63,678 nt of DNA from Methylomonas sp. (lineage in GTDB: Bacteria > Pseudomonadota > Gammaproteobacteria > Methylococcales > Methylomonadaceae), in the NCBI GenBank assembly GCA_026989395.1, contig JALSJK010000096.1:1-63678 (forward strand), written 5' to 3'. The number at the start of each line of letters is the position of its first letter. The first letter of the stretch is position 1. Positions 1 through 63,678 of this stretch are shown here, one piece after another. Under the pieces are notes generated by a model. The model had not been told where the DNA came from, did not search any database, and saw only the letters and a program-made list of their open reading frames with translations. The position numbers and the translations under genes are program-made.

Positions 1-125
1 GCGCGGGTCTTTTATGTTTGAAAAACATTCAATTATACTTTCACTCATGAGGCATTCCTTATATTTAAAATTAGAAATATCTCATAACTTACTTTTAATT
101 AATATATTTTAATGCGTTTGCCCTG
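1..125 (-). mobile_element. Terminal part of an ISAs1-family insertion sequence (cut by window edge)
   Basis: Read on the minus strand, an ORF starts with ATG at 48 after an AAGGAA ribosome site (55-60) and begins MSESIIECFSNIKDPR. The F-x-x-I-x-DPR pattern close to the N-terminus is typical of ISAs1-family (H-repeat-like) transposases. About 65 bases upstream lies CAGGGCAAACGCAT (112-125, minus strand), which resembles the terminal inverted repeat of this family, so I place the element end at 125. Only about 16 codons of the transposase are in the window; the other end and any target duplication cannot be seen. Confidence 0.55.
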
Positions 126-335
126 CCAGGGTATCTGACACAATGTATGGACTACCAACAAGTCATTATTATTGCATTGAACAATGGATTCGATCTGTTG
201 AAGTTCGGGTAATTGCTCTAAAATTGATACCGCCTTCATTATTGCAATGATCTAAAACTTTTATTCAAGCAATAAAAAATAATTGTAACTATTCAGCATA
301 TTTTCACTGCAATACAACCTATTCCGCGCATATTC
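126..335. other. Intergenic flank of the IS element
   Basis: This stretch lies between the insertion-sequence end and the glycosyltransferase stop. On the minus strand a short reading frame starts at 239 (MKAVSILEQL...) and runs across the element boundary to a stop near 100. It could be the start of a gene cut by the insertion, but it has no convincing ribosome site. No RNA gene or clear promoter is visible. Confidence 0.3.
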
Positions 336-1370
336 CTAAGCCTTAATAACCTCAACATTTTTCCAGGCAGCTTGGGTAATACTTTCATCCATCACTGGCA
401 TTCCTTGTTTAATCCATGTCGTAATAGTTTGTGCAACATCGGGATAGTTAATTCTTACACTCCGGGCTTCATTTAACCATCTTTCTATTGCTTCAGCGTC
501 TAGATCATTCATGGTGTGACCATAACCTAATTGCTCCAGTGCTGCTGCATTGGATATTTGCTCCATTTGGGCATGTAAAGGCTTTGCCAGAATTTTCTTG
601 CCCAGATGCAACGCTTCGCTAGCTAACTCAAATCCGGCATTACTGATAATTCCCGTACAGTCGCGTAAATCTCGCTGGAAATTATTGCGTGATAATGGCT
701 GGAAAATAATATTCGGATTGTTGCTGTCAAAGGGGACAGGAGAATAAACATGGAATTGATAGTCAGTGAATTGTGACAGACTACTATTAATATCTGCAGG
801 GGACTCGAAAGGCAAATACACCAGTATTTTTCGCTCATCAATTTTCACAGTTGGCTCTTTTGTTTCAATAATCGGCGGCAAAATAGGCTGATCAAAATGA
901 TACCAGTGCAAACCCACACCCAAAGTAACCGGTGCGAAATATTTCATGACTAGTTCAGCCAAAGGGTCGGAACCTCTCTTGGGAATTTTATGATTAAATG
1001 CATATTGGTGACCAATTCCCAGCACTGTCTTTTTCTGTATTTTCCCGGCCCATGCAGTCACGGGTTCAAAATCGCTAATCACCAAATCATAGCTTGATAA
1101 ATCAAGCGATTTGACATCTTTGATAAAAGTTATCGGTTTTGATTGAAGAACCGTCTTCAGATAATTTACCTGACCTTTTTCTGTATTAAATGTTAATCCA
1201 TCTCTAAATTGGCAACCATTAAATAAATCCATATCGAAATAATCATCACTGGACCTGCCTGTAAACATATAATCAACTTCAAATCCTTGCATTGATAACG
1301 CCTTGGACATCACTCTGGCCCGGGTAATATGACCATTACCGGTTCCTTGCACACCATAAAATATTTTCAT
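336..1370 (-). CDS. Glycosyltransferase, MJ1255/VC2487-type (GT28-like)
   Basis: This 344-residue protein starts MKIFYGVQGTGNGHITRA; the glycine-rich GTGNGH loop at the N-terminus is the hallmark of the MJ1255/VC2487 family, which has the GT-B fold of UDP-sugar transferases such as MurG. A second loop near residue 240 (SNAGFELASEAL) matches the nucleotide-sugar binding region of the C-terminal half. The acceptor is not known. The start overlaps the stop of the upstream PAP2 gene (TAATG), so the two are translationally coupled. With the phosphatase and the LpxH-like gene nearby, a role in envelope lipid or polysaccharide modification is an inference. Confidence 0.8.
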   Translation of the reverse strand: MKIFYGVQGTGNGHITRARVMSKALSMQGFEVDYMFTGRSSDDYFDMDLFNGCQFRDGLTFNTEKGQVNYLKTVLQSKPITFIKDVKSLDLSSYDLVISDFEPVTAWAGKIQKKTVLGIGHQYAFNHKIPKRGSDPLAELVMKYFAPVTLGVGLHWYHFDQPILPPIIETKEPTVKIDERKILVYLPFESPADINSSLSQFTDYQFHVYSPVPFDSNNPNIIFQPLSRNNFQRDLRDCTGIISNAGFELASEALHLGKKILAKPLHAQMEQISNAAALEQLGYGHTMNDLDAEAIERWLNEARSVRINYPDVAQTITTWIKQGMPVMDESITQAAWKNVEVIKA

Positions 1371-1891
1371 TACGTGATTTGCACCAAACTATAAATCGAC
1401 ACCGTTACTCCTAAAATCATTCCAATCAATGTATCAGTAGGAAAATGAACGCCAAGAATAACTCTGGAAACACCTACTAAAAACGCCCACAGAAGTAATG
1501 GAGCAGACAATAGGGGTAAATAAAAACTCATAATGCCGGCGACCATGAATGCCGCAGATGTGTGGCCCGATGGAAAGCTGAATTGATCTGATGGCGTTAA
1601 AAGACTCTGATAATCTTTAAGAGCGGCTTGAGGTCGATCTCGCCTAAAACTGTTTTTTAATACAAAATATAACGGTCGCTCAATAGTAAAAGCTACTAAA
1701 AGCGTTTTTAGGAATGGACTTTGTAAACCTTCTGTGAAATATAAAGAAATAACCAGAACAAGATAGAGCTGACCATTAGCAGATTGAGAAATAACGCGAG
1801 CAAGAGTCGTTAATGAATAATAAAAACGGGAATTTATCAGATTGAAGAATAATTTAACATCATAGTCATGAACCAAGTTCAATAGCTTCAT
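1370..1891 (-). CDS. PAP2-family membrane phosphatase
   Basis: A 173-residue integral membrane protein with the three PAP2 (type 2 phosphatidic acid phosphatase) motifs in order: KNSFRRDRP near residue 80, PSGHTSA near residue 107, and SRVILGVHFPTD near residue 142, including the two catalytic histidines. Several hydrophobic segments surround them. Such enzymes remove phosphate from phosphatidic acid, undecaprenyl pyrophosphate or phosphatidylglycerophosphate; the sequence does not say which. Its stop codon overlaps the start of the glycosyltransferase, suggesting that the two act on the same lipid-linked substrate. Confidence 0.87.
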   Translation of the reverse strand: MKLLNLVHDYDVKLFFNLINSRFYYSLTTLARVISQSANGQLYLVLVISLYFTEGLQSPFLKTLLVAFTIERPLYFVLKNSFRRDRPQAALKDYQSLLTPSDQFSFPSGHTSAAFMVAGIMSFYLPLLSAPLLLWAFLVGVSRVILGVHFPTDTLIGMILGVTVSIYSLVQIT

Positions 1892-2151
1892 TCAGCCCCC
1901 CGTGTTTTAGATTTATCATGGCGATTAGCTTAGTTGACTACCATGACAATTAAATGAAGGTTTTTTGACAAATTGATGACAACTTTAAACCCATCGGGAG
2001 GCTATCGGGTTTGGAGATTCATTTCGAGTCAAGTGGAAAATTGGGGCATTTTTTTGATCTTTTTGGAGACATAATGACAGTATGCAACGAGCAAGACCAG
2101 CAAAAGGAGCCCATTTCCTTTTGCTGCAGCAAAATCTTCCTTAATCTGATG
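1892..2151. other. Intergenic region upstream of the PAP2 gene
   Basis: About 260 bases without a supported gene. It contains a loose inverted repeat (catgg...ccatg around 1917-1945). Minus-strand transcription of the PAP2-glycosyltransferase pair may start here, but I cannot assign a promoter with confidence. Confidence 0.3.
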
Positions 2152-2394
2152 CTACCTCTGCTTCAGCTTTTTTCGTTGCCGGTGATTTCTAAACTTTTGC
2201 CAGATCTTTCGCGAATGATGATGTTGATCTGCCAAACGAATAATCTTTCTTTTCACCTTATTTGAAGCTTTGAACATAATTGCCAAGCCTATTAACATAA
2301 CGGGCAGGCCTAAAGGGACGGGAAGTGGAAATAAAATCATTCCTATAATGAAGGTAACACTGCCAATGCCTAGCAGCAGGCTTTTTTTTAACAT
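2152..2394 (-). CDS. Small membrane protein, PGPGW-like
   Basis: An 80-residue protein with a hydrophobic hairpin (residues about 5-43, containing PLPVPLGLPVMLIGLAIM) followed by a very basic tail rich in Lys, Arg and His. This layout, two short membrane segments separated by a proline/glycine turn, resembles the small PGPGW-type transmembrane proteins. The function is unknown. It begins only 2 bases after the stop of the LpxH-like gene and is almost certainly co-transcribed with it. Confidence 0.6.
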   Translation of the reverse strand: MLKKSLLLGIGSVTFIIGMILFPLPVPLGLPVMLIGLAIMFKASNKVKRKIIRLADQHHHSRKIWQKFRNHRQRKKLKQR

Positions 2395-2396
2395 GC

Positions 2397-3206
2397 TCAG
2401 GCAGTTTCAGAAAGATTATTCGAACTCTCGCCTGCGGAGGTCTCATCTAGTAATTGATAACTATCATCCAGCCAATTTAGAATAGATAAATTACCATCAG
2501 CATCTTCGACCAATGCTGTACAACTTTCTACCCAATCGCCAGTATTACAATAAATTTTTCCTGATTCCATTTCGCTTATTTCGGCGTGATGAATATGCCC
2601 ACAAATAATGCCATCTACCTGCTGCTTTTGCGCTTCTAAACTCAACACATGCTGATAATTATCCATAAACTGGACGATGTTTTTGACCCGGTGTTTAAGA
2701 TAAGAAGACAACGACCAATATTGATAACCGAATATTTTACGGAGATTATTAATCCAGCGATTAGCGGCCAACAAGAATTCATAGGCTTCACCGCCAATAT
2801 AGGCTAACCATCGATTATGACAAACAATACTGTCAAACTCATCACCATGCATAATCAGAAAGCGCCGGTTATCCGCAGTTTTGTGAATTGCATTCAGGTG
2901 AATTTCAATACCATTAAACTGGATCCCGACATGTTTTCTAAAGGCGTCATCGTGATTCCCCGGAATATAAATAATCCGTGTACCTTGTTTAGCCTTATTG
3001 AAAACCCTCTGGACAATATCACTGTGCAAAATCGGCCAGTAAAAACCGGATTTAATATTCCAACTCCACAAATCAATAATATCGCCCACTAGGTATAAGG
3101 TTTCGCACTCCACATGATCCAGGAAATCACGTAAATATTCAGCCTTGCAACTTTTGGTTCCCAAGTGTGTATCTGAAATCCAGACACTGCGGTATTGGAG
3201 CTTCAT
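2397..3206 (-). CDS. UDP-2,3-diacylglucosamine diphosphatase-like metallophosphoesterase
   Basis: A 269-residue calcineurin-like phosphoesterase of the LpxH/COG2908 group. The metal-binding motifs appear in order: SDTHLGT (residue 11 on), GDIIDLW (about 41), GNHDD (about 83), HGDEFD (about 119) and GHIHHAE (about 198). LpxH removes UMP from UDP-2,3-diacylglucosamine to give lipid X in lipid A synthesis. This protein is somewhat longer than E. coli LpxH (240 residues), and genomes often carry LpxH-like paralogues, so I leave the symbol empty. It heads a minus-strand envelope gene group. Confidence 0.78.
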   Translation of the reverse strand: MKLQYRSVWISDTHLGTKSCKAEYLRDFLDHVECETLYLVGDIIDLWSWNIKSGFYWPILHSDIVQRVFNKAKQGTRIIYIPGNHDDAFRKHVGIQFNGIEIHLNAIHKTADNRRFLIMHGDEFDSIVCHNRWLAYIGGEAYEFLLAANRWINNLRKIFGYQYWSLSSYLKHRVKNIVQFMDNYQHVLSLEAQKQQVDGIICGHIHHAEISEMESGKIYCNTGDWVESCTALVEDADGNLSILNWLDDSYQLLDETSAGESSNNLSETA

Positions 3207-3472
3207 CTACTTTCCTCAATAGTTTGCATACAAGACAAAAATAGCAAACTAATGTGTCATTCCCATAACAGCTTGATGAAAATATCATGACATTTTGGCT
3301 GCCCAAATTTTTTTAAGGTTACGATGCAGCTGGTTTATTCAGAAATGATGTGGAAAAATTTTTTTGTTCTTGGTTTTGTTTACAAATGATTCGCAAACTT
3401 CAAAGAACCAAAGGGCGTTAAAAGGTTTATTAACTGGATGGATGAAAGGGATTAAGGACTTTCTAGGAAGAA

Positions 3473-3560
3473 TGGCGGAGAGAGAGGGATTCGAACCCTC
3501 GATACGCTGCCGTATACACACTTTCCAGGCGTGCGCCTTCGACCACTCGGCCATCTCTCC
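3473..3560 (-). tRNA. tRNA-Ser (anticodon GGA)
   Basis: On the minus strand the 88-base cloverleaf starts GGAGAGATGGCCGAGTGG and ends TCTCTCCGCCA with an encoded CCA. The seven-base acceptor stem pairs (GGAGAGA with TCTCTCC). The anticodon loop CTGGAAA carries GGA (bases 3524-3526 on the plus strand), the T loop has GGTTCGAATCC, and the extended variable arm (TATACGGCAGCGTAT) is typical of serine tRNAs. It decodes UCC/UCU. Confidence 0.97.
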
Positions 3561-3653
3561 ATCGACATACAAAGCCCAGAAGGATAATGTAGTTTTTAAT
3601 TTTACGCAACTATACTTTTTTAAAAGCCGTTGGTTGCTAATATTAAACTTTGA

Positions 3654-4316
3654 TTATTTAAAAATCTTGAAAATCAGATCAGAGACTAATTCAGTTATAT
3701 CAAAATCTAATTCTCTGGAGATTCCATATTGTCTGTCAGAACTAGATTCAAAAATCTTTACCGGATTAGGTCGGTTCTCCTGCTTTGCTTTTCTTTGCAC
3801 TTTTTCATGAAGAACCTGCCCCCCTGCTTTTTTCCATTCCATTAAGTGGGTGATTTCGCCATTATTTAACCAAACTCCATGCGCTATGCATCGATCAATT
3901 ACTACCCCGCTTCGATGGCCATACCTTACTCGGTTCATTAAAACCCGACAAACCGGACATTTAATGTATTGCACTTTATCCGGTTTTTGGTAACGCTCCT
4001 TGTTTATATGTTCCAATAATTGATAATTGGTATCAAATACTCCTGAAACACTGCTCTCCAGCAATTCCTCAATTTCTCCAGGATCAAAAAATAAACCATA
4101 GCACGAACCACACCGTTCAATTTCAAACGCGCCTTTTTGTTTTAAATTAATGGTTTGTAAAGGTATTTCACAGTGGGGACAAATTCTTTCTGATTCTTGA
4201 ATATGAATGGAAAAATTATGTTTCCCGTGCAAATCCATATCATTATATATACCACAAAATTTGCAGCGATTCGTATTTGCAGGTAAAGGAGCAGCGCAGC
4301 TTTTGCAATCGGCCAT
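3654..4316 (-). CDS. Multi-zinc-ribbon protein (TFIIB-type zinc finger)
   Basis: A 220-residue protein with several zinc ribbons: CKSC...CKFC at residues 4-21, CPHC...CGSCYG at about 46-75, and CPVC...RCIAHGVWL at about 118-150. The middle and last ribbons match the zf-TFIIB family, in which a CxxC knuckle is followed about 20 residues later by C-x-x-C/H-G-x-W/F-x-x-x-G-E. The C-terminal 60 residues are basic and unrecognised. The partner and process are unknown. It stands alone, divergent from the gamma carbonic anhydrase gene 61 bases away. Confidence 0.7.
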   Translation of the reverse strand: MADCKSCAAPLPANTNRCKFCGIYNDMDLHGKHNFSIHIQESERICPHCEIPLQTINLKQKGAFEIERCGSCYGLFFDPGEIEELLESSVSGVFDTNYQLLEHINKERYQKPDKVQYIKCPVCRVLMNRVRYGHRSGVVIDRCIAHGVWLNNGEITHLMEWKKAGGQVLHEKVQRKAKQENRPNPVKIFESSSDRQYGISRELDFDITELVSDLIFKIFK

Positions 4317-4377
4317 TGTCTACAAGCACAGTTAAGTTACAATACTCATCAGTATAGCTATTATTTTTGAGATCTTT

Positions 4378-4908
4378 GTGAACATTAGGACCTTTAATAA
4401 CACACAACCTAAATTTGGTGATTCGGTATACATCGACAGTAGCGCAATTGTTATTGGAGATGTATCTTTAGGTGATGACGTATCTGTATGGCCAACTGCT
4501 GTTATTCGCGGTGATGTTGAGACCATTACTATTGGTGCCGGCACCAATATCCAAGACGGTGCAGTCCTTCATGTATCTCATTTTAGTGAATTTACTAATC
4601 GAAGCTATCCTCTTTCAATTGGCAAAGGCGTTACCATTGGCCATAGGGCTACCGTCCATGCCTGTACAGTTGGCAATTACTGCTTAATCGGTATAGGCGC
4701 GATACTTATGGATGGCGCGGAAATGGAAGATTATGTCATGTTAGGTGCCGGTGCTTTGGTGTCACCTGGAAAAAAACTGGAAAGCGGCTACCTGTATGTT
4801 GGTGCACCTGCCAGACAGGTAAGACCACTGAAAGAAGAAGAGATTAATTTTCTAAAATATTCATATCAGCACTATATACAATTGAAAAATGAATACCTTA
4901 GAAAATAG
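4378..4908 (+). CDS. Gamma carbonic anhydrase-family protein (YrdA-like)
   Basis: A 176-residue left-handed beta-helix protein with hexapeptide repeats from about residue 20 to 150. The zinc-ligand histidines typical of gamma carbonic anhydrases are seen in LHVSH (about residue 64) and IGHRATVH (about 88). The start is GTG at 4378; no in-frame ATG lies nearby upstream and the family N-terminus fits. Many YrdA/CaiE-like members are trimers with bound metal but weak or unproven carbonic anhydrase activity, so the biochemical role stays open. The gene is monocistronic as far as can be seen. Confidence 0.82.
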   Translation: MNIRTFNNTQPKFGDSVYIDSSAIVIGDVSLGDDVSVWPTAVIRGDVETITIGAGTNIQDGAVLHVSHFSEFTNRSYPLSIGKGVTIGHRATVHACTVGNYCLIGIGAILMDGAEMEDYVMLGAGALVSPGKKLESGYLYVGAPARQVRPLKEEEINFLKYSYQHYIQLKNEYLRK

Positions 4909-5200
4909 CGAAACACCAACGGATCTATTAAAATCACTTTTGGTAATGTAATCTCAACCTACTTAAATTTTAGAGCATTGCCTATAGACAAAAAATATAT
5001 GCTAAAATTTATATGTTTTTTTAGTGACTTAGGAATACCCTCAAAGAGGGAGTGGAATTTTTAAAAATCACCTTCATTAAATTTACATATTTAACTTTAA
5101 GTAACCTATAAAACAAAATTATCAAACCACTGTTTTATATAATAAATAATATCTTACGTTTACTTGAAATACAACTATCAATCGAATTAAGGGGAATAAT
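4909..5200. other. Intergenic region upstream of the roadblock gene
   Basis: About 290 AT-rich bases. A short perfect stem, CCCTC-AAA-GAGGG (near 5038-5050), stands 150 bases before the roadblock gene but is not followed by a clean T run, so I do not call it a terminator. A good ribosome site (AAGGGG, 5189-5194) precedes the ATG at 5201. Confidence 0.35.
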
Positions 5201-5563
5201 ATGCGATCAGACATGCTTAAATCTGTGCTAAATGAATTAAATGGAACATCTGCTGATATTGAGGCATCAGGCGTTATATCAACAGATGGCTTAATGATGG
5301 CATCAGCCTTGCCAGCAGGTTTTGATGAGGATCGCGTTGGTGCAATGAGCGCCGCAATGCTTTCATTAGGCGACAGAACCTCTCAAGAATTAGAAAGAGG
5401 TACACTCGAACAAGTTTTGATAAAAGGCGATTCTGGTTACGTGCTAATGACTCATGCTGGACCAGAAGCGGTTCTAACTGTTCTTGCCAAACCTAACGCC
5501 AAACTTGGCTTGATCTTTCTAGATGTTAAACGTACTGCCGCAACTATTGAAGAATTGTTGTAG
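5201..5563 (+). CDS. Roadblock/LC7-domain protein (MglB-like)
   Basis: The whole 120-residue protein is one roadblock/LC7 domain: an N-terminal helix, the signature IEASGVISTDGLMMASALP strand-turn-strand (residues 21-39), a GDRTSQEL helix, and the LIKGDSGYVLMTHAGPEAVLTVLA sheet. In bacteria such domains act as GAPs or scaffolds for small Ras-like GTPases; MglB with MglA in Myxococcus polarity is the known case. No MglA-like GTPase or motility gene lies beside it here. It has a strong ribosome site (AAGGGG) and appears to be transcribed alone. Confidence 0.85.
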   Translation: MRSDMLKSVLNELNGTSADIEASGVISTDGLMMASALPAGFDEDRVGAMSAAMLSLGDRTSQELERGTLEQVLIKGDSGYVLMTHAGPEAVLTVLAKPNAKLGLIFLDVKRTAATIEELL

Positions 5564-5644
5564 TTTTCTATTTAAGAGTGGCCTGAAGTAAAATACAGCC
5601 CAATACGGCGAAATTCATTAATCACCCACAGCTTAATTAAGCTA

Positions 5645-6451
5645 TCATTTTTGGCCACTCTGATCTTCATCATTCAGGACATTGCTTAATTTAGCAAAGT
5701 CCTTTAAAGAAATGGCCTCCGCCCTCAGACCAGGGTCGATTGATAATGACTCAATTACTTTTTCTGAGACGAACTGCTTTAGCGAATTTCGCAAAGTTTT
5801 GCGTCTTTGAGAAAATGCCTGTTTGACAAGCTTATTAAGATTATCAAGCGATTGAATTTCAACAACTGGCACAGCATGCGGAGTAAGCCTGGCAACCGCA
5901 GACATCACTTTTGGCCTTGGGTCAAAACTTTCGGGAGCTACCTCAAATAATGGCTCAGGGTGACAGTAGTAATGGCTCATTACGCTTAATCTTCCATATT
6001 TCTTACTTCCTGGCTGAGCACAAATTCTATCAACAACTTGTTTTTGCAACATAAAATACATATCACTGACACAACTTGCTTGTTCGAACAAATGGAAAAG
6101 TAAAGGCGTTGAAATGTTGTAAGGCAAGTTACCTACAACGCGAATTTTCTCGCCGTGCTGCCCCAATTTTGAGAAATCAAATTTTAATGCGTCAGCGCTA
6201 AATATTCGTAAATTTTGTTGATTAACAAATTTTTTTTCTAAAATCGACACCAAATCCCTATCAAGCTCTACAACATCGAGTTTAACCTCGTACTTCAACA
6301 ATAACTCGGTCAAGGCTCCCTTTCCAGGACCTATTTCTACAATATGGTCACCTGGCTTTATCTGCATACTGGCAACTATGTTCTCAGCAACAGAATCGTC
6401 ATGAAGAAAATTTTGGCCGAAACGTTTTCTTGCTTTATGTATTTGGGTCAT
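5645..6451 (-). CDS. rsmA: 16S rRNA (adenine1518-N6/adenine1519-N6)-dimethyltransferase
   Basis: A 268-residue KsgA/RsmA methyltransferase, which dimethylates two adjacent adenines in the 3' terminal helix of 16S rRNA late in 30S assembly. The N-terminus RKRFGQNFLHD, SAM motif VEIGPGKGALTELLL (residues about 37-51), VELDRDL acidic motif and catalytic NLPYNISTPLLFHL loop (about 108-121) are all intact. The C-terminal helical domain is present, with QRRKTLRNSLK near residue 217. It lies downstream of pdxA on the same strand with a 200-base gap; the common pdxA-ksgA order of gammaproteobacteria is kept, without surA or apaG beside it. Confidence 0.97.
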   Translation of the reverse strand: MTQIHKARKRFGQNFLHDDSVAENIVASMQIKPGDHIVEIGPGKGALTELLLKYEVKLDVVELDRDLVSILEKKFVNQQNLRIFSADALKFDFSKLGQHGEKIRVVGNLPYNISTPLLFHLFEQASCVSDMYFMLQKQVVDRICAQPGSKKYGRLSVMSHYYCHPEPLFEVAPESFDPRPKVMSAVARLTPHAVPVVEIQSLDNLNKLVKQAFSQRRKTLRNSLKQFVSEKVIESLSIDPGLRAEAISLKDFAKLSNVLNDEDQSGQK

Positions 6452-6652
6452 CTATTTTGCAGTAATAATTGATTATAATTCGTAGGTCATAAACTTGTGT
6501 CTATACCAAATTGAATGACCTAACCCACTTCCTAAACGGCCTAAAGTGCGTCATTCCATTAGGTTTATAAGAACGCGTACGGGAATAAATTGGGCAACTG
6601 GCGCCGTATTTTAATTCATATTCAATGCGTGGAAGACGACAAGCAAGTTATT

Positions 6653-7651
6653 TCACGCGCCTTCTTTACACACTATTTCATGCGCTGTGTTAATTGCGTA
6701 TTCCAAACTGCCAACATCGGCCGTGCCTGAACCCGCTAATTCTAAAGCGGTTCCATGATCTACAGACGTTCTAACAATCGGCAGCCCGAGGGTAACATTT
6801 GTTGCTTGACCAAATCCTTTATATTTCAAAACCGGCAAGCCTTGATCGTGATACATTGCCAAAACAGCATCTGCTGACTGCAGATATTTTGGCGTAAAGA
6901 CTGTATCTGCAGGTAAAGGCCCTTGTAAATCCAAACCTTGCTTTCTCATCATTCTGATTGCAGGTTCTATAATTTCAATTTCCTCGGTTCCTAAATGGCC
7001 ACCTTCTCCTGCATGGGGATTCAATCCGCAAACTAAAATACGGGGGTTTTTTATATTGTATTGATCTTGTAAACCTTGATGTAAAATCTGAACAACTCGC
7101 CTTAACGTGTTTTGAGTTATAGATTGACTCACTTTTGCAAGCGGTAAATGAGTCGTTACCAATGCCACTCGTAATCCAGGGGTTGCTAACATCATAACTG
7201 GATGCCCCCCAGTTAGACCAGCTATAAATTCAGTATGCCCACTAAAATCAAAACCAGCATTATTTATGGCAGCTTTATGTACAGGCCCTGTCACCATTGC
7301 ATCAAAAACACCCTGTATACAGCCTTTCGTCGCCCGGGTAATAGTTTTTAAAACATAACGGCTATTTAATGGATTTAGCTTACCCACCTCACAAAAAGTC
7401 TGCATTTTCACTGGCCAAATACAACACACACCTTTTTCTTGAATCTTTGGCGCTTCATCCGGTCTGAATTCAGTGAATCTGATTGGCAGATTGAGTAATT
7501 TGGCCCTGGATTCAAGCAGCTCCGGGTTTGCTATAATAACCGTCTGGCATTCGTGCTGTTTTTGCAAGTACTGCAAGCATAAATCTGGACCAATACCTGC
7601 AGGTTCTCCTGGTGTCAGAGCGATCCGGGAAATTTTTTTTTGATTGGGCAT
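6653..7651 (-). CDS. pdxA: 4-hydroxythreonine-4-phosphate dehydrogenase
   Basis: A 332-residue PdxA, the NAD-dependent enzyme that oxidises 4-phosphohydroxy-L-threonine on the way to pyridoxal 5'-phosphate. The N-terminus (RIALTPGEPAGIGPDL), the metal-binding histidines (SGHTEF near residue 138, NPHAGEGG near 212, and the AMYHDQG motif near 266) and the substrate-binding segment TSVDHGTALELAG (about 296) are complete. It precedes rsmA on the minus strand. The 258-base space before it and the plus-strand MMPL gene should hold two divergent promoters. Confidence 0.97.
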   Translation of the reverse strand: MPNQKKISRIALTPGEPAGIGPDLCLQYLQKQHECQTVIIANPELLESRAKLLNLPIRFTEFRPDEAPKIQEKGVCCIWPVKMQTFCEVGKLNPLNSRYVLKTITRATKGCIQGVFDAMVTGPVHKAAINNAGFDFSGHTEFIAGLTGGHPVMMLATPGLRVALVTTHLPLAKVSQSITQNTLRRVVQILHQGLQDQYNIKNPRILVCGLNPHAGEGGHLGTEEIEIIEPAIRMMRKQGLDLQGPLPADTVFTPKYLQSADAVLAMYHDQGLPVLKYKGFGQATNVTLGLPIVRTSVDHGTALELAGSGTADVGSLEYAINTAHEIVCKEGA

Positions 7652-7909
7652 TTATCAAACTAAGCCGTTTTTCAGCAAATTAAAAGTATAATTATTAAGG
7701 ATAAATACTATACTTAGGAGCGTGAATTCTATACCATCCAATACTTATATACCATTTCAAATGGATATTCGGGTAGTTTACACTTTAGAAATTAACTTTA
7801 AAACGGTCATCTAACCATTCAAATATTTCTAACATAATCATGAGTCCTCTTTATAGATCCATCCCTTTTCAAATCAATTATTCCTCAACAAACTAGAAAA
7901 TACCTTTAA

Positions 7910-10201
7910 ATGATGAACGGCAGCTTCGTAGCCAAACTAGGAGATTTAGTCACGCGCCACCCTTGGTGGGTTATTTGTATCACTTTTATTCTTGTTACAG
8001 CCGCTGGCTCAGGACTCCAGCACATAGAGCTAAACAATAATTACCGAATATTTTTCGGCGAAGACAATCCTCAGTTATTAGCTTTTGATGCGATTCAAAA
8101 TACTTATAGCAAGAGTGACAATTTAATGTTTATTGTTGAACCAGCAAACGGTGACATTTTTACCCAAAAAAACTTGCAGGCTATCATCGAGCTTACTGAA
8201 GAAGCATGGCAATTACCCTATTCCAGCCGCGTTGATTCAATTACCAATTTTCAGCATACAGTTGCTGAAGAAGATGACCTTATCGTTAATGATCTGGTCA
8301 CCGAAACCGAATCCTTAACCGAAGATCAATTGCAGCAGATCAAACAAATTGCTCTCCATGAGCCGTTATTAAGAAACAGACTGATTTCTCCATCAGGCCA
8401 CGTTGCAGGAGTTAATGTAACAGTACAACTGCCGGGAAAAAATCCTTTAGAAGCGATGGAAATAGCGGAAGTCGCCAGAAAAATGGCTAAACAGCTGACC
8501 AGTAAGTATCCTGATATCAAACTCCATATTACCGGTCTGGTAATGCTCAATAATGCTTTTGGAGAAGCTTCCATTAATGACAATAAGACATTGACTCCAT
8601 TGATGTTCGGTATTGTTTTTTTGGTATTGTATTTATGCTTGCGCTCGGTTTCTGCAACCTTCAGCGTTATTCTGGTTACTTTTTTTTCCATTATTTTCGC
8701 TGTGGGTCTGGCTATCTGGCTTGGCATCAAACTAACACCTACTTCAGCAACATCGCCAATTATTATTTTGACGATGGCTGTTGCAGATTGCGTCCATTTC
8801 CTGGTTACCACGCTACACAACATCCGGCTAGGCCATGAAAAAAAACAAGCTATCAAAGAAAGTTTGCGAACTAATCTTCAGCCCATTTTCTTGACTAGTG
8901 CGACGACCGCAATCGGTTTTTTAAGCATGAATTTCAGTGATGCCCCACCTTTCAGAGATCTTGGTAATATTGTAGCTATTGGTGTCAGCATCGCTTTTAT
9001 TTTTACTATTACCTTTTTACCAGCTTTAATCACGGTTTTACCCATAAAAACCACTTTAAAAGAAGAACCTAGCAATGCTGCCATGAAGCATTTTGCCGAA
9101 TTTGTAATCAGATGGCGACATGCATTATTGATTGGCAATATTCTGCTGGCAATCGGACTTATCAGTCAGATCCCAAAAAATGAATTAAATGATGAATTTG
9201 TTAAGTATTTTGATCAAACTTTTGAATTCCGGCGCGCCAGTGATTTTTTAAATGAAAACATGGGCGGTATGTATTCTGTCGAAGTCGCTTTTGATGCTGG
9301 AGAAGAAGGAGAAATCAGTGATCCGCAATTTCTACAATGGGTCAATGTATTTAAAGAATGGCTATCCATGCAACCCGAAGTTGCACATATCAATACTATC
9401 TCCGATACCTTCAAAAGATTAAACAAAAACATGCATGGCGATGACCCAAATGAATATCGGCTGCCCAAAAAGCGTGATCTCGCTGCGCAATATCTGTTGC
9501 TATATGAAATGTCACTCCCTTATGGCCTGGACTTAAATGATCAAATCAATCTGGATAAATCTGGTATTCGAATCATTGTGACATTACATAATCTAAGCTC
9601 CCAACAAATGTTGAGCATTGAACGCCGCATTAACGACTGGCTGGATAAAAACATGATTGAGTACAAACCCATTTTAGCCAGTCCAACGCTGATGTTTGCT
9701 TATATTGGCAAAAGAAATATCCAACGCATGCTGATAGGATCAGTTGCTGCCTTGGCATTAATTTCACTGCTTTTAATCATCGCCTTCAAATCGGTAAAAG
9801 TTGGTTTAATCAGTTTGATCCCAAACCTGATCCCCGCAGGCATAGCTTTTGGCATCTGGGCATTAATCGATGGAACCATTGGGCTGGCCTTATCAGTTGT
9901 TACCGGATTAACACTGGGAATCGTCGTTGATGACACTGTTCATTTTATCAGCAAATATCGACGCGCCAGAATTGAACTAGACTATAGTCCTGAAGATTCT
10001 GTCAGATACGCTTTTTCCACGGTTGGAATTGCTCTTTGGGTGACATCGTTGGTGCTCGTATCTGGATTTTTGGTGTTAGCCACTTCGCACTTCACCATGA
10101 ATCAAGGCATGGGGCTTTTAACTGCAATAACCATTGCTGTCGCTTTATTTTTAGACTTTTTATTATTGCCACCTCTACTAATGAGCCTGGAGAAAAAATG
10201 A
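7910..10201 (+). CDS. MMPL/RND-superfamily transporter permease
   Basis: A 763-residue inner-membrane protein with the MMPL/SSD-type layout repeated twice. Each half has one N-terminal membrane helix, a large periplasmic loop and a bundle of five more helices (residues about 225-370 and 600-755), giving twelve segments. Conserved acidic residues sit in the fourth helices (MAVADCVHF and GIVVDDTVHF), as expected for proton relay. Such permeases export lipids or hydrophobic compounds. The stop codon overlaps the next start (ATGA at 10198), so this gene, the LolA-like protein and the outer-membrane barrel form one operon that may move a lipid to the outer membrane. Confidence 0.85.
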   Translation: MMNGSFVAKLGDLVTRHPWWVICITFILVTAAGSGLQHIELNNNYRIFFGEDNPQLLAFDAIQNTYSKSDNLMFIVEPANGDIFTQKNLQAIIELTEEAWQLPYSSRVDSITNFQHTVAEEDDLIVNDLVTETESLTEDQLQQIKQIALHEPLLRNRLISPSGHVAGVNVTVQLPGKNPLEAMEIAEVARKMAKQLTSKYPDIKLHITGLVMLNNAFGEASINDNKTLTPLMFGIVFLVLYLCLRSVSATFSVILVTFFSIIFAVGLAIWLGIKLTPTSATSPIIILTMAVADCVHFLVTTLHNIRLGHEKKQAIKESLRTNLQPIFLTSATTAIGFLSMNFSDAPPFRDLGNIVAIGVSIAFIFTITFLPALITVLPIKTTLKEEPSNAAMKHFAEFVIRWRHALLIGNILLAIGLISQIPKNELNDEFVKYFDQTFEFRRASDFLNENMGGMYSVEVAFDAGEEGEISDPQFLQWVNVFKEWLSMQPEVAHINTISDTFKRLNKNMHGDDPNEYRLPKKRDLAAQYLLLYEMSLPYGLDLNDQINLDKSGIRIIVTLHNLSSQQMLSIERRINDWLDKNMIEYKPILASPTLMFAYIGKRNIQRMLIGSVAALALISLLLIIAFKSVKVGLISLIPNLIPAGIAFGIWALIDGTIGLALSVVTGLTLGIVVDDTVHFISKYRRARIELDYSPEDSVRYAFSTVGIALWVTSLVLVSGFLVLATSHFTMNQGMGLLTAITIAVALFLDFLLLPPLLMSLEKK

Positions 10202-11361
10202 GAAAACTGGGTACCCTTACATATTTTTTTGTGATATTAATTTCTAGTAATATCACTTCGGCCGATACGACGGATAAGCAGCCTAACCAAATACAAACTG
10301 AATCTGAAAAACTTCAATGGATAATTGAATCTGCTAAAAATTCAGAAAAAAAAGCGCCTGAACTTAATGTAACCAAGCCGCAAAAAAAAGAGCCTGCATC
10401 CATCAAAAAAAACACGCCTCAAGATAGCAAATTAACCCCAACATTAAATAAGACAGATTCTGGTGCTATTGAAAAAACTGTTCCTGATGACACAAATACT
10501 ACTGACAACATTCAACATCCTGAGCAAACACCCCTTGACCAGATAGATCAAACCATTCCTCCAGAAAACATCCCAACAGCCGATGTAGCGGAGACCAGTG
10601 AACAACCTGAAAAATTCGACATTTCCAAGCAAACCTTTAATGATGATAAGGAAAAAGGTTTGGCAATTATCAAAGAAGTTGACCGACGCGATACCGGCTG
10701 GCAAGATAGCCAGGCAAAGCTAACCATGATCCTGAAAAACCGGCATGGTGATGAACATAGCCGTAAACTGAAAATGAAAATCATGGAAGTCAAAGGTGAC
10801 GGAGACAAAAGCCTGAGCATCTTTAACAGCCCCAGGGATATTAAAGGCACCGCTTTTCTAAGTTTTACCCACGCGCTTGATCCTGATGAACAATGGCTTT
10901 ATTTACCTGCGATTAAAAGAGTCAAACGAATTTCATCCAGAAACAAATCCGGCCCCTATCTAGGCAGCGAATTCGCTTTCGAAGACCTATCTTCCTTTGA
11001 AGTTGCAAAATACGATTACAAATACATCAAAGATGAAATTTATGATGGTATTGATTGCTTCGTTATCGAGGCATATCCTCTATACGAACATTCAGGGTAT
11101 ACAAAACTTGTTCTCTGGATCGACAAAAACAGGTACATCCTGCTAAAAACCGACTATTATGATCGTAAGAACAGCTTGCTAAAAACCCAAACATTTCATG
11201 GTTATAAACAGTATCTTGATCAATACTGGCGCCCCGATGAAATGCGGATGGTAAACCATACCAATGGCAAAAGCACCATCTTGCTCTGGAAAGAATACCA
11301 GTTCAGGAAAGGCTTAACCAAAAGAAGTTTTGATAAAAATGCTCTTAAACGAGCACGATAA
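10198..11361 (+). CDS. Outer membrane lipoprotein-sorting (LolA-like) protein with a long disordered N-terminal region
   Basis: From the ATG at 10198, chosen because it overlaps the upstream stop and gives a signal peptide (MRKLGTLTYFFVILISSNITSA), the product has 387 residues. Residues about 23-155 are low-complexity and rich in Lys, Pro, Thr, Glu and Gln. Residues about 156-387 form the domain annotated as outer membrane lipoprotein-sorting protein (LolA/LolB-like beta sheet), with WQDSQAKLTMILKN, DEQWLYLPAIKRVKRIS and SGPYLGSEFAFEDL. Relatives usually go straight from the signal peptide to the domain, so the 130-residue linker is unusual. It is presumably a periplasmic carrier between the permease and the barrel. 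Confidence 0.8.
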   Translation: MRKLGTLTYFFVILISSNITSADTTDKQPNQIQTESEKLQWIIESAKNSEKKAPELNVTKPQKKEPASIKKNTPQDSKLTPTLNKTDSGAIEKTVPDDTNTTDNIQHPEQTPLDQIDQTIPPENIPTADVAETSEQPEKFDISKQTFNDDKEKGLAIIKEVDRRDTGWQDSQAKLTMILKNRHGDEHSRKLKMKIMEVKGDGDKSLSIFNSPRDIKGTAFLSFTHALDPDEQWLYLPAIKRVKRISSRNKSGPYLGSEFAFEDLSSFEVAKYDYKYIKDEIYDGIDCFVIEAYPLYEHSGYTKLVLWIDKNRYILLKTDYYDRKNSLLKTQTFHGYKQYLDQYWRPDEMRMVNHTNGKSTILLWKEYQFRKGLTKRSFDKNALKRAR

Positions 11362-11365
11362 AAAT

Positions 11366-12550
11366 ATGAAAACTCTAGTCAACCTTTTAATTTTTTTATT
11401 ACTTCCTATTCAAGCTCTGTCAGCTTTGGAAATTTCAGGATATGTCGGGGTAGAAGATTTAGTTTTTACCCAAAATCCACTCGATAACAGGCAACATAAT
11501 AATTATGTGTCCGGGGTGATTGAGCCCGAGATTTATCATGAATGGGATGATGGCACGCAAAATTTTGCTTTTGTGCCTTTCTTTCGTTATTCACAGCATG
11601 ATAGCCGCCGCACCCATTTTGACATCCGGGAATTAAACTGGATGAAAATAGCTGAATCCTGGGAATTACGAGTTGGCATCCGGGAAATTTTCTGGGGAGT
11701 TACCGAATCTCAGCACCTGGTCAATATTATCAATCAAACTGATTTGGTTGAAAACATGGATACTGAAGACAAACTTGGACAACCCATGATTAATCTGGCT
11801 TTGATTAATGACTGGGGAACCCTGGATTTGTTTATTCTGCCAGGATTTAGAGAGCGTACTTTCCCTGGCGTCGAAGGTCGTATGCGCATCTTACCCATCG
11901 ATATTGATAATGCCCGGTTTGAAAAAAATGGCTTTGAAAGACACATGGCCTATGCCTTTCGCTGGTCACAAACCCTTGGAGATTGGGATATCGGATTCTC
12001 GCATTTTTATGGAACCAATCGAGACCCATTATTTCTTCTGGACTCTGATCGGGCAGGAAATCTTCGCATTATTCCGTTTTACGAAATGGTCAATCAGACC
12101 GGACTGGATGTTCAGGTGACTAAAGATGCCTGGCTATGGAAACTGGAAGCCATTTTCCGATCCAGTAAAACCTTTAATTATTTTGCCTCAACATTTGGCT
12201 TCGAGTACACCTTTTTCAATATTAGGGAGACTGGCCTGGATATTGGGGTTTTAGCCGAATATTTGTATGACAGCCGTGGCCGTAATATCCAGACTTTATT
12301 TGAAGACGACTTTTTCGTTGCTCTGCGGTTCGCCTTGAATGATACTCAAAGTACAGAAATTCTGGCCGGAATTGTATTAGACCGAACCACCAGCGCCAAG
12401 TTTTATAATATTGAAGCCAGCAGAAGATTTGGCGATAGCTGGAAATTGGAAATCGAAGCCCGGTTTCTTGCAGGAATACCAAAAGACGACCCAGCTTATA
12501 TGCTCAGGGACGATGATCATATCAGAATGGAATTAAGCTATCATTTCTAA
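11366..12550 (+). CDS. Outer-membrane beta-barrel protein of the MMPL/LolA-like operon
   Basis: The ATG at 11366 is chosen over upstream starts because it gives a clean signal peptide (MKTLVNLLIFLLLPIQALSA). The 394-residue product is rich in alternating aromatic/polar strands (for example WELRVGIREIFWGV and WKLEIEARFLA) and ends in the aromatic strand ...MELSYHF with C-terminal Phe, the BamA-recognition signature of outer-membrane barrels. It resembles the barrel partner (DUF1302-type) that accompanies MMPL permease and LolA-like genes elsewhere. It starts 5 bases after its neighbour's stop. Its cargo is unknown. Confidence 0.75.
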   Translation: MKTLVNLLIFLLLPIQALSALEISGYVGVEDLVFTQNPLDNRQHNNYVSGVIEPEIYHEWDDGTQNFAFVPFFRYSQHDSRRTHFDIRELNWMKIAESWELRVGIREIFWGVTESQHLVNIINQTDLVENMDTEDKLGQPMINLALINDWGTLDLFILPGFRERTFPGVEGRMRILPIDIDNARFEKNGFERHMAYAFRWSQTLGDWDIGFSHFYGTNRDPLFLLDSDRAGNLRIIPFYEMVNQTGLDVQVTKDAWLWKLEAIFRSSKTFNYFASTFGFEYTFFNIRETGLDIGVLAEYLYDSRGRNIQTLFEDDFFVALRFALNDTQSTEILAGIVLDRTTSAKFYNIEASRRFGDSWKLEIEARFLAGIPKDDPAYMLRDDDHIRMELSYHF

Positions 12551-12602
12551 AAGTTGACGGGGTATAGCCTCGCATGAGGCAAGTGAGCAAATTATACTTT
12601 TT

Positions 12603-14270
12603 TTAGCCACTGCGCCAAATGGAAAGCAACAACCAAATTCCTCCAATAAATGCGCCGATAAAACCCAAAAATCCAATGACAGAAGAAGACCCATCTTCTG
12701 TCGTTGCCACAATGGAACTGCCAACAATAAGCGCGGATGTTACCAAACTGATTGATAAACGGTTAATAATCCTGTCCAACTCCTTGCTTATCCAGCTCGG
12801 TTTATTAATATCAATTTTTACGCCTACTGCCCCATGACGCATCGATTCCATTAATTGATGTAAATCTTTTGGCAAATCGATTAATAATTCTGCCAGCGCA
12901 AAAAAATTATTCTTGCCTTTTTTCAACAAGGCATCTGGACTATATCGTGACCAAAAAATCTGTGTCATTAATGGTGTAGCCACTTCAACCAGATTAAATT
13001 CAGGGTCTAATTGCCGACCTAAGCCCTCGAGGGTGATTGCTGCCTTCAGTAACAAGGTTAAATCGGAAGGAAGATTTAACTGATGATCCCTCAACAAGGT
13101 TGTTAAATTATTTAACAAATCAGTGATATTCAACTCTTTTAATGGAATATCATGATATTGGTCGATAAAATTTTCTACGTCCAATACCAGGCTATCCCTT
13201 TCTTGCGGAGATATAGAGCTGGAACTCCATTGCAATAATACTTTGACTACCGGCTGGGTATCCTGATCGACAAAACCCCGCAATAAATTTAATACCTGGT
13301 CGCGCCGGCTTTCAGAAAGACGACCGACCATACCAAAATCAATAAATGCAATACGATTATTGTCTAAAAAAAAGCAATTTCCCGGATGAGGATCTGCATG
13401 AAAAAACCCATGTTTTAAAATCATTTTTAAAACGGCTTCAGCGCCTCGTGTTGCCAATAATCTTCGGTTTAATCCCGCCTCGTCAATTGCCTCCAGATCA
13501 TAGCCATGAATTCCATCAATATATTCTTGAACATTTATCCGTTCGCATGTCCATTGCCAGTAGATTTTCGGAATAACAATATACGGATCATTTTTGAAAT
13601 TCACCATCATTCGTTCAGCATTTCGGCATTCAGTTGCTAAATCCAATTCCCGCCGCATTGAAAGCGTAAATTGATGGGCAATTTCTTTTGGGTGATAACG
13701 TTGCAGGGCTTTGATTTCGCGCTCAGCAATATCAGCCAAACTGGCTAATAACCGCAAATCAGCTTCAACTACCGAGCGGATTCCAGGCCGTCTGATTTTA
13801 ACAACCACGGAATCACCATTTTGTAACAAAGCCTTGTGTACTTGACTGATTGATGCAGCCGCCAAGGGTTCAGTACAAAACTCAGCAAATATTTCTTCAG
13901 GTCTTGCGCCAAGATCTTCTTCAACTTGAGCAGCTAGCTCTTCATAAGGAACCGTTTGAACTTGATCCTGGAGTTTTTTAAATTCTGTAATCCATTCCGG
14001 AGGAAACAAGTCCGCTCTGGTGGCAAGAATTTGACCAAGTTTGACGAAGGTTGGTCCCATTTCCTCAAGGGCTTTACGAACTCTGACCGCCGGTTCAATT
14101 TTGGTCAAATCTTCAACTTCTTTCCACTTCAAGGCATGGCCTGCACTTTCAACAATACTGGCCACACCCAAGCGGCTTACCATATCGCCAAAGCCATACT
14201 TGATTAGAATGGAAGAAATTTCGTGTATTCTCCCAAAATCACGAGCAACACTTAAGGTCTCAAAAAGCAT
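12603..14270 (-). CDS. ABC1/UbiB-family atypical kinase (AarF)
   Basis: A 555-residue protein of the UbiB/AarF/ADCK family, needed for ubiquinone biosynthesis in bacteria. The family marks are present: KLGQILATRADLFP (KxGQ motif, about residue 77), the Ala-rich loop AAASISQVHKA (about 137), VVVKIRRPG with the nucleotide lysine, HADPHPGNCFF (about 291) and FIDFGMVG (about 313). Two membrane helices close the C-terminus (about 505-553), as in UbiB. It is not beside ubiE/ubiJ, so it could be UbiB or a paralogue; no symbol is given. It follows the helical-protein gene by 5 bases. Confidence 0.87.
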   Translation of the reverse strand: MLFETLSVARDFGRIHEISSILIKYGFGDMVSRLGVASIVESAGHALKWKEVEDLTKIEPAVRVRKALEEMGPTFVKLGQILATRADLFPPEWITEFKKLQDQVQTVPYEELAAQVEEDLGARPEEIFAEFCTEPLAAASISQVHKALLQNGDSVVVKIRRPGIRSVVEADLRLLASLADIAEREIKALQRYHPKEIAHQFTLSMRRELDLATECRNAERMMVNFKNDPYIVIPKIYWQWTCERINVQEYIDGIHGYDLEAIDEAGLNRRLLATRGAEAVLKMILKHGFFHADPHPGNCFFLDNNRIAFIDFGMVGRLSESRRDQVLNLLRGFVDQDTQPVVKVLLQWSSSSISPQERDSLVLDVENFIDQYHDIPLKELNITDLLNNLTTLLRDHQLNLPSDLTLLLKAAITLEGLGRQLDPEFNLVEVATPLMTQIFWSRYSPDALLKKGKNNFFALAELLIDLPKDLHQLMESMRHGAVGVKIDINKPSWISKELDRIINRLSISLVTSALIVGSSIVATTEDGSSSVIGFLGFIGAFIGGIWLLLSIWRSG

Positions 14271-14275
14271 GCCGG

Positions 14276-14911
14276 TTATTTCTTACTATCTAAAGAATCA
14301 GCAATTCCGGCTAAAAATCCACTGGCAATTCTGGCAATTGTGACACCTGTTGATTTAGCGACATCCGCAATTTCAATATCCTTGAGTCGATTCGACTGAG
14401 TCAATGCGCGATGGAGTCCTGTTAAAATTTCCTCGACAGTATTGCTAAGCGAAGAACCAGTATTTTTTGTGTGGTCGATGAATTCTCTTATTGTTTCATG
14501 CAGGGTATCTGTCCCTTTTTTAGCAACATCATTCATGGTTTCAAAAAACAAGACTTCCAGGTCTTTTAAATCATTCAAAGCCCTTTTCAAGTCATGATTG
14601 GTAAATTCTTTAAAATTGCCGCTCGCTTCTTCAATGGCCAGTTTGGAAGCTTCGGCAACTTGACTCAGCCCCAAATCTATCCCGTTAACCACCTGTTTTA
14701 ACGCCTCCTTATCAACACTGGATTGTGCATTTAATGCTTCCAGCGATCCCTCAAGAACATCATTCAAGGTCTGTTTTATAGCTTCGGGCTGAAGATCCCC
14801 TTCTTTTACCGTTTGCACAACAATCCGACGAATTTTATCCTCAATATCCTTATTTTGCATAACAACGTCACGGGCAGCATTTCTGGGGTTTTGAGTTTTA
14901 TTTGTAGACAT
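14276..14911 (-). CDS. Alpha-helical phasin-like protein (DUF6781-like), unknown function
   Basis: A 211-residue protein with almost no aromatic residues, low glycine and long amphipathic heptad-like stretches (about residues 20-200), similar in texture to phasins or apolipoprotein-like proteins. A mildly hydrophobic segment near residues 190-205 (TIARIASGFLAGIADSL) closes it. I do not recognise a characterised family with certainty; DUF6781 is my best guess. It lies 5 bases upstream of the UbiB-like gene, so joint action with that membrane kinase on a lipid or quinone pool is possible but is inference only. Confidence 0.6.
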   Translation of the reverse strand: MSTNKTQNPRNAARDVVMQNKDIEDKIRRIVVQTVKEGDLQPEAIKQTLNDVLEGSLEALNAQSSVDKEALKQVVNGIDLGLSQVAEASKLAIEEASGNFKEFTNHDLKRALNDLKDLEVLFFETMNDVAKKGTDTLHETIREFIDHTKNTGSSLSNTVEEILTGLHRALTQSNRLKDIEIADVAKSTGVTIARIASGFLAGIADSLDSKK

Positions 14912-15102
14912 TTCCTTCCTCCTGAATAAAAAAACATTAGATACAATCAGAGATATTATGAATTGTATGCTATTAAGATGAGGGCTATTATTATTTTTCC
15001 AAGCTGCGGCAACTCTTAGTATCTAATTACAGAAACTCCAGCCAGCTATCTGCCTTTCACTGGCGATAGCAAAACCGCAACTGGAAAACAGACACCGATA
15101 AA

Positions 15103-16344
15103 TTACTTGAGTTTGGTATCAGATTTTTTTTCTTTTGGCCTAGGCTTAGTGACACTCCAGGAAAGCACATGCTGTTTGGGAATATTGAAATTAATGATTT
15201 CCCCATGACATTCCTTTTCAAGCCGAAATTCACGACCTAACCGTAATAATATTTTAGTGTTTCCAATCAAAAATACATCGGCTTCTTCCGATTTTTTATT
15301 CTCATTCGATTCAGGCACACAAGCAAAGTTTTTATAAATTTTGTACCCTTGCTTATCAAGCAAAAGATTTTTCGCACCAAACCCACCCAAAGAAAATTTC
15401 TTCATTACCTTTTCAGGAGCATTCGCATCGACAGCCAGAAAAAAAACCAAAAAAACAACAGCTAAAGGTATAAAAAAAGCAAATTTTCTTTTGTCAGTTT
15501 GCTCTCGAACATATGAATAAATACCATTTATTAGCAAAGCAAAGCCATATAAACCAAAAAACCAAATAAATTCTTCCGCAATTGTGGAAATGTTCGCATG
15601 GGCAACATCGAGAAAGAAATTGAAAAAAGGTATAAATAGTAAAAACGAAATAACAAAATAACCAAATAAAATAAAACAATAAATTAATAAAATCAAAGAA
15701 TAATCTACAACATTACGCATTACATTTTTTATAATTGCCCACCTGTCTTTCCATGGCTTATTTTGTATATTGCATAAATCTGATTGTTTTTTTAAATTCC
15801 TCTTTTTTTCAAATCCAGTGATGTAACAAATAATGACCCCCATAAACAGTACAATAGGCAGAATCCAAATTATCCATCCATAATTTTCTAATACCCAAGC
15901 AAGTACTTTATTTTTTTTAGAAAAATCAATGCGCTCTTCCTTCGCAAAAAGCAGGCTAAAGATAAAAATAAAAAGTAAGTATGAAAAATAATGCCAAATT
16001 ATTTCCCATACTCCCCTTTTTTTCTTGTCTTCTCCACTAAAATCATCGTCGAATTTCAAAAAAGCCCATCTCAAAACACTTGGAATCATTAGCCAACAAA
16101 TTAGAAACAACAGAAATAAAACACCCGTTAATGCAGCAAGAGGCAATAATAAAATGGACTCATTTCCTGTCAAATCAGGAAAATATCCGATATGAAAAAA
16201 ATAACGCCAAAAAACAAACCCACCTATTAATAGAGAAAAGCTCCACATTACTGTCAATAGATGTTCCAGAACATAATCCTGTATTTTTTCGGAAATACTG
16301 CGCTGGGTACTTTTGTTATCATTATTGTTGCTAGGATTTTCCAT
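15103..16344 (-). CDS. Multi-pass membrane protein of unknown function
   Basis: A 413-residue protein with a hydrophilic Asn/Ser/Lys-rich N-terminus and about seven or eight hydrophobic segments (residues about 28-50, 75-107, 137-155, 167-187, 218-250, 268-290, 305-325). A soluble C-terminal tail of about 90 residues follows and ends in a very basic PRPKEKKSDTKLK. I do not recognise a family. Codon use is strongly AT-rich compared with neighbours, and the gene sits next to a REP-like palindrome pair, which fits an accessory gene. The start has GGAAAT about 13 bases upstream as a weak ribosome site. Confidence 0.6.
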   Translation of the reverse strand: MENPSNNNDNKSTQRSISEKIQDYVLEHLLTVMWSFSLLIGGFVFWRYFFHIGYFPDLTGNESILLLPLAALTGVLFLLFLICWLMIPSVLRWAFLKFDDDFSGEDKKKRGVWEIIWHYFSYLLFIFIFSLLFAKEERIDFSKKNKVLAWVLENYGWIIWILPIVLFMGVIICYITGFEKKRNLKKQSDLCNIQNKPWKDRWAIIKNVMRNVVDYSLILLIYCFILFGYFVISFLLFIPFFNFFLDVAHANISTIAEEFIWFFGLYGFALLINGIYSYVREQTDKRKFAFFIPLAVVFLVFFLAVDANAPEKVMKKFSLGGFGAKNLLLDKQGYKIYKNFACVPESNENKKSEEADVFLIGNTKILLRLGREFRLEKECHGEIINFNIPKQHVLSWSVTKPRPKEKKSDTKLK

Positions 16345-16466
16345 CTTTTCTTTTATTTCCTTTCAGAACTTTAGGCTGATTTGTTGATTTTTATCGCTCG
16401 TGGAAATTATATTTTCCCAAAATGATACGTTGCAAAAAAACGAGAAAACAGGAATACTCCTGATGC

Positions 16467-16529
16467 AGGAACGGCTTTAGCCGTGATTGAAGCGATTGTT
16501 CATTGAAAATCGCGGCTAAAGCCGTTCCT
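16467..16529. repeat. REP-type palindrome pair (BIME-like)
   Basis: Two 22-base arms, AGGAACGGCTTTAGCCGTGATT (16467-16488) and its inverted copy with one mismatch (16508-16529), flank a 19-base spacer. Each arm also contains its own small palindrome (CGGCT-TT-AGCCG). This nested structure, sited between genes, is what REP/BIME elements mobilised by RAYT (TnpA-REP) transposases look like. No RAYT gene lies in this window. As RNA it would fold into one long hairpin and could also stop transcription from the Kazal gene. Confidence 0.75.
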
Positions 16530-16587
16530 ACGAATCTAACAGATAAATTTAGCGTCCCAAAAAAACTGGGTGAATGATTATAATCAT

Positions 16588-17538
16588 TTATCTTTTTGGC
16601 GCCACACAAATGCCAGAACAATCCGCGCCGCCACAATCCTGGATGACACAAGTCATTGAACCCGGGCATGGCAAATTCGCAATTCCACCACACATGGGCG
16701 CTTCGTTTTCACATTCCCCATCATGCTTAACCTTAACCCCGGCAGCCTTGGCTTCACATTGATTGGAATAAGTTTTGTTATTAACCCCGCAAACGGGTTG
16801 CCATATTTGAGGACAAACAACCTGGTCTTTACAAGTGCCTTCATGAGCAATTTCTACCCCAGCTCTTTCAGCTTCACAGGAATTTCCATAAGTCTTGCCA
16901 TCCACACCGCATACTGGCATCCAAACGGCTGGACAAAAAACTTCACTGTCACATTCTCCCTTGTGAACAACACTAACCCCCGCGACACCTGCCAGACAGG
17001 AATTGGAATAAGTATTGCCATCACAACCGCAAACGGGATCATAAATTTGAGGGCAAATATCGCCTTTAACTACACATTGACCCCATCCGCCACAGTCGCC
17101 AATGGCTTTTTTACAGAAACTGTCCTGGCCGCATTCGTTATTTTCTGAACATTGATTATCACACAAATCAATTTCACCCAGATCGGTGACTTTTCTTCTG
17201 TGAACCACGACCTCTTCAATGATTTTTGGCTTGATGGTGATTGGCGTTGGCGCAAGAACAGCAGGCGGCTCAACTACAACATCGTAAGTGCCCGCAGGTA
17301 CATTTAGCAGTTTAAATGGCTCCCCGATTTTGACTTTGGCAGTGATTGATAATCCAGAAATGTATACTGTAGCGCTGCCATTTGGCGGCAAAGTGCAACT
17401 CACTGCAACCCGGCCAACAATATCCCCGGACTTCAACAGTCGCCGAAACGGTCGGGTCGATTCGTCTGAAAACACATAAACTGAATTAAAGACAAGAACG
17501 AGGAACAAAAAATTACGTGAAAACTTTAGAATATCCAT
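16588..17538 (-). CDS. Secreted protein with three Kazal-type serine protease inhibitor domains
   Basis: The ATG at 17538 follows a strong GGGAGG ribosome site and gives a signal peptide (MDILKFSRNFLFLVLVFNSVYVFS), so I use it instead of the longer frame. The 316-residue protein has a beta-rich N-terminal region (about 25-125), a Cys-rich patch, and three tandem Kazal repeats of about 45 residues, each C-P-x-x-x-x-P-V-C-G-x-x-x-x-T-Y-x-N-x-C. A last Cys-rich tail contains CPGSMTCVIQDC. Kazal domains inhibit extracellular serine proteases. The target is unknown; defence against host, predator or own proteases is only a guess. Confidence 0.85.
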   Translation of the reverse strand: MDILKFSRNFLFLVLVFNSVYVFSDESTRPFRRLLKSGDIVGRVAVSCTLPPNGSATVYISGLSITAKVKIGEPFKLLNVPAGTYDVVVEPPAVLAPTPITIKPKIIEEVVVHRRKVTDLGEIDLCDNQCSENNECGQDSFCKKAIGDCGGWGQCVVKGDICPQIYDPVCGCDGNTYSNSCLAGVAGVSVVHKGECDSEVFCPAVWMPVCGVDGKTYGNSCEAERAGVEIAHEGTCKDQVVCPQIWQPVCGVNNKTYSNQCEAKAAGVKVKHDGECENEAPMCGGIANLPCPGSMTCVIQDCGGADCSGICVAPKR

Positions 17539-17851
17539 AACAACCTCCCTATGTTTTAAAGAAAAAACTACGTTGAATGAAGTCAAGTCTCAATTAACCC
17601 CAGGAAGCTGCCGGATTAAGGAAGACTCTATTGCACTAATGGAAAATTGGCTCCTTTTTCTGATCTTTTCGTAGCGCTACTATGCACCTCAAGAGGTCAA
17701 AAAAAAGCGATTAATCTTCCACTTGCCTCGCAACACCCATAAACCCGACACTAGTTGAACTACTGACTCGACCATCATTCTTATATTACAAAAATAATTA
17801 CCAGTCAATTACTATCCTTCAATACAGGGTGCGGACTAAAACAAACAGCCC
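17539..17851. other. Intergenic region between the Ser/Thr kinase and the Kazal gene
   Basis: About 310 bases with no supported gene. The only clear signal is the GGGAGG ribosome site just upstream of the Kazal start (about 17545-17552, minus strand). A short stem (GTAGCGCTAC, 17671-17680) is present. I see no convincing promoter, RNA gene or repeat. Confidence 0.4.
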
Positions 17852-18763
17852 TCACACTTCGTTAAAGATTTGTAGCGCTTGTCTGAATTCCTGAACTGAC
17901 TGGGGGCGATTTGCGGGATCAATCGTCATCGCCCAATCAATTGCTTGCAAAAATGCATCAGGAAATTTTCTTTTATGAGCCTTGACAGCAGGAACAAGCG
18001 TATCTTTTTTTATTCTTTCAATAGCTGAAACAGGCGCTTTGGCATCCAGACAACTGCGAATACTGGCAGCCACTGCATATAAATCGGTCCAGGGTCCAAT
18101 TAATTGTGTTTCTCCATGACATTGCTCCACGGGCGAAAAACCTTTAGAAATTACTTTACTGCGTTGTTTTTGCTCCCCACCGGGAAATGCTTGTACTGCA
18201 CCAAAATCCAATAATAATGGATTATATCCAGGACGTATCAAAATATTGGCTGGTTTAATATCAAGGTGAACAAAATGATGTTGGTGCATCATTTCCACGC
18301 CATCCAGCAAAGCATTAAAAACTGTTTGCAAAAATTCTAAGGTCACCTTCATTTTTTTCTTTTTTATCAGCTTATCTAAGGCAACCCCATAATCATAGGT
18401 CATCACAATATATACTGTTGAATTAGCACTAAAAAAACTAACAACCTCGACAATATTGGGATGTTTAAGAGTAGCCAGAACTTTTGCTTCTTCGAGAAAT
18501 AAATTTCGACCACATTGGAACAATCGTAAATTTTCTTCATCATTCGCCACAACTTTATTATTCCACGTCCTATGGGCCAATTTACGCGGCAAATATTCCT
18601 TGATTGCGACCTGAATCTGATCATCCCTTTGTCTGGCAAGATAGACCGAACTAAAGCCGCCGTGCGCAAGTTCACGCTCGATAACGTACTGGTCTATAAT
18701 GGTTCCCGGCTGTAGATAATTCCATTCTTTTGGATAAGTCGCCGGATCGTAATATTCAGCCAT
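17852..18763 (-). CDS. Hanks-type serine/threonine protein kinase
   Basis: A 303-residue soluble kinase with a complete catalytic core: glycine loop AHGGFSSVYLA (about residues 34-44), VAIKEYLP with the ATP lysine (about 52), catalytic loop HLDIKPANI (about 161), LDFGAV as the DFG motif (about 179) and an APE-like region SPVEQC (about 209). There is no membrane segment and no PASTA or other sensory domain, so it is just the kinase domain. No partner phosphatase or FHA protein lies beside it. It is divergent from yicC with only 44 bases between starts. Its substrates are unknown. Confidence 0.88.
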   Translation of the reverse strand: MAEYYDPATYPKEWNYLQPGTIIDQYVIERELAHGGFSSVYLARQRDDQIQVAIKEYLPRKLAHRTWNNKVVANDEENLRLFQCGRNLFLEEAKVLATLKHPNIVEVVSFFSANSTVYIVMTYDYGVALDKLIKKKKMKVTLEFLQTVFNALLDGVEMMHQHHFVHLDIKPANILIRPGYNPLLLDFGAVQAFPGGEQKQRSKVISKGFSPVEQCHGETQLIGPWTDLYAVAASIRSCLDAKAPVSAIERIKKDTLVPAVKAHKRKFPDAFLQAIDWAMTIDPANRPQSVQEFRQALQIFNEV

Positions 18764-18807
18764 TCATTTTTAATGCAGCAAATAATCCAACAAGTATAGG
18801 TGAAATA

Positions 18808-19674
18808 ATGATAAAAAGTATGACTGCTTTTGCCAGCAAAGAGGTTGTTTGCGGCACGCTGGTTCTCAATTGCGAACTCCGGTCAGTCAATCATCGCTAC
18901 TGTGACATCACAGTTCGGTTACCTGAAAAAATCCGATTCTGTGAGTCTGATTTACGATCTGTAATTAATGACAAAATCAAACGGGGAAAAATTGAGTGTG
19001 TTTTATCCTATAAAACCAATACCGAGAGCGAACCACCACTCGCCTTGAATATGGCTGCTGTCAGTCAGCTTCTTAAATTAACGCAGACTATCTCTGAAAA
19101 AATGGAAGACTCACAACCATTTTCTGCCCTCGACGTTTTAAATTATCCTGGCGTTTTGCAAGAGCAACAGTTAGATAAACAACAACTTACCGCGACAATG
19201 ATTGATTTGGTCAACCAAACCATTGCTGATTTCCTTGAAGTCAGAGAACGTGAGGGACAAAAACTGGCACAAATGATTGAAACCCGGTGCCAAACAATGC
19301 TGCAATTTGTCGAATCGGCAAAAACCAGACTACCGGAAGTCTTGAGTAATTTACGAAATAAAATCAAGGACCGAATTAGGGAACTTGTTTCTGAACCTGA
19401 CTTTGATCGACTTGAACAGGAAATGGTGTTCTTGACGCAAAAACTTGATGTTGCTGAAGAGCTGGATCGTCTTGAAACTCACATCTTAGAAGTGTTGAGA
19501 GTCTTGAAACAAAAAGGTCCCATTGGCCGTCGTTTGGATTTTTTAATGCAGGAAATGAACCGTGAAGCCAATACCCTGGGCTCCAAATCTGCCGATAAGG
19601 AAACCACACAAATCTCAATCGAATTGAAAGTATTAATCGAACAAATGAGGGAACAAGTCCAAAATATTGAATAG
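18808..19674 (+). CDS. yicC: YicC-family endoribonuclease
   Basis: From the ATG at 18808 the protein has 288 residues, matching E. coli YicC (287). The N-terminus MIKSMTAFASKE and the nearby CELRSVNHRYCDITVRLPE block are the YicC_N signature. The C-terminal DUF1732 region ends with PIGRRLDFLMQEMNREANTLGSKS, the most conserved segment of the family. YicC has been shown to be an RNase that affects small-RNA turnover. A longer frame starts at 18730 but would overlap the divergent kinase start and lacks conservation. Confidence 0.93.
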   Translation: MIKSMTAFASKEVVCGTLVLNCELRSVNHRYCDITVRLPEKIRFCESDLRSVINDKIKRGKIECVLSYKTNTESEPPLALNMAAVSQLLKLTQTISEKMEDSQPFSALDVLNYPGVLQEQQLDKQQLTATMIDLVNQTIADFLEVREREGQKLAQMIETRCQTMLQFVESAKTRLPEVLSNLRNKIKDRIRELVSEPDFDRLEQEMVFLTQKLDVAEELDRLETHILEVLRVLKQKGPIGRRLDFLMQEMNREANTLGSKSADKETTQISIELKVLIEQMREQVQNIE

Positions 19675-19707
19675 TAACGTACTGCTCTTCCAAGTCAAAA
19701 TCAGTCT

Positions 19708-20070
19708 CTAAATAAAAAACAATGGATTTTTGCTAATTGCAACGACCACAATATAGGCAAAACAGGCAACTGCGGCAGTAAACGCTAACCATCGTTTTTT
19801 TCCAAGACTGTGCATAGTCAATATTCCAAAGCCGATATACAACATCAACACCACCAATTTTCCAATTAACCAGTCATATTGTGCAAACAGCCATTGCCCT
19901 TTGATAACCAAGGCTATGCCACTAATAATTAACAAAGTGTCAAGAACATGAGGAGCGATTTTGAGCCACTTTTTTTGCAAAACAGCAGGTTTAATTTCTG
20001 ACAGCATCACTCTGCTAATGAAACTGAAAAAGGACAACAATACTAACAAAATATGTACAGATTTGATCAT
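19708..20070 (-). CDS. SirB2-family membrane protein
   Basis: A 120-residue protein with four hydrophobic helices (about residues 4-22, 42-60, 68-85 and 93-113) and the pattern KSVHILLVLLSFFSFISRV and PHVLDTLLIISGIAL that marks the SirB2 (invasion gene expression up-regulator) family. Despite its name the family has no established biochemical function and occurs widely in gammaproteobacteria. It lies 33 bases from the convergent yicC stop and downstream of yggS on the same strand. Confidence 0.82.
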   Translation of the reverse strand: MIKSVHILLVLLSFFSFISRVMLSEIKPAVLQKKWLKIAPHVLDTLLIISGIALVIKGQWLFAQYDWLIGKLVVLMLYIGFGILTMHSLGKKRWLAFTAAVACFAYIVVVAISKNPLFFI

Positions 20071-20130
20071 AAATTAGAATTTAGGTTTTTGTAAAAATCT
20101 TTACACTCAAAAAACTATGGACTGGAAAAT

Positions 20131-20817
20131 TCAATATTTTCTCTTTCCAAATAACGCAGTCCCAACTCTAACAATTGTCGCACCCTCGGCAATTGCAGCA
20201 ACCAAATCACCACTCATTCCATAAGAAAAAGTTGTCATTTCCTTCCGTCCTAGTTTTTCTACTGCCTGATTTAGCATTTGATAAGGCTTTCTTTGTAAAT
20301 CATATTCTGATTGTGGAGAAGGGATTGCCATCACCCCGCGTAATTGTAAATTCGGCAGGATTTCGACTTGTTTTACCAACTCAGGTAAATCAGCAATGGA
20401 AATGCCAGATTTTGATGCTTCATTACTGACATTGACCTGTAAACAAACATTTAACGGCGGCAGATGTGCTGGTCTTTGCTCGCTCAACCGCTTTGCTATT
20501 TTAAACCGATCAACGCTATGAACCCAATTAAAACAAACCGCAATAGATTTAGTTTTATTGGACTGAATTGGGCCAATAAAATGCCAGGTAATCTGGTAGG
20601 CACCTAATTGCCGCTGCTTCTTCAAGGCTTCCTGCAAATAACTTTCGCCAAAATGACGCTGTCCCAATTGGTAAAGCGCACTGATTTTATCAGCAGACTG
20701 AGTCTTGCTGACAGCCAATAGTTTTACACTGCCCGGCTCCCTGCCACTAGCAAGTTCAGCATCTCTGATTTTTGATCTAACTTTAAAATAATTTTTATAA
20801 ATTGATGTCATGCGCAT
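20131..20817 (-). CDS. yggS: YggS/PROSC-family pyridoxal phosphate homeostasis protein
   Basis: A 228-residue PLP-binding protein when started at the ATG at 20817 (MRMTSIY); the longer frame adds about 19 unrelated residues. Lys38 in LLAVSKTQ is the PLP-linked lysine. HFGESYLQEA, WHFIGPIQSNK, VNVSNEASKSGI and SYGMSGDLVAAIAEGATIVRVGTALFG follow in the family order. The protein is catalytically silent as an enzyme but controls PLP and amino-acid balance. It is divergent from pilT, as in many gammaproteobacteria where yggS-pilT adjacency is conserved. Confidence 0.93.
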   Translation of the reverse strand: MRMTSIYKNYFKVRSKIRDAELASGREPGSVKLLAVSKTQSADKISALYQLGQRHFGESYLQEALKKQRQLGAYQITWHFIGPIQSNKTKSIAVCFNWVHSVDRFKIAKRLSEQRPAHLPPLNVCLQVNVSNEASKSGISIADLPELVKQVEILPNLQLRGVMAIPSPQSEYDLQRKPYQMLNQAVEKLGRKEMTTFSYGMSGDLVAAIAEGATIVRVGTALFGKRKY

Positions 20818-20937
20818 ATTAAACACTACAGCTTCAAAAAAACAAAGACATGGTCTATGTTTTAGGTAATACATTGTGGCTGTTCATTGCTAGTTAGCAG
20901 AACAACCACCACATCATCAACAAATTTTGGGGAATTT

Positions 20938-21975
20938 ATGGATATCGCAGAATTACTGGCTTTTTCAGTAAAAAATAGTGCTTCGGATTTACATTTATCC
21001 GCCGGTTTACCGCCAATGATACGGGTAGATGGAGATATTCGTCGAATTAATATTCCTGCCCTGGACCATAAAGAAGTGCATGCACTGATTTATGACATTA
21101 TGAATGATAAACAAAGACGGGATTATGAAGAATTTCTGGAAACAGATTTCTCATTTGCTTTACCTGGCGTTGCCCGGTTTCGTGTCAATGCTTTCAATCA
21201 GGAACGTGGTGCTGGCGCGGTTTTCAGAACGATTCCATCAAAAATATTATCTCTTGAAGACTTGGCTGCTCCTAAGTTTTTTGAAGAACTCACCACTAAA
21301 CCGCGTGGACTGGTATTAGTAACAGGGCCGACTGGATCAGGTAAATCAACTACCCTGGCGGCGATGATTAACCATATCAATGTTAATACCTATGCTCATA
21401 TTTTAACGGTAGAAGATCCAATCGAATTTGTTCATGACAGCCAGAAATGCCTGATCAATCAAAGGGAAGTCCATCGCGACACCCACGGCTTTAATGAGGC
21501 CCTGCGATCTGCATTGCGTGAAGATCCCGATGTCATTCTGGTTGGGGAAATGCGTGACCTGGAAACCATCCGGTTGGCCATGACTGCCGCAGAAACCGGG
21601 CACCTGGTATTTGGGACATTACACACAACTTCAGCGGCTAAAACCATTGACCGGATCATTGATGTGTTCCCTGCCGCTGAAAAAGACATGATTCGCGCCA
21701 TGCTTTCTGAATCTTTACAAGCTGTCATTTCTCAAACCTTACTGAAAAAAATTGGTGGTGGACGAATTGCTGCCCATGAAATCATGGTAGGCACTTCTGC
21801 AATCAGAAACCTGATCAGAGAAGCTAAAGTTGCTCAAATGTACTCTGCCATCCAAACCGGTCGTAAAGAAGGCATGCAGACACTCGATCAAAACCTCAAA
21901 GAATTGGTTGATCAAGGCAAAATTACTTCCAAGACCGCCATGGTCAAAGCTGTCAATAAAGACATGTTCCGCTAA
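20938..21975 (+). CDS. pilT: Type IV pilus retraction ATPase PilT
   Basis: The ATG at 20938 (ribosome site GGGGAA) gives 345 residues, the usual PilT length. Walker A GPTGSGKST (about residue 130), the Asp box (TVEDPIEF), Walker B DVILVGEMRD, the His box GHLVFGTLHT and the C-terminal AIRNLIREAKVAQMYSAIQTG motif specific to PilT are all present. PilT is the hexameric motor that depolymerises type IV pili for twitching and DNA uptake. It is followed 11 bases later by pilU. Confidence 0.97.
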   Translation: MDIAELLAFSVKNSASDLHLSAGLPPMIRVDGDIRRINIPALDHKEVHALIYDIMNDKQRRDYEEFLETDFSFALPGVARFRVNAFNQERGAGAVFRTIPSKILSLEDLAAPKFFEELTTKPRGLVLVTGPTGSGKSTTLAAMINHINVNTYAHILTVEDPIEFVHDSQKCLINQREVHRDTHGFNEALRSALREDPDVILVGEMRDLETIRLAMTAAETGHLVFGTLHTTSAAKTIDRIIDVFPAAEKDMIRAMLSESLQAVISQTLLKKIGGGRIAAHEIMVGTSAIRNLIREAKVAQMYSAIQTGRKEGMQTLDQNLKELVDQGKITSKTAMVKAVNKDMFR

Positions 21976-21986
21976 AAGGTAAACTT

Positions 21987-23123
21987 ATGGATTTTAATCA
22001 ACTTCTCAACTACATGGTCGAAAAAAAAGCATCAGACCTATTTATTACTGCTGGCCGCGCCCCTTCCTTAAAAGTGGATGGAAAAATGCAGGAATTGGGA
22101 AAACAAGCATTAACCCCGGAACAATCCTTATCGATTGTACAAAGCATCATGAACCAAAAACAAAAGGATGAATTTGAGCATACCAAGGAATGCCAGTTTG
22201 CCATCAGCCGCGAAAATATGGGACGGTTCAGGGTAAGCGCTTTTACTCAAAGAGATGCAGCTGGCATGGTGCTCAGACGAATTGAAACAACTATCCCACA
22301 GGCTGATGAACTGCATTTGCCGCCCATTCTGAAAGACTTGATCATGGAAAAACGTGGCCTAGTCATTTTTGTTGGCGCCACGGGCACTGGTAAATCAACC
22401 TCACTGGCGGCATTAATTCGCCACCGCAATGAAAATAGCTCCGGCCATATCATCACTATTGAAGATCCGCTTGAATTTGTTCATCCTCATCTGGGCTGCA
22501 TCATTACCCAGCGTGAAGTGGGCATGGACACAGAATCTTACGAGATTGCATTAAAAAACACTTTGCGCCAAGCGCCAGATGTAATACTAATCGGCGAAAT
22601 CAGAACCCGCGACACCATGCAAAATGCCATTACTTTTGCTGAAACTGGCCATTTATGTCTTGCTACGCTGCATGCCAATAATGCCAATCAGGCAATCGAC
22701 CGGATCTTGCATTTCTTTCCAGAAGAAATGCATAGCCAGTTATTTATGGATTTATCACTTAATCTTCGTGGTATCGTTGCACAACAATTGATTAAACGTG
22801 CTGACGGCGAAGGACGATACCCTGCTATTGAAATTCTTCTTAATACGCCGTTGGTTTCAGACATGATTCGTAAAGGCGAAGTGCATACCCTGAAAGAATT
22901 AATGAAGCAATCCAGAGAACATGGTATGCAGACCTTTGATCAAGCACTCTATGATTTGTATGTGGCCGGCAAAATCAGTTATGAAGATGCCCTCAATTCT
23001 GCTGATTCAAGAAATGAAATCCGTCTGATGATTAAACTTGGCGCCGAAACAGCAAATCCAATCGGCGATACCACCAATATGCGTTTAACTGAAGATGAAA
23101 ATCAAGGGAATACAATGATATAA
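21987..23123 (+). CDS. pilU: Type IV pilus twitching motility ATPase PilU
   Basis: A 378-residue PilT paralogue with Walker A GATGTGKST (about residue 131), IEDPLEFVH, Walker B DVILIGEIRTRDT and GHLCLATLHANNANQAIDRI. PilU differs from PilT by the RHRNENSSGHIITIE stretch and an acidic, divergent C-terminal tail, both seen here. PilU assists PilT in forceful pilus retraction. The gene lies 11 bases downstream of pilT and is surely co-transcribed. Confidence 0.95.
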   Translation: MDFNQLLNYMVEKKASDLFITAGRAPSLKVDGKMQELGKQALTPEQSLSIVQSIMNQKQKDEFEHTKECQFAISRENMGRFRVSAFTQRDAAGMVLRRIETTIPQADELHLPPILKDLIMEKRGLVIFVGATGTGKSTSLAALIRHRNENSSGHIITIEDPLEFVHPHLGCIITQREVGMDTESYEIALKNTLRQAPDVILIGEIRTRDTMQNAITFAETGHLCLATLHANNANQAIDRILHFFPEEMHSQLFMDLSLNLRGIVAQQLIKRADGEGRYPAIEILLNTPLVSDMIRKGEVHTLKELMKQSREHGMQTFDQALYDLYVAGKISYEDALNSADSRNEIRLMIKLGAETANPIGDTTNMRLTEDENQGNTMI

Positions 23124-23160
23124 GCGCTTTATTACAATTTTACAGTCAGACATTATCTGA

Positions 23161-23186
23161 AGGCCACAAAGAAATCCTTGTGGCCT
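23161..23186. terminator. Hairpin between convergent pilU and fdsA genes
   Basis: A perfect 9-base-pair stem (AGGCCACAA / TTGTGGCCT) with an 8-base loop lies between the stops of pilU and the formate dehydrogenase alpha gene. There is no strong T run on either side, so it is either a weak bidirectional terminator or an mRNA 3'-end stabiliser. Confidence 0.45.
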
Positions 23187-23202
23187 GAAAAAATTAGATT
23201 AA

Positions 23203-25977
23203 CTAACCGATTCGAGGAGCCAACTGCCCGCCTGGAGTCGCTTTAATCGCGCAAAACTTGAATTCCGGAATTTTTGCTGAAGGATCCAATGCTTCATTGG
23301 TCAGCAAGTTAGCGCTGGCTTCGTTATAACAAAAAGCCATAAACAGACAGCCTTTTTGAATACCCAGTTCTGATCTGGCATACGCTGTTATTTTACCTCG
23401 ACGAGACTCCAGTGTAATGAGCTCTCCAGGCTTAACACCCAACTCCTTGAGATCTTCAGGGTGGATGGAAATAACTGGATCAGGCTCGATCGCATCTAAT
23501 GTGGTGGAATTTCGCGTCATGCTTCCGGTATGCCAATGTTCTAACTGACGACCGGTAATGAAAACATAGGGGTATTCCTGATCAGGAAGCTCATCGGCAT
23601 GAATAAATTCAGCCGGCACAAATTTTCCTCTACCCGTTTCAGTTGGAAAATCTTCGGTAAAGATAACCGGTGAACCTGGGTCACCAATATTTTCCAATGG
23701 ATAAGTCAGGGAGTCCTCTTTTTCCAATCTTTCCCAGGTCATTCCAGCAATAGTGGTCATTGCCTGACGCATTTCATTAAAAACCTCTTCAGGGCCATTA
23801 TAGTTCCAAGTACATCCTAATCTATTGGCTATTTCCTGAATAATCCACAAATCCTGCCGAGCATCACCCGGTGGATTGACAGCTTGTCGGCCCATTTGAA
23901 CGCGGCGATCGGTATTTGAAAAAGTACCGTCTTTTTCGTAAAACGCAGAAGCTGGCAAAATAACATCAGCAAAGCCGGCAGTTTCGGTCAGAAAAATATC
24001 CTGAACAACCAGGTGTTCCAGTGCTGCCAGTGCTTTGCGCGCATGATTCTGATTGGGATCAGACATTGCTGGATTTTCGCCCTCGATGTACATACCAAAC
24101 AGCTCTTTATCCAAAATAGCGTGAATCATTTCAACCGTCGTTAAACCGCGTTCAGGATCCAGCTCGGTATTCCATAATTTTTCATATTTTTTCTGATATT
24201 CAGGATCATCAACCGGTTCATAATCGGGATAAACCATGGGAATCAAACCAACATCCGAGGCTCCCTGAACATTGTTTTGACCTCTTAAGGGATGAAGCCC
24301 GGTGCCTGGCCGGCCAATCTGGCCTGTCATGAGCGCCAAAGCTATCAGACAGCGTGAATTATCGGTGCCATGAATATGTTGAGAAATACCCATTCCCCAA
24401 AGAATCATGGAAGCTTTGGATGTTGCATAAAGTCTTGCAACTTCGCGAATAATTTCGGCATCAACGCCACAAATAGGTGCCACTTTTTCCGGACTGTAAT
24501 TTTTCAAATGCATCTGCATCTGAGTAAAACCTTCAGTGCGCGCGGCAATAAAGTCGTCGTTTTGCAGACCTTCCTCCAAAATCACATGCATGATGCCATT
24601 TAACAATGCTACATCCGTATCGGGCCTGAATTGCAAAACATGTGTTGCATATTTGGCAATGGCAGTTCTATTCGGGTCAATCAAGATAATTTTGGTGCCA
24701 CTTTTTGTAGCATTTTTCATGAAAGTCGCACCGACCGGATGATTTACCGTTGGATTAGAACCAATGATGATAACTACTTCTGCCTTTTTTACATCCTCAA
24801 CCGGATTGGAAACTGCTCCTGATCCCAAACATTCAAGCAACGCGACAACTGAAGAAGCATGACAAAGCCGCGTACAATGATCAACATTATTAGAACCAAA
24901 ACCGGTTCTAATCAGTTTTTGAAACAAATAAGCCTCTTCATTACTGCCCTTTGCTGAACCTAATCCAGCTAATGCTTTTTTGCCTTTTTCATCACGAATT
25001 TTTTTCAGGCCATTCGCTGCAAAATCCAGCGCTTCTTCCCAGCTTGCTTCTCTGAATACCTTGTCCAAATCGTCCGGATCCAGTAATTCTACAGTTTTAG
25101 CTACACCTTCCCTTCTAATAAGCGGCTTGGTCAAGCGTAAGGGATTGTGGATATAGTTAAAGCCGTAGCGACCTTTCACACAAAGCCTGAAATGATTGGT
25201 AAAACCATCACGGCCTTCGGTATAAAGAATTTTGTCATCTTTAACATGATATTTGATGAGGCAACCAACACCACAATACGGACAGGTTGAATCGACGGTT
25301 TTATCAGCAACTTGCAGCCCAACATTATTGGCCGGCATCAAAGCTCCAGTTGGACAAGCCTGAACACACTCACCGCAAGCTACGCAACTACTGACTCCCA
25401 TTGGATCAGCAATATCAAAAACAATTTCTGAATGTGAGCCGCGATTGGCATAACCGATCACATCATTCATTTGCTCTTCACGACAAGCCCGGACACATCG
25501 CGTACATTGAATACAGGCATCAAGATTGACTGAAATCGCTGGGTGCGTTAAATCAGCAGGTGGCTGGTTCCGGCTTTTAAAGCGAGGCTGACCAACAGCC
25601 ATTTTTTCGACCCACTGATCAAGTTCTGAATCCAGTGTATAAGGTGATTTGGCTTGCTTTGGCATATCAGAAAGCAGAAGTTCCAGAACCATTTTTTGTG
25701 ATTTGACTGCTCTTTCACTATTGGTTTGAACTTTCATCCCTTCTGTTGCGGAACGGCAGCAGGAAGGAGCCAGAACTCTTTCCCCTTCTACTTCGACTAC
25801 GCAAGCGCGGCAATTACCATCGGGGCGAAGATTGTCTTTATAACAAAGATGAGGGATTTCTTTGCCCAAACGCTTGGCGGTTTGTAAGATAGTTTCCCCT
25901 TGATAAGCGGAAACAGTTTCACCGTCTAATGTAAAACTAATTTGTTCTGTAGAAATGTCTTTTGGATTGGCAACCAT
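23203..25977 (-). CDS. fdsA: NAD-dependent formate dehydrogenase, molybdopterin-containing alpha subunit
   Basis: A 924-residue catalytic subunit that oxidises formate to CO2. In order it has an N-terminal [2Fe-2S] plant-ferredoxin-like domain (Cys in PHLCYKDNLRPDGNCRACVVE, about residues 43-63), a His-Cys cluster region, two [4Fe-4S] motifs (CIQCTRCVRAC, about 156, and CVACGECVQACP, about 200), and the molybdopterin domain with CPYCGVGC (about 234). The metal ligand is cysteine, not selenocysteine, in RLCHASSV (about 376). The C-terminal pterin-binding domain (GRQLEHWHTGSMTR) is complete. The protein works in the cytoplasm with the diaphorase subunit encoded just upstream. Confidence 0.95.
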   Translation of the reverse strand: MVANPKDISTEQISFTLDGETVSAYQGETILQTAKRLGKEIPHLCYKDNLRPDGNCRACVVEVEGERVLAPSCCRSATEGMKVQTNSERAVKSQKMVLELLLSDMPKQAKSPYTLDSELDQWVEKMAVGQPRFKSRNQPPADLTHPAISVNLDACIQCTRCVRACREEQMNDVIGYANRGSHSEIVFDIADPMGVSSCVACGECVQACPTGALMPANNVGLQVADKTVDSTCPYCGVGCLIKYHVKDDKILYTEGRDGFTNHFRLCVKGRYGFNYIHNPLRLTKPLIRREGVAKTVELLDPDDLDKVFREASWEEALDFAANGLKKIRDEKGKKALAGLGSAKGSNEEAYLFQKLIRTGFGSNNVDHCTRLCHASSVVALLECLGSGAVSNPVEDVKKAEVVIIIGSNPTVNHPVGATFMKNATKSGTKIILIDPNRTAIAKYATHVLQFRPDTDVALLNGIMHVILEEGLQNDDFIAARTEGFTQMQMHLKNYSPEKVAPICGVDAEIIREVARLYATSKASMILWGMGISQHIHGTDNSRCLIALALMTGQIGRPGTGLHPLRGQNNVQGASDVGLIPMVYPDYEPVDDPEYQKKYEKLWNTELDPERGLTTVEMIHAILDKELFGMYIEGENPAMSDPNQNHARKALAALEHLVVQDIFLTETAGFADVILPASAFYEKDGTFSNTDRRVQMGRQAVNPPGDARQDLWIIQEIANRLGCTWNYNGPEEVFNEMRQAMTTIAGMTWERLEKEDSLTYPLENIGDPGSPVIFTEDFPTETGRGKFVPAEFIHADELPDQEYPYVFITGRQLEHWHTGSMTRNSTTLDAIEPDPVISIHPEDLKELGVKPGELITLESRRGKITAYARSELGIQKGCLFMAFCYNEASANLLTNEALDPSAKIPEFKFCAIKATPGGQLAPRIG

Positions 25978-26003
25978 GATGTGTGTCTCTGAATTGATTG
26001 TCG

Positions 26004-27698
26004 TTACTTAAGTTCGTCAGGAAAATATTTAATCACGCAGCGCAGTGGATTCGGTGCTGCCTGACCCAGGCCGCATATAGATGCATCGACCATAACAGAG
26101 GATAATTCCTCCAGTAAATCAGTATTCCACTGACTTTCCTGCATTAAATCCACCGCTTTCGCAGTACCAACCCGGCAAGGAGTACATTGCCCGCATGATT
26201 CATCTTCAAAGAATTTAAGTGCATTAAGTGCAAGTTGTTTAGCGCTATCCTGATTTGAAAAGATCATAACCGCAGCAGAGCCAATAAAACATCCATATTT
26301 GTTCAAGGTATCAAAATCCAGAGGAATATCTCCCATTGATGCGGGTAAAATACCGCCCGACGCGCCCCCAGGGAAATAACCATAAAATTTATGACCGTCC
26401 AGCATGCCGCCGCAATATTCATCAATCAGCTCTTTCACTGTGATACCGGCAGGAGCAAGATGAACGCCCGGTTTTTTAACCCGTCCGGAAACTGAAAAAG
26501 AACGCAAGCCCTTACGCTCATGACGACCATAAGATGTAAACCACTCGGGTCCCTTTTCAATAATATCTCTTACCCAATAGCAGGTTTCCATATTATGCTC
26601 GAGGGTTGGCCTGCCAAACAAACCAACTTCTGCCAGAAAAGGCGGTCTCAGGCGTGGCATACCACGCTTGCCTTCCAGAGATTCAACCATTGCCGATTCC
26701 TCACCGCAAATATAGGCGCCAGCGCCACGGCGAAGATGAATAGGCGGCATTTGATATTTCCCTGAAGGCGGATTACTTTCCAGCTTTGCAATTTCCTGTG
26801 TCAAAATTTCTCGGCAACCGGCATATTCATCCCGAAGATAAATATAGATTTCATCACAGCCAACCGTTAGCGCGGCAATAACCATCCCTTCCAGAAAGCG
26901 ATGTGGGTCTTGCTCCAGATAATGACGATCCTTAAACGTCCCTGGCTCGCCCTCGTCAATATTTACGGCCATTAACCTGGGGGCAGTGAAGCCTTTAACA
27001 ATCCGCCATTTTCTTCCAGCTGGAAATCCGGCGCCACCAAGGCCTCGAAGTCCCGAATCTTCCATTTTTTTCAGGATAGTTTCTTCGGTTATCGCTCCTT
27101 CAAGAACTTTTTTTAGGGTCGAATATCCACCCTCAGCAATATATCGTTCAAATGAAATATAATCGCTAACTTTAGCTGTGACTTGCTTATGATTGACAGC
27201 ATTTTTTACCGTCTCTGCCGTTGCATGATCAATCGGGTTCTGGCCAACTACAGCGACTGGCGCATGTTGACAACGCCCAACACAAGGAACTTTTTGAATT
27301 CTTACACTATCCCCTAATCCGCTTTCCAATGCCGCTAATAAATCATGCACACCCGCAAGTTCACAGGAAACAGATTCACAAACCCGGACAGTCAGCGATG
27401 GCGGTGGGGTTTGGCCCTCCTTAACCACATCGAAATGATGATAAAAAGAGGCCACTTCGTAAACTTCAGCCGTCGACAAATTCATTTCGTAGGCAAGCGC
27501 TACCAGATGTTTTGATGAAATATGCTGATATTTATCCTGAATTTTGTGAAGATGCTCAATTAATAAATCGCGTTGCCTTGATTCGTTGTTTAATAAAGCT
27601 CGAACTTCTTCAAGCGCCCCCAAATCAACACTATGCCCTTTGGGGCCACTGCGTTTTTTCTTACTGATTTGTTCCGGGGATATTTTAATCACTGCCAC
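26004..27698 (-). CDS. fdsB: NAD-dependent formate dehydrogenase beta subunit, NuoE-NuoF fusion
   Basis: A 564-residue diaphorase subunit. Residues about 25-160 are a NuoE-like thioredoxin-fold [2Fe-2S] domain with CESVSCELAG and CVGRCQHAPV. Residues about 180-564 are NuoF-like, with the FMN/NADH-binding glycine-rich stretch GLRGLGGAGFPAGRKW, GAGAYICGEESAMVESLEG, the SLBB domain and the CGQCTPCR [4Fe-4S] motif near residue 487. This fusion replaces the separate FdsG and FdsB of other bacteria, as in methylotroph Fdh1B. It passes electrons from formate to NAD+. It lies 26 bases upstream of fdsA in one operon; no fdsC/fdsD chaperone genes follow. Confidence 0.92.
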   Translation of the reverse strand: MAVIKISPEQISKKKRSGPKGHSVDLGALEEVRALLNNESRQRDLLIEHLHKIQDKYQHISSKHLVALAYEMNLSTAEVYEVASFYHHFDVVKEGQTPPPSLTVRVCESVSCELAGVHDLLAALESGLGDSVRIQKVPCVGRCQHAPVAVVGQNPIDHATAETVKNAVNHKQVTAKVSDYISFERYIAEGGYSTLKKVLEGAITEETILKKMEDSGLRGLGGAGFPAGRKWRIVKGFTAPRLMAVNIDEGEPGTFKDRHYLEQDPHRFLEGMVIAALTVGCDEIYIYLRDEYAGCREILTQEIAKLESNPPSGKYQMPPIHLRRGAGAYICGEESAMVESLEGKRGMPRLRPPFLAEVGLFGRPTLEHNMETCYWVRDIIEKGPEWFTSYGRHERKGLRSFSVSGRVKKPGVHLAPAGITVKELIDEYCGGMLDGHKFYGYFPGGASGGILPASMGDIPLDFDTLNKYGCFIGSAAVMIFSNQDSAKQLALNALKFFEDESCGQCTPCRVGTAKAVDLMQESQWNTDLLEELSSVMVDASICGLGQAAPNPLRCVIKYFPDELK

Positions 27699-27894
27699 GC
27701 GTCATTCCTCCAAATAGAACAGGCCAAACATTAAAGTTTCAGATAACTGCAAAAACAACCCTTCCCGAAGTCATATTAAAAACATCGGTCGGGCACACTT
27801 GTTCTCAAGTTGTTAAATATACCAAAAATAACGCTTTGCTGTAATATCAGATTTATTAAAGTATATGAAGCTGATATTATTAACCGCTAATATT

Positions 27895-27924
27895 TTGCAG
27901 ATCACTGAAAATGATTAGTATAAT
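27895..27924 (+). promoter_or_regulatory. Sigma-70-type promoter for the quinoprotein relay genes
   Basis: TTGCAG (27895-27900) and a perfect TATAAT (27919-27924) are separated by 18 bases. They lie about 70 bases upstream of the metallohydrolase start at 27996, in the divergent region between it and the formate dehydrogenase operon. The -35 matches four of six consensus bases. Confidence 0.6.
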
Positions 27925-27995
27925 CTTACCCAAGTAATTCTGTCAGGAAATCACCAAATGTTATCCATTATTCACCAACAATATTGTCTCCAACA

Positions 27996-28916
27996 ATGAT
28001 AAAGGTCTCCTTCCTTTTTTTAAGCCTGCTCGTAAGCCAAACGTGTCTTAGCGCAACTCCTGAACTACTGGTAAAAAAAGTAGCTGAAGGCAATTATGTT
28101 CATCTTGGTGTTGATCAACTTCCTGACAAAAAAAATCATGGCGAAATTGCCAATATTGGCTTTATTGTCGGTACAAACTGTGTTGCGGTGATTGATTCAG
28201 GTGGCAACCCTGCCCAGGGTCAACAATTAAAAAAAGCCATTGAAAAAATCACGCCAACACCTGTTTGCTATGTCATCAACACCCATGTCCACCCTGATCA
28301 TATTTTCGGCAATATCGCCTTTAAACAACCCGGAGTAAAGTTTGTTGGTCATCACAAACTGGCAAGAGCCATGCAAATGCGCGGCCCTTATTATATTGAC
28401 AAAGCCAATGAGCAACTAAACCTGAAATTAACGGAGCAAGATATTATTTTTCCTGATATCAGTGTCCACAAGCAAATGACGTTGGACTTGGGCGGTCGAA
28501 AATTGATTGTTACCGCGCATCCGACGGCCCACACAGATAATGACGTTAGTGTTTATGACCAAAAAACTGGCACCTTATGGCTGTCCGACCTGCTATTTAT
28601 TGGTCATATTCCAGTTATTGACGGTAGTATAAAAGGCTGGATTCGGGAGCTTGAAAGGCTAAAAAAACTTAAATATAAAACCGTTATACCCGGTCACGGC
28701 CCTGTTGTTACCGATTGGCCGAAATCTATGCAACCTGAACTGAATTATTTAAAAACCCTTCTCACTGAAATAAGGGAAAAAATCAGACAAGGCAAATATC
28801 TTGAAGATGCCATTAATACGGTAGGCTTATCAGAAAAAAATAACTGGCTTTTATTCGACCAGTTCCATAAAAAAAATATTTCCAGTTCTTTTTCTGAACT
28901 GGAATGGGAAGATTAA
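27996..28916 (+). CDS. Quinoprotein relay system zinc metallohydrolase (SoxH-like metallo-beta-lactamase fold)
   Basis: The ATG at 27996 is preferred to the TTG at 27984 because it opens a signal peptide (MIKVSFLFLSLLVSQTCLSA); the product has 306 residues. The metallo-beta-lactamase zinc motif NTHVHPDHIFGN (about residues 92-103), the HPTAHTDNDV segment and GHGPVV near residue 232 are intact, so it should bind two zinc ions in the periplasm. Relatives that sit beside PQQ-dependent alcohol dehydrogenase systems and a SoxYZ-like carrier are named quinoprotein relay metallohydrolases. The next gene is just such a carrier, 18 bases downstream. Confidence 0.8.
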   Translation: MIKVSFLFLSLLVSQTCLSATPELLVKKVAEGNYVHLGVDQLPDKKNHGEIANIGFIVGTNCVAVIDSGGNPAQGQQLKKAIEKITPTPVCYVINTHVHPDHIFGNIAFKQPGVKFVGHHKLARAMQMRGPYYIDKANEQLNLKLTEQDIIFPDISVHKQMTLDLGGRKLIVTAHPTAHTDNDVSVYDQKTGTLWLSDLLFIGHIPVIDGSIKGWIRELERLKKLKYKTVIPGHGPVVTDWPKSMQPELNYLKTLLTEIREKIRQGKYLEDAINTVGLSEKNNWLLFDQFHKKNISSSFSELEWED

Positions 28917-28934
28917 TTTATGAGGAAATTCAAT

Positions 28935-29765
28935 ATGCGATTAGACAAACTATTTTTACCGGTTCTTTTTCTTATCTTACCTTTTGGCGCTCCCGAAGCT
29001 AAAGATGAAACTGTTTGGAACTCATCAATAAAACCACAGTATTTTCAAGGAAAGGAAATCCCGGAAGGTAATGACATCATTGAAATTGATGCGCCATACA
29101 GAGCAGAAGACCCCGCTTTGGTGCCGATAAAAATTACTAGCAAAATTCCACAAACAGACGCTAAATACATCAAAAAAATCATGCTGTTTGTGGATAAAAA
29201 CCCCTATCCTTTCGTCGCAGATTTTGAATTCACTCCTTTGGCAGGAAAAGCTGATCTAGCCATGCGCATCAGAGTCAACACCTACAGCTATATACGAGCT
29301 GTTGCAGAAATGAATGATGGCAAACTGTACATGGCGAAAAAATTTGTCAAAGCCAGCGGCGGTTGCTCAGCGCCAATTGGGGCTGATCTTGATGCAGCAA
29401 TGAAAAGATTAGGGAAAATGAAATTCAGACTTGACGGCGAAATTCAACAGGGAAAACCATCGCTGGCGCAATTATTGATCAGTCATCCAAATATAACTGG
29501 TATGCAAATGGATCAGGTCACTCGATTTGTTAAAAAACCCCATTTCATCAAAACCATTAAAGTCACTTTTAACGACCGGCCAGTACTTATTGCTAACACT
29601 GATATAGCTATCAGTGCAGATCCGAATTTCAGGTTCTATTTTGTCCCTGAAAAACAAGGCGAATTAACAGCCGAATTTACCGATACTTTTTGTGAAAGCC
29701 CAACCAGCCGCGCTGTATGCAAGCCTGGAAAAAGTTACACCCAAACCGTCAAAATAAATCCTTAG
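28935..29765 (+). CDS. Quinoprotein dehydrogenase-associated SoxYZ-like carrier
   Basis: The ATG at 28935 has a fitting ribosome site (GAGGAA, 28922-28927) and signal peptide ([18 protein letters not shown]); ATG 28920 is the alternative. The 276-residue protein fuses a SoxY-like domain, ending in the swinging-arm motif [13 protein letters not shown] with the carrier cysteine near residue 144, to a SoxZ-like immunoglobulin-fold domain (about 170-276). In thiosulfate oxidation SoxYZ carries the substrate on this cysteine. The fused form occurs with PQQ alcohol dehydrogenases in methylotrophs, where its cargo is unknown. Two further cysteines ([12 protein letters not shown]) lie at the end. Confidence 0.85.
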
Positions 29766-29775
29766 TTTTTTCATA

Positions 29776-30255
29776 ATGACCAAGCTCAGCCACTTCAATG
29801 ACCAGGGCAATGTTCACATGGTTAATGTTGGTGATAAAGCCGTAACCCAGCGTGTTGCAATCACTGAAGGTTTTATCACCATGCTTCCGGAAACACTCCA
29901 GTTAATTATCGAAGGTGGCCATAAAAAAGGCGATGTCCTTGCCATTGCCAGAATTGCCGGCATTATGGCCAGTAAAAAAACTGCCGATTTAATCCCTCTT
30001 TGTCACCCACTGCCCATCACTCATGTCAATATTGAATTAACTCCTGAACCTGATCAAAATAGAGTGACTTGCCAAACTACTATTAAAACCAGCGGTCAAA
30101 CAGGCGTAGAAATGGAAGCGCTAATTGCAACACAAATTGCACTGGTAACAATTTACGATATGTGTAAAGCCGTTGATCGCGGGATGTGTATTGAAGGGGT
30201 CAAACTACTTGAAAAAAAAGGCGGAAAATCGGGGCATTGGGTAAAAGCGACTTGA
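29776..30255 (+). CDS. moaC: Cyclic pyranopterin monophosphate synthase MoaC
   Basis: A 159-residue MoaC, which makes cyclic pyranopterin monophosphate in molybdenum cofactor synthesis. The start [18 protein letters not shown], the [19 protein letters not shown] active-site strand (about residues 74-92), GVEMEALIA and the [14 protein letters not shown] segment with the catalytic Asp/Lys are complete. It lies 10 bases after the SoxYZ-like gene, likely in the same transcript. Its nearness to a molybdo-enzyme (formate dehydrogenase) makes sense functionally. A hairpin follows at 30278-30302. Confidence 0.96.
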
Positions 30256-30270
30256 GTTGAATGGATTGAA

Positions 30271-30302
30271 AATAAAAAGCGGGAAAAGAGCATTTTCCCG
30301 CT
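30271..30302. terminator. Intrinsic terminator between moaC and the convergent small ORF
   Basis: A 10-base-pair stem AGCGGGAAAA / TTTTCCCGCT (30278-30287 and 30293-30302) with a 5-base loop. On the minus strand it is followed by TTTTTATT, a good T run ending transcription of the small ORF. On the plus strand it follows moaC by about 20 bases, with the weaker tail TGTACTTT. Confidence 0.75.
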
Positions 30303-30343
30303 TGTACTTTCAAACCGAAATTATATTCGCAGAAGTTGTTTTA

Positions 30344-30565
30344 TTACGAGTCTTCCAGATCTTTCAAAGCATCATTTTTTTCAACATAATCATAAAAATC
30401 ATCTCGAAAGTAGGTTTTATAACTGTCATCTTTTCTAAACTGATCCAAAGCATCTGATAATTTTTCCCGGTTTTCCTTGGTCTGCCTTTTACCGTACTTT
30501 TTCAATACATAATTCAGTTCATGATCCTGCTTTGAAATATTGTCTCTATCAGATGGAAGCGCCAT
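30344..30565 (-). CDS. Small hydrophilic protein of unknown function
   Basis: The ATG at 30565 is preceded at 7 bases by GGAGA and gives 73 residues (MALPSDRDNISKQDHELNY...). The protein is highly charged, rich in Asp, Lys and Tyr, predicted mostly helical, and ends in an acidic DALKDLEDS. No cysteine, signal peptide or membrane segment is seen. I do not recognise the family. A proper ribosome site and a T-tailed hairpin after the stop support it as a real single gene. Confidence 0.6.
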   Translation of the reverse strand: MALPSDRDNISKQDHELNYVLKKYGKRQTKENREKLSDALDQFRKDDSYKTYFRDDFYDYVEKNDALKDLEDS

Positions 30566-30717
30566 TTTTTTTCTCCAGTGAATATCATTAAAATCCAAAG
30601 TATTACATAACATTCAGAAAATTCAAAATCAAAAAAAACTGCCGTCATTTGATGCTGACAAAAGTTTTCCAGTATTTATAAAAAACTGCTCAAAATCCGG
30701 GAATACTCAAGATTATT

Positions 30718-31896
30718 TTAACCTTGCTTGCCATCAATTCTAGGCTGCGTTAAAACTGTCCAATAGACGAAAATAAATAATGAAAATGCTGCTAACCAGA
30801 AAAATGTGGAAATAAAAATAGCCGTTGAATAAAGCCCTGAAAATCCAATAGGCAAGAAAATCCGAATAAAAACGCCTGCGTTTAATAATACAAACGCAAT
30901 AACGATAGCGTTGGAAGCTTTAAGTATTCGTCCCGTATGGCCCAATGAAACTCTGGACATCATCCCTAGAGTTAATACGCCAATGCCACCCATCGTAAAA
31001 GCATGCAAAGGCAAAGTGGGCAAAATCACCCCATAAGCTGAAAAAGCAGTCAACAAAAATCCTAGAATAATCCAGCCATATCCCATGTAAAGTATCCATA
31101 ATAATGGTACATACCAGACTCTCTGGGTATACCAGTTTGCTGCTCTTCTGGTATTAATCAACGCGGCTGTCACTGATGCAATGGCTAGGCCAAAACCGGA
31201 AACAGAAAAAATCTCCAGCATAAACACCACTACAGCAGAAATGATGGCAGCATTATCCAAAGCCTGGTCTCTTACCGCAATAATTCCTTGTAATCCACGT
31301 TCGGTAAAAAAAGGTAAAATCCGGCCCGCTATGACCAGAATAATCAACATGATTGCCAGTAAAATGATATTAACTCCTGTCCATGCAGTGGCTTCTTTAA
31401 GCCCCAGCATCTCAAGGTGAATCATACCGTTACCCAACGTCATTAACCCTAAAAAAGCGATAAAAATAAAACTCTTATAATGACCTACTTGCCGTATCGG
31501 AATGCTGATTTGCCAGGCTAACAAAGGTAAAAATATAAAATCAATCAGTGCAATCAAACCATCAGGAATCATCCCTGCATAAAATGGCAAAATTCTTCCG
31601 TACAACCAAACCAGGCAGAGCATGGCTAATTTTCCACCTGTGGCAGTGGGTCTGCCAGTCCAGTTTCTAACCGCCGTTAACAAAAAACCGGCAATCACCG
31701 CCGTGGTATAACCCAATAACATTTCATGAGCGTGCCAATAATTACCCACATAATAATGGTTTGCTTCTAGTTGACCGCTATAAATATTTTTCCACAACGC
31801 AATCAGAGCCAATGCAGAAAACCCTGCGAGTAAAAAAAAGGGCCTAAATCCAAGGGCGAAAATGGGGTAATCAAAAAGGTTTTTCTTATCTGTCAT
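30718..31896 (-). CDS. NnrS-family haem/copper membrane protein
   Basis: A 392-residue protein with about twelve hydrophobic helices and the NnrS signature: ALGFRPFFLLAG at residue 14, NYWHAHEMLLGYTTAVIAGFLLTAVRNWTG (about 47-76, quoted as its key residues His50, His52, Trp74) and PLHAFTMGGIGVLTLGMMSRVSLGHTG (about 296-322). NnrS proteins bind haem and copper and protect against nitric oxide stress. Its start overlaps the end of the DUF455 gene by 11 bases, so the two are translationally linked. Confidence 0.9.
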   Translation of the reverse strand: MTDKKNLFDYPIFALGFRPFFLLAGFSALALIALWKNIYSGQLEANHYYVGNYWHAHEMLLGYTTAVIAGFLLTAVRNWTGRPTATGGKLAMLCLVWLYGRILPFYAGMIPDGLIALIDFIFLPLLAWQISIPIRQVGHYKSFIFIAFLGLMTLGNGMIHLEMLGLKEATAWTGVNIILLAIMLIILVIAGRILPFFTERGLQGIIAVRDQALDNAAIISAVVVFMLEIFSVSGFGLAIASVTAALINTRRAANWYTQRVWYVPLLWILYMGYGWIILGFLLTAFSAYGVILPTLPLHAFTMGGIGVLTLGMMSRVSLGHTGRILKASNAIVIAFVLLNAGVFIRIFLPIGFSGLYSTAIFISTFFWLAAFSLFIFVYWTVLTQPRIDGKQG

Positions 31897-32683
31897 TATC
31901 CAGCCAATCGAGTTCAGCTTGCGCGAAGCCAGCCATTATACGCATTTCTTTGTTAAATGGACCTTTGGGTTTTTGTTTAAGATATTGCAAAATCAATTGC
32001 TGATAGGTGGCAACCGGATCAAGCTGTCGTAGCCGACAAACCCAGTTAAACCATTCAGTGCCAATTTTAACATGGCCGACTTCATCATTTAAAATCGTTG
32101 TCAAAACATCGGCGCATGCAAAATCCCCAATTTTTTTGAAATTTTCGATCATGGCGGGCGTTACATCCAGTCCCCTCGCTTCCATACACCGAGGAATCAG
32201 TGCCAACCTGTCCAAAACATCATGATCTGTTTGTTCCGCATGAACCCATAAGCCGGCATGGGCCGGTAAATCGCCATAATTCAATCCTCTTTGCAACAGC
32301 AATTCCCGTAGCAATTTGAAATGTCGAGCCTCTTCTTCGGCAACCTTCAGCCAATCCAGATAAAATTTTTCAGGTAGATCTCGGAATCGGTACAGCATAT
32401 CCCAAGCCAGGTTAATTGCCATAAACTCAATATGTGCAAAAGCGTGTATCATTGCCGACACACCGTCTTTTGTAGTGAATTTCCGTCTTGGCATTTCTTT
32501 AGGCCTTTTTAATATCGGGCGATCAGGAAAACGGGTTTGATCGATGCCAGCGATGGGAACATCTATTTGAAAATCCAGTCTATCTTGTTGGTATAATGAC
32601 CAGGCCATATGTGTCACGGCCAGTTTTTCATCAATATCGGCCTGATGCAAACAGCGGCCCGCCAACTCAAACAAATTATTCAT
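31886..32683 (-). CDS. DUF455 ferritin-like protein
   Basis: A 265-residue ferritin-like protein when begun at the ATG at 32683; a TTG three codons earlier is possible. Metal-ligand patterns of the four-helix bundle are clear: MIHAFAHIEFMA (His/Glu, about residue 78), VAEEEARHFKLL (about 115) and LNDEVGHVKIG (about 195), matching E-x-x-H pairs for a di-iron site. The chemical role of DUF455 is not settled; relation to tRNA hydroxylase MiaE-type enzymes has been suggested. It overlaps nnrS, and is 17 bases from the divergent VanZ gene. Confidence 0.85.
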   Translation of the reverse strand: MNNLFELAGRCLHQADIDEKLAVTHMAWSLYQQDRLDFQIDVPIAGIDQTRFPDRPILKRPKEMPRRKFTTKDGVSAMIHAFAHIEFMAINLAWDMLYRFRDLPEKFYLDWLKVAEEEARHFKLLRELLLQRGLNYGDLPAHAGLWVHAEQTDHDVLDRLALIPRCMEARGLDVTPAMIENFKKIGDFACADVLTTILNDEVGHVKIGTEWFNWVCRLRQLDPVATYQQLILQYLKQKPKGPFNKEMRIMAGFAQAELDWLDNDR

Positions 32684-32700
32684 TACATTCAATTTTTATC

Positions 32701-33068
32701 ATGACTCGGGTTTTAAATATTTTACTTCTTATCAGCTATTGCGGATTAATTTACTGGCTTTCAGATCAACCATCCCTGCAAGCTCCGCTCGGTTTTTATT
32801 TAGGCGATAAGATTATTCACGCGGCAGCCTATTTTATAATGGCAGTTTTTGCCTGGTTAAGTTTTTTCCATTATTTAAAAACCGCTTGATGACAGCTATT
32901 ACTGTGTTTGGATTTTGCAGTGTCTTTGGTTATCTAGATGAATGGCATCAATCTTTTGTCCCAGGAAGAACCAGTGATCCCTACGATTGGTATGCAGATA
33001 TGATTGGAGCAGTCATTGCCGTATTAGGGTTTTATAAGACTTCTTTTTGGAAAACCAGCCTGGCGTGA
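32701..33068 (+). pseudogene. VanZ-family protein split by a -1 frameshift
   Basis: Two ORFs joined tail to head make one VanZ-like protein of about 122 residues. The first (32701-32889) carries LSDQPSL...DKIIHAAAYFIMAVFAWLSFF, the second (32889-33068) carries GYLDEWHQSFVPGRTSDPYDWYADMIGA, the normal C-terminal half with its conserved FVPGR and DW. The stop and second start share one base (TGATG). One base inserted in the A run at 32877-32881 would restore the frame. Possible explanations are a mutation, a sequencing error, or programmed frameshifting at the T TTA AAA heptamer just before the stop. Confidence 0.75.
32874..32880 (+). promoter_or_regulatory. Slippery heptamer T TTA AAA in the VanZ gene
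   Basis: In the frame of the first VanZ half the codons are TAT TTA AAA ACC GCT TGA. The heptamer T TTA AAA has the X XXY YYZ form of -1 ribosomal frameshift sites, and slipping there joins exactly the frame of the second half, four codons before the stop. I see no clear downstream stem-loop, so use as a real shift site is only a possibility. Confidence 0.4.
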
Positions 33069-33072
33069 AAAT

Positions 33073-33582
33073 ATGACGGGGTTTATTTTTTGTTGTCTTG
33101 CACTAGCTTATCTAGTGCAAACCCAGAGCGAATATCTGACTCTGGTTTCTTCACCAAGCAGCTTATATATTGGTGTCAGTTTTATTGTTGCGAGTGCTAT
33201 TGCAGCACTGAGCAAACGCGTTTATTTTGCTTTTGTCTATGATGGCTGTGCAATCGGAGTGCTGCTAGTGTGGTTTAGTTATTGGCAACAAATTTTTAAT
33301 CCAGAAGCACCGATGTTCTATTTATTCCCACTGTATTTTGCATTGATTACTGCCGCAGTTACATTATTGTTTTTACGGCGCGATGAATTACTGGATGAAG
33401 ATACCTTAAAAGCAATGCCAGCGTTTTCTGGAGTCCTTAACCTGCATCCCGCAATTATTGCAACAGCAGTATTAATCAGCATAGCAATCCATAGTCAGTT
33501 TTTACTTTTCCCAACCACAATGACACTGTTTATTATGCGATTTACTTTTTCCAGCTATCTGGCGAAACATTTATCAAAATAA
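33073..33582 (+). CDS. Multi-pass membrane protein of unknown function
   Basis: A 169-residue hydrophobic protein with five or six likely membrane helices (about residues 2-15, 28-46, 50-68, 80-100, 124-140 and 146-160) and few charged residues apart from LRRDELLDEDTLKAMP near residue 100. I do not recognise the family. It begins 4 bases after the VanZ stop and is probably co-transcribed with it. An 8-base-pair hairpin follows its stop. Confidence 0.6.
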   Translation: MTGFIFCCLALAYLVQTQSEYLTLVSSPSSLYIGVSFIVASAIAALSKRVYFAFVYDGCAIGVLLVWFSYWQQIFNPEAPMFYLFPLYFALITAAVTLLFLRRDELLDEDTLKAMPAFSGVLNLHPAIIATAVLISIAIHSQFLLFPTTMTLFIMRFTFSSYLAKHLSK

Positions 33583-33598
33583 TTTCTAAGAATCGCGA

Positions 33599-33618
33599 TG
33601 AGTTTATACTTAAACTCA
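33599..33618. terminator. Hairpin between convergent genes
   Basis: TGAGTTTA and TAAACTCA pair perfectly around a 4-base loop, between the membrane-protein gene (plus) and the ODP gene (minus). There is no T run on either side, so termination is uncertain. Confidence 0.35.
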
Positions 33619-33677
33619 CCTCATCCCCGCCTTCTCCATCAGGAAAAACATTGAAGGAAAGCTTTTTGGGATTGGTA

Positions 33678-34406
33678 TTAAACTGCTATGCCAACCTGTA
33701 AGGCATCAAACCAGTCAAGGAAGCGTTTCACATCATCGCCTTTAAACATACGGCCATGTTGGGGTGCCAAAATGTCAATATCCAGATCACGAACCCGATC
33801 TATCCAGAATCGTTTGGCCTGGTTTGAGGGCATCCAGCGTTGATGGAAAAAACGCATTTTTTCGACGTGTTCATCAAAATTATCTACAAACACTGGCGCA
33901 CCGGGTTCTTCTAACGCCGCGCCAATATCACCCGACATTAAAATTTTGGCATTGGGATCATAAATATTAAAATTAGCTGAAGCGTGCATGTAATGTGCAG
34001 GAATAACCTGCAATTCCACCCGCTCTAAATTAATCACGCCACCATTATCCTGAATCGGTACATACTCAATCGTTTCGCAACCAAAGTGGCGGATAAACCC
34101 TTCCCACAAACCTGATGCATGTAATTTCGCATTTGGCAATGCCTGGTCCCATAATCCTAATGAAGAAATAATGTCCGGATCCTGATGGGATGCAAACAAA
34201 TCAGTAATTTCCTCCACTGGAGCATGATGTAAAACCGCAGCCAGCATTGGAGCAAACAACTCCACGCCGCCAGGATCAATCACCAAACACCGAGAACCGG
34301 TACGCACGACATATTGATTGGTATCAATAATTTTTTCAGGTTTGTTATCATCTCTGCCAAACATCAGCCATTGATACGATCCTTCGTAAATTTTGGTCAT
34401 TTTCAT
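33678..34406 (-). CDS. ODP-type oxygen-binding di-iron protein (flavodiiron-like metallo-beta-lactamase fold)
   Basis: A 242-residue protein with the metallo-beta-lactamase fold of flavodiiron proteins but no flavodoxin domain. Candidate iron ligands are His74, Asp76 and Asp78 in SHQDPD (H-x-E-x-D in classical enzymes), His141 in HYMHASANF, Asp160 in MSGD and His217 in PQHGRMF. Stand-alone domains of this kind (ODP) bind oxygen reversibly at a di-iron site and signal to chemoreceptors in Treponema denticola. Here it is the last gene of the chemosensory cluster, so oxygen sensing for the array is a strong inference. AAAGGA precedes the start. Confidence 0.8.
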   Translation of the reverse strand: MKMTKIYEGSYQWLMFGRDDNKPEKIIDTNQYVVRTGSRCLVIDPGGVELFAPMLAAVLHHAPVEEITDLFASHQDPDIISSLGLWDQALPNAKLHASGLWEGFIRHFGCETIEYVPIQDNGGVINLERVELQVIPAHYMHASANFNIYDPNAKILMSGDIGAALEEPGAPVFVDNFDEHVEKMRFFHQRWMPSNQAKRFWIDRVRDLDIDILAPQHGRMFKGDDVKRFLDWFDALQVGIAV

Positions 34407-34423
34407 TGATATTTTCCTTTGGC

Positions 34424-35038
34424 TTAATCGCTAAAATTAATAATCGAAAGTGCAGTACGACAGCGCTGGACATTGCTATGAATAACCAAAGCAGCATTAT
34501 CAACACTCTCGGCAACTGCCTGCAAACTTTGCAGGTACTCACCTGCCTGTGATGCTTCAATTCGTGAATTGGCAGCAATAACTCTGGCTGCCCGCGCTGG
34601 ATGCATGACGCTGGCAAGTTGCTCTAACAGTTGGTCAACATGACTTTGAAACTCCCTTCGACATTCCATTTTGCGTTGCTCTGCTTGCTCTTGAGAAATA
34701 TTCATTGATGAGGCGTATGCAGCATTTTCCGTTAAACTTGTTACCTTGGAAAACTGATTGGAAGCAGCCGTCATCTTATGTTCATTTACCGTTAATTGAT
34801 AAAGCTTAACCGCCTGCAAGTTAATGCTATTAACCAGGTTAATCGTATCTTTCGCCAGCTCATTAATGAAATCAGTAATCGGCTGAAAGCCTTTAGCTTT
34901 CTCTCCTGCCCTGAAAGCGATTGCTTTGGCATTCGCCGCAGCTAATGAAATTTCCTTGGCCACATTCATCACATCACTAAGTTCAGCTGCGATTGATGCC
35001 ACAGCAACAAATTGGGATTTAACCTGATTTTTTTTCAT
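34424..35038 (-). CDS. Small soluble protein with two degenerate chemoreceptor-tip motifs
   Basis: From the ATG at 35038 (the longer frame uses a TTG) the protein has 204 residues, no membrane segment and strong helix-forming composition. Residues 20-62 (ELSDVMNVAKEISLAAANAK... RAGEKAKGF...) align with the signalling hairpin tip of methyl-accepting proteins such as the neighbouring receptor ([21 protein letters not shown]). Residues 154-180 (NSRIEASQAGEYLQSLQAVA) look like a second, more decayed copy. Key tip residues are changed, so normal CheA/CheW contacts are doubtful. It sits 17 bases before the oxygen-sensor gene and 61 bases after the SpoIIE-type regulator. I do not know a named family. 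Confidence 0.65.
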   Translation of the reverse strand: MKKNQVKSQFVAVASIAAELSDVMNVAKEISLAAANAKAIAFRAGEKAKGFQPITDFINELAKDTINLVNSINLQAVKLYQLTVNEHKMTAASNQFSKVTSLTENAAYASSMNISQEQAEQRKMECRREFQSHVDQLLEQLASVMHPARAARVIAANSRIEASQAGEYLQSLQAVAESVDNAALVIHSNVQRCRTALSIINFSD

Positions 35039-35099
35039 GTTTTTAAGTATAGAAGAACTTGAAAAAATAGTTGTTAACAAATTTCAGGCAAACATTTTT

Positions 35100-36803
35100 T
35101 TATTGATGTGTAAGCTCTTCATTCTGCCATTCAAAAATTGCTTTAACTCGGGTTCCAGCATCCGAATATTGCAGGCTTTTACATAAGGAATTAACTAAGG
35201 GAATACCTCGACCATGATAGTTTTGATTATCAGAAAAGCTGGAAACCAGTTTTTCATGATCAAACCCTTCGCCACTGTCTTTCATTCTGATAATTAATTG
35301 CCCGCCATTTTTAAGTACACGATGGCTAAACATGACTTTAATGTAGCCTTCCCTTTCATTCAGACGCTGAGTTTTCATTTCATAATAATTAGAAAACCCT
35401 TCAGCTGATTTTTTTAATCTGGAATCCAGCCCCAACAATCCATGATCCAGACAATTATTGAACAATTCACTGATAATGATGAAAATTGATTGCTTGTATT
35501 TCAAAAGCCCTTGAATTTCCATAATGGCATTCAACATCACTGGAACCGGACTGACATGTTGCAAGGTTTTCATTTCAAATTCCATTGAGGATTTCCAGAT
35601 CAACGGAACAATTTGCTTGTACTGATTAGTCTGACCAAAATTCTTCCAGGGAGCATTGTCAAGATCACAATGAATCTCGATCAAGGTAATATCATCTTGC
35701 TGATCCAATCCCAGACAATGCTGTTGCTGACCGGCCAAAATATTTTCAAACACGGATTGTTCATTGGCCTGCAAACATGACTCAATACCTTCAAAACCAA
35801 ATTGCTTGCCTTCATTACTTTCTGCTTCAATGATGCCATCGGTAAACAGATACAGAAAATCATCCGCAGTAACAGAAAATAATTGTTCCTGTACTTCAAA
35901 ATCTTCAATAATACCTAGGGGGACATTTTGTGATTTGATAGTTTGGGTCTGCCCTGTACTTGTGTTGAATAAATAATGGTCGGGTAAACCGCATGTCATG
36001 ACATTAATAAATCTGGATTCAGGATCCAAAGTCACCAGAGTAGCGGCCAGAAACATTTGCACAGGCAATAAACAATGTAATTTCTTGTTAATTTCCCGTA
36101 ATATCTCAGCGCCACCGAAGCCTTTGTTGACCATGCCATAGAAAATATCTGCTGCTGGACTGGCGCCAACTGATGCAGACAAACCGTGACCAGTAAAATC
36201 ACCCAATAAACAATACAACTGATTACCAGGCGTTTTAGCGACCAAAAAAATATCGCCATTAAATAGCGACATTGGCGACAAAAAATGCTTGACGTTGGGG
36301 GCATCCAAAAACCGGCTATGAATGATTTTTTCATGGATAGCGGCAGCAACATCCTGTTCCTGTTCTGCTATTTGCTGAAAGGTCTGTAGTTGCTTCTTCT
36401 GCTCTGACTGCTCTTCATATAATCTTTTAAATCGAAGCAGAGAATTTATTTTGGCATGTAATATTGTTGGATTGAAAGGCTTAGCGATAAAGTCGTCCGC
36501 TTTTGCCTCAACGCATCTTTTCAGATTTTCTTCATTATCCTGAGCCGTAATAAAGACAATAGGAACATATTCATTTTCGGAAAGTGAACCGACGATTTGC
36601 TTGGCTGCACCGATACCATCCAGATTTGGCATAACCACATCAAGGATACATAAGTCCGGTTTTTCTTTAAAAAAAACCTCAACAGCTTGTTGACCATCAT
36701 TTGCTAGAACAACCTCAATCTGATCACTCTGCAACATTTTTTGCAGCATCATTCGCTGCAAACGTGTATCGTCAGCAACCAGGATTTTTGCTACATGACC
36801 CAT
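35100..36803 (-). CDS. Response regulator with PP2C/SpoIIE phosphatase and HATPase kinase domains (HsbR/CrsR-like)
   Basis: A 567-residue cytoplasmic three-domain protein. The receiver domain (1-125) has Asp12/13, phospho-acceptor Asp55 in LDVVMP and Lys108 in AKPF. The SpoIIE/PP2C phosphatase domain (about 170-375) has GDFTGHG at 201-207, LFTDGIIEA and QDDITLI. The C-terminal HATPase anti-sigma kinase domain (about 420-560) has SELFNNCLDHG, DSGEGF and GRGIPLV. This is the architecture and length of Pseudomonas HsbR and Shewanella CrsR, which phosphorylate or dephosphorylate a STAS anti-sigma antagonist. The preceding gene encodes such a STAS protein. The receiver is presumably fed by the CheA of this cluster. 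Confidence 0.9.
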   Translation of the reverse strand: MGHVAKILVADDTRLQRMMLQKMLQSDQIEVVLANDGQQAVEVFFKEKPDLCILDVVMPNLDGIGAAKQIVGSLSENEYVPIVFITAQDNEENLKRCVEAKADDFIAKPFNPTILHAKINSLLRFKRLYEEQSEQKKQLQTFQQIAEQEQDVAAAIHEKIIHSRFLDAPNVKHFLSPMSLFNGDIFLVAKTPGNQLYCLLGDFTGHGLSASVGASPAADIFYGMVNKGFGGAEILREINKKLHCLLPVQMFLAATLVTLDPESRFINVMTCGLPDHYLFNTSTGQTQTIKSQNVPLGIIEDFEVQEQLFSVTADDFLYLFTDGIIEAESNEGKQFGFEGIESCLQANEQSVFENILAGQQQHCLGLDQQDDITLIEIHCDLDNAPWKNFGQTNQYKQIVPLIWKSSMEFEMKTLQHVSPVPVMLNAIMEIQGLLKYKQSIFIIISELFNNCLDHGLLGLDSRLKKSAEGFSNYYEMKTQRLNEREGYIKVMFSHRVLKNGGQLIIRMKDSGEGFDHEKLVSSFSDNQNYHGRGIPLVNSLCKSLQYSDAGTRVKAIFEWQNEELTHQ

Positions 36804-36869
36804 TGTTAAGAATTTTCCGATATACTATAAAATTCTGATTGATTCTTTCCTTGCAATCAGGACTCCTAA

Positions 36870-37175
36870 TCAAGCCAGCATAAAAAGCTTGTCAAAACTG
36901 GCAATCTCAAGAATTTTCTTGACTTCTGGACTGGCATTGACAATTTTTACTTTTTCTTTATCACCGCCAATTTTGTCACGCAATACCAACAGCATTCCCA
37001 ACGCTGAACTATCAACATACTCGGTTGCTTTCAAATCAATAATTACCTGTTTAATTGTCGAAGTTACCTGCTCTGTTGCCTTACGAATATCCTGGTGAAC
37101 ACTAAAATCAAACCGACCAGAGATTTTAACTGTCAGTTCACGCGTATCAGCTTTCAAATTTACATTAACTGCCAT
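36870..37175 (-). CDS. STAS-domain anti-sigma factor antagonist (HsbA/CrsA-like)
   Basis: A 101-residue single STAS domain. The phospho-acceptor loop is intact: VDSSALGMLL, with Ser56 in the place of the regulated serine of SpoIIAA and HsbA. It lies 66 bases upstream of the SpoIIE/HATPase regulator, the usual partner arrangement: the regulator's phosphatase and kinase domains set the phosphorylation state of this protein, which then binds or frees an anti-sigma factor. In Pseudomonas HsbA the partner is FlgM; no anti-sigma factor gene is visible in this window. Confidence 0.88.
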   Translation of the reverse strand: MAVNVNLKADTRELTVKISGRFDFSVHQDIRKATEQVTSTIKQVIIDLKATEYVDSSALGMLLVLRDKIGGDKEKVKIVNASPEVKKILEIASFDKLFMLA

Positions 37176-37360
37176 CTTTTACCTTTTTTATTGTCATTGG
37201 TTATTACAAAAACTTAATACTTGAATCCTTGATTTCAATACGGATAACAGGGGGCAAGATATTGGTTAAGCGAGATTATTTTCAACCCGTGATGAATCAA
37301 GAGCTTGCCTCCTGTGCCATAGTGAAGTTACAGATTCAGGTAAGAATTGAACAAGTCAGA

Positions 37361-38560
37361 TCAAAACAATTCAATTTCTCCTTCTTCAACACTACCTTGT
37401 GAAACAGCTTTCTTCTCCTGTTTCAGCCATTGCTGCTGCATGTCTTCAAATCGTTTTACACCATTTTTCAACTCTTTGGACCATTGCTCAACATCCCCGC
37501 TTTTAAAGCAACCAAGGCCCATTTTAATTTCTTCCGCCATCGCTTGAAAATGCAGGGTATTAGCCTGTAAATATTCAAGCAATTGTCTGGCCATATCTTC
37601 AAACTGTAATGCACGCACAGCATTCCCTACATTTACCCCAATTTGGTTACTGATTCCAGAAACCTGATTTAATTTATGAGCAAAATGTTCATTCATATTG
37701 GTAAGATCAACCATCATTTCATCAACATGTGACTTGGATGAAATCGCCATACTCATATCTTTGGAAGCCATTTGTTCGATAATACTGCGAGCATTATTGA
37801 TATTATTTCTTGAGATATTAACGACCTGTCTGATTTCCTCACTGAATTTATCTGAATTTCTGGACAAATTCCGTACTTCATCTGCCACAACAGCAAACCC
37901 CCGTCCAGCCTCCCCTGCACGAGCAGCTTCAATAGCGGCATTTAATGCTAACAGATTGGTTTGATCAGCAATGTTCTGAACATCTGTTAACAGTGTTTCG
38001 ACCTGATCCATATGTTCACCAATGTCGTTAATAACATTGACCATTTCCATGCTTTGTTTACTGACCGCTAATATTTGGTCAATGAACATGTTGAGTACAT
38101 TGTCAGTTTCTTTGGCAAATTCCTGGAAATTCAAAACTTTGCCTTGTTTGTCCTCTGCTTCACCAGTAATATTAGAGATCATAGTATAAACAGCCTCAGA
38201 CTGCTCAGATGCCAGGTTATTAACTCCATTAAAACTATCAGTCATTGTTACTACCGCATCGGCAACGACTGACCTGACTTGTTGTAACTCGTCGGAGAAA
38301 ACTTTTATTTCCTGTTCAATACAACTATCCAGTGCCGATAAATAGTTTTCAATCGCCTTGTTCACTTTTGAAAAATCTGATTCGTCTTGCTCTTTTGATA
38401 AGAGCTCTTTGTTTAAAGTGTAATTTGTATATCCCCATAACAAACCCATAATAGGTACAATGAACCAATACAAAGTCCCTGCATCCAAGATCAAAGCTAT
38501 GCTTAACAGAACAACTATCAATACAAACGGAATCGAGGTTTTTTGTAAGAAAGAATTCAT
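37361..38560 (-). CDS. Methyl-accepting chemotaxis protein with cytoplasmic signalling domain and possible CheZ-like motif
   Basis: A 399-residue receptor with two short membrane helices at residues about 10-44 and no periplasmic loop of note. The signalling hairpin tip is perfect ([29 protein letters not shown] region, 197-225). After the descending helix comes [12 protein letters not shown] (317-328), where Asp322 and Gln326 have the D-x-x-x-Q spacing of the CheZ phosphatase active site, and the protein ends in GEIELF. It has no recognised sensory domain and may receive its signal from soluble partners such as the oxygen-binding protein in the same gene group. Confidence 0.88.
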
Positions 38561-38572
38561 TGTTCTTAAATA

Positions 38573-39616
38573 TTATTTTGCTAGAGAAATAATTTGATTT
38601 GCAACTTGATCCAATGGTTTAACATAATCCGTACAATTTAATTTATAGGCCTCACCCGGCATACCCCAAACTACGCTGCTTGCTTCATCCTGAATCACCG
38701 TTTTTGCACCCGCATCATGCATGGCTTTCATCCCTTTAGCCCCATCTGCTCCCATCCCCGTTAACAACACACCAATGGCATTAACACCGACATTCTGTGC
38801 AACTGAATAAAACATGACATCAACTGCAGGCTTATGACGATTAACAGGTTCGCCATCATCCAGTTTACAAACATAACGAGCACCATTTCGAATGATTTTC
38901 ATATGTTTATCGCCCGGAGCGATATAAATATTTCCCGGCAAAATTTGCTGTCCATCTTGAGCGATGCATGCAGTCATTGCACCTGCCAAATCAACATGCT
39001 TTGCAAAAGAATCACTGAATGAAGCGGGCAAATGCTGGGAAATCACAATTGGAGGCGTATCTTCTGGTAAACCGGCTACAACATCTTTTATAGCTTCTGT
39101 ACCTCCTGTGGAAGCGCCCAGTGCAATTATTTTATCGGTTGTCTTAAAATGCGTAGATCCTGTTGTTGAAACAACAGGCTTTTTGACTGGTGTTCGACCT
39201 TCCCTAGCTTTTACATTGGCCCTTGCAGCTACTTTCACCTTATTAATAATCTCATCAGAGTATTGTTTAAGGCTTGCTGCTACATCCAGTTTCGGTTTAG
39301 CAACAAAATCCACCGCACCGATTTCCAAAGCTTCAAGTGTAACCGAAGCTCCTTGTTCTGTCAGCGTTGAAATCATTACCACCGGCATCGGCCGCAAACG
39401 CATCAAGTTGCGCAAAAATGTTAAGCCATCCATCCGCGGCATTTCGATATCAAGAGTAATGACATCAGGGTTAAGTTTTTTAATTTTATCCCTTGCTATC
39501 AAGGGATCAGCAGCCGTACCAACCACTTCAATATCCGACGATGAATTAAAAATTTCAGTCAGCATATTTCTGATTAGTGCTGAATCATCGACGATTAATA
39601 AGCGAATCTTTGCCAT
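38573..39616 (-). CDS. cheB: Chemotaxis protein-glutamate methylesterase CheB
   Basis: A 347-residue CheB: receiver domain (1-120) with DDSALIRNM, Asp56 in [11 protein letters not shown] and KPK, a linker of about 40 residues, and the methylesterase domain (about 155-347) with catalytic Ser in GASTGGTEA, His in SQHLPASFS and Asp in [13 protein letters not shown]. It demethylates and deamidates receptor glutamates under control of CheA phosphorylation. It follows cheD by 16 bases and is followed by the receptor gene after 12 bases, all in one transcription unit. Confidence 0.97.
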
Positions 39617-39632
39617 TGTATTGTCTTACCTG

Positions 39633-40262
39633 TTAAAAAAGTTCAATATCACTCTCAACTGCTGTGTCTTTAATAGTAGTACTGTATTTAATTTCTTGCT
39701 GAACGACTGTCTGATCATGCAGATTTTTGACCTTTTTCATCATTGCCTTCCCTGTTTTGGGAAAATACTGAACATTTCTTGGGTAATTATCACCTAAATC
39801 ATGACTGACCAATTCCAAACCTTCCGCATCAACATAATCGAGTGCAAACTTGACATTCCTTTCGCCCACCGTTCCCATTGTCGGAATTACTTTACCGCCA
39901 CCGAATAATTTAACTTGCAGATTTTTACGTTGGCCGCCATTTTGTAAAATAGTGTTGATTAAATGCTCCATGGCATAATTACCATAACGGGTAGCATTAC
40001 CTACAACCGCCTCAATACCATCTTCCAATTGTTGTTTTGAAGTTTCAGGCAACATAAAATGGTTCATGCCACCCACGCCTGTTACTTTGTCTCTGATACA
40101 AGCGGCAATGCAAGAACCCAGAACCGTGGTAATCATTTCATCTTCATTGGTGACATAAAACTCCCCCGGCAGAATTTTTGCCACAATAATTTTTTTTTCC
40201 TTGTTCCAATATCGTTTAATTTCAGTAAAACCAGAAATTGATGGCTTTGTTAGCTGCTGCAT
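39633..40262 (-). CDS. cheD: Chemoreceptor glutamine deamidase CheD
   Basis: A 209-residue CheD. The catalytic Cys is in TTVLGSCIAACIRD (about residues 45-58), His in GGMNHFMLPE (about 66), and VKLFGGGKVIPTMGTVGERNVKFALDYV holds the conserved core near residue 120. CheD deamidates receptor glutamines and in some bacteria stimulates CheC. No CheC is present here. The protein ends in DIELF, almost the same as the EIELF end of the receptor encoded two genes later, which hints at a shared docking peptide. It lies between cheR (124 bases upstream) and cheB. Confidence 0.95.
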   Translation of the reverse strand: MQQLTKPSISGFTEIKRYWNKEKKIIVAKILPGEFYVTNEDEMITTVLGSCIAACIRDKVTGVGGMNHFMLPETSKQQLEDGIEAVVGNATRYGNYAMEHLINTILQNGGQRKNLQVKLFGGGKVIPTMGTVGERNVKFALDYVDAEGLELVSHDLGDNYPRNVQYFPKTGKAMMKKVKNLHDQTVVQQEIKYSTTIKDTAVESDIELF

Positions 40263-40386
40263 GGCAAACCTTGTTAGTAGTTTTTTTGTGATGTTGAATT
40301 CTTTGGCTTTAAAAGCTTATTAAGCTGATGCTGTCATTACCCCACACATTCAGCACCACCAGAATATGTATATTTTTTTAAATGAA

Positions 40387-41214
40387 CTAGACCTTCTGAT
40401 AAATCGTATTTCCTATCAATTTAAAGGCGGTATCCATTTGGTGCAAAGACTCTGAATGACCAATAAACAAATAGGAACCACTGGCAAGTAAATCTGCAAA
40501 ACGATTCGCCAACATTTCTTTGGTATTTTGGTCAAAATAAATCAGCACATTACGGCAAAAAATAAAATCAAAGGGGCCTCGCATTGGCCAGTCTCCCATC
40601 AAGTTCAATTGCTTGAAACTGATAATCTCCCTGAGTTCATTTCTCACCCTGACTTTATTTGGCTGGGTTTTGCTTTTTAAAAACCATTTTTTGATGCGTT
40701 GTTCTGGTAAACCATCAATCCGGTCAGCAGAATAAACACCACTAGCCGCCTTGGCTAATACATCAGTATCCAGGTCTGTCGCTAAAACTTTAACGTCCCA
40801 CCCAGGTGGGACGTTTTCAAGTAATGTCATCGCGATAGAATATGGTTCCTCACCCGTTGAGCTAGCAGACGACCAGACCTTGATCTGCTTGGAATGTTTA
40901 TTTTTTTTTAACAGGTCCGGTATGACCGTGTCACGGACGAATTCGAAATGGTGGTTTTCCCGAAAAAACGCGGTTAAATTCGTCGTAATCGAATTAATGA
41001 ACTCGGTAAATTCCTGCTCCTTGTTATCAGTCAGATATTGACAATATTGCTTGAAACTACTTAAACCCAGTGTCCTAATACGACGGGATAATCGTGAATA
41101 GAACATGTCAAACTTATCATCGGTAACAATAATACCGGAATGCTGATTTGATAATTTCCTCAGGAAATCAAAATCCTCAAAGGTATATTCAAATTCACGT
41201 TGTTTTTGGCTCAC
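40387..41214 (-). CDS. cheR: Chemotaxis protein methyltransferase CheR
   Basis: A 275-residue CheR with the N-terminal helical domain (about 1-75, including LSRRIRTLGLSSFKQYCQYL) and the SAM-dependent methyltransferase domain with AFFRENHHFEF, WSSASSTGEEPYSIAMTLLE (SAM loop, about 118-137), DLDTDVLAKA and FDFIFCRNVLIYF. It methylates receptor glutamates. The beta-subdomain that binds the receptor pentapeptide is present, and the Aer-like receptor upstream carries a matching W-x-x-F tail. Confidence 0.96.
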   Translation of the reverse strand: MSQKQREFEYTFEDFDFLRKLSNQHSGIIVTDDKFDMFYSRLSRRIRTLGLSSFKQYCQYLTDNKEQEFTEFINSITTNLTAFFRENHHFEFVRDTVIPDLLKKNKHSKQIKVWSSASSTGEEPYSIAMTLLENVPPGWDVKVLATDLDTDVLAKAASGVYSADRIDGLPEQRIKKWFLKSKTQPNKVRVRNELREIISFKQLNLMGDWPMRGPFDFIFCRNVLIYFDQNTKEMLANRFADLLASGSYLFIGHSESLHQMDTAFKLIGNTIYQKV

Positions 41215-41223
41215 ATTTTATCC

Positions 41224-41724
41224 TTACGCCACTTCCAGCATTTGGCCAATACCCAGAAGATTTGCCGATTCAACAAAACGTTCTGATGCGCTTATAACAA
41301 CATTCTTATGCAGCTTGACTGCTTCTTGTTTTAATACCACAAGCAATTGTAATGTTGCCGTATCAATCGTCTTCACAGCTTGTGCATCAATTTCAATCAG
41401 ATCATTTTGTTCCAATACTTCTATTAAAGTCTTGTGTAATTCTGCCACTTTCTGAATATTCATTTCTGCTTCCAGTTTCACTTGTCCTTCTCCTGCAACT
41501 ACATCGTTGTATTCTTGAGTTGAGATCGTTGGCTGCTTAATATCAATTTCAGTCTCTTCGGAATTAACTTTATTTTTGTCAGCTTCATTTTCAGATGGTA
41601 CATCAGATTTTCCTGTATCCTCCGCACTTTGTTCCATAGCAGGGGTTTTACCTTTATCTTGGTCGCTTTCATCCATCCATGCTAACGGATCGAAACCAAT
41701 CATTTGTTCTTCATCACGCGCCAT
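41224..41724 (-). CDS. STAS-domain protein with acidic N-terminal extension
   Basis: A 166-residue protein. The first ~75 residues are acidic and probably unstructured (rich in Glu, Asp, Lys). Residues about 80-166 are a STAS domain, but the usual DSSG loop reads IDTATLQLLVVL, so the regulated serine is replaced by Thr/Ala. This is typical of STAS proteins found in chemosensory clusters between parA and cheR, which may not be phosphorylated like SpoIIAA. Its start overlaps the parA stop by 11 bases. Its binding partner is unknown. Confidence 0.75.
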   Translation of the reverse strand: MARDEEQMIGFDPLAWMDESDQDKGKTPAMEQSAEDTGKSDVPSENEADKNKVNSEETEIDIKQPTISTQEYNDVVAGEGQVKLEAEMNIQKVAELHKTLIEVLEQNDLIEIDAQAVKTIDTATLQLLVVLKQEAVKLHKNVVISASERFVESANLLGIGQMLEVA

Positions 41725-42481
41725 TCATCACCTTCCTTTCCAAAAAATCATCAGCCAGAGAGCGAAAATCTCTTGCAGAACGACTTCCAGGCCTATATTC
41801 CAAAATAGTTTTGCCAAAGCTAGGACATTCTGCCAACATGGCATTTTCTCGAATGACTGTTGCCAAAATTTGCTGAGGAAAATGCTTCAACAAAATATTC
41901 AATACTTGTTTTGATAACCGTCTAACGGTATTAAATCTCGATAGTACCAACCATTTTGTATATTTTTTATTTAATACCTTTTCAAATTTTCGGACTGAAG
42001 CCATCAAGTGAGACAAACCTTGTAGCGATAAAAAATCTCCACTCATCGGTATTAACAATTCATCCGTTGCAAACAATGCATTGGCAGCCAGTAACCCAGA
42101 TGAAGGTGGACAATCAATTAACACATAGTCCTGATCCTGTAACGAAACTTCTAAAACCTTTCTTAATAAGTCACCCCGCTGAGCACCACCCTCGGTTAAT
42201 TGTTCAATTTCTTTCAATGCAGAACCCGCAGGTATAAGTTGAAGATTGTCTCTAACCTTGCAGGTCACAGATTCCAATGTGGTTTTTTCCAATAACACTT
42301 CACCAATCCCAGCATTGTGTTTAACCTCCCCAAAACTAACCCCCAAATGGCCTTGTGGATCAAAATCTATCAAAGTTACTTTCATGCCTTTTAGCGCCAA
42401 AGCATGTGCCAAGTTGGCAGATGTTGTAGTCTTTCCCACTCCACCTTTCTGATTGATGACTGCAATAATATTAACGCTCAT
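41714..42481 (-). CDS. ParA-family ATPase of the chemosensory cluster (ParC/Soj-like)
   Basis: A 255-residue MinD/ParA-type ATPase with deviant Walker A KGGVGKTTTSANLA (residues 12-25), switch I region DFDPQGHLG (about 39-47) and Walker B VLIDCPPSSG (about 120). ParA homologues encoded within chemotaxis clusters (ParC of Vibrio, PpfA of Rhodobacter) place receptor arrays at the pole or distribute cytoplasmic arrays at division. No ParP gene is seen next to it; the two CheW genes flank the group. It starts 2 bases after the cheW stop. Confidence 0.9.
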   Translation of the reverse strand: MSVNIIAVINQKGGVGKTTTSANLAHALALKGMKVTLIDFDPQGHLGVSFGEVKHNAGIGEVLLEKTTLESVTCKVRDNLQLIPAGSALKEIEQLTEGGAQRGDLLRKVLEVSLQDQDYVLIDCPPSSGLLAANALFATDELLIPMSGDFLSLQGLSHLMASVRKFEKVLNKKYTKWLVLSRFNTVRRLSKQVLNILLKHFPQQILATVIRENAMLAECPSFGKTILEYRPGSRSARDFRSLADDFLERKVMNGA

Positions 42482-42483
42482 TA

Positions 42484-42978
42484 TTAATCCGTTAAATTTG
42501 CGAATTCTTCGGGATTTAAAAGTTTGTTTACATTTAACAGCATGATCATCCGGCTACCATTTACATACATTCCTTGCATATATCGGGTATCAATTTTAGA
42601 ACCCAAATTGGGTGCACTTCGAATTTCATCCTTGTTAATATCAAGCACATCAGAAACCGCATCTGCAACAATACCAATTACCAGGTCATCTGCCTGGTCC
42701 ACAAGCGAAAGCACTATCACAACGGTTACTGGAGAATAGTCAACCTTTTTCATGCCAAAGCGCTCACGTAAATCGACAATTGGAACAATTGCTCCTCGTA
42801 AATTCAGCGCGCCTTTTATAAAATCTGGCGTGTTAGGTATTTCACGGACCGGTTCCCAACCTCTTATTTCCCGGACTTTAAGAATCTCGAGTCCATAAAA
42901 TTCATCGGCAAGCTGAAATGTCAAATATTGAGCGGTACTGGGTTCTCTGGCTTGCGCCAACTGATTTTCGTTTGCCAT
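42484..42978 (-). CDS. cheW: Chemotaxis coupling protein CheW (second copy)
   Basis: A 164-residue CheW made of one SH3-like double barrel: YLTFQLADEFYGLEILKVREI (receptor and CheA-binding surface, about residues 18-38), NTPDFIKGALNLRGAIVPIVDLRERFG (about 49-75) and VVIVLSLVDQADDLVIGIVADAVSDVLDI. It links receptors to CheA. It is about 50% similar by eye to the other CheW gene of the cluster and lies between the Aer-like receptor and parA. Confidence 0.94.
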   Translation of the reverse strand: MANENQLAQAREPSTAQYLTFQLADEFYGLEILKVREIRGWEPVREIPNTPDFIKGALNLRGAIVPIVDLRERFGMKKVDYSPVTVVIVLSLVDQADDLVIGIVADAVSDVLDINKDEIRSAPNLGSKIDTRYMQGMYVNGSRMIMLLNVNKLLNPEEFANLTD

Positions 42979-43032
42979 GATTTATTCTCTGTTTTCAGTT
43001 ACCTTGATTAGTATTGATTCAATTATAATTTT

Positions 43033-45729
43033 TTAAAACTCTTCCCATTCATCATCACTGCCAGATGATACCGAGACTGATGGTTTCGGTCTTGGTGATG
43101 GAGCAGATTTCACTACTGGTGTATGTGTATTGACAGTTTTCCCGGATATACTGGCCTCCACATCAGATAGTAAACTTACAATTTTGTCTGATAATCCTGC
43201 GACTTGTTGATAGGCTTGTTCAGCTCCGGCAGCATTTCCATTCTGTCGTTGACTGATACATTGATGAACCAACTCATGCATTTGTTTATGTATTGGTTCA
43301 ATCTGTTGTATCGCTGGTAAGTGTCCGTAAGTTGTCATTCCGGTAGAATATAGCCATTTACCAAGATCACAATCCCGATGGGATACTGCTTGATCCATGG
43401 TCAATGCCTCGCTACCTTCGAGGAAATTTCTTAATTTTGCTTTCCAGCTTAAATGTTTGCTTTTTGCTAGAGAAAAATCCAAAGAACTGGCAGCCTGACC
43501 TGTTGAGCTTGGCATTGAACCAGAAGAACCTGAGCCCCCACCTTCAAAGAAGCTCAAGAAACTCGCCATGGTATCGCACTGTTCACTCATCGAAACACTG
43601 GCAGCTGATGCTTCTTCGGCAAGTGCCGCATTCTGTTGGGTAATCTCATCCATTTGTGAAACGGCCTGATTGACCTGCTCAATACCTTGTGACTGTTCAG
43701 CACTGGCAGCCGCAATTTCAGAAACAATATCTCCGACTTTTTTAACACCGGTGACGATTTCATTTAAGGCCGAGCCTGTTTCATTGACAAACTCAGTCCC
43801 TGTTCTTACTCGCTGGATACTGGTCTGAATTAAATCCTTACTTTCCTGTGCTGCAGTAGCGCTTCGTTGAGCCAAATTTCTGACTTCAGTGGCAACAACG
43901 GAAAATCCACGTCCCTGCTCACCGGCTCTGGCCGCTTCAACTGATGCATTCAATGCCAGCAAATTGGTCTGGAAGGCGATTTCATCAATGACACCAATAA
44001 TTTCGGCAATTTTGTTGCTACTTTCATTAATTTCTTCCATGGCGTTAACTGCACGTTTAACAACTCCTCCCCCATCTTCTGCCAGTTTTCTTGCTGTACT
44101 GGCCAGTTTGTCCGCTTGTTGTGCATTATCAGAATTATTTTTAACAGTGCTTGTTAATTCTTCCATACTGGAAGCGGTTTGTTCCAAGCTGGCTGCTTGC
44201 TCTTCTGCACGATGAGAAAGATTATTATTTCCACTGGCAATTTCCTGCGAAGAATTCCGAATAAACTCTGAAGATTCCTTGATTTGTCCAAATACTTCGC
44301 TTAACTTAGCCAGACTGGTATTGATATCATTTTTACAGGTTTCATAGAGTCCGTAATATTGACTGTTAACTGTCCTGGTTAAATCGCCATTTGCCAAACC
44401 ACTCATGACATAGGCAATTTCTTTCATCACTTTTTCAACTGTCTCAGCCACTTCATTCAAATTTCGGCTTAGTACTTCATAGAAGCCTTCTTTATCGGCC
44501 ATATTGATACGACTACTTAGTTCACCTGCTTTTACACCTTCAACCAAGGTTTGAATTTCCCGTTCAATATTGACTTCTTCAGTTCTATCCTTCCATTCGA
44601 CAACAATACCGATTCGTTCACCATGCTCATCAATAACTGGACTGGCTACAATATTCATCGTGTGACCACCGATCATTAAAGCAGACCTGAATGTACCGGT
44701 TAATTTATCCAGCATGGCTCTTTGATGAGCTGGGTTTTTATGGAAAATATCAATATTGGAACCCAATAACTGGTCAGCTTTAAAATCAGGTAATTGACCT
44801 TGAATATCAGCTTCAGCCTCACTAAACATCTTCTGAACAGTTTTATTCATATAGATGATTTCATAATTATTGTTGGCCACCATAACATTGGATTCAACAT
44901 TGTCCAGGGCCTGCTTTAATCTGCCAGAGACAATTGACATTTCCTTGACATAAGACATGTCTGAATTGAGCTTGACCTGCATGGACTGAAGCCCACGGAA
45001 AAAATCACCAATCAAATCGTTTCGGTCAATATCAATGGGATTACGAAATTTCTCATCTGCCAATCGATAAAAAATACTAATGGCTTCTTCCATTGAGGTG
45101 TTAATCAACTTTAATAGATGAACACCAAGCATTATTCCAACAATCGTTAGTAATGTAACTACAGATAATAATGTAAATGATTGTTGCTGGTATAACTGAA
45201 ACATTAGAAAACCATCAGGTATCAAAAATGCCAGCATAGCTAGAGCCGCCTTAAAATGTAATGGCATCTCTTTGATTGTTTTTAGTTTTGCAGCCATCCC
45301 TGTTGGTTTTAATGTTGCCTTTTTTGCCTGTATTTGCTGGTAAAGTGATTCTGCAGTATTAATTTGCTCCCTGCTTGGTGCATAGCGTACTGACAAATAC
45401 TCTACTACCTGTCCCTTTTTAAATACTGGTGTTACATTAGCTTCCACCCAATAATAATCACCGGCTTTGGTTCGGTTTTTAACCAACCCTTTCCATGGTT
45501 TAGCCTGCTTATTAGTGTTCCACAAATCTTCAAAAGCTTCAGGCGGCATATCAGGGTGACGAACAATATTATGATTTTTCCCAACCAGTTCTTCTCGGCT
45601 AAAACCACTGATTTCAACAAAATCGTCATTGGCATAGGTTATTCGTCCTTTGGTATCAGTCCGGGTAACTAATATAGTTCCATCCTTCATCATCACTTCC
45701 CGATCCGTTACCGGCATATTCATTTTCAT
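43033..45729 (-). CDS. Aer-like chemoreceptor with two PAS domains and a C-terminal CZB zinc-binding domain
   Basis: An 898-residue receptor. The N-terminal PAS (about 15-125) closely follows Aer: [19 protein letters not shown] and [24 protein letters not shown], including the Trp/Asn region that holds FAD in Aer. Two membrane helices follow (about 172-215), then a second PAS (about 285-385), a HAMP-like linker, and the signalling hairpin with [29 protein letters not shown] domain (about 765-865) has H-R-D-C-D-L-G-K-W and later His residues for zinc. The tail EWEEF (894-898) fits the W-x-x-F CheR/CheB docking pentapeptide. AAGGAG precedes the ATG. Confidence 0.9.
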
Positions 45730-45795
45730 CGTATTTGCTCCTTACCCATTGCCATCATGGTATTTCTCAGGTTGGTAGTTTTACCAAAAGTATAA

Positions 45796-45821
45796 AACGG
45801 TCTGACACCCCTTAGTGTCAG
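45796..45821 (-). terminator. Hairpin after the first cheW, possible attenuator
   Basis: CTGACAC (45802-45808) pairs with GTGTCAG (45815-45821) around a 6-base loop, immediately after the cheW stop at 45826. On the minus strand the stem is followed by ACCGTTTTAT, a short T run. It could stop part of the transcripts before the Aer-like receptor gene and so raise cheY-cheA-cheW over the downstream genes. Confidence 0.5.
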
Positions 45822-45825
45822 TAAA

Positions 45826-46344
45826 TTAGTTTTCATCTTCATCATCCACATCATCTAACTTCAATAATTTATCGACATCCAGCAACATCACCATTTGTTC
45901 ATCGACAGCCGCCAGACCATTAATATATTCCGTGCTGACTTTGGTACCAAATTCCGGAGGGCTTTGAATCGTGGTCTTATCAATATCAATCACATTGGAT
46001 ACCGCATCGACAACAACCCCCATAATTCTGTTTTTGCCATTGATTTCGGTTTGTAAAATCACCACCACAGTCATCGGTGTATATTCCGCATGTCCCAAGT
46101 TAAATTTATCCCGCAAATCAATCACAGGTACGATTGCTCCACGCAAATTAACAACACCTTTTTCATAAGATGGCACATTGGGAATTCTGGAAATCGGTTC
46201 CCAGCTTCTGATTTCCTGTACCCTCAGAATATCAACTGCGTACTGTTCTTTGCCAAGGATAAAACTTAAAAACTGGACTGCATTAGCCACCTGCTTTTGT
46301 TCGCCTTCTACCTCAACCTCTGCCAGATTATTTGCTTCACTCAT
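45826..46344 (-). CDS. cheW: Chemotaxis coupling protein CheW (first copy)
   Basis: A 172-residue CheW with an acidic N-terminal stretch (1-20) and an acidic C-terminus (DDVDDEDEN). The core has QFLSFILGKEQYAVDILRVQEI (key residues about 23-44), NVPSYEKGVVNLRGAIVPVIDLRDKF and VVDAVSNVIDIDKTTIQSPPEFG. It lies 13 bases after the cheA stop. Two CheW genes in one cluster may let the array mix coupling units with different receptor preference. Confidence 0.95.
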   Translation of the reverse strand: MSEANNLAEVEVEGEQKQVANAVQFLSFILGKEQYAVDILRVQEIRSWEPISRIPNVPSYEKGVVNLRGAIVPVIDLRDKFNLGHAEYTPMTVVVILQTEINGKNRIMGVVVDAVSNVIDIDKTTIQSPPEFGTKVSTEYINGLAAVDEQMVMLLDVDKLLKLDDVDDEDEN

Positions 46345-46356
46345 ATTTTTTTGTCT

Positions 46357-48450
46357 TTACAGATTGGAAAGTCTGACCAAACCGGGAATATCCAGAATCA
46401 ATGCCACCGAACCATCACCAAGAATTGTTGCTCCAGAAATTCCTTCTACCCGACGATAATTCGCTTCCAGTGATTTAATAACAACCTGTTGCTGACCTAA
46501 TAAATCATCAACAAATAACCCACAGCGCATGCCCTGCCCTTCGACAACCACCAGTAGTCCTTCTGTCAATCTGGTTGCCTTGGCAGTTTCTACAGAAAAT
46601 ATTTCATGCATTCTGACAATAGGCAAATACTCATCCCTTAATCGAAATGTTTCACCCTTTCCGGCTACTCGATTTACCATACTTTCATCAATGTTGAGGG
46701 TTTCGATGATAGATACTAATGGCACAATATATGTCTCGTCACCCACAGCTACAGACTGGCCATCCAGAATTGCTAATGTCAACGGCAAATGAATTGCTAT
46801 TGTTGAACCTTTTCCTAATTCAGATTCAATCTCGATATTACCACCGAGTGACTGAATATTTTTTCTGACGACATCCATACCAACACCACGTCCAGAAACG
46901 TCCGTAAGCTTTTCTGCTGTGGAAAAACCGGCATGAAAAATTAATTCATAGGTTTGTTTGTCAGTTAAAATAGCGTCTTCTTCAATCAAACCTTTCTCTA
47001 TTGCTTTGGCTCTTAATACCTCTTTATTAAGCCCCTTGCCATCATCAACAACCTCAATAACAATATTACCGCCTCGATGATATGCATTCAGATTGACAGT
47101 TCCTGTTTCTGGCTTCCCTGCTGCCACTCGATCTTCTGGCATTTCTATACCATGATCCAAACTGTTTCTGACTAAATGAACCAAAGGATCACTGATTAAT
47201 TCAACAACCGTTTTATCAACCTCTGTATTCTCGCCACTGAGTTTTAACTCAATTTTTTTGTTGAGTTTGGTGCTTAAATCATGAACCAGACGTGGAAAGC
47301 GACTAAAGACAAAACTAATTGGCAACATTCGGATATTCATTACGCTTTCTTGTAATTCACGAGTGTTTCTGCCGAGCTGTGTAATCCCGTTTTTTAATTG
47401 TTCCAGTTTGTGTGGGGAAAAATCTTCCCCCACCAAACTCAACATCGACTGGGTTATAACCAACTCCCCAACCATATTGATCAAGGTATCAATCTTTGCT
47501 GTATCTACACGAATAGAACTGGAACCTTTTGGCTTGGCTTCCTTTTTTTCTGCTTTAGGTTTTGCTGATTGATTGACTGCTTGTACAGAACTTATTTTTT
47601 CTGGTTTTACATCGTTACTTTCTGCAGGCTGCTCAGAATTAGCAGCTGAATTTATTTGATTTGGTGCGACATCATTCGTTGGATGCTGAGAAGTTGTGAC
47701 GCCATTAGTTAACGTCTGAATTGCCATATCGCAATCATCTTCAACCCAGTCAAATATATCGTCAATTTCTTCTCGACTGATATCTCCTTCAATTTTAAGA
47801 TCCCAAGATAAGTGACAATCTTCAGGATCGAGATCATATAACCCTGGCACGCCCTGCAAATCGACTATTGCTGTTAATTCGCCAAGTTCCTTTAATTCAC
47901 GAAACATACGTACTGGATCATTTCCGGTTTTCAGCAGGTGAGCATGAGGACTAAAAACAATGTGCCAACCTGCCTGACTTGAACCTTCATTGGCAGCTTT
48001 AGAAGATTCAATAGTATCAATTGATTGTGCAATATTTTCTATTTGAGGTACTTCTGTACTCTCGCCGTTGAGCTCTTTGTCTAGCGCTTGTTTATGCTCT
48101 GCAACTTTAGATTCATTAACCTCATCTCCTTCCTGGATAGCGGTAAGCATCTCTCTTAAACAATCAACTGAACCTAATAAAACATCCAATGCTGTCTGAG
48201 TGATTTGGCGTCGACCATCACGCATTTCATCCAACAAGGTTTCCATCACATGGGTAAAATCAGAAACTGAAGTAAAACCGAATGTGCCACTCCCTCCTTT
48301 TATGGAATGGGCTGCGCGAAAAATAGTGTTAATTTCTTCTTTATCAACATCCCCCATATCCAGGTTTAACAACCCTGATTCCATAGCATCAAGACCTTCG
48401 AAACTTTCCTCGAAGAAGACTTGATGAAATTGTGCCATATCAATAGACAT
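46357..48450 (-). CDS. cheA: Chemotaxis histidine kinase CheA
   Basis: A 697-residue CheA. The Hpt domain (1-105) has phospho-acceptor His48 in AAHSIKGGSGTFGF. An unusual domain at about 165-250 (WHIVFSPHAHLLKTGNDPV...) takes the place of the standard P2, as in several gammaproteobacterial CheA types. A Pro/Lys/Ser-rich linker leads to the dimerisation domain (about 315-380), the HATPase domain (LVRNSLDHGIEMPEDR, DDGKGL, GRGVGMDVV, GKGSTIAIHLP) and the CheW-like P5 (about 555-697). It phosphorylates CheY, CheB and probably the receiver of the SpoIIE-type regulator further down. Confidence 0.96.
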   Translation of the reverse strand: MSIDMAQFHQVFFEESFEGLDAMESGLLNLDMGDVDKEEINTIFRAAHSIKGGSGTFGFTSVSDFTHVMETLLDEMRDGRRQITQTALDVLLGSVDCLREMLTAIQEGDEVNESKVAEHKQALDKELNGESTEVPQIENIAQSIDTIESSKAANEGSSQAGWHIVFSPHAHLLKTGNDPVRMFRELKELGELTAIVDLQGVPGLYDLDPEDCHLSWDLKIEGDISREEIDDIFDWVEDDCDMAIQTLTNGVTTSQHPTNDVAPNQINSAANSEQPAESNDVKPEKISSVQAVNQSAKPKAEKKEAKPKGSSSIRVDTAKIDTLINMVGELVITQSMLSLVGEDFSPHKLEQLKNGITQLGRNTRELQESVMNIRMLPISFVFSRFPRLVHDLSTKLNKKIELKLSGENTEVDKTVVELISDPLVHLVRNSLDHGIEMPEDRVAAGKPETGTVNLNAYHRGGNIVIEVVDDGKGLNKEVLRAKAIEKGLIEEDAILTDKQTYELIFHAGFSTAEKLTDVSGRGVGMDVVRKNIQSLGGNIEIESELGKGSTIAIHLPLTLAILDGQSVAVGDETYIVPLVSIIETLNIDESMVNRVAGKGETFRLRDEYLPIVRMHEIFSVETAKATRLTEGLLVVVEGQGMRCGLFVDDLLGQQQVVIKSLEANYRRVEGISGATILGDGSVALILDIPGLVRLSNL

Positions 48451-48494
48451 TTATTTACCTGTGCTGATTGGAAGGATTTACAAACAAAACATTA

Positions 48495-48857
48495 TTAACC
48501 TAATACTTTTTTTACTGTTTTTAGTAATTGATCCGGATTAAATGGTTTCACTATCCATCCAGTCGCACCCGCTGCTTTGCCCTGCATTTTTTTATCCGTA
48601 CCGGATTCAGTTGTCAGCATCAACATGGGAATAAATTTATAATCGGGCAATGCCCTTAAATCTTTAATCAGGGTTATGCCATCTTTATTCGGCATGTTGA
48701 CATCGGTAACGACCAGGTCAAATTTGTTGGCTTTTGCCTTGTTCAACGCATCGACTCCATCGACAGCATCTACCACATCAAATCCTGCGCCTTTTAATGT
48801 AAATGTCACCATTTGTCTCATTGAAGCTGAATCATCAACTGCAAGAATAGTCGCCAT
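48495..48857 (-). CDS. cheY: CheY-type single-domain response regulator
   Basis: A 120-residue receiver: DDSASMRQM (Asp8, Asp9), Asp52 in VVTDVNMPNKDG, Thr82/83 in MLTTESG and Lys104 in IVKPFNP. It matches the CheY type found at the head of many non-E. coli chemosensory operons (ILAVDDSASMRQMV start). It is the first gene of the cluster, 44 bases before cheA, with AGAGGA as ribosome site. Whether it acts on a flagellar motor, pili or another target cannot be read from this window, which has no motor genes. Confidence 0.95.
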   Translation of the reverse strand: MATILAVDDSASMRQMVTFTLKGAGFDVVDAVDGVDALNKAKANKFDLVVTDVNMPNKDGITLIKDLRALPDYKFIPMLMLTTESGTDKKMQGKAAGATGWIVKPFNPDQLLKTVKKVLG

Positions 48858-48926
48858 TAGTTTTCCTCTTAGCTATTTTCAACGAATTTCAAATCTTTAA
48901 GCCTGTGTTCTGGCTTTACAAAAAGT

Positions 48927-48956
48927 GTAGTACAGAAATAGATTTGTGAAAGTCAA
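48927..48956 (-). promoter_or_regulatory. Possible promoter of the chemosensory operon
   Basis: On the minus strand TTGACT (48951-48956, five of six matches to -35) is followed after 18 bases by TACTAC (48927-48932), a poor -10. It lies about 70 bases upstream of cheY, where the operon promoter is expected. The weak -10 makes the call tentative. Confidence 0.3.
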
Positions 48957-49000
48957 TTATTCTTTTGAAATTCGTATATTTTTTGTAAAAGAAAGCAGGC

Positions 49001-49036
49001 AAAAAAAAACCCGGGAGAATTCCTTCTCCCGGGTTT
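49001..49036 (-). terminator. Intrinsic terminator of bamA
   Basis: A perfect 13-base-pair stem AAACCCGGGAGAA (49007-49019) / TTCTCCCGGGTTT (49024-49036) with loop TTCC lies 25 bases after the bamA stop. On the minus strand it is followed by a run of nine or more T (48999-49009 as A on plus), a textbook Rho-independent terminator. It separates bamA from the chemosensory operon downstream. Confidence 0.92.
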
Positions 49037-49060
49037 AATAAATGGATAAAAAATTTGGGA

Positions 49061-51340
49061 TTAAAAGCCTGATCCAAAAGTAAACTGAAACATTTGCTGT
49101 CTATCGTCGGCACCCTTATTCAAAGGAATTGCTGCACTAACGGATAATGCGCCAAAAGGTGAGAGCCATTTCCCGGAAATTCCAACCGAATAGCGAAGCC
49201 CACCAAAATCAAATGAATCACTGACTGTCCCCGCGTCAAAGAAAGCGCCCACTCGAACGGATTTTAAATCTTCAAAAAACGGAATTGGAAAAAAAACTTC
49301 AGCACTGGCAACGAATTTCATCGCACCACCGAATGGATCGCGATTGGAATCTCGAGGTCCTAAGGTATTGTCTTCATAACCTCTAACTGAATTTACACCA
49401 CCAGCAAAGAAGTGTTCAAAAAACGGCAAGCCGTCAGTTCCTGTCAAACCATCACCATAGGCAATTTCAGCAAATAACCGTAACACCAGATCTTTAGCCA
49501 ACGGAATATAATGCTGATCTTTCAGACTAATCTTGTAAAACGATAAATCCCCGCCAGGAATTGCTATTAGTCCTGATACACGTTGCTGACCACCTCGGGT
49601 AGGAAAAATTGCCCTGTCTAAAGTATCATGCGTCCAACCAATGGAAAGAGGAAGCGTAAGGAATGAAGAGCCATTTTGATTAATGAAATCTCTGGCCTCT
49701 TGAGGCGCATTTTCACCGGTATTCAACGTAGTATATTTGACATCAAAAGCCAAACTAATTCGTTCAAATTCATCAATAGGGAAGCCCATATTGAATCCAG
49801 CACTGGCAACGTCAATACTATAACGTGACAAGTTATTTGCCGCAGCATCTGTTTCCCGGTACAGAAGGTTATAACCCAGGCTAACACCATCAATTGTGAA
49901 GTATGGATTAAGAAAACCAAAACTGTAGATGGTGGAAACGTCACTGTTATTAAAATTAAAACTTACCCGTTTCCCTGACCCAAAAATATTATCCTGAGTG
50001 ACACTGGCATTAAAAATCACGCCCTGGGTTTGTGAAAAACCGATACCTGCTGATAAATTCCCTGAAGCTTTTTCGGTAACCGTATAATTTACATCTATCT
50101 GATCAGAAGTGCCTACAACTGGTGGGGTTTCAACGTTAACTTCTTCGAAATAACCAAGACGATTCAATCGGGTTTTGGATCTTTCTATTTTTGTGGTTGA
50201 TGACCAACTAGCTTCCATTTGACGCATTTCCCGCCTGATAACTTCATCACGCGTTTTGGTATTACCTTTGATATTAATGTTTCGAACATAAACCCGCTTT
50301 CCAGGATCTACGAAAAATGTCATATCGACAGTTTTGTTCTCATTATTAATATCCGGCACCATATTGACATTGGCGAAAGCAAAACCTTCATCACCTAATC
50401 GGTCTGAAATCAGTTTCGATGTTTCAGTGGCTCTTTTTCGGGAAAAAATTTCACCAGGACCAATTTGTACCAGCTTGATCAGTTCCTCTGGTTCGACCAC
50501 CAGGTTACCGGCCAACTTGACTTTTTCCAGGGTAAATTGATCACCCTCCTTAATATTGACAGTAATATAAATTCCTTTTTTATCGGGCGTCAATGCGACC
50601 TGGGTGCTTTCAATAGCAAAATTAATATAGCCGCGATCAAGATAATAAGATCGCAATCTTTCCAGATCTGCTGCTAATTTCTGTTTGGAATATTGATCGT
50701 TTTTAAAGTAAAACGACAACAGATGACTCGGGCTTAATTCAAATTGATCTAATAATTCATCTTCTTCAAATACTTGATTACCTACTATATTGATTTCCTT
50801 GATTTTGGCAACCCGGCCTTCCGAAATTTTAATTTCAATCCCGACACGATTTCGGGTTAATTGGGTGACATTGGTATCAATTTTTAAACCATATTTACCA
50901 TGGCTAAAATACTGACGTCGTAATTCCTGCTCAACCTTGTCCAGGATTTGCCTGTTAAAAACCTTGCCTTCTGACAGTCCAGTCTTTTTCAAGGCTTTCA
51001 TTAAATCATCAGTAGAAATATCCTTATTACCTTTAATCACAATCTTGGCGATGGATGGCCTTTCCAGCACATGAACGACCAAAGTATCCCCTTCCCTTTC
51101 CAAAGCAACATCCTTGAAAAACCCGGTTTTAAACAACGCCCGAATTGACGGCCCGATTTTATCGTTGGTAAATTTCTCGCCGACATTTACTGGCAGATAG
51201 TTATAGACCGTGCCAGCAGATATTCTTTGCAAACCGGTTATTTTAATATCCTGGACAACGAACCCCTGCTCTTCGGCTAACACATTCTGGAAAAACAAAA
51301 CCGCTAAAAAAAAGAACCGCAGGAGAATCGGAAATTTCAT
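49061..51340 (-). CDS. bamA: Outer membrane protein assembly factor BamA
   Basis: From the ATG at 51340, which opens a signal peptide ([20 protein letters not shown]), the product has 759 residues. Five POTRA domains fill about residues 25-420 ([21 protein letters not shown] starts the first), followed by the 16-strand barrel with the conserved loop segment [21 protein letters not shown] (VRGY motif, about 655) and the C-terminal aromatic strand [10 protein letters not shown]. It inserts barrel proteins into the outer membrane. The usual rseP upstream and ompH/skp downstream neighbours are not here; it stands alone with its own terminator. Confidence 0.96.
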
Positions 51341-51436
51341 GAATTTTGGAAAGGCTTGAGTATTTGTTAGCAAATTTTAAAGGCAAAAGTATACCTTACA
51401 TTAAACTTTTAATCAGCTTTTAAAGCCAGCCAACCA

Positions 51437-52411
51437 TTAAGCCCGGCCAATTGGAAAGGTAAGTACATCATTTATTTCGGCACTATTAGTCATCAACATT
51501 AATAGTCGATCAAGGCCTATAGCCATACCCGAACATCGTGGCAATCCAGATTTAAGGGCTTCCAAAAAACGCCAATCCAAACCAGGGGCTTTTAATCCTT
51601 GTTGGTTTCGGCGATCTTGCTCTTTTTCGAATCGACGTTGCTGTTCTTGTGCATCAGTCAATTCAAAATATCCGTTCCCTAGCTCAACGCCTCTTAAAAA
51701 CACCTCGACACGTTCAACAAGGCGCGGGTCTTGTTTTTTAACTTTCGCTAATGAAGATTGGCAGGCGGGATAATCATAAATCAAGCAGATTGATTGCTTA
51801 CCAAGCCGAGGCTGCACCAGAAAACTGAATAAAAAATCCAGCCAAATCGCATGATTATCAGCACAAATTAATTCAGCATCGGTTAATTGGTGGTTTCTGG
51901 CACATTGACGCCAGCTTTCAAGATTAAAATCCAGAGGGTCGAGTCTAGTATGGCGATAAAAGATGTCTCGATAACTGATTTTCTCTACTTTTTGCAACTC
52001 TCCTTCAAACAAAGTTTTTATGAGATCAGATACTTCATCCATTAACTGCGCCAAATCAAAATCCACACGATACCATTCCAGCAAAGTAAATTCTGGATTA
52101 TGAAAACGCCCCGACTCGCCATTTCGAAAAGCTTTACAAATTTGATAAATGGAGCCACTGCCAGCAGCCAATAATCTTTTCATGCAAAATTCCGGTGAGG
52201 TTTGCATGAAATAATTTCTGGAGCGTTGACCGCTGAGGTACTGGGTAGAAAAAAATTCCAGATTAGGGTCTGTTCCAATTCCCTGGCATAAAATCGGCGT
52301 CTCAACTTCCAAAACATGCCTGGAAGCAAAAAAATGCCTGATTTTTTCCAACATCTGGGCTCTTTGTTTGAGATTATCAAGACTACAGGCTGGGCGCCAG
52401 TCTTCGGCCAT
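51437..52411 (-). CDS. epmA: Elongation factor P--(R)-beta-lysine ligase EpmA
   Basis: A 324-residue class II lysyl-tRNA-synthetase-like enzyme lacking the anticodon-binding domain, hence EpmA (PoxA/GenX/YjeA). Class II motifs are clear: VETPILCQGIGTDPNLEFF, TSPEFCMKRLLAAGSGSIYQICKAFRNGESGRFHNPEFTLLEWYR (motif 2, key Arg and Glu near residue 100) and SGMAIGLDRLLMLM (motif 3, about 293). It attaches beta-lysine to Lys34 of EF-P. Its start overlaps the efp stop (TAATG), so the enzyme and its only substrate are made from one transcript. Confidence 0.96.
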   Translation of the reverse strand: MAEDWRPACSLDNLKQRAQMLEKIRHFFASRHVLEVETPILCQGIGTDPNLEFFSTQYLSGQRSRNYFMQTSPEFCMKRLLAAGSGSIYQICKAFRNGESGRFHNPEFTLLEWYRVDFDLAQLMDEVSDLIKTLFEGELQKVEKISYRDIFYRHTRLDPLDFNLESWRQCARNHQLTDAELICADNHAIWLDFLFSFLVQPRLGKQSICLIYDYPACQSSLAKVKKQDPRLVERVEVFLRGVELGNGYFELTDAQEQQRRFEKEQDRRNQQGLKAPGLDWRFLEALKSGLPRCSGMAIGLDRLLMLMTNSAEINDVLTFPIGRA

Positions 52412-52980
52412 TATTCTTTTACGCGGGAAACATATTCTCCAGTTCGGGTATCAACTTTGATCATTTCATCAATTTGCACAAATAAAGGTACGCGAACCAC
52501 TGCGCCAGTTTCTAGTGTTGCGGGCTTGCCGCCACCGCCCGAAGTATCACCTTTAAGACCTGGGTCAGTTTCAGTCACTTTTAATTCGACAAAATTGGGT
52601 GGACTCACCGCCAAAGGCGCATCATTCCAGAGTGTCACGGTACACATATCCTGATCTTTCAACCACAATTTGGAGTCAGCAACCGCCTTTTCGTCTGCAG
52701 AATATTGCTCAAATGTATCGGGAACCATAAAATGCCAGAATTCCCCATCGTTATATAAATACTGAATATCTATATCGATAACATCTGCGCCTTCAACGGA
52801 TTCGCCTGATTTGAAGGTTTTTTCAATCACCCGGCCATTTTTGAGATTCCTTATTTTTACCCGGTTAAATGCTTGCCCTTTACCCGGTTTGACAAATTCA
52901 TTGTCGATAATAGCGCAAGGATCATTATCCAACATGATTTTTAAACCGGCTTTAAATTCATTGGTACTGTAAGTGGCCAT
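52411..52980 (-). CDS. efp: Translation elongation factor P
   Basis: A 189-residue EF-P that relieves ribosome stalling at polyproline. The modification site is Lys34 in [10 protein letters not shown], the same context as E. coli. The KOW-like N-terminal domain (1-63) and two OB folds follow, ending with [13 protein letters not shown] as in lysine-modified EF-P. It forms an operon with epmA (overlapping TAATG) and faces epmB divergently, so all three genes of the beta-lysylation pathway except EpmC are together. Confidence 0.98.
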
Positions 52981-53020
52981 TTTTCCCTCGATTGATCAAT
53001 TTAGTTTTCTTAGATTATTT

Positions 53021-53038
53021 ATGCTGCCACGGCGGCAT
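53021..53038. promoter_or_regulatory. Palindrome between divergent efp and epmB
   Basis: ATGCTGCC-AC-GGCGGCAT is an 18-base inverted repeat with one mismatch, 41 bases upstream of efp and 74 bases upstream of epmB. A perfect TATAAT (53053-53058) lies next to it toward epmB, though without a good -35. It could be an operator shared by both promoters. Confidence 0.4.
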
Positions 53039-53111
53039 AATAAGTTTGCTATTATAATGGACCGCGAATTTGATAGAAACTGATTATTTCATCTACCTTA
53101 AATCTAAGTGC

Positions 53112-54122
53112 ATGAATGCGCATCTTTCCGTACAGCCTCTTGTACCTGCATGGCAAACTGAACTGGCCAAGGCTTTCACAAATATTACAGATTTGCTCGA
53201 CTTTTTAAATCTGCAACCAGAGGGTCTGCCATTATCTGATCAAGCTATCCAGAATTTTTCCATGCGTGTCCCAGTCGGATTTGCAAACTGCATGGAAAAA
53301 GGCAATCCAAATGATCCTCTGCTAAAGCAAGTTCTACCTGTTAGCGATGAATTAAATACTTTTCCTGACTTTATCAATGATCCGGTTGGTGATCTGGAAG
53401 CTGCAAAACTCGGTGGAATAATTCATAAATATCATGGCCGGATACTGCTAATAACCACGGGAGGCTGCGCTATTAATTGCCGATATTGTTTCAGGCGAAA
53501 TTTCCCTTATGCTGATTTGCAAATGAATAAAACCCGGCTCTCTCTTGTGCTTCAGTACCTTCATGATAATCCTGATATCAGTGAAGTAATTTTGAGTGGC
53601 GGCGACCCGCTTTTGTTAAATGACAACCGACTGGGCCAGCTTGTCGAAAAAATAAGCCAATTTCACCATATTCAACGCATCAGAATTCACAGTCGTATTC
53701 CGATAGTTTTACCGAGTAGAATCACACCTCAACTTCTGGAAATTTTTAGCCGTATCCCTCAACAAATCATCATGGTTTTACATTGCAACCACGGCAATGA
53801 AATTAGCCCTGAGGTGATTACTGCCTGTTCGCTGCTCAAACAACATCAAATACTGCTTTTCAATCAAGCGGTGCTTTTAAAAGACGTCAATGATCAAGCC
53901 GAGCAATTAATTGCTCTGAGTGAAAAATTATTTGCCAACAATATTATCCCCTATTATTTGCATCTTCTTGATAAAGCAACGGGTACCGGTCATTTTGATG
54001 TCAAGACAAGTAGAGCAATTTCAATTATGAACGAGGTAAAAGCAAATCTTCCAGGCTATCTAGTACCTAAACTAGTCAGGGAAATTCCTGGTGAATCCTC
54101 CAAAACCGGCGTGTTTTTTTAA
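53112..54122 (+). CDS. epmB: EF-P beta-lysylation protein EpmB (radical SAM lysine 2,3-aminomutase)
   Basis: From the ATG at 53112 the protein has 336 residues (E. coli 342); the TTG at 53070 is a less likely start. The radical SAM cluster is CAINCRYCFRRNFPY (about residues 117-131), followed by EVILSGGDPLLLND and the family sequence IRIHSRIPIVLPSRI. HCNHGNEI and LLKDVNDQ hold the PLP and substrate region. It converts (S)-alpha-lysine to (R)-beta-lysine, which EpmA then joins to EF-P. Divergent from efp-epmA. Confidence 0.96.
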   Translation: MNAHLSVQPLVPAWQTELAKAFTNITDLLDFLNLQPEGLPLSDQAIQNFSMRVPVGFANCMEKGNPNDPLLKQVLPVSDELNTFPDFINDPVGDLEAAKLGGIIHKYHGRILLITTGGCAINCRYCFRRNFPYADLQMNKTRLSLVLQYLHDNPDISEVILSGGDPLLLNDNRLGQLVEKISQFHHIQRIRIHSRIPIVLPSRITPQLLEIFSRIPQQIIMVLHCNHGNEISPEVITACSLLKQHQILLFNQAVLLKDVNDQAEQLIALSEKLFANNIIPYYLHLLDKATGTGHFDVKTSRAISIMNEVKANLPGYLVPKLVREIPGESSKTGVFF

Positions 54123-55036
54123 TCAGTGAAAAACAGCTTTTCTTCCAGACTTTTACCCCTGGTCAACTGCCTGTAATGCCAATGGCACTTTGCCAGACAA
54201 GTTAAAATTTCAATATCCATTTGTGGTGCTTTTTCAGGCAAATATTCAACAAGAAATTCATTTTTTTGAGGGTTGCTAACCTGAATTACTCCTTTTAATT
54301 CTTGCAATGCCTTCATCAATTCATCCGCAGCACAAGCTTCCATTTGCAAAGTAATAAAACCAGTGCTACCTTCTGTTTCTGCAACATTATGTTGCATAGG
54401 GCTCATCACCCCATTTTCCAGCAATAATACTTTTTGACAAACACGGCCCAATTCGGGCAAATCATGAGAACTGATAAAAAAAGTGGAATATTTTGCCTGC
54501 TCCATAATAATCGAGCGAATATTTCGCGTATTGACTGGATCAAGTCCTGCCGTTGGTTCATCCAGTAAAATCAGTTCTGGACTGCCAATTAAGGCCTGGG
54601 CAATGGCCACACGTTTTGCCATACCATGACTAAGGGTATCGGGTTTAGCTGACCAAGAGTCTTTCAAAGCAACCGCATCCAAAACCCGTTCTGCCTCCTG
54701 CTTGGCCTGATCAGTGCCAAAACCTTGCAAGCGTGCCAATAATACCAGTTGTTCGCCAATGGTAAATGCCGGATCAAACCAAGCATCCTGTGGCAATGCT
54801 GAAATTCTACCGCATAACCTTGAATCACCAGGCTTATAGCCAAAAATTGAAACACTTCCAGAGCTGGGTTTAAGAAATCCACATAAAATACTCAGTAATG
54901 TAGTTTTTCCAGCACCATTCGGCCCAACCAGGCCAATTGGCTCGCCGGGAGTAATATCAAAACTGACTTGCTTAAGTGCCAATTTACCAGAATAGGAATG
55001 ACTTACACTCTGACACTGAATGATTGGTTCACTCAT
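54119..55036 (-). CDS. ABC transporter ATP-binding protein (ABC-2 type)
   Basis: The ATG at 55036 overlaps the permease stop (ATGA) and begins the conserved sequence MSEPIIQCQSVSHSYSG; the frame continues upstream without conservation. The 305-residue protein has Walker A GPNGAGKTT (about residue 38), Q-loop ALPQDAWFDPAF, signature LSHGMAKRVAIAQALIG, Walker B LILLDEPTAGLDP and a C-terminal regulatory part (about 225-305). With its permease it resembles NosF/NosY or drug-type ABC-2 exporters. The substrate is unknown. Its stop overlaps that of convergent epmB by 4 bases. Confidence 0.9.
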   Translation of the reverse strand: MSEPIIQCQSVSHSYSGKLALKQVSFDITPGEPIGLVGPNGAGKTTLLSILCGFLKPSSGSVSIFGYKPGDSRLCGRISALPQDAWFDPAFTIGEQLVLLARLQGFGTDQAKQEAERVLDAVALKDSWSAKPDTLSHGMAKRVAIAQALIGSPELILLDEPTAGLDPVNTRNIRSIIMEQAKYSTFFISSHDLPELGRVCQKVLLLENGVMSPMQHNVAETEGSTGFITLQMEACAADELMKALQELKGVIQVSNPQKNEFLVEYLPEKAPQMDIEILTCLAKCHWHYRQLTRGKSLEEKLFFTD

Positions 55037-55854
55037 AAGGCTTGCCTTTGCATAATCCAGCGACCGATTGCCAACAATATTAGTGACTGCAAAACTGGAA
55101 TATAGGCTATTTGCAAAGCCTCCCATTCGGACAATTGCGCCAATTGAGATAATTGATAACCAGGAATCAAAACTTTAAGCATTCCCAGAACCGGCAGGTA
55201 AGATGACAAAAGACTGATAATTCCAGCAAGAAAACTCCAGATCAACACTGCCCAAACCGTTGCTTGTCGAGCCGATTTAACTGTCACCGATAAAGCCGCC
55301 ATCATTGCAGTAAATGGTAATATAACCAGAAATAAATTAATTAAAATACTGGATGCATTATTGATAGCTACGGAAAACAAACTGACATCTCTAAAAATGA
55401 CTAACAAAAATGTTGCCGACAAGGTCAGCAAAATCAATAAAAACTGAATCACCAGGTAACTGAAATAGCGACCGAAAAACAAAGCATCCCTACTTACTCT
55501 TAGTGCCAGAAAACGCAATGTACCTCGCTGCCGATCAGAACAAGTCTGATCGGCTGCAATGACAACGCTCATTATCGGAAAAAATATCAACGCAAACTGC
55601 CAATACACCCCAAAAGCAGGAATTGCCCAGTCTAAAAGCGAACCAAAACCTAAGAATTCAAAAAAACTGCCGGCATGGGCAGAGGAACGCTGACGATCCA
55701 ACAAATCGGCTGCATAGCGAATGGGATAAAATAAGATGAAATACCAAACGATTATATAGGTTGCCAGATAAAGCCATCCTTTTCGAGTGGCAAATAACCG
55801 CTTCAACTCAAATTGGCAAATTAATAGCATGTGATTGATTAAACCGGTTTTCAT
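55033..55854 (-). CDS. ABC-2 type transporter permease
   Basis: A 273-residue membrane protein with six hydrophobic helices (about residues 27-48, 75-97, 125-150, 160-190, 198-222 and 245-262) and the ABC-2 permease pattern: a cytoplasmic N-terminal FELKRLFATRKGW, and the DQTCSDRQRGTLRFLALRVSRDALFFGRYF coupling segment (about 105-134) after helix two. It is translationally coupled to the ATPase gene. The signal is typical of NosY-like and copper or lipid exporters; I cannot tell which. Confidence 0.85.
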   Translation of the reverse strand: MKTGLINHMLLICQFELKRLFATRKGWLYLATYIIVWYFILFYPIRYAADLLDRQRSSAHAGSFFEFLGFGSLLDWAIPAFGVYWQFALIFFPIMSVVIAADQTCSDRQRGTLRFLALRVSRDALFFGRYFSYLVIQFLLILLTLSATFLLVIFRDVSLFSVAINNASSILINLFLVILPFTAMMAALSVTVKSARQATVWAVLIWSFLAGIISLLSSYLPVLGMLKVLIPGYQLSQLAQLSEWEALQIAYIPVLQSLILLAIGRWIMQRQAL

Positions 55855-55894
55855 TGCCTTATTTTCTGAAAAACATGATATCAGCGTAACATAA

Positions 55895-57829
55895 TTAAAA
55901 ATAGAACTGCCAGGACAATCCGGCTGTTAAAAATGCACGGCCGAATTCCCTGGTTTGTTCAATATTCAAAAGTACGGCATTATTCTTGTTAATGCTGAGT
56001 CTTTGAATACTCCCATAGCGATAACTGGTAAGTGAAATCCCCTGATAATATCGCATGATTTGGCCGTAAAGTCCCGATTGCCATGAATCAGTTATCGATG
56101 TATTTGTCTCTATACGCCCCCCACCTGCCAGAGCAACATATTGATTAAATTCATTACTGATCTTTGCATTCATATTGGCAAATATTGAAACCAGGGTATC
56201 CTCCCAAAGCAAATAACTAATTCCGAAGCCCGCTTTAAAATCCCCCATCAAAGGACGATGATCCTGGTCAAAGCGATAACGTTTGACTGCCGCTGAAACT
56301 TCCCAGGAAAAAGGTTGAATAAAATTATTATATTCAGGTGTTGAAACAATATTTACCAGATCAATACCTTCAAACTGGACACGATCCTTGTTCAAATAAA
56401 AACGAATCGCTGGTTTAAAAAATTCCAGCTGTGCTCCTTTGATATAGCCACTGGAAGGATCAAACGCATCATGATATGCCCAACGAAAATCTAGTTGTAA
56501 AAATTGCAAAGGATCTTCAAACCCATATCGAAAGCCAATTCGATGACCGCTATGCCCCTGATCTGGCCTGAAACGTGGTGGAATAATCGCAGGTTGCCGT
56601 GATTCAGTCATTAATTGACTGCGAGCCAATAATAACTGATGTAATAAGGTTTTTCGGTCATCTTGTACGGTTGAATTAAATAAATTTAGCCGAGGCCTTT
56701 TCTTGCTTTTTGCTAATTCAAGATAGGCGGCATATTCATAGGCTAACTCAAGTATTTTTACTTTACCCAGTAAATCATAACCAACAAATTGTTTTTCTTC
56801 GAGTGCGATTTCACCTGTTGCTAATTTGCGGGCGATAGTTTGTTCATGCTCGGTCAACTGTTTTGCACGCGCTACAATAATCTGGCGGCTGGCCGGCCGA
56901 TAATTGACTCTTTTCAACAATCCCGGAATACTGGTTATGGCTCTAACTGTTTCTGCTGGCGCCGCGTCCCAGAAAAACTGACTTGTCAAATCCAGATCCG
57001 GTTTGGCTGCTTCCAGAAGTGTAAGCAACTGGAAAGCGCAATTTTCATCAATAAAATAATAATCGGAATAAACCGGCAATAATTCCCATAAATGTAGCAG
57101 CAGGGAACGAACTTCCATTTGATTGAATGTCAGTTGATATTCCCAGATATCCCTGCTTTCAATATCGCTATATTCCTTAACCCGCTCATAATACGGTGTC
57201 ATACTGTACCATCCGTGATAACCACCCAACAAACCTTTCAATGCAAACCCCAAACCCCGCTCCCGATCAGAACGGGCCGCATAACTTACTGTCCATGCTA
57301 ATAAATCAGGCCACTTTTCACCCTTGCGATCAAATCTTAGGAAAGTATGACCGAACATGGAGGCCGGACTATTTAAAACCGATACCGGAAAAACCAAAGT
57401 TATCCCGGCAGCATTAATATTTTTTAACCAGTTTTCAAGTTTTGAACAATTAATGGAAGGTAAACGTTGTCTGCTAATCTCCAATTCTTTGATTAACCAG
57501 GCAGCTCTAGCGGGAAAGCGGCAAATAATAGATTTTTGAGGCTTAATTTCTGATTTGAACAGATGCCTTAAAGTGGCTTCCAGTTCCGCTTGTGGAGAGT
57601 TTTTTCCTGCTGATGATATAAAAAAGCTTTGATCGTCAATGAGGCTGGTGATGTTTTTGCCGAAAATCGCTGGAGAATAATGAATTAATACTTGCCAATT
57701 CCGGTCATTCCAAAGCTTCCTGGCTCTAACTTCATTTGTCAGCAGTTGAATATAGGCTTCATTGGCATTTACGAAACTGGTCCAAAAATGCAGAACAACG
57801 TAAATTACCAGTGGGACGCGGGCACCCAT
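55895..57829 (-). CDS. DUF4105 (Lnb-type N-terminal) protein with C-terminal outer-membrane barrel
   Basis: A 644-residue exported protein. Residues about 130-330 form the DUF4105 domain with SVLNSPASMFGHTFLRF, SYAARSDRERGLGFALKGLLGGYHG and YYFIDENCAFQLLTLLEAA: the invariant His and Cys of this papain-like (Lnb) fold are present. The rest (about 400-644) is beta-rich and ends in the aromatic strand LSWQFYF, so it is probably anchored as a barrel in the outer membrane. The family role is not known; a cysteine-type transacylase or amidase acting on lipids or peptidoglycan is an inference. The DUF3015-like lipoprotein lies upstream, 69 bases away. Confidence 0.82.
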   Translation of the reverse strand: MGARVPLVIYVVLHFWTSFVNANEAYIQLLTNEVRARKLWNDRNWQVLIHYSPAIFGKNITSLIDDQSFFISSAGKNSPQAELEATLRHLFKSEIKPQKSIICRFPARAAWLIKELEISRQRLPSINCSKLENWLKNINAAGITLVFPVSVLNSPASMFGHTFLRFDRKGEKWPDLLAWTVSYAARSDRERGLGFALKGLLGGYHGWYSMTPYYERVKEYSDIESRDIWEYQLTFNQMEVRSLLLHLWELLPVYSDYYFIDENCAFQLLTLLEAAKPDLDLTSQFFWDAAPAETVRAITSIPGLLKRVNYRPASRQIIVARAKQLTEHEQTIARKLATGEIALEEKQFVGYDLLGKVKILELAYEYAAYLELAKSKKRPRLNLFNSTVQDDRKTLLHQLLLARSQLMTESRQPAIIPPRFRPDQGHSGHRIGFRYGFEDPLQFLQLDFRWAYHDAFDPSSGYIKGAQLEFFKPAIRFYLNKDRVQFEGIDLVNIVSTPEYNNFIQPFSWEVSAAVKRYRFDQDHRPLMGDFKAGFGISYLLWEDTLVSIFANMNAKISNEFNQYVALAGGGRIETNTSITDSWQSGLYGQIMRYYQGISLTSYRYGSIQRLSINKNNAVLLNIEQTREFGRAFLTAGLSWQFYF

Positions 57830-57897
57830 AAATCAATAAAAAAACCAATCTGGATTTCCATGTACCAAAGCATGGAAACCCAAGTGACTGGCTTCAA

Positions 57898-58308
57898 TTA
57901 AAGATGGCTTGTCAAATGCCCTAAATGTTTCACCAATTGCTCTGGTGTCGTTTCATCATAAGGGTACAATTCATTAAAATGACTCTTGCTTAACTGATAA
58001 AACTGGTGCGTTTTAGACTCGTCAATATCCAAAAGAACCGCTAAAGTAGCCAAGTGCTCACCTTCACCCACAGCAATATCAGAACGAATACGGTCAAAAT
58101 TGGCTCTGACGTATCGTAACAGCCGGGCGGCTTGTTTATCCTCTTCATCTTTTTCGCTGGTACTCGAAGTTAAATCTGTTGACGCATCAGAAGTATTACC
58201 AAAGGTTTCAGAACTGGCCTCTGTACTTTCTGTTGTAACAGCACAAGATGATAATAATGAAATGGCACACAATATTACAACGACTGAATATAAAAACTTG
58301 TTGATCAT
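57898..58308 (-). CDS. DUF3015-like lipoprotein
   Basis: A 136-residue protein with a lipoprotein signal (LLSSC, lipid-anchored Cys near residue 22), a Ser/Thr/Glu-rich spacer (about 23-55), and a helical region (about 60-136) with ARLLRYVRANFDRIRSDIAVGEGEHLATLAVLL, typical of DUF3015. Genes of this family commonly stand beside DUF4105 genes, as here, suggesting joint work in the envelope. A GGAGGTAAT ribosome site precedes the start. Confidence 0.78.
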   Translation of the reverse strand: MINKFLYSVVVILCAISLLSSCAVTTESTEASSETFGNTSDASTDLTSSTSEKDEEDKQAARLLRYVRANFDRIRSDIAVGEGEHLATLAVLLDIDESKTHQFYQLSKSHFNELYPYDETTPEQLVKHLGHLTSHL

Positions 58309-58495
58309 ATTACCTCCTTAAAAAAATATGACTATACACGTTAGTGCCTTTTCTGCCAATGGCTATGCGCATCAAAACTATAGATTGATATTCAAGCTTT
58401 CTTTGATGAAAATAATGTTTAGACAATAATAAAACACCCAATAAATTTAGGTCACAGACTGACTAATAGTTTGCTTGAATCAGAAAAAACCATTA

Positions 58496-59446
58496 TTACA
58501 AATGCCTTTTAAAAAACCAAACAACTCTCTTACGAGATTTGTAAGCTTTTTTTACGTCAGGAACAATTCTTACTTCACCTCCAGCACCAAGATGAGAAAA
58601 TGGATCAATAGCTGTTGTTGGGACTTCCAATCTATCCCAACCATGAAAAGTATTTTTGTATTTTATTATCCTGATATTTTTTTTATCTTGTGAAGAGAGG
58701 TTATTTTTCATGTCAATACATGCATCGGCTCCTTCATCGTAATCATCTTTATCACCAATTTGAATAAGAATCGGAGCACCAGTCAAATCTGAAAAAGTTG
58801 ACCCTGGTATTCTTGGATTATTGTAAGCGTAACATTCAGGGTAATGCGCTATATGGGCTGCAAACTGAATACCATTGCTAAAATAATCTACACTCCTTTG
58901 CATTGCAGAAGCCATTGTTACAACACCTCCCCAGGAAAACCCCATAACACCAATTCTGTCAGGATCAATATGTTCATTTTCGCTTAAAAACTTAAGAGCA
59001 GCAAACGCATCAGGCAAGTTTATTGTAGGAATTGATGGTCGATCAGCCAGAGATTTTACATTTCGAGCTTCCCACATATCAATTTCTAAAGTGGCAATAC
59101 CTGCCCGATTTAAAGCACGCGCGTAAAAATCACCTCGAGAGTCGACACCTGCCGAGCCATGCAAGATTACAACAGCAGGCAAATTTTTACCGGGCAAAAT
59201 ACAACCTTCATCCCAACTAAATCTAACAGGTATCTTGAGTTTACCTTTAACCCCAATTGGGACGGGTGGCTGTTGCTCAAGGTCGATTGAATCGACTTCA
59301 ACAAATGAAATTACAGGACGAAAATTGTACTGACAATCTTTATTCTCTCCCCAATTGCCATAGTAATGAAATGAATAATTCCCTGCATTTACTGAGCTAC
59401 TAAACGCCATGTAAAACATTAACAAAAGTATATGTATTAATTTCAT
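58496..59446 (-). CDS. Secreted dienelactone hydrolase-like alpha/beta hydrolase
   Basis: A 316-residue protein with a signal peptide (MKLIHILLLMFYMAFSSSVNA). The alpha/beta hydrolase core has the oxyanion region VVILHGSAGVDSRGDFY (about residue 88), the nucleophile elbow GFSWGG with Ser near 170, an Asp in IGDKDDYDEGADAC and a His in NTFHGWDRLE (about 265), so the catalytic triad is complete. The substrate is unknown. It stands alone between hypothetical genes, with AT-rich sequence around it. Confidence 0.82.
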   Translation of the reverse strand: MKLIHILLLMFYMAFSSSVNAGNYSFHYYGNWGENKDCQYNFRPVISFVEVDSIDLEQQPPVPIGVKGKLKIPVRFSWDEGCILPGKNLPAVVILHGSAGVDSRGDFYARALNRAGIATLEIDMWEARNVKSLADRPSIPTINLPDAFAALKFLSENEHIDPDRIGVMGFSWGGVVTMASAMQRSVDYFSNGIQFAAHIAHYPECYAYNNPRIPGSTFSDLTGAPILIQIGDKDDYDEGADACIDMKNNLSSQDKKNIRIIKYKNTFHGWDRLEVPTTAIDPFSHLGAGGEVRIVPDVKKAYKSRKRVVWFFKRHL

Positions 59447-59716
59447 ATTTATTCCTTATTAATTATAAAGTCATAGATTCAAAAAAAGACTACAATCCAT
59501 TGTATTTCCTCAACAATTTTTTTGTAGTAATTTGAAAAAAATTGAGCCTTAAAAATTTTTGGCCCAACAAACTTAAGTTTTCAAAAAAACCACAGAAAAA
59601 ATTTTGCCAAAGACGGTTAAAAAAGAATCGATAAAAAACTCAACCAATCCGTTAGAGTCTAAGATTATACATCCATGTCCTCATAAAATTAATTTTTTTA
59701 CAGCAAGTCTAAAATT
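59447..59716. other. Intergenic region, no gene seen
   Basis: About 270 very AT-rich bases between the hydrolase start and the molybdenum-carrier-like gene stop. Short poly-A runs are present, but I see no supported gene, RNA or clear promoter. Confidence 0.4.
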
Positions 59717-60205
59717 TCAACTTTTATTTTCAATTTCATTTAACAACCTGAGCATACAGTTATTGCTAAAGCTATATGCCTGTTTTGCTGAGCTTGCCCT
59801 AGGACCAGCAACATTTAGCTTGCTAATAGCAAAATCCACAATAAATTTCTGAATACGCTGAACTGACCTGGCCACAGACACTTCTACACCATCAATAAGC
59901 AAATAAGGCTTTTCCCATTCTATACAAAACCGTAAAGTTTCTTCAGTACCGCCTTCTGGATAATTAAAATAAAAAATCAACGTACCATCGCTGGCAAGTA
60001 CATTACACAATGTCCTCTGCCGATAATCTCTCCCAGGCAATTCAATTAATGGATATTTAGCGGGAATGACACCATCTTCTGCTAATCGCCCCTCTGGACA
60101 CCATCCACCACAGGGATTACCTGTTGCCAGAGCAGCATCCAAAGCACCTCGGTCCACCCCGGTTTGGCCTCCGGAAATTATTGTCAATCGATGCAAATTG
60201 TTCAT
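59717..60205 (-). CDS. Putative molybdenum carrier protein (SLOG/Rossmann fold)
   Basis: The ATG at 60205 follows AAGGTAAGG directly and is preferred to the TTG at 60223; the product has 162 residues. The N-terminus LTIISGGQTGVDRGALDAAL is the phosphate/nucleotide loop of the family annotated as putative molybdenum carrier (PF12694), followed by GGWCPEGRLAEDGVIPAKYPL and TLIFYFNYPEGGTEETLRFC. The fold is related to MoCo carrier and SLOG proteins; real ligand unknown. It is a single gene, with moaC and the molybdenum-type formate dehydrogenase elsewhere in the window. Confidence 0.85.
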   Translation of the reverse strand: MNNLHRLTIISGGQTGVDRGALDAALATGNPCGGWCPEGRLAEDGVIPAKYPLIELPGRDYRQRTLCNVLASDGTLIFYFNYPEGGTEETLRFCIEWEKPYLLIDGVEVSVARSVQRIQKFIVDFAISKLNVAGPRASSAKQAYSFSNNCMLRLLNEIENKS

Positions 60206-60404
60206 CCTTACCTTATTCAACAAAGATTGTGACTAAAATAGTTCTAGCAACAGCATTTTCATGAAATGCACGAAAAACCCGCATTTCCTTTTCCTCGTTA
60301 AATCTGACAATTGCATCTATACAATACGTTTTCTGCAAGAACAGAATCGACAAACGAATGCTTGCAAAATACAATAACTGAGTCTTTTTACCAGGAAATT
60401 ATTA

Positions 60405-60878
60405 GTGAATCTACAAAATAATAAAAAATCTGAAAAAAAATATCATGAAGAACTTCCTGAAGATCATGACGACCCTTTAATTCAGTTTCTCCATAAAACC
60501 ATCAGGACTGCTGCAAAAGTATTGGCTATTTTAATGACATTGGTCATCGTTTGGGGTGTGGGAGATGTTATTTATGTGCTTTATCAGCGCCTAATGGCAC
60601 CACCAATTTACCTCTTGAATATATCGGATATTTTGGCAACCTTCGGTGCTTTTTTAGCAGTTTTGATTGCCATTGAAATTTTTACTAATATTACCCTTTA
60701 TATCAGAAAAGATGTCTTGCCGATAAAACTGGTCGTTGCTACTGCGCTCATGGCTATTTCGCGTAAAGTCATTGTTTTCGATTTTAAAGAATTAACCCCC
60801 ATTTATATTTTGGCAACTGCTGCGGTGGTTATAGCATTGGGAACCACTTATTGGTTACTAACCTTAAAAAAAGATTGA
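60405..60878 (+). CDS. PsiE-family phosphate-starvation-inducible membrane protein
   Basis: A 157-residue protein from the GTG at 60405 (CAGGAA ribosome site 7 bases upstream). After a charged N-terminus come four membrane helices (about residues 37-60, 75-95, 103-120 and 128-152) with ETHI-like segment AIEIFTNITLYIRKDVLPIKLVVATALMAISRKVIV, the PsiE signature. The role of the family is not known beyond phosphate and carbon regulation in E. coli. A small lipoprotein gene follows 20 bases later. Confidence 0.85.
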   Translation: MNLQNNKKSEKKYHEELPEDHDDPLIQFLHKTIRTAAKVLAILMTLVIVWGVGDVIYVLYQRLMAPPIYLLNISDILATFGAFLAVLIAIEIFTNITLYIRKDVLPIKLVVATALMAISRKVIVFDFKELTPIYILATAAVVIALGTTYWLLTLKKD

Positions 60879-60898
60879 TGGAAAATAGGAGTTAAACA

Positions 60899-61300
60899 AT
60901 GAGTAAAATTTTTTTTGTTTTGATACTAATCATGGCAATTTCCGGATGCATGAGCCAAAAGGAAATAATGATAGAACAGGGCTACCCTTTGTCCTATGCT
61001 GATGGTTTTGATGACGGCTGTCACAGCGGAAAAAAAGCAGGTGGTTATTTATTTGATGAATTTAAAAAAGACGTGCGCCGATTCAATTCTGACAGGGATT
61101 ATGCTCAAGGATGGTCCGATGCCTTCAGGCAATGCGAAACCGAAGTCGAAGCCAGCCAACGGATGATGCGTATGACGACTGAACAACAAAAACTATTCGA
61201 ACAAAAACGTCATAACAGATGGCAGGAAGAACGATATTTAGAAAAACAAATAAAATTGGATGAGGCAACAATCAAGTATCTTAATTCACGCCAAAAATGA
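60899..61300 (+). CDS. Small lipoprotein of unknown function
   Basis: A 133-residue protein with a lipobox (MAISGC, Cys near residue 17). A motif with repeated YADGFDDGCHSGKKAGG and YAQGWSDAFRQC (about 38-85) shows G-x-x-D-G/A-C repeats, and a long charged helix (about 90-133) ends the protein. I do not recognise a characterised family. It overlaps the following gene by 4 bases (ATGA), so the two lipoproteins are coupled. Likely in the cell envelope. Confidence 0.65.
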   Translation: MSKIFFVLILIMAISGCMSQKEIMIEQGYPLSYADGFDDGCHSGKKAGGYLFDEFKKDVRRFNSDRDYAQGWSDAFRQCETEVEASQRMMRMTTEQQKLFEQKRHNRWQEERYLEKQIKLDEATIKYLNSRQK

Positions 61301-61968
61301 AAATTCTAATCGCTGTTCTCACTAGTATTATCTTTAGTTCCTGCTCAAATCACAAACCTTATGAGCAAGAAACCACCAGAAATTCTCATTTGACGGTTTC
61401 CAAAAAAAATCAGACTTATGTGTTCACCTGCTCCGATGATTTTCATTTTATTGTTAATATTGAAGGCAAAACTGCCTGGTTATTTTTACCGGATCAAACT
61501 GTTCAATTAACACAAATCACTACTGATTCAAAATCCCTATATAAGGGTAATAGTTTCTTACTCAAAATTCATGAGCAAGTTGCTGAATTACAGTCTGCTA
61601 AACGACACTATCAAAACTGTAGAAATAACGCTGCAAAAGCTGTTTGGGAACATGCTAAATTAAATGGTATTGATTTTAGAGCTATCGGAAATGAGCCTGG
61701 TTGGTCTTTGGACATTACTAAAGCTGGCAACATTTGGTTTATCAGTAATTACGGGCAATCTCACTATCAATTTAAAACTCCCGAACCGATGATTTACCGA
61801 CAGGCGCATATCACAAAATATACCGTCCATAATGAAGCACACAAACTCGAAGTCATACTTAAATCCAAGTCTTGTTCAGATGACATGAGTGGTGAGATTT
61901 TTGAAACTACCGTTACAGTCATATTTGATGATCATCGGTATAGAGGCTGTGGGATGACATTACATTAG
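61297..61968 (+). CDS. Lipoprotein with MliC-like and COG3650-like domains
   Basis: A 223-residue lipoprotein (lipobox IFSSC, Cys16). Residues about 38-108 resemble MliC, the membrane-bound inhibitor of c-type lysozyme (YVFTCSDDFHFIVNIEGKTAWLFLPDQ, quoted by its key Cys and Leu-Pro-Asp turn). Residues about 125-223 match the COG3650 type: DFRAIGNEPGWSLDI, CSDDMSGEIFETTVTV and YRGCGM. The two together are known in other gammaproteobacteria. It may guard peptidoglycan against lysozyme. Coupled to the upstream lipoprotein gene. Confidence 0.75.
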   Translation: MKILIAVLTSIIFSSCSNHKPYEQETTRNSHLTVSKKNQTYVFTCSDDFHFIVNIEGKTAWLFLPDQTVQLTQITTDSKSLYKGNSFLLKIHEQVAELQSAKRHYQNCRNNAAKAVWEHAKLNGIDFRAIGNEPGWSLDITKAGNIWFISNYGQSHYQFKTPEPMIYRQAHITKYTVHNEAHKLEVILKSKSCSDDMSGEIFETTVTVIFDDHRYRGCGMTLH

Positions 61969-61989
61969 CTAATCTGACCCTAAACAGGA

Positions 61990-63540
61990 TTAATCTTGTT
62001 TTTTACCATATCCCCCACCCCCAGGCGTACAAATAACCAAAACATCATTTGTATTCATTTCTGTTTTATCCGTTGACTTTAGAATGACAAGTGAACGGTC
62101 TTGATACCTTTCAACCCATGCCCTACCTCTTTGGCCAGTTTTACCACCTTTTAGCCCAAAAGGTGGAACCTGATGATGATTAGCCAATATTGCCGCTGTC
62201 ATCGGTTCTAAAAAACGAATACGTCTTTCCACGCCATCGCCACCCTGCCATTTTCCTTCCCCACCAGAACCTCGGCGAATGGAAAAAGAATCTAGCAAAA
62301 CAGGAAAACGCCACTCCAGAACTTCCGGGTCAGTCAAGCGACTATTAGTCATATGGGTATGAACTGCCGAAGCGCCGTTGAATCCTTCGCCCGCACCAGC
62401 GCCACCGCAAATGGTTTCATAATATTGATAATTATCATTGCCAAAAGTAACGTTATTCATAGTACCTTGCGATGCAGCCATAATGCCTAATGCGCCATAT
62501 AAAGCGTCAACAATACATTGGCTCACTTCAACATTTCCTGCAACAACTGCCGCCGGATAAACCGGACTTAATAAAGAACCCTGTGGAACAATTAATTTCA
62601 AAGGCCGCGCACAACCTTCATTCATTGGGATATCCATATCCACCAAGGTACGAAACACATAAAGAACTGCTGCACGGGTAATGGAATAAGGCGCATTAAA
62701 ATTTCCTGTATGCTGCTGACTGGTGCCAGAGAAATCTATGATGGCTGAACGCCTTTCTCGATCAATTTCAAGTTTAACCCGAATTTCACTACCATTATCC
62801 ATTTTCTGAACAAACTCACCATTCGCCAGTACCCCCAGAACCTGACGTACTTGTTCTTCTGCATTATCCTGCACATGCTTCATATAAGCTAAAACTACAT
62901 CAAAACCAAAATTCTGAACAGTTTTTAGCAACTCATGAACACCTTTTTCATTCGCTGCTAATTGTGCTTTCAAATCAGCCAAATTCTGTTTTGGATTTCT
63001 GGCTGGATATTCACAACTAGTCAACAGAGAGATAATTTCCTGCTCCTTCAAACGTCCCTTACTGAGCAATTGAAAATTATCAATGAGCACACCTTCTTCA
63101 TCAATAGAATGGCTATCAGGAGGCATTGAGCCGGGTGTTTTCCCACCAATATCCGCATGATGGCCACGACTGGCTACATAAAATAAAATCTGTTTTCCAT
63201 CATTATCAAAAACCGGCGTTACAACTGTAATATCAGGAAGATGAGTGCCTCCATTGTATGGATCATTCAACATGTAAGCATCACCTTTACGCATGGTTCC
63301 TTTTCTTCGGGCAATAATACTTTTAACTGACTCTGCCATTGATCCAAGATGAACAGGCACATGTGGAGCATTAGCTACAAGATTACCATTTTGATCAAAA
63401 ATTGCACAGGAAAAATCCAGTCTTTCCTTGATATTGGCAGAATAAGCGGTGTTTTGAAGGGTTATACCCATTTGTTCTGCTATTGACAGAACAGATTATT
63501 GAAAATTTCCAACATCACTGGATCAGCCTTTGTGCCCGTT
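61990..63540 (-). pseudogene. Hydantoinase B/5-oxoprolinase, frameshifted and truncated
   Basis: The open part (61990-63471, 493 residues) is a HyuB domain with NIKERLDFSCAIFD, HVPVHLGSMAESV, NDPYNGGTHLPDITVV, SRGHHADIGG and the C-terminal CTPGGGGYG. The open frame continues upstream as SVLSIAEQ, then stops. In another frame ADPVMLEIFNNLF reads on (about 63489-63530), exactly the sequence expected before MSIAEQMG in fused HyuA-HyuB 5-oxoprolinases. One base seems to be lost between 63488 and 63489. No HyuA half is seen, so the gene is probably dead. Confidence 0.7.
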
Positions 63541-63568
63541 GCATATTGAATAGGTATACTATCCACGA

Positions 63569-63678
63569 TCAAGAATACCCGGCTTTGCCCTCAATAATCT
63601 GAAACTTTTCATTCAACAATGCACGCAAAGGAGCATGATGCTCATCGAGGTTGTCGAAGAAGTTTGTACAAGCCTGTT
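63569..63678 (-). CDS. 3' end of an unidentified ORF, possibly a transposase
   Basis: On the minus strand a frame open from the window edge reads QACTNFFDNLDEHH... and ends ...IIEGKAGYS before a TGA at 63569. The charged, helical ending is reminiscent of the C-terminus of IS630-like transposases, but only about 35 residues are seen and I am not sure. If it is an insertion sequence, it would explain why the HyuA half of the neighbouring 5-oxoprolinase is missing. Confidence 0.35.
   Translation of the reverse strand, partial: QACTNFFDNLDEHHAPLRALLNEKFQIIEGKAGYS

Follow-up and report, generated by a model that had tools for sequence, protein, structure and literature searches.

Stage 1 F7 chemosensory systems have been described as a gene set by Ortega 2020 (PMC7184735), in an account that includes V. 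cholerae and the methanotroph Methylomicrobium alcaliphilum. That account states that the function of stage 1 and stage 2 F7 arrays is unclear; the arrays of M. alcaliphilum have already been imaged. Ancient chemosensory clusters of this kind are already described from Vibrio, Shewanella and Pseudomonas. The Che1 locus of Shewanella oneidensis combines the CrsR/CrsA switch with F7 array genes and with receptors of the Aer2 and McpA types, and RpoS has been proposed as the output (PMC9855816). The HsbR/HsbA pair of Pseudomonas aeruginosa similarly combines a REC-PP2C-kinase/anti-sigma regulator with a STAS antagonist carrying Ser56 (PMC6482189).

Several described systems resemble the input side of the locus analysed here. 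In Treponema denticola, the oxygen-binding diiron protein ODP is genetically coupled to TDE2496, a receptor that is described as having no transmembrane or sensing module and as modulating CheA (PMC7666581). The bipartite aerotaxis receptors CetA/CetB are described as dividing oxygen or redox sensing between separate sensor and transducer proteins (PMC12442639). Natural soluble single-chain versions of MCP signalling domains, from Rhodospirillum centenum and others, join two tips covalently, and their role is given as unknown (PMC4692393).

Gene content and F7 resemblance of the cluster

We analysed a 63,678-nucleotide stretch of Methylomonas sp. DNA (the window). Fifteen genes, all on the minus strand, occupy positions 33678-48857, and every ORF of the chemosensory run proposed in the initial annotation was recovered at the stated place and, by Pfam, with the stated domains. 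The run opens with cheY, an F7-type response regulator (48495..48857; Response_reg), and cheA, an F7 kinase with Hpt, dimerisation, HATPase and CheW domains (46357..48450). These are followed by cheW1 (45826..46344; PF01584), an Aer2-like receptor with an Aer-type PAS, a second PAS, HAMP_2, MCPsignal and CZB domains and a C-terminal EWEEF (43033..45729; Pfam), cheW2 (42484..42978; PF01584) and a ParA-like ATPase (41714..42481; PF13614). Next come a STAS_2 protein that has Thr where the phosphoacceptor usually stands and carries an N-terminal GFDPLAW motif (41224..41724), cheR (40387..41214; PF01739), cheD ending in DIELF (39633..40262; PF03975), cheB (38573..39616) and an McpA-like receptor ending in EIELF (37361..38560; PF00015). 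A second STAS gene, a REC-SpoIIE-HATPase gene, a gene for a small protein and the ODP gene complete the run. The labels Aer2-like and McpA-like reflect domains, place and C-terminus rather than a tree.

The same gene order was seen in many Methylomonadaceae-family genomes and is therefore not a product of chance. Many F7 clusters of the family have a parA-like gene at the same place. We observed DPL[AGV]W near the N-terminus of the first STAS_2 protein in 34 of 45 family rows, and the ELF end of CheD in 45 of 46. The C-terminus of the McpA-like receptor was kept in 19 of 21 rows, and both exceptions lie at contig ends.

F7 class was judged by similarity to E. coli (F7) proteins, rather than by a CheABR tree or by Vibrio, Pseudomonas or Shewanella sequences. 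E. coli CheA, CheB and CheW scored better against the window than against a second system on another contig (C55). CheA aligned with the window cheA product over 698 columns (44%, 514 bits) and with the C55 CheA over only 399 columns (295 bits), whereas E. coli CheY was closer to C55 (66%) than to the window cheY product (38%). This is the pattern predicted by Ortega (PMC7184735) for CheA, CheB and CheW on one side and CheY on the other. E. coli CheR and Tar also matched window proteins; the 20 kb of C55 that were compared contain no CheR, and Tar aligned with the signalling part of the Aer2-like receptor over 253 columns with equal spans in both. The C55 CheA has CheZ, FHIPEP (FlhA family) and a sigma-70 protein as neighbours, which points to a separate flagellar system of putative F6 class, judged by this neighbourhood rather than by a tree. 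F7 CheA orthologs were present in 52 of 101 family genomes.

The two cheW genes, the Aer2- and McpA-like receptors, both anti-sigma antagonists and the serine phosphatase of the F7 stage 1 set are all present. As in the set described in PMC7184735, they accompany cheY, cheA, cheR, cheD and cheB, and a CheZ-bearing flagellar-type system lies elsewhere in the genome. In contrast to that description, the first STAS gene of the window lies between parA and cheR and not before cheY, and the window adds parA and the pair formed by the small protein and ODP. The ten genes listed for S. oneidensis Che1 (PMC9855816) likewise include no ODP, no counterpart of the small protein and no parA. By gene content and similarity, the cluster is the methanotroph-family version of a stage 1 F7 chemosensory system. 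It is probable that this array cluster carries two accessory modules, with ODP and the small protein as an input and the partner switch as an output.

The partner switch and its sigma target

The second STAS gene encodes an anti-sigma antagonist of the CrsA/HsbA type (36870..37175; PF01740, TIGR00377 over cut-off), with Ser56 at 37008-37010. The adjacent regulator is a REC-SpoIIE(PP2C)-HATPase protein of the CrsR/HsbR type (35100..36803), with its receiver Asp55 at 36639-36641 and its catalytic residues intact. Domain content thus supports the partner-switch pair that the initial annotation had named, and all 17 aligned sequences, among them that of the window, have Ser56. The link between array and partner switch, the headline of that annotation, is already known, as it is in print for Shewanella Che1. 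P. aeruginosa HsbR differs in context from the window regulator in that it is under HptB, and the terms 'chemo' and 'cheR' are absent from the main text of PMC6482189.

Across 101 family genomes, both members of the pair were found in 29, the STAS protein alone in 4, the regulator alone in 1 and neither in 67. All receiver and PP2C residues checked were kept in cluster-linked regulators, and all ten linked regulators whose receiver is visible have the complete set of receiver phosphorylation residues. In F7-positive genomes that encode the regulator away from the cluster, the set was complete in 0 of 6. Both regulator copies examined from g10 had no PP2C domain. We found no STAS ortholog in 27 of the 52 family genomes with F7 CheA, two of which (G007 and G090) have clusters that run off their contigs. 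The pair is absent from the cluster in many relatives, an observation that the initial annotation had named as counting against its own reading, but not in the closest (L068, L069).

Phosphorylation of the SpoIIE regulator by CheA, as proposed initially, suits this genome, where the receiver is intact, but not all relatives. As a general mechanism it is not supported, in view of the 27 genomes above, the six decayed receivers, the g10 copies and eight genomes in which the pair, with its regulator intact, occurs in the absence of F7 CheA. In clusters that have both the McpA-STAS-regulator block and an intact receiver, such as this one, the regulator is probably a substrate of F7 CheA. The phosphorylated regulator would then dephosphorylate the STAS antagonist and alter sigma-factor availability, with RpoS a more likely output than FlgM/FliA.

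It is doubtful that the array acts mainly through the partner switch, in a model that makes ODP just one more oxygen sensor and gives the small protein no real part. The ten intact linked receivers and the coupling proposed in print for Shewanella agree with such a role, yet 47 of the 52 F7-positive genomes retain the small protein while about half have no STAS ortholog, and receivers have decayed outside the cluster. A different phosphodonor for the regulator, its place in the cluster being only an inherited neighbourhood, appears similarly doubtful. An orphan 122-aa Hpt protein encoded on contig C90 of this genome is a candidate donor, its four nearest ORFs encoding LemA, TPM-domain, LpxD and DAHP-synthase proteins and no kinases; HptB is reported to control HsbR in P. 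aeruginosa (PMC6482189), and the eight pair-bearing genomes without F7 CheA agree with such a donor. The contrast between intact linked and decayed unlinked receivers in F7-positive genomes speaks against it.

RpoS was found in 28 of the 29 pair-bearing genomes (in G067 none was over the cut-off) and FlgM in 19. This co-occurrence favours RpoS over FlgM as the binding target, and the initial suggestion of FlgM appears unlikely in general. FlgM was ruled out as a necessary STAS target, since the pair occurs without any FlgM match in eight genomes of groups g8 and g26. FlgM was present in 48 of 52 genomes with F7 and in 9 of 49 without, whereas RpoS was present in 45 of 52 and 37 of 49 (Fisher 0.20, not significant). 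F7 thus tracks FlgM and not significantly RpoS, so the array may have a role in motility.

A double-tip receptor homolog encoded beside ODP

The most interesting gene of the cluster is that of the small protein (34424..35038), left as such in the initial annotation, where its resemblance to receptor tips went unrecognised. Orthologs indicate that translation most likely starts at the ATG at 35038, giving 204 rather than 218 residues. No sensor or other domain was recognised. The protein weakly matched MCPsignal (E 4e-4, 20.7 bits), below the Pfam cut-off of 34.6, and we therefore describe it as receptor-tip derived, not as an MCP; no NCBIfam model exceeded its cut-off. We refer to it as the mini-receptor.

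Profiles of both halves aligned in register with chemoreceptor tips (hhalign), at 97.5% probability for half 1 (tip 1, residues 29-64, 34847..34954) and 94.3% for half 2 (tip 2, residues 148-183, 34490..34597). None of 100 heptad-preserving shuffles reached either half's score. The family profile matched solved receptors in the PDB (best 1.5e-13, 4JPB), and the best 15 matches per half among 1,588 ORFs were all receptors or receptor-like. Compared directly, the halves matched weakly (42.7% probability), and some receptor-conserved residues are lost in both tips. Homology of both halves to chemoreceptor tips is well supported. In fifteen divergent members N36, A37, G45, F51, E161 and A162 are invariant: the Asn, Gly and Phe positions are retained in tip 1, the Glu position in tip 2. 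This is the difference to expect were one half turned towards the trimer axis and the other towards CheA/CheW.

ODP (33678..34406) matched PF19583 (E 1.4e-69) and the solved oxygen-binding diiron protein 6QRQ (E 5e-62). Together with the Aer-type N-terminal PAS of the Aer2-like receptor, whose top match in the PDB is 'Aerotaxis receptor' (E 8e-39), this agrees with the oxygen- or redox-looking inputs suggested initially. ODP was the next gene after the mini-receptor in all 40 family loci that were looked at, in 5 of 5 additional genomes that the profile brought up, and in 10 of 30 loci chosen by ODP score. The pairing is well supported. F7 CheA was present in 47 of 48 genomes with the mini-receptor (Fisher 9e-22), which follows F7 CheA even where it is encoded elsewhere. 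Within ten mixed genera, 18 of 20 F7-positive but 1 of 22 F7-negative genomes had the mini-receptor.

Confinement of the mini-receptor to Methylococcales was rejected, as profile and ODP-neighbour searches gave divergent members across Gammaproteobacteria. A scan with two strict peptide patterns, which kept 80 of 102 confirmed loci, covered methanotrophs, one Methylophaga and broadly named proteobacteria. We found no paper on the ODP-double-tip pair in titles and abstract starts, a scope outside which most subscription literature lies.

ODP was also considered as an enzyme or a c-di-GMP sensor; the type of ODP in the window, however, has the mini-receptor as its partner. Another ODP type precedes an ORF of 698-812 residues in 7 of 9 loci looked at, and one such product (L108) has GGDEF- and EAL-like motifs, read by eye.

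We propose that the ODP oxygen signal reaches F7 arrays by way of the small protein, a putative soluble receptor with two tips in a single chain. ODP would bind oxygen or iron and act through the adjacent protein, which would be a soluble receptor cut down to two hairpin tips. The mini-receptor may insert into the F7 array as a single-chain counterpart of a receptor dimer and there alter CheA activity, alongside the Aer2-like PAS/CZB receptor. In such a counterpart the two hairpins would lie side by side, with both tips at one end. The coupling of ODP to TDE2496 in Treponema, known here by description (PMC7666581), is a precedent, but the partner in the window has about 204 residues and two degenerate tips. 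Proteins of the window type are short, asymmetric and ODP-paired, unlike the single-chain MCP domains as described in PMC4692393. Whereas CetA/CetB is described as a PAS-FAD sensor with a membrane transducer (PMC12442639), the window has a diiron ODP and a soluble double tip. ODP and the mini-receptor may represent a type of bipartite oxygen input that is new. Our tentative view is that they form a recurrent two-protein oxygen receptor of F7 and related arrays in Gammaproteobacteria, with differently specialised tips.

The double-tip protein is unlikely to serve in array assembly or capping, or to inhibit CheA, with ODP controlling its availability. Sensorless receptor tips could bind CheW/CheA and cap array edges, and the close co-inheritance with F7 CheA would suit such a factor; however, a role in assembly alone would not call for so strict a pairing with ODP, and the sensorless Treponema receptor coupled to ODP is described as modulating CheA (PMC7666581).

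In structure searches with the mini-receptor, the best VIA-align matches (Z 15.6-16.4, rmsd 2.0-2.4 over 171-175 residues) were designed helical bundles, a common arrangement, and Foldseek, uninformative for helical bundles, gave nothing in the PDB at E <= 0.001 (receptor 2ch7 at rank 32, E 0.26). A one-hairpin homodimer, its tip 2 being just a long coiled-coil helix that looks like a receptor tip by chance, is improbable: AlphaFold (DSSP) gives residues 109-200 of the full protein as one helix through tip 2, against a hairpin, and this tip has no turn glycines of receptor tips, but the helix is broken at the motif when half 2 is modelled by itself (with low confidence, pTM only 0.34), the second tip motif is clear in distant relatives (L276 has NSRTEAARAGE), and the shuffles never attained the half 2 score.

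Implications for F7 arrays

The decay of unlinked receivers suggests that coupling of the array to a sigma factor depends on lineage. Engineered Tsr fusions have been described as aimed at separating the subunit positions of the core complex (PMC4692393). If the mini-receptor is a natural asymmetric single-chain receptor, these two positions would be separable for study. An oxygen-sensor module that tracks F7 CheA even when encoded elsewhere is a concrete candidate input for F7 arrays.

Gene content and class of the cluster

All fifteen genes and the domains assigned to them in the initial annotation were present in the F7 chemosensory cluster (33678-48857, minus strand). The large receptor comprises an Aer-type PAS domain (E = 8e-39 against the solved aerotaxis receptor), a second PAS domain, HAMP_2, a signalling domain, a zinc-binding CZB domain and the C-terminus EWEEF, which matches the CheR tether pattern quoted in the accessible text of PMC7184735. 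The last gene of the cluster (33678-34406) clearly encodes an oxygen-binding diiron protein (ODP). As described in that same text, the gene set is the stage 1 F7 of Ortega et al. (PMC7184735), except that the first STAS gene (41224-41724, minus strand) is placed differently in the window.

The window makes up contig C96 entirely. Its genome (3.27 Mb, 182 contigs, 98% complete), whose host is taken to belong to a methanotroph family, also has a flagellar chemotaxis system, since the CheA on a second contig, C55, adjoins CheZ, a sigma-70 protein and an FHIPEP (FlhA family) protein. Using E. coli queries, we observed that CheA aligned with the window over 698 columns (514 bits) versus 399 columns (295 bits) with C55. 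CheB gave 374 bits to the window versus 201 to C55, and CheW 155 versus 100. CheR matched the CheR of the window, and the 20 kb of C55 compared contained no CheR. The alignment of Tar to the large receptor runs for 253 columns and covers the same length of each protein. CheY showed the reverse pattern (66% to C55 versus 38% to the window). Ortega et al. describe the E. coli chemotaxis set as such a chimera (PMC7184735, accessible text).

The C-termini of CheD (39633-40262; DIELF) and the McpA-like receptor (37361-38560, minus strand; EIELF) are nearly alike. CheD ended in ELF in 45 of 46 family rows at ≥44% identity, including McpA-less genomes, the remaining row being a fragment; the McpA-like C-terminus was [IV][ED][LM]F in 19 of 21 family rows. 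The conserved McpA end is noted as unexplained by Ortega et al. (PMC7184735, accessible text). A docking partner common to the two proteins is possible. For the first STAS protein, 34 of 45 family rows have a DPL[AGV]W motif at the N-terminus, and the aligned rows shown have Thr instead of Ser at the usual phosphoacceptor position.

The mini-receptor and ODP form a pair that tracks F7 CheA

We surveyed 101 family genomes, including that of the window. F7 CheA (≥63% identity) was found in 52 of these (F7+). The small protein encoded before the ODP gene (mini-receptor, 204 aa; 34424-35038, minus strand) was found in 48 genomes at E < 1e-40 with the window sequence as query; at E ≤ 0.001 this rose to 56, the extra ones being weaker receptor-like matches. 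In 40/40 loci where the mini-receptor was called, an ODP gene in the same orientation followed directly. Two further loci (L086, L107) have ODP and a mini-receptor match, but were left outside the 40 because the ORF caller took another frame. The pair followed F7-cluster genes in 30 of the 40 loci, lay elsewhere in nine and sat at a contig end in one (G046). All nine genomes with the pair outside the cluster encode F7 CheA elsewhere.

F7 CheA was present in 47 of 48 mini-receptor genomes, and the mini-receptor in 47 of 52 F7+ genomes (P = 9e-22, Fisher). The one mini-receptor genome without F7 CheA, G046, has a partial match. Among the five F7+ genomes without the mini-receptor, the clusters of two (G092, G019) reach contig ends, which leaves three (G016, G028, G036) as genuine exceptions. 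In the ten mixed genera, the mini-receptor was found in 18/20 F7+ versus 1/22 F7- genomes.

To look beyond the family, ODP was searched over 274 gammaproteobacterial genomes. In the 30 of the best loci taken, an adjacent gene matched the window-family profile in nine and a wider profile in ten, seven of which went into building the wider profile. Against 398 proteobacterial genomes (E ≤ 1e-18), the wider profile found five genomes beside that of the window, with ODP directly adjacent in 5/5; the profile is not fully independent of ODP, because it was built partly from ODP-neighbour proteins, and the genomes found are different ones. A second, divergent pair occurs in three family genomes of group g15 (L257, L258, L259); in two of these genomes it lies within a different che cluster.

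A further ODP type (33-41% to that of the window; L261:1103-1855, L108:13665-14444, L262-L269) precedes an ORF of 698-812 residues in seven of nine loci examined. In L108, the protein after this ODP has GGDEF- and EAL-like motifs, which suggests that this type may control c-di-GMP. The genome of the window carries this type on contig C162; the ORF that follows it there came out of ORF calling as two short pieces.

The mini-receptor resembles two receptor tips in one chain

The mini-receptor alignment shows two strongly conserved blocks separated by a variable linker. Its profile matched the solved receptor fragments 4JPB and 3UR1 at 1e-6, and solved receptor fragments at 1.5e-13 once divergent members were added. 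We take both entries to be complexes with CheA and CheW. When each half was searched against 1,588 other ORFs, the best 15 listed matches per half were all receptor-tagged or similar to the receptors of the window (one for half 1 and three for half 2 known only by this BLAST likeness); the top match of half 2 was an McpA-like receptor (E = 2.5e-4). Profiles with divergent members matched the receptor tip in one register with 97.5% (half 1) and 94.3% (half 2) probability. The real half scores were reached by none of the 100 heptad-preserving shuffles, nor by either of the reversed controls. Direct comparison of the halves gave the same register at a low probability (42.7%).

AlphaFold modelled the full mini-receptor (pLDDT 83.8, pTM 0.72) with helices at 2-48, 51-102 and 109-200. 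The top VIA-align rows were designed proteins, presumably four-helix bundles, covering residues 1-204 (Z = 15.6-16.4); the re-engineered single-chain four-helix bundle 1yo7 scored Z = 13.4. By these matches, the long helix would fold back near tip 2. A break there was not seen in the AlphaFold DSSP line; half 2 modelled by itself is interrupted at the tip motif (low pTM, 0.34). We consider a pseudo-dimer fold likely.

Across fifteen divergent members, N36, A37, G45 and F51 are invariant in tip 1, and E161 and A162 in tip 2. We take the Tsr equivalents to be N381, A382, G390 and F396, and E385 and A386, respectively. This asymmetry suggests that the tips may divide the labour between them.

The partner switch is a variable part of the F7 system

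The initial annotation linked the array to a partner switch, formed by a 101-aa STAS antagonist (36870-37175) and a REC-PP2C-HATPase regulator (35100-36803). This gene arrangement is present in the window but is not new. The S. oneidensis che1 (F7) locus includes crsR and crsA, with a proposed role in RpoS regulation (PMC9855816), and HsbR/HsbA, under HptB, control RpoS and FlgM (PMC6482189), according to the accessible text of both sources; the window is thus a further case of a known arrangement.

STAS orthologs (≥47% identity) were found in 33 genomes, one as a fragment, and regulator orthologs, counted if the HATPase part was present, in 30, of which one is partial and five are truncated copies from group g10. 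Weaker matches, from other STAS, REC and CheA paralogs, do not enter the counts. Both genes occurred in 29 genomes, STAS only in four, the regulator only in one and neither in 67. At this cut-off, the STAS ortholog was not found in 27 of 52 F7+ genomes, for which 25 is the safer figure because the clusters of G007 and G090 run off contigs.

Receiver residues were complete in 10/10 cluster-linked regulators with a visible receiver, including that of the window (D-D-D-T-K, or E-D-D-T-K in two); the linked copy of G007 breaks off short of its receiver and is not counted. The full set was kept in 0/6 F7+ genomes with the regulator outside the cluster, and was intact in 8/8 regulators of F7- genomes; both classes of copy, linked and unlinked, are drawn from a small number of genera, so this pattern is a correlation without phylogenetic correction. 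Four unlinked regulators (G093, G038, G011, G078) have the phosphoacceptor Asp and Lys replaced, while G043 (two identical copies) and G083 retain these and have lost both acidic-pocket residues and Thr. At L118 (7281-8972 and 11574-13265), two identical regulator copies with decayed receiver and phosphatase lie ~4.3 kb apart. In Methylotuvimicrobium buryatense 5G, which carries the cluster (loci L077 and L163), the receiver of the regulator is likewise decayed. Two of the five g10 copies were examined; they lack the PP2C part and have an unalignable receiver, with ATPase residues kept. Overall, ATPase residues were intact in 24 of 26 copies, the last glycine position being different or gapped in the other two.

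Phosphotransfer from CheA to the regulator, as initially proposed, is plausible in the window, where the receiver is intact. It is no fixed property of the F7 system, given the F7+ genomes without STAS and the decayed unlinked receivers. In several F7 clusters without McpA, the 101-aa STAS and the regulator (among L087, L088, L090, L093, L097 and other loci), cheB adjoins a separate receiver protein of 136-139 aa that closely resembles the CheB receiver.

RpoS, called above the NCBI cut-off, was present in 28 of 29 genomes with both partner-switch genes versus 54 of 72 others (P = 0.011, Fisher), G067 being the sole one of the 29 without RpoS above the cut-off. By F7 status, RpoS did not differ significantly (45/52 F7+ versus 37/49 F7-; P = 0.20, Fisher). 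FlgM was present in 19 of the 29 genomes, and in 48/52 F7+ versus 9/49 F7- genomes (46/47 versus 8/43 at ≥90% completeness). F7 CheA tracks FlgM, so F7 lies mainly in lineages with flagellar genes.

Proposed role of the ODP and mini-receptor module

The F7 cluster with a partner switch is already known; a module of ODP and a double-tip protein that recurs alongside F7 is apparently undescribed. We found no description of it in the literature, as judged by titles and abstract starts, with most subscription papers outside this scope, and the term "ODP" is absent from the accessible part of an aerotaxis review (PMC13401364). Precedents for its components come from the accessible text of three sources. 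The subunits of a receptor dimer sit in different environments, and soluble single-chain receptors occur naturally, with their role unknown (PMC4692393). CetA/CetB are bipartite receptors (PMC12442639). In Treponema, a receptor that lacks both membrane and sensing parts is reported to be coupled to ODP and to modulate CheA (PMC7666581). By analogy with Treponema, the ODP signal would pass to the mini-receptor, which may serve as the transducer for ODP.
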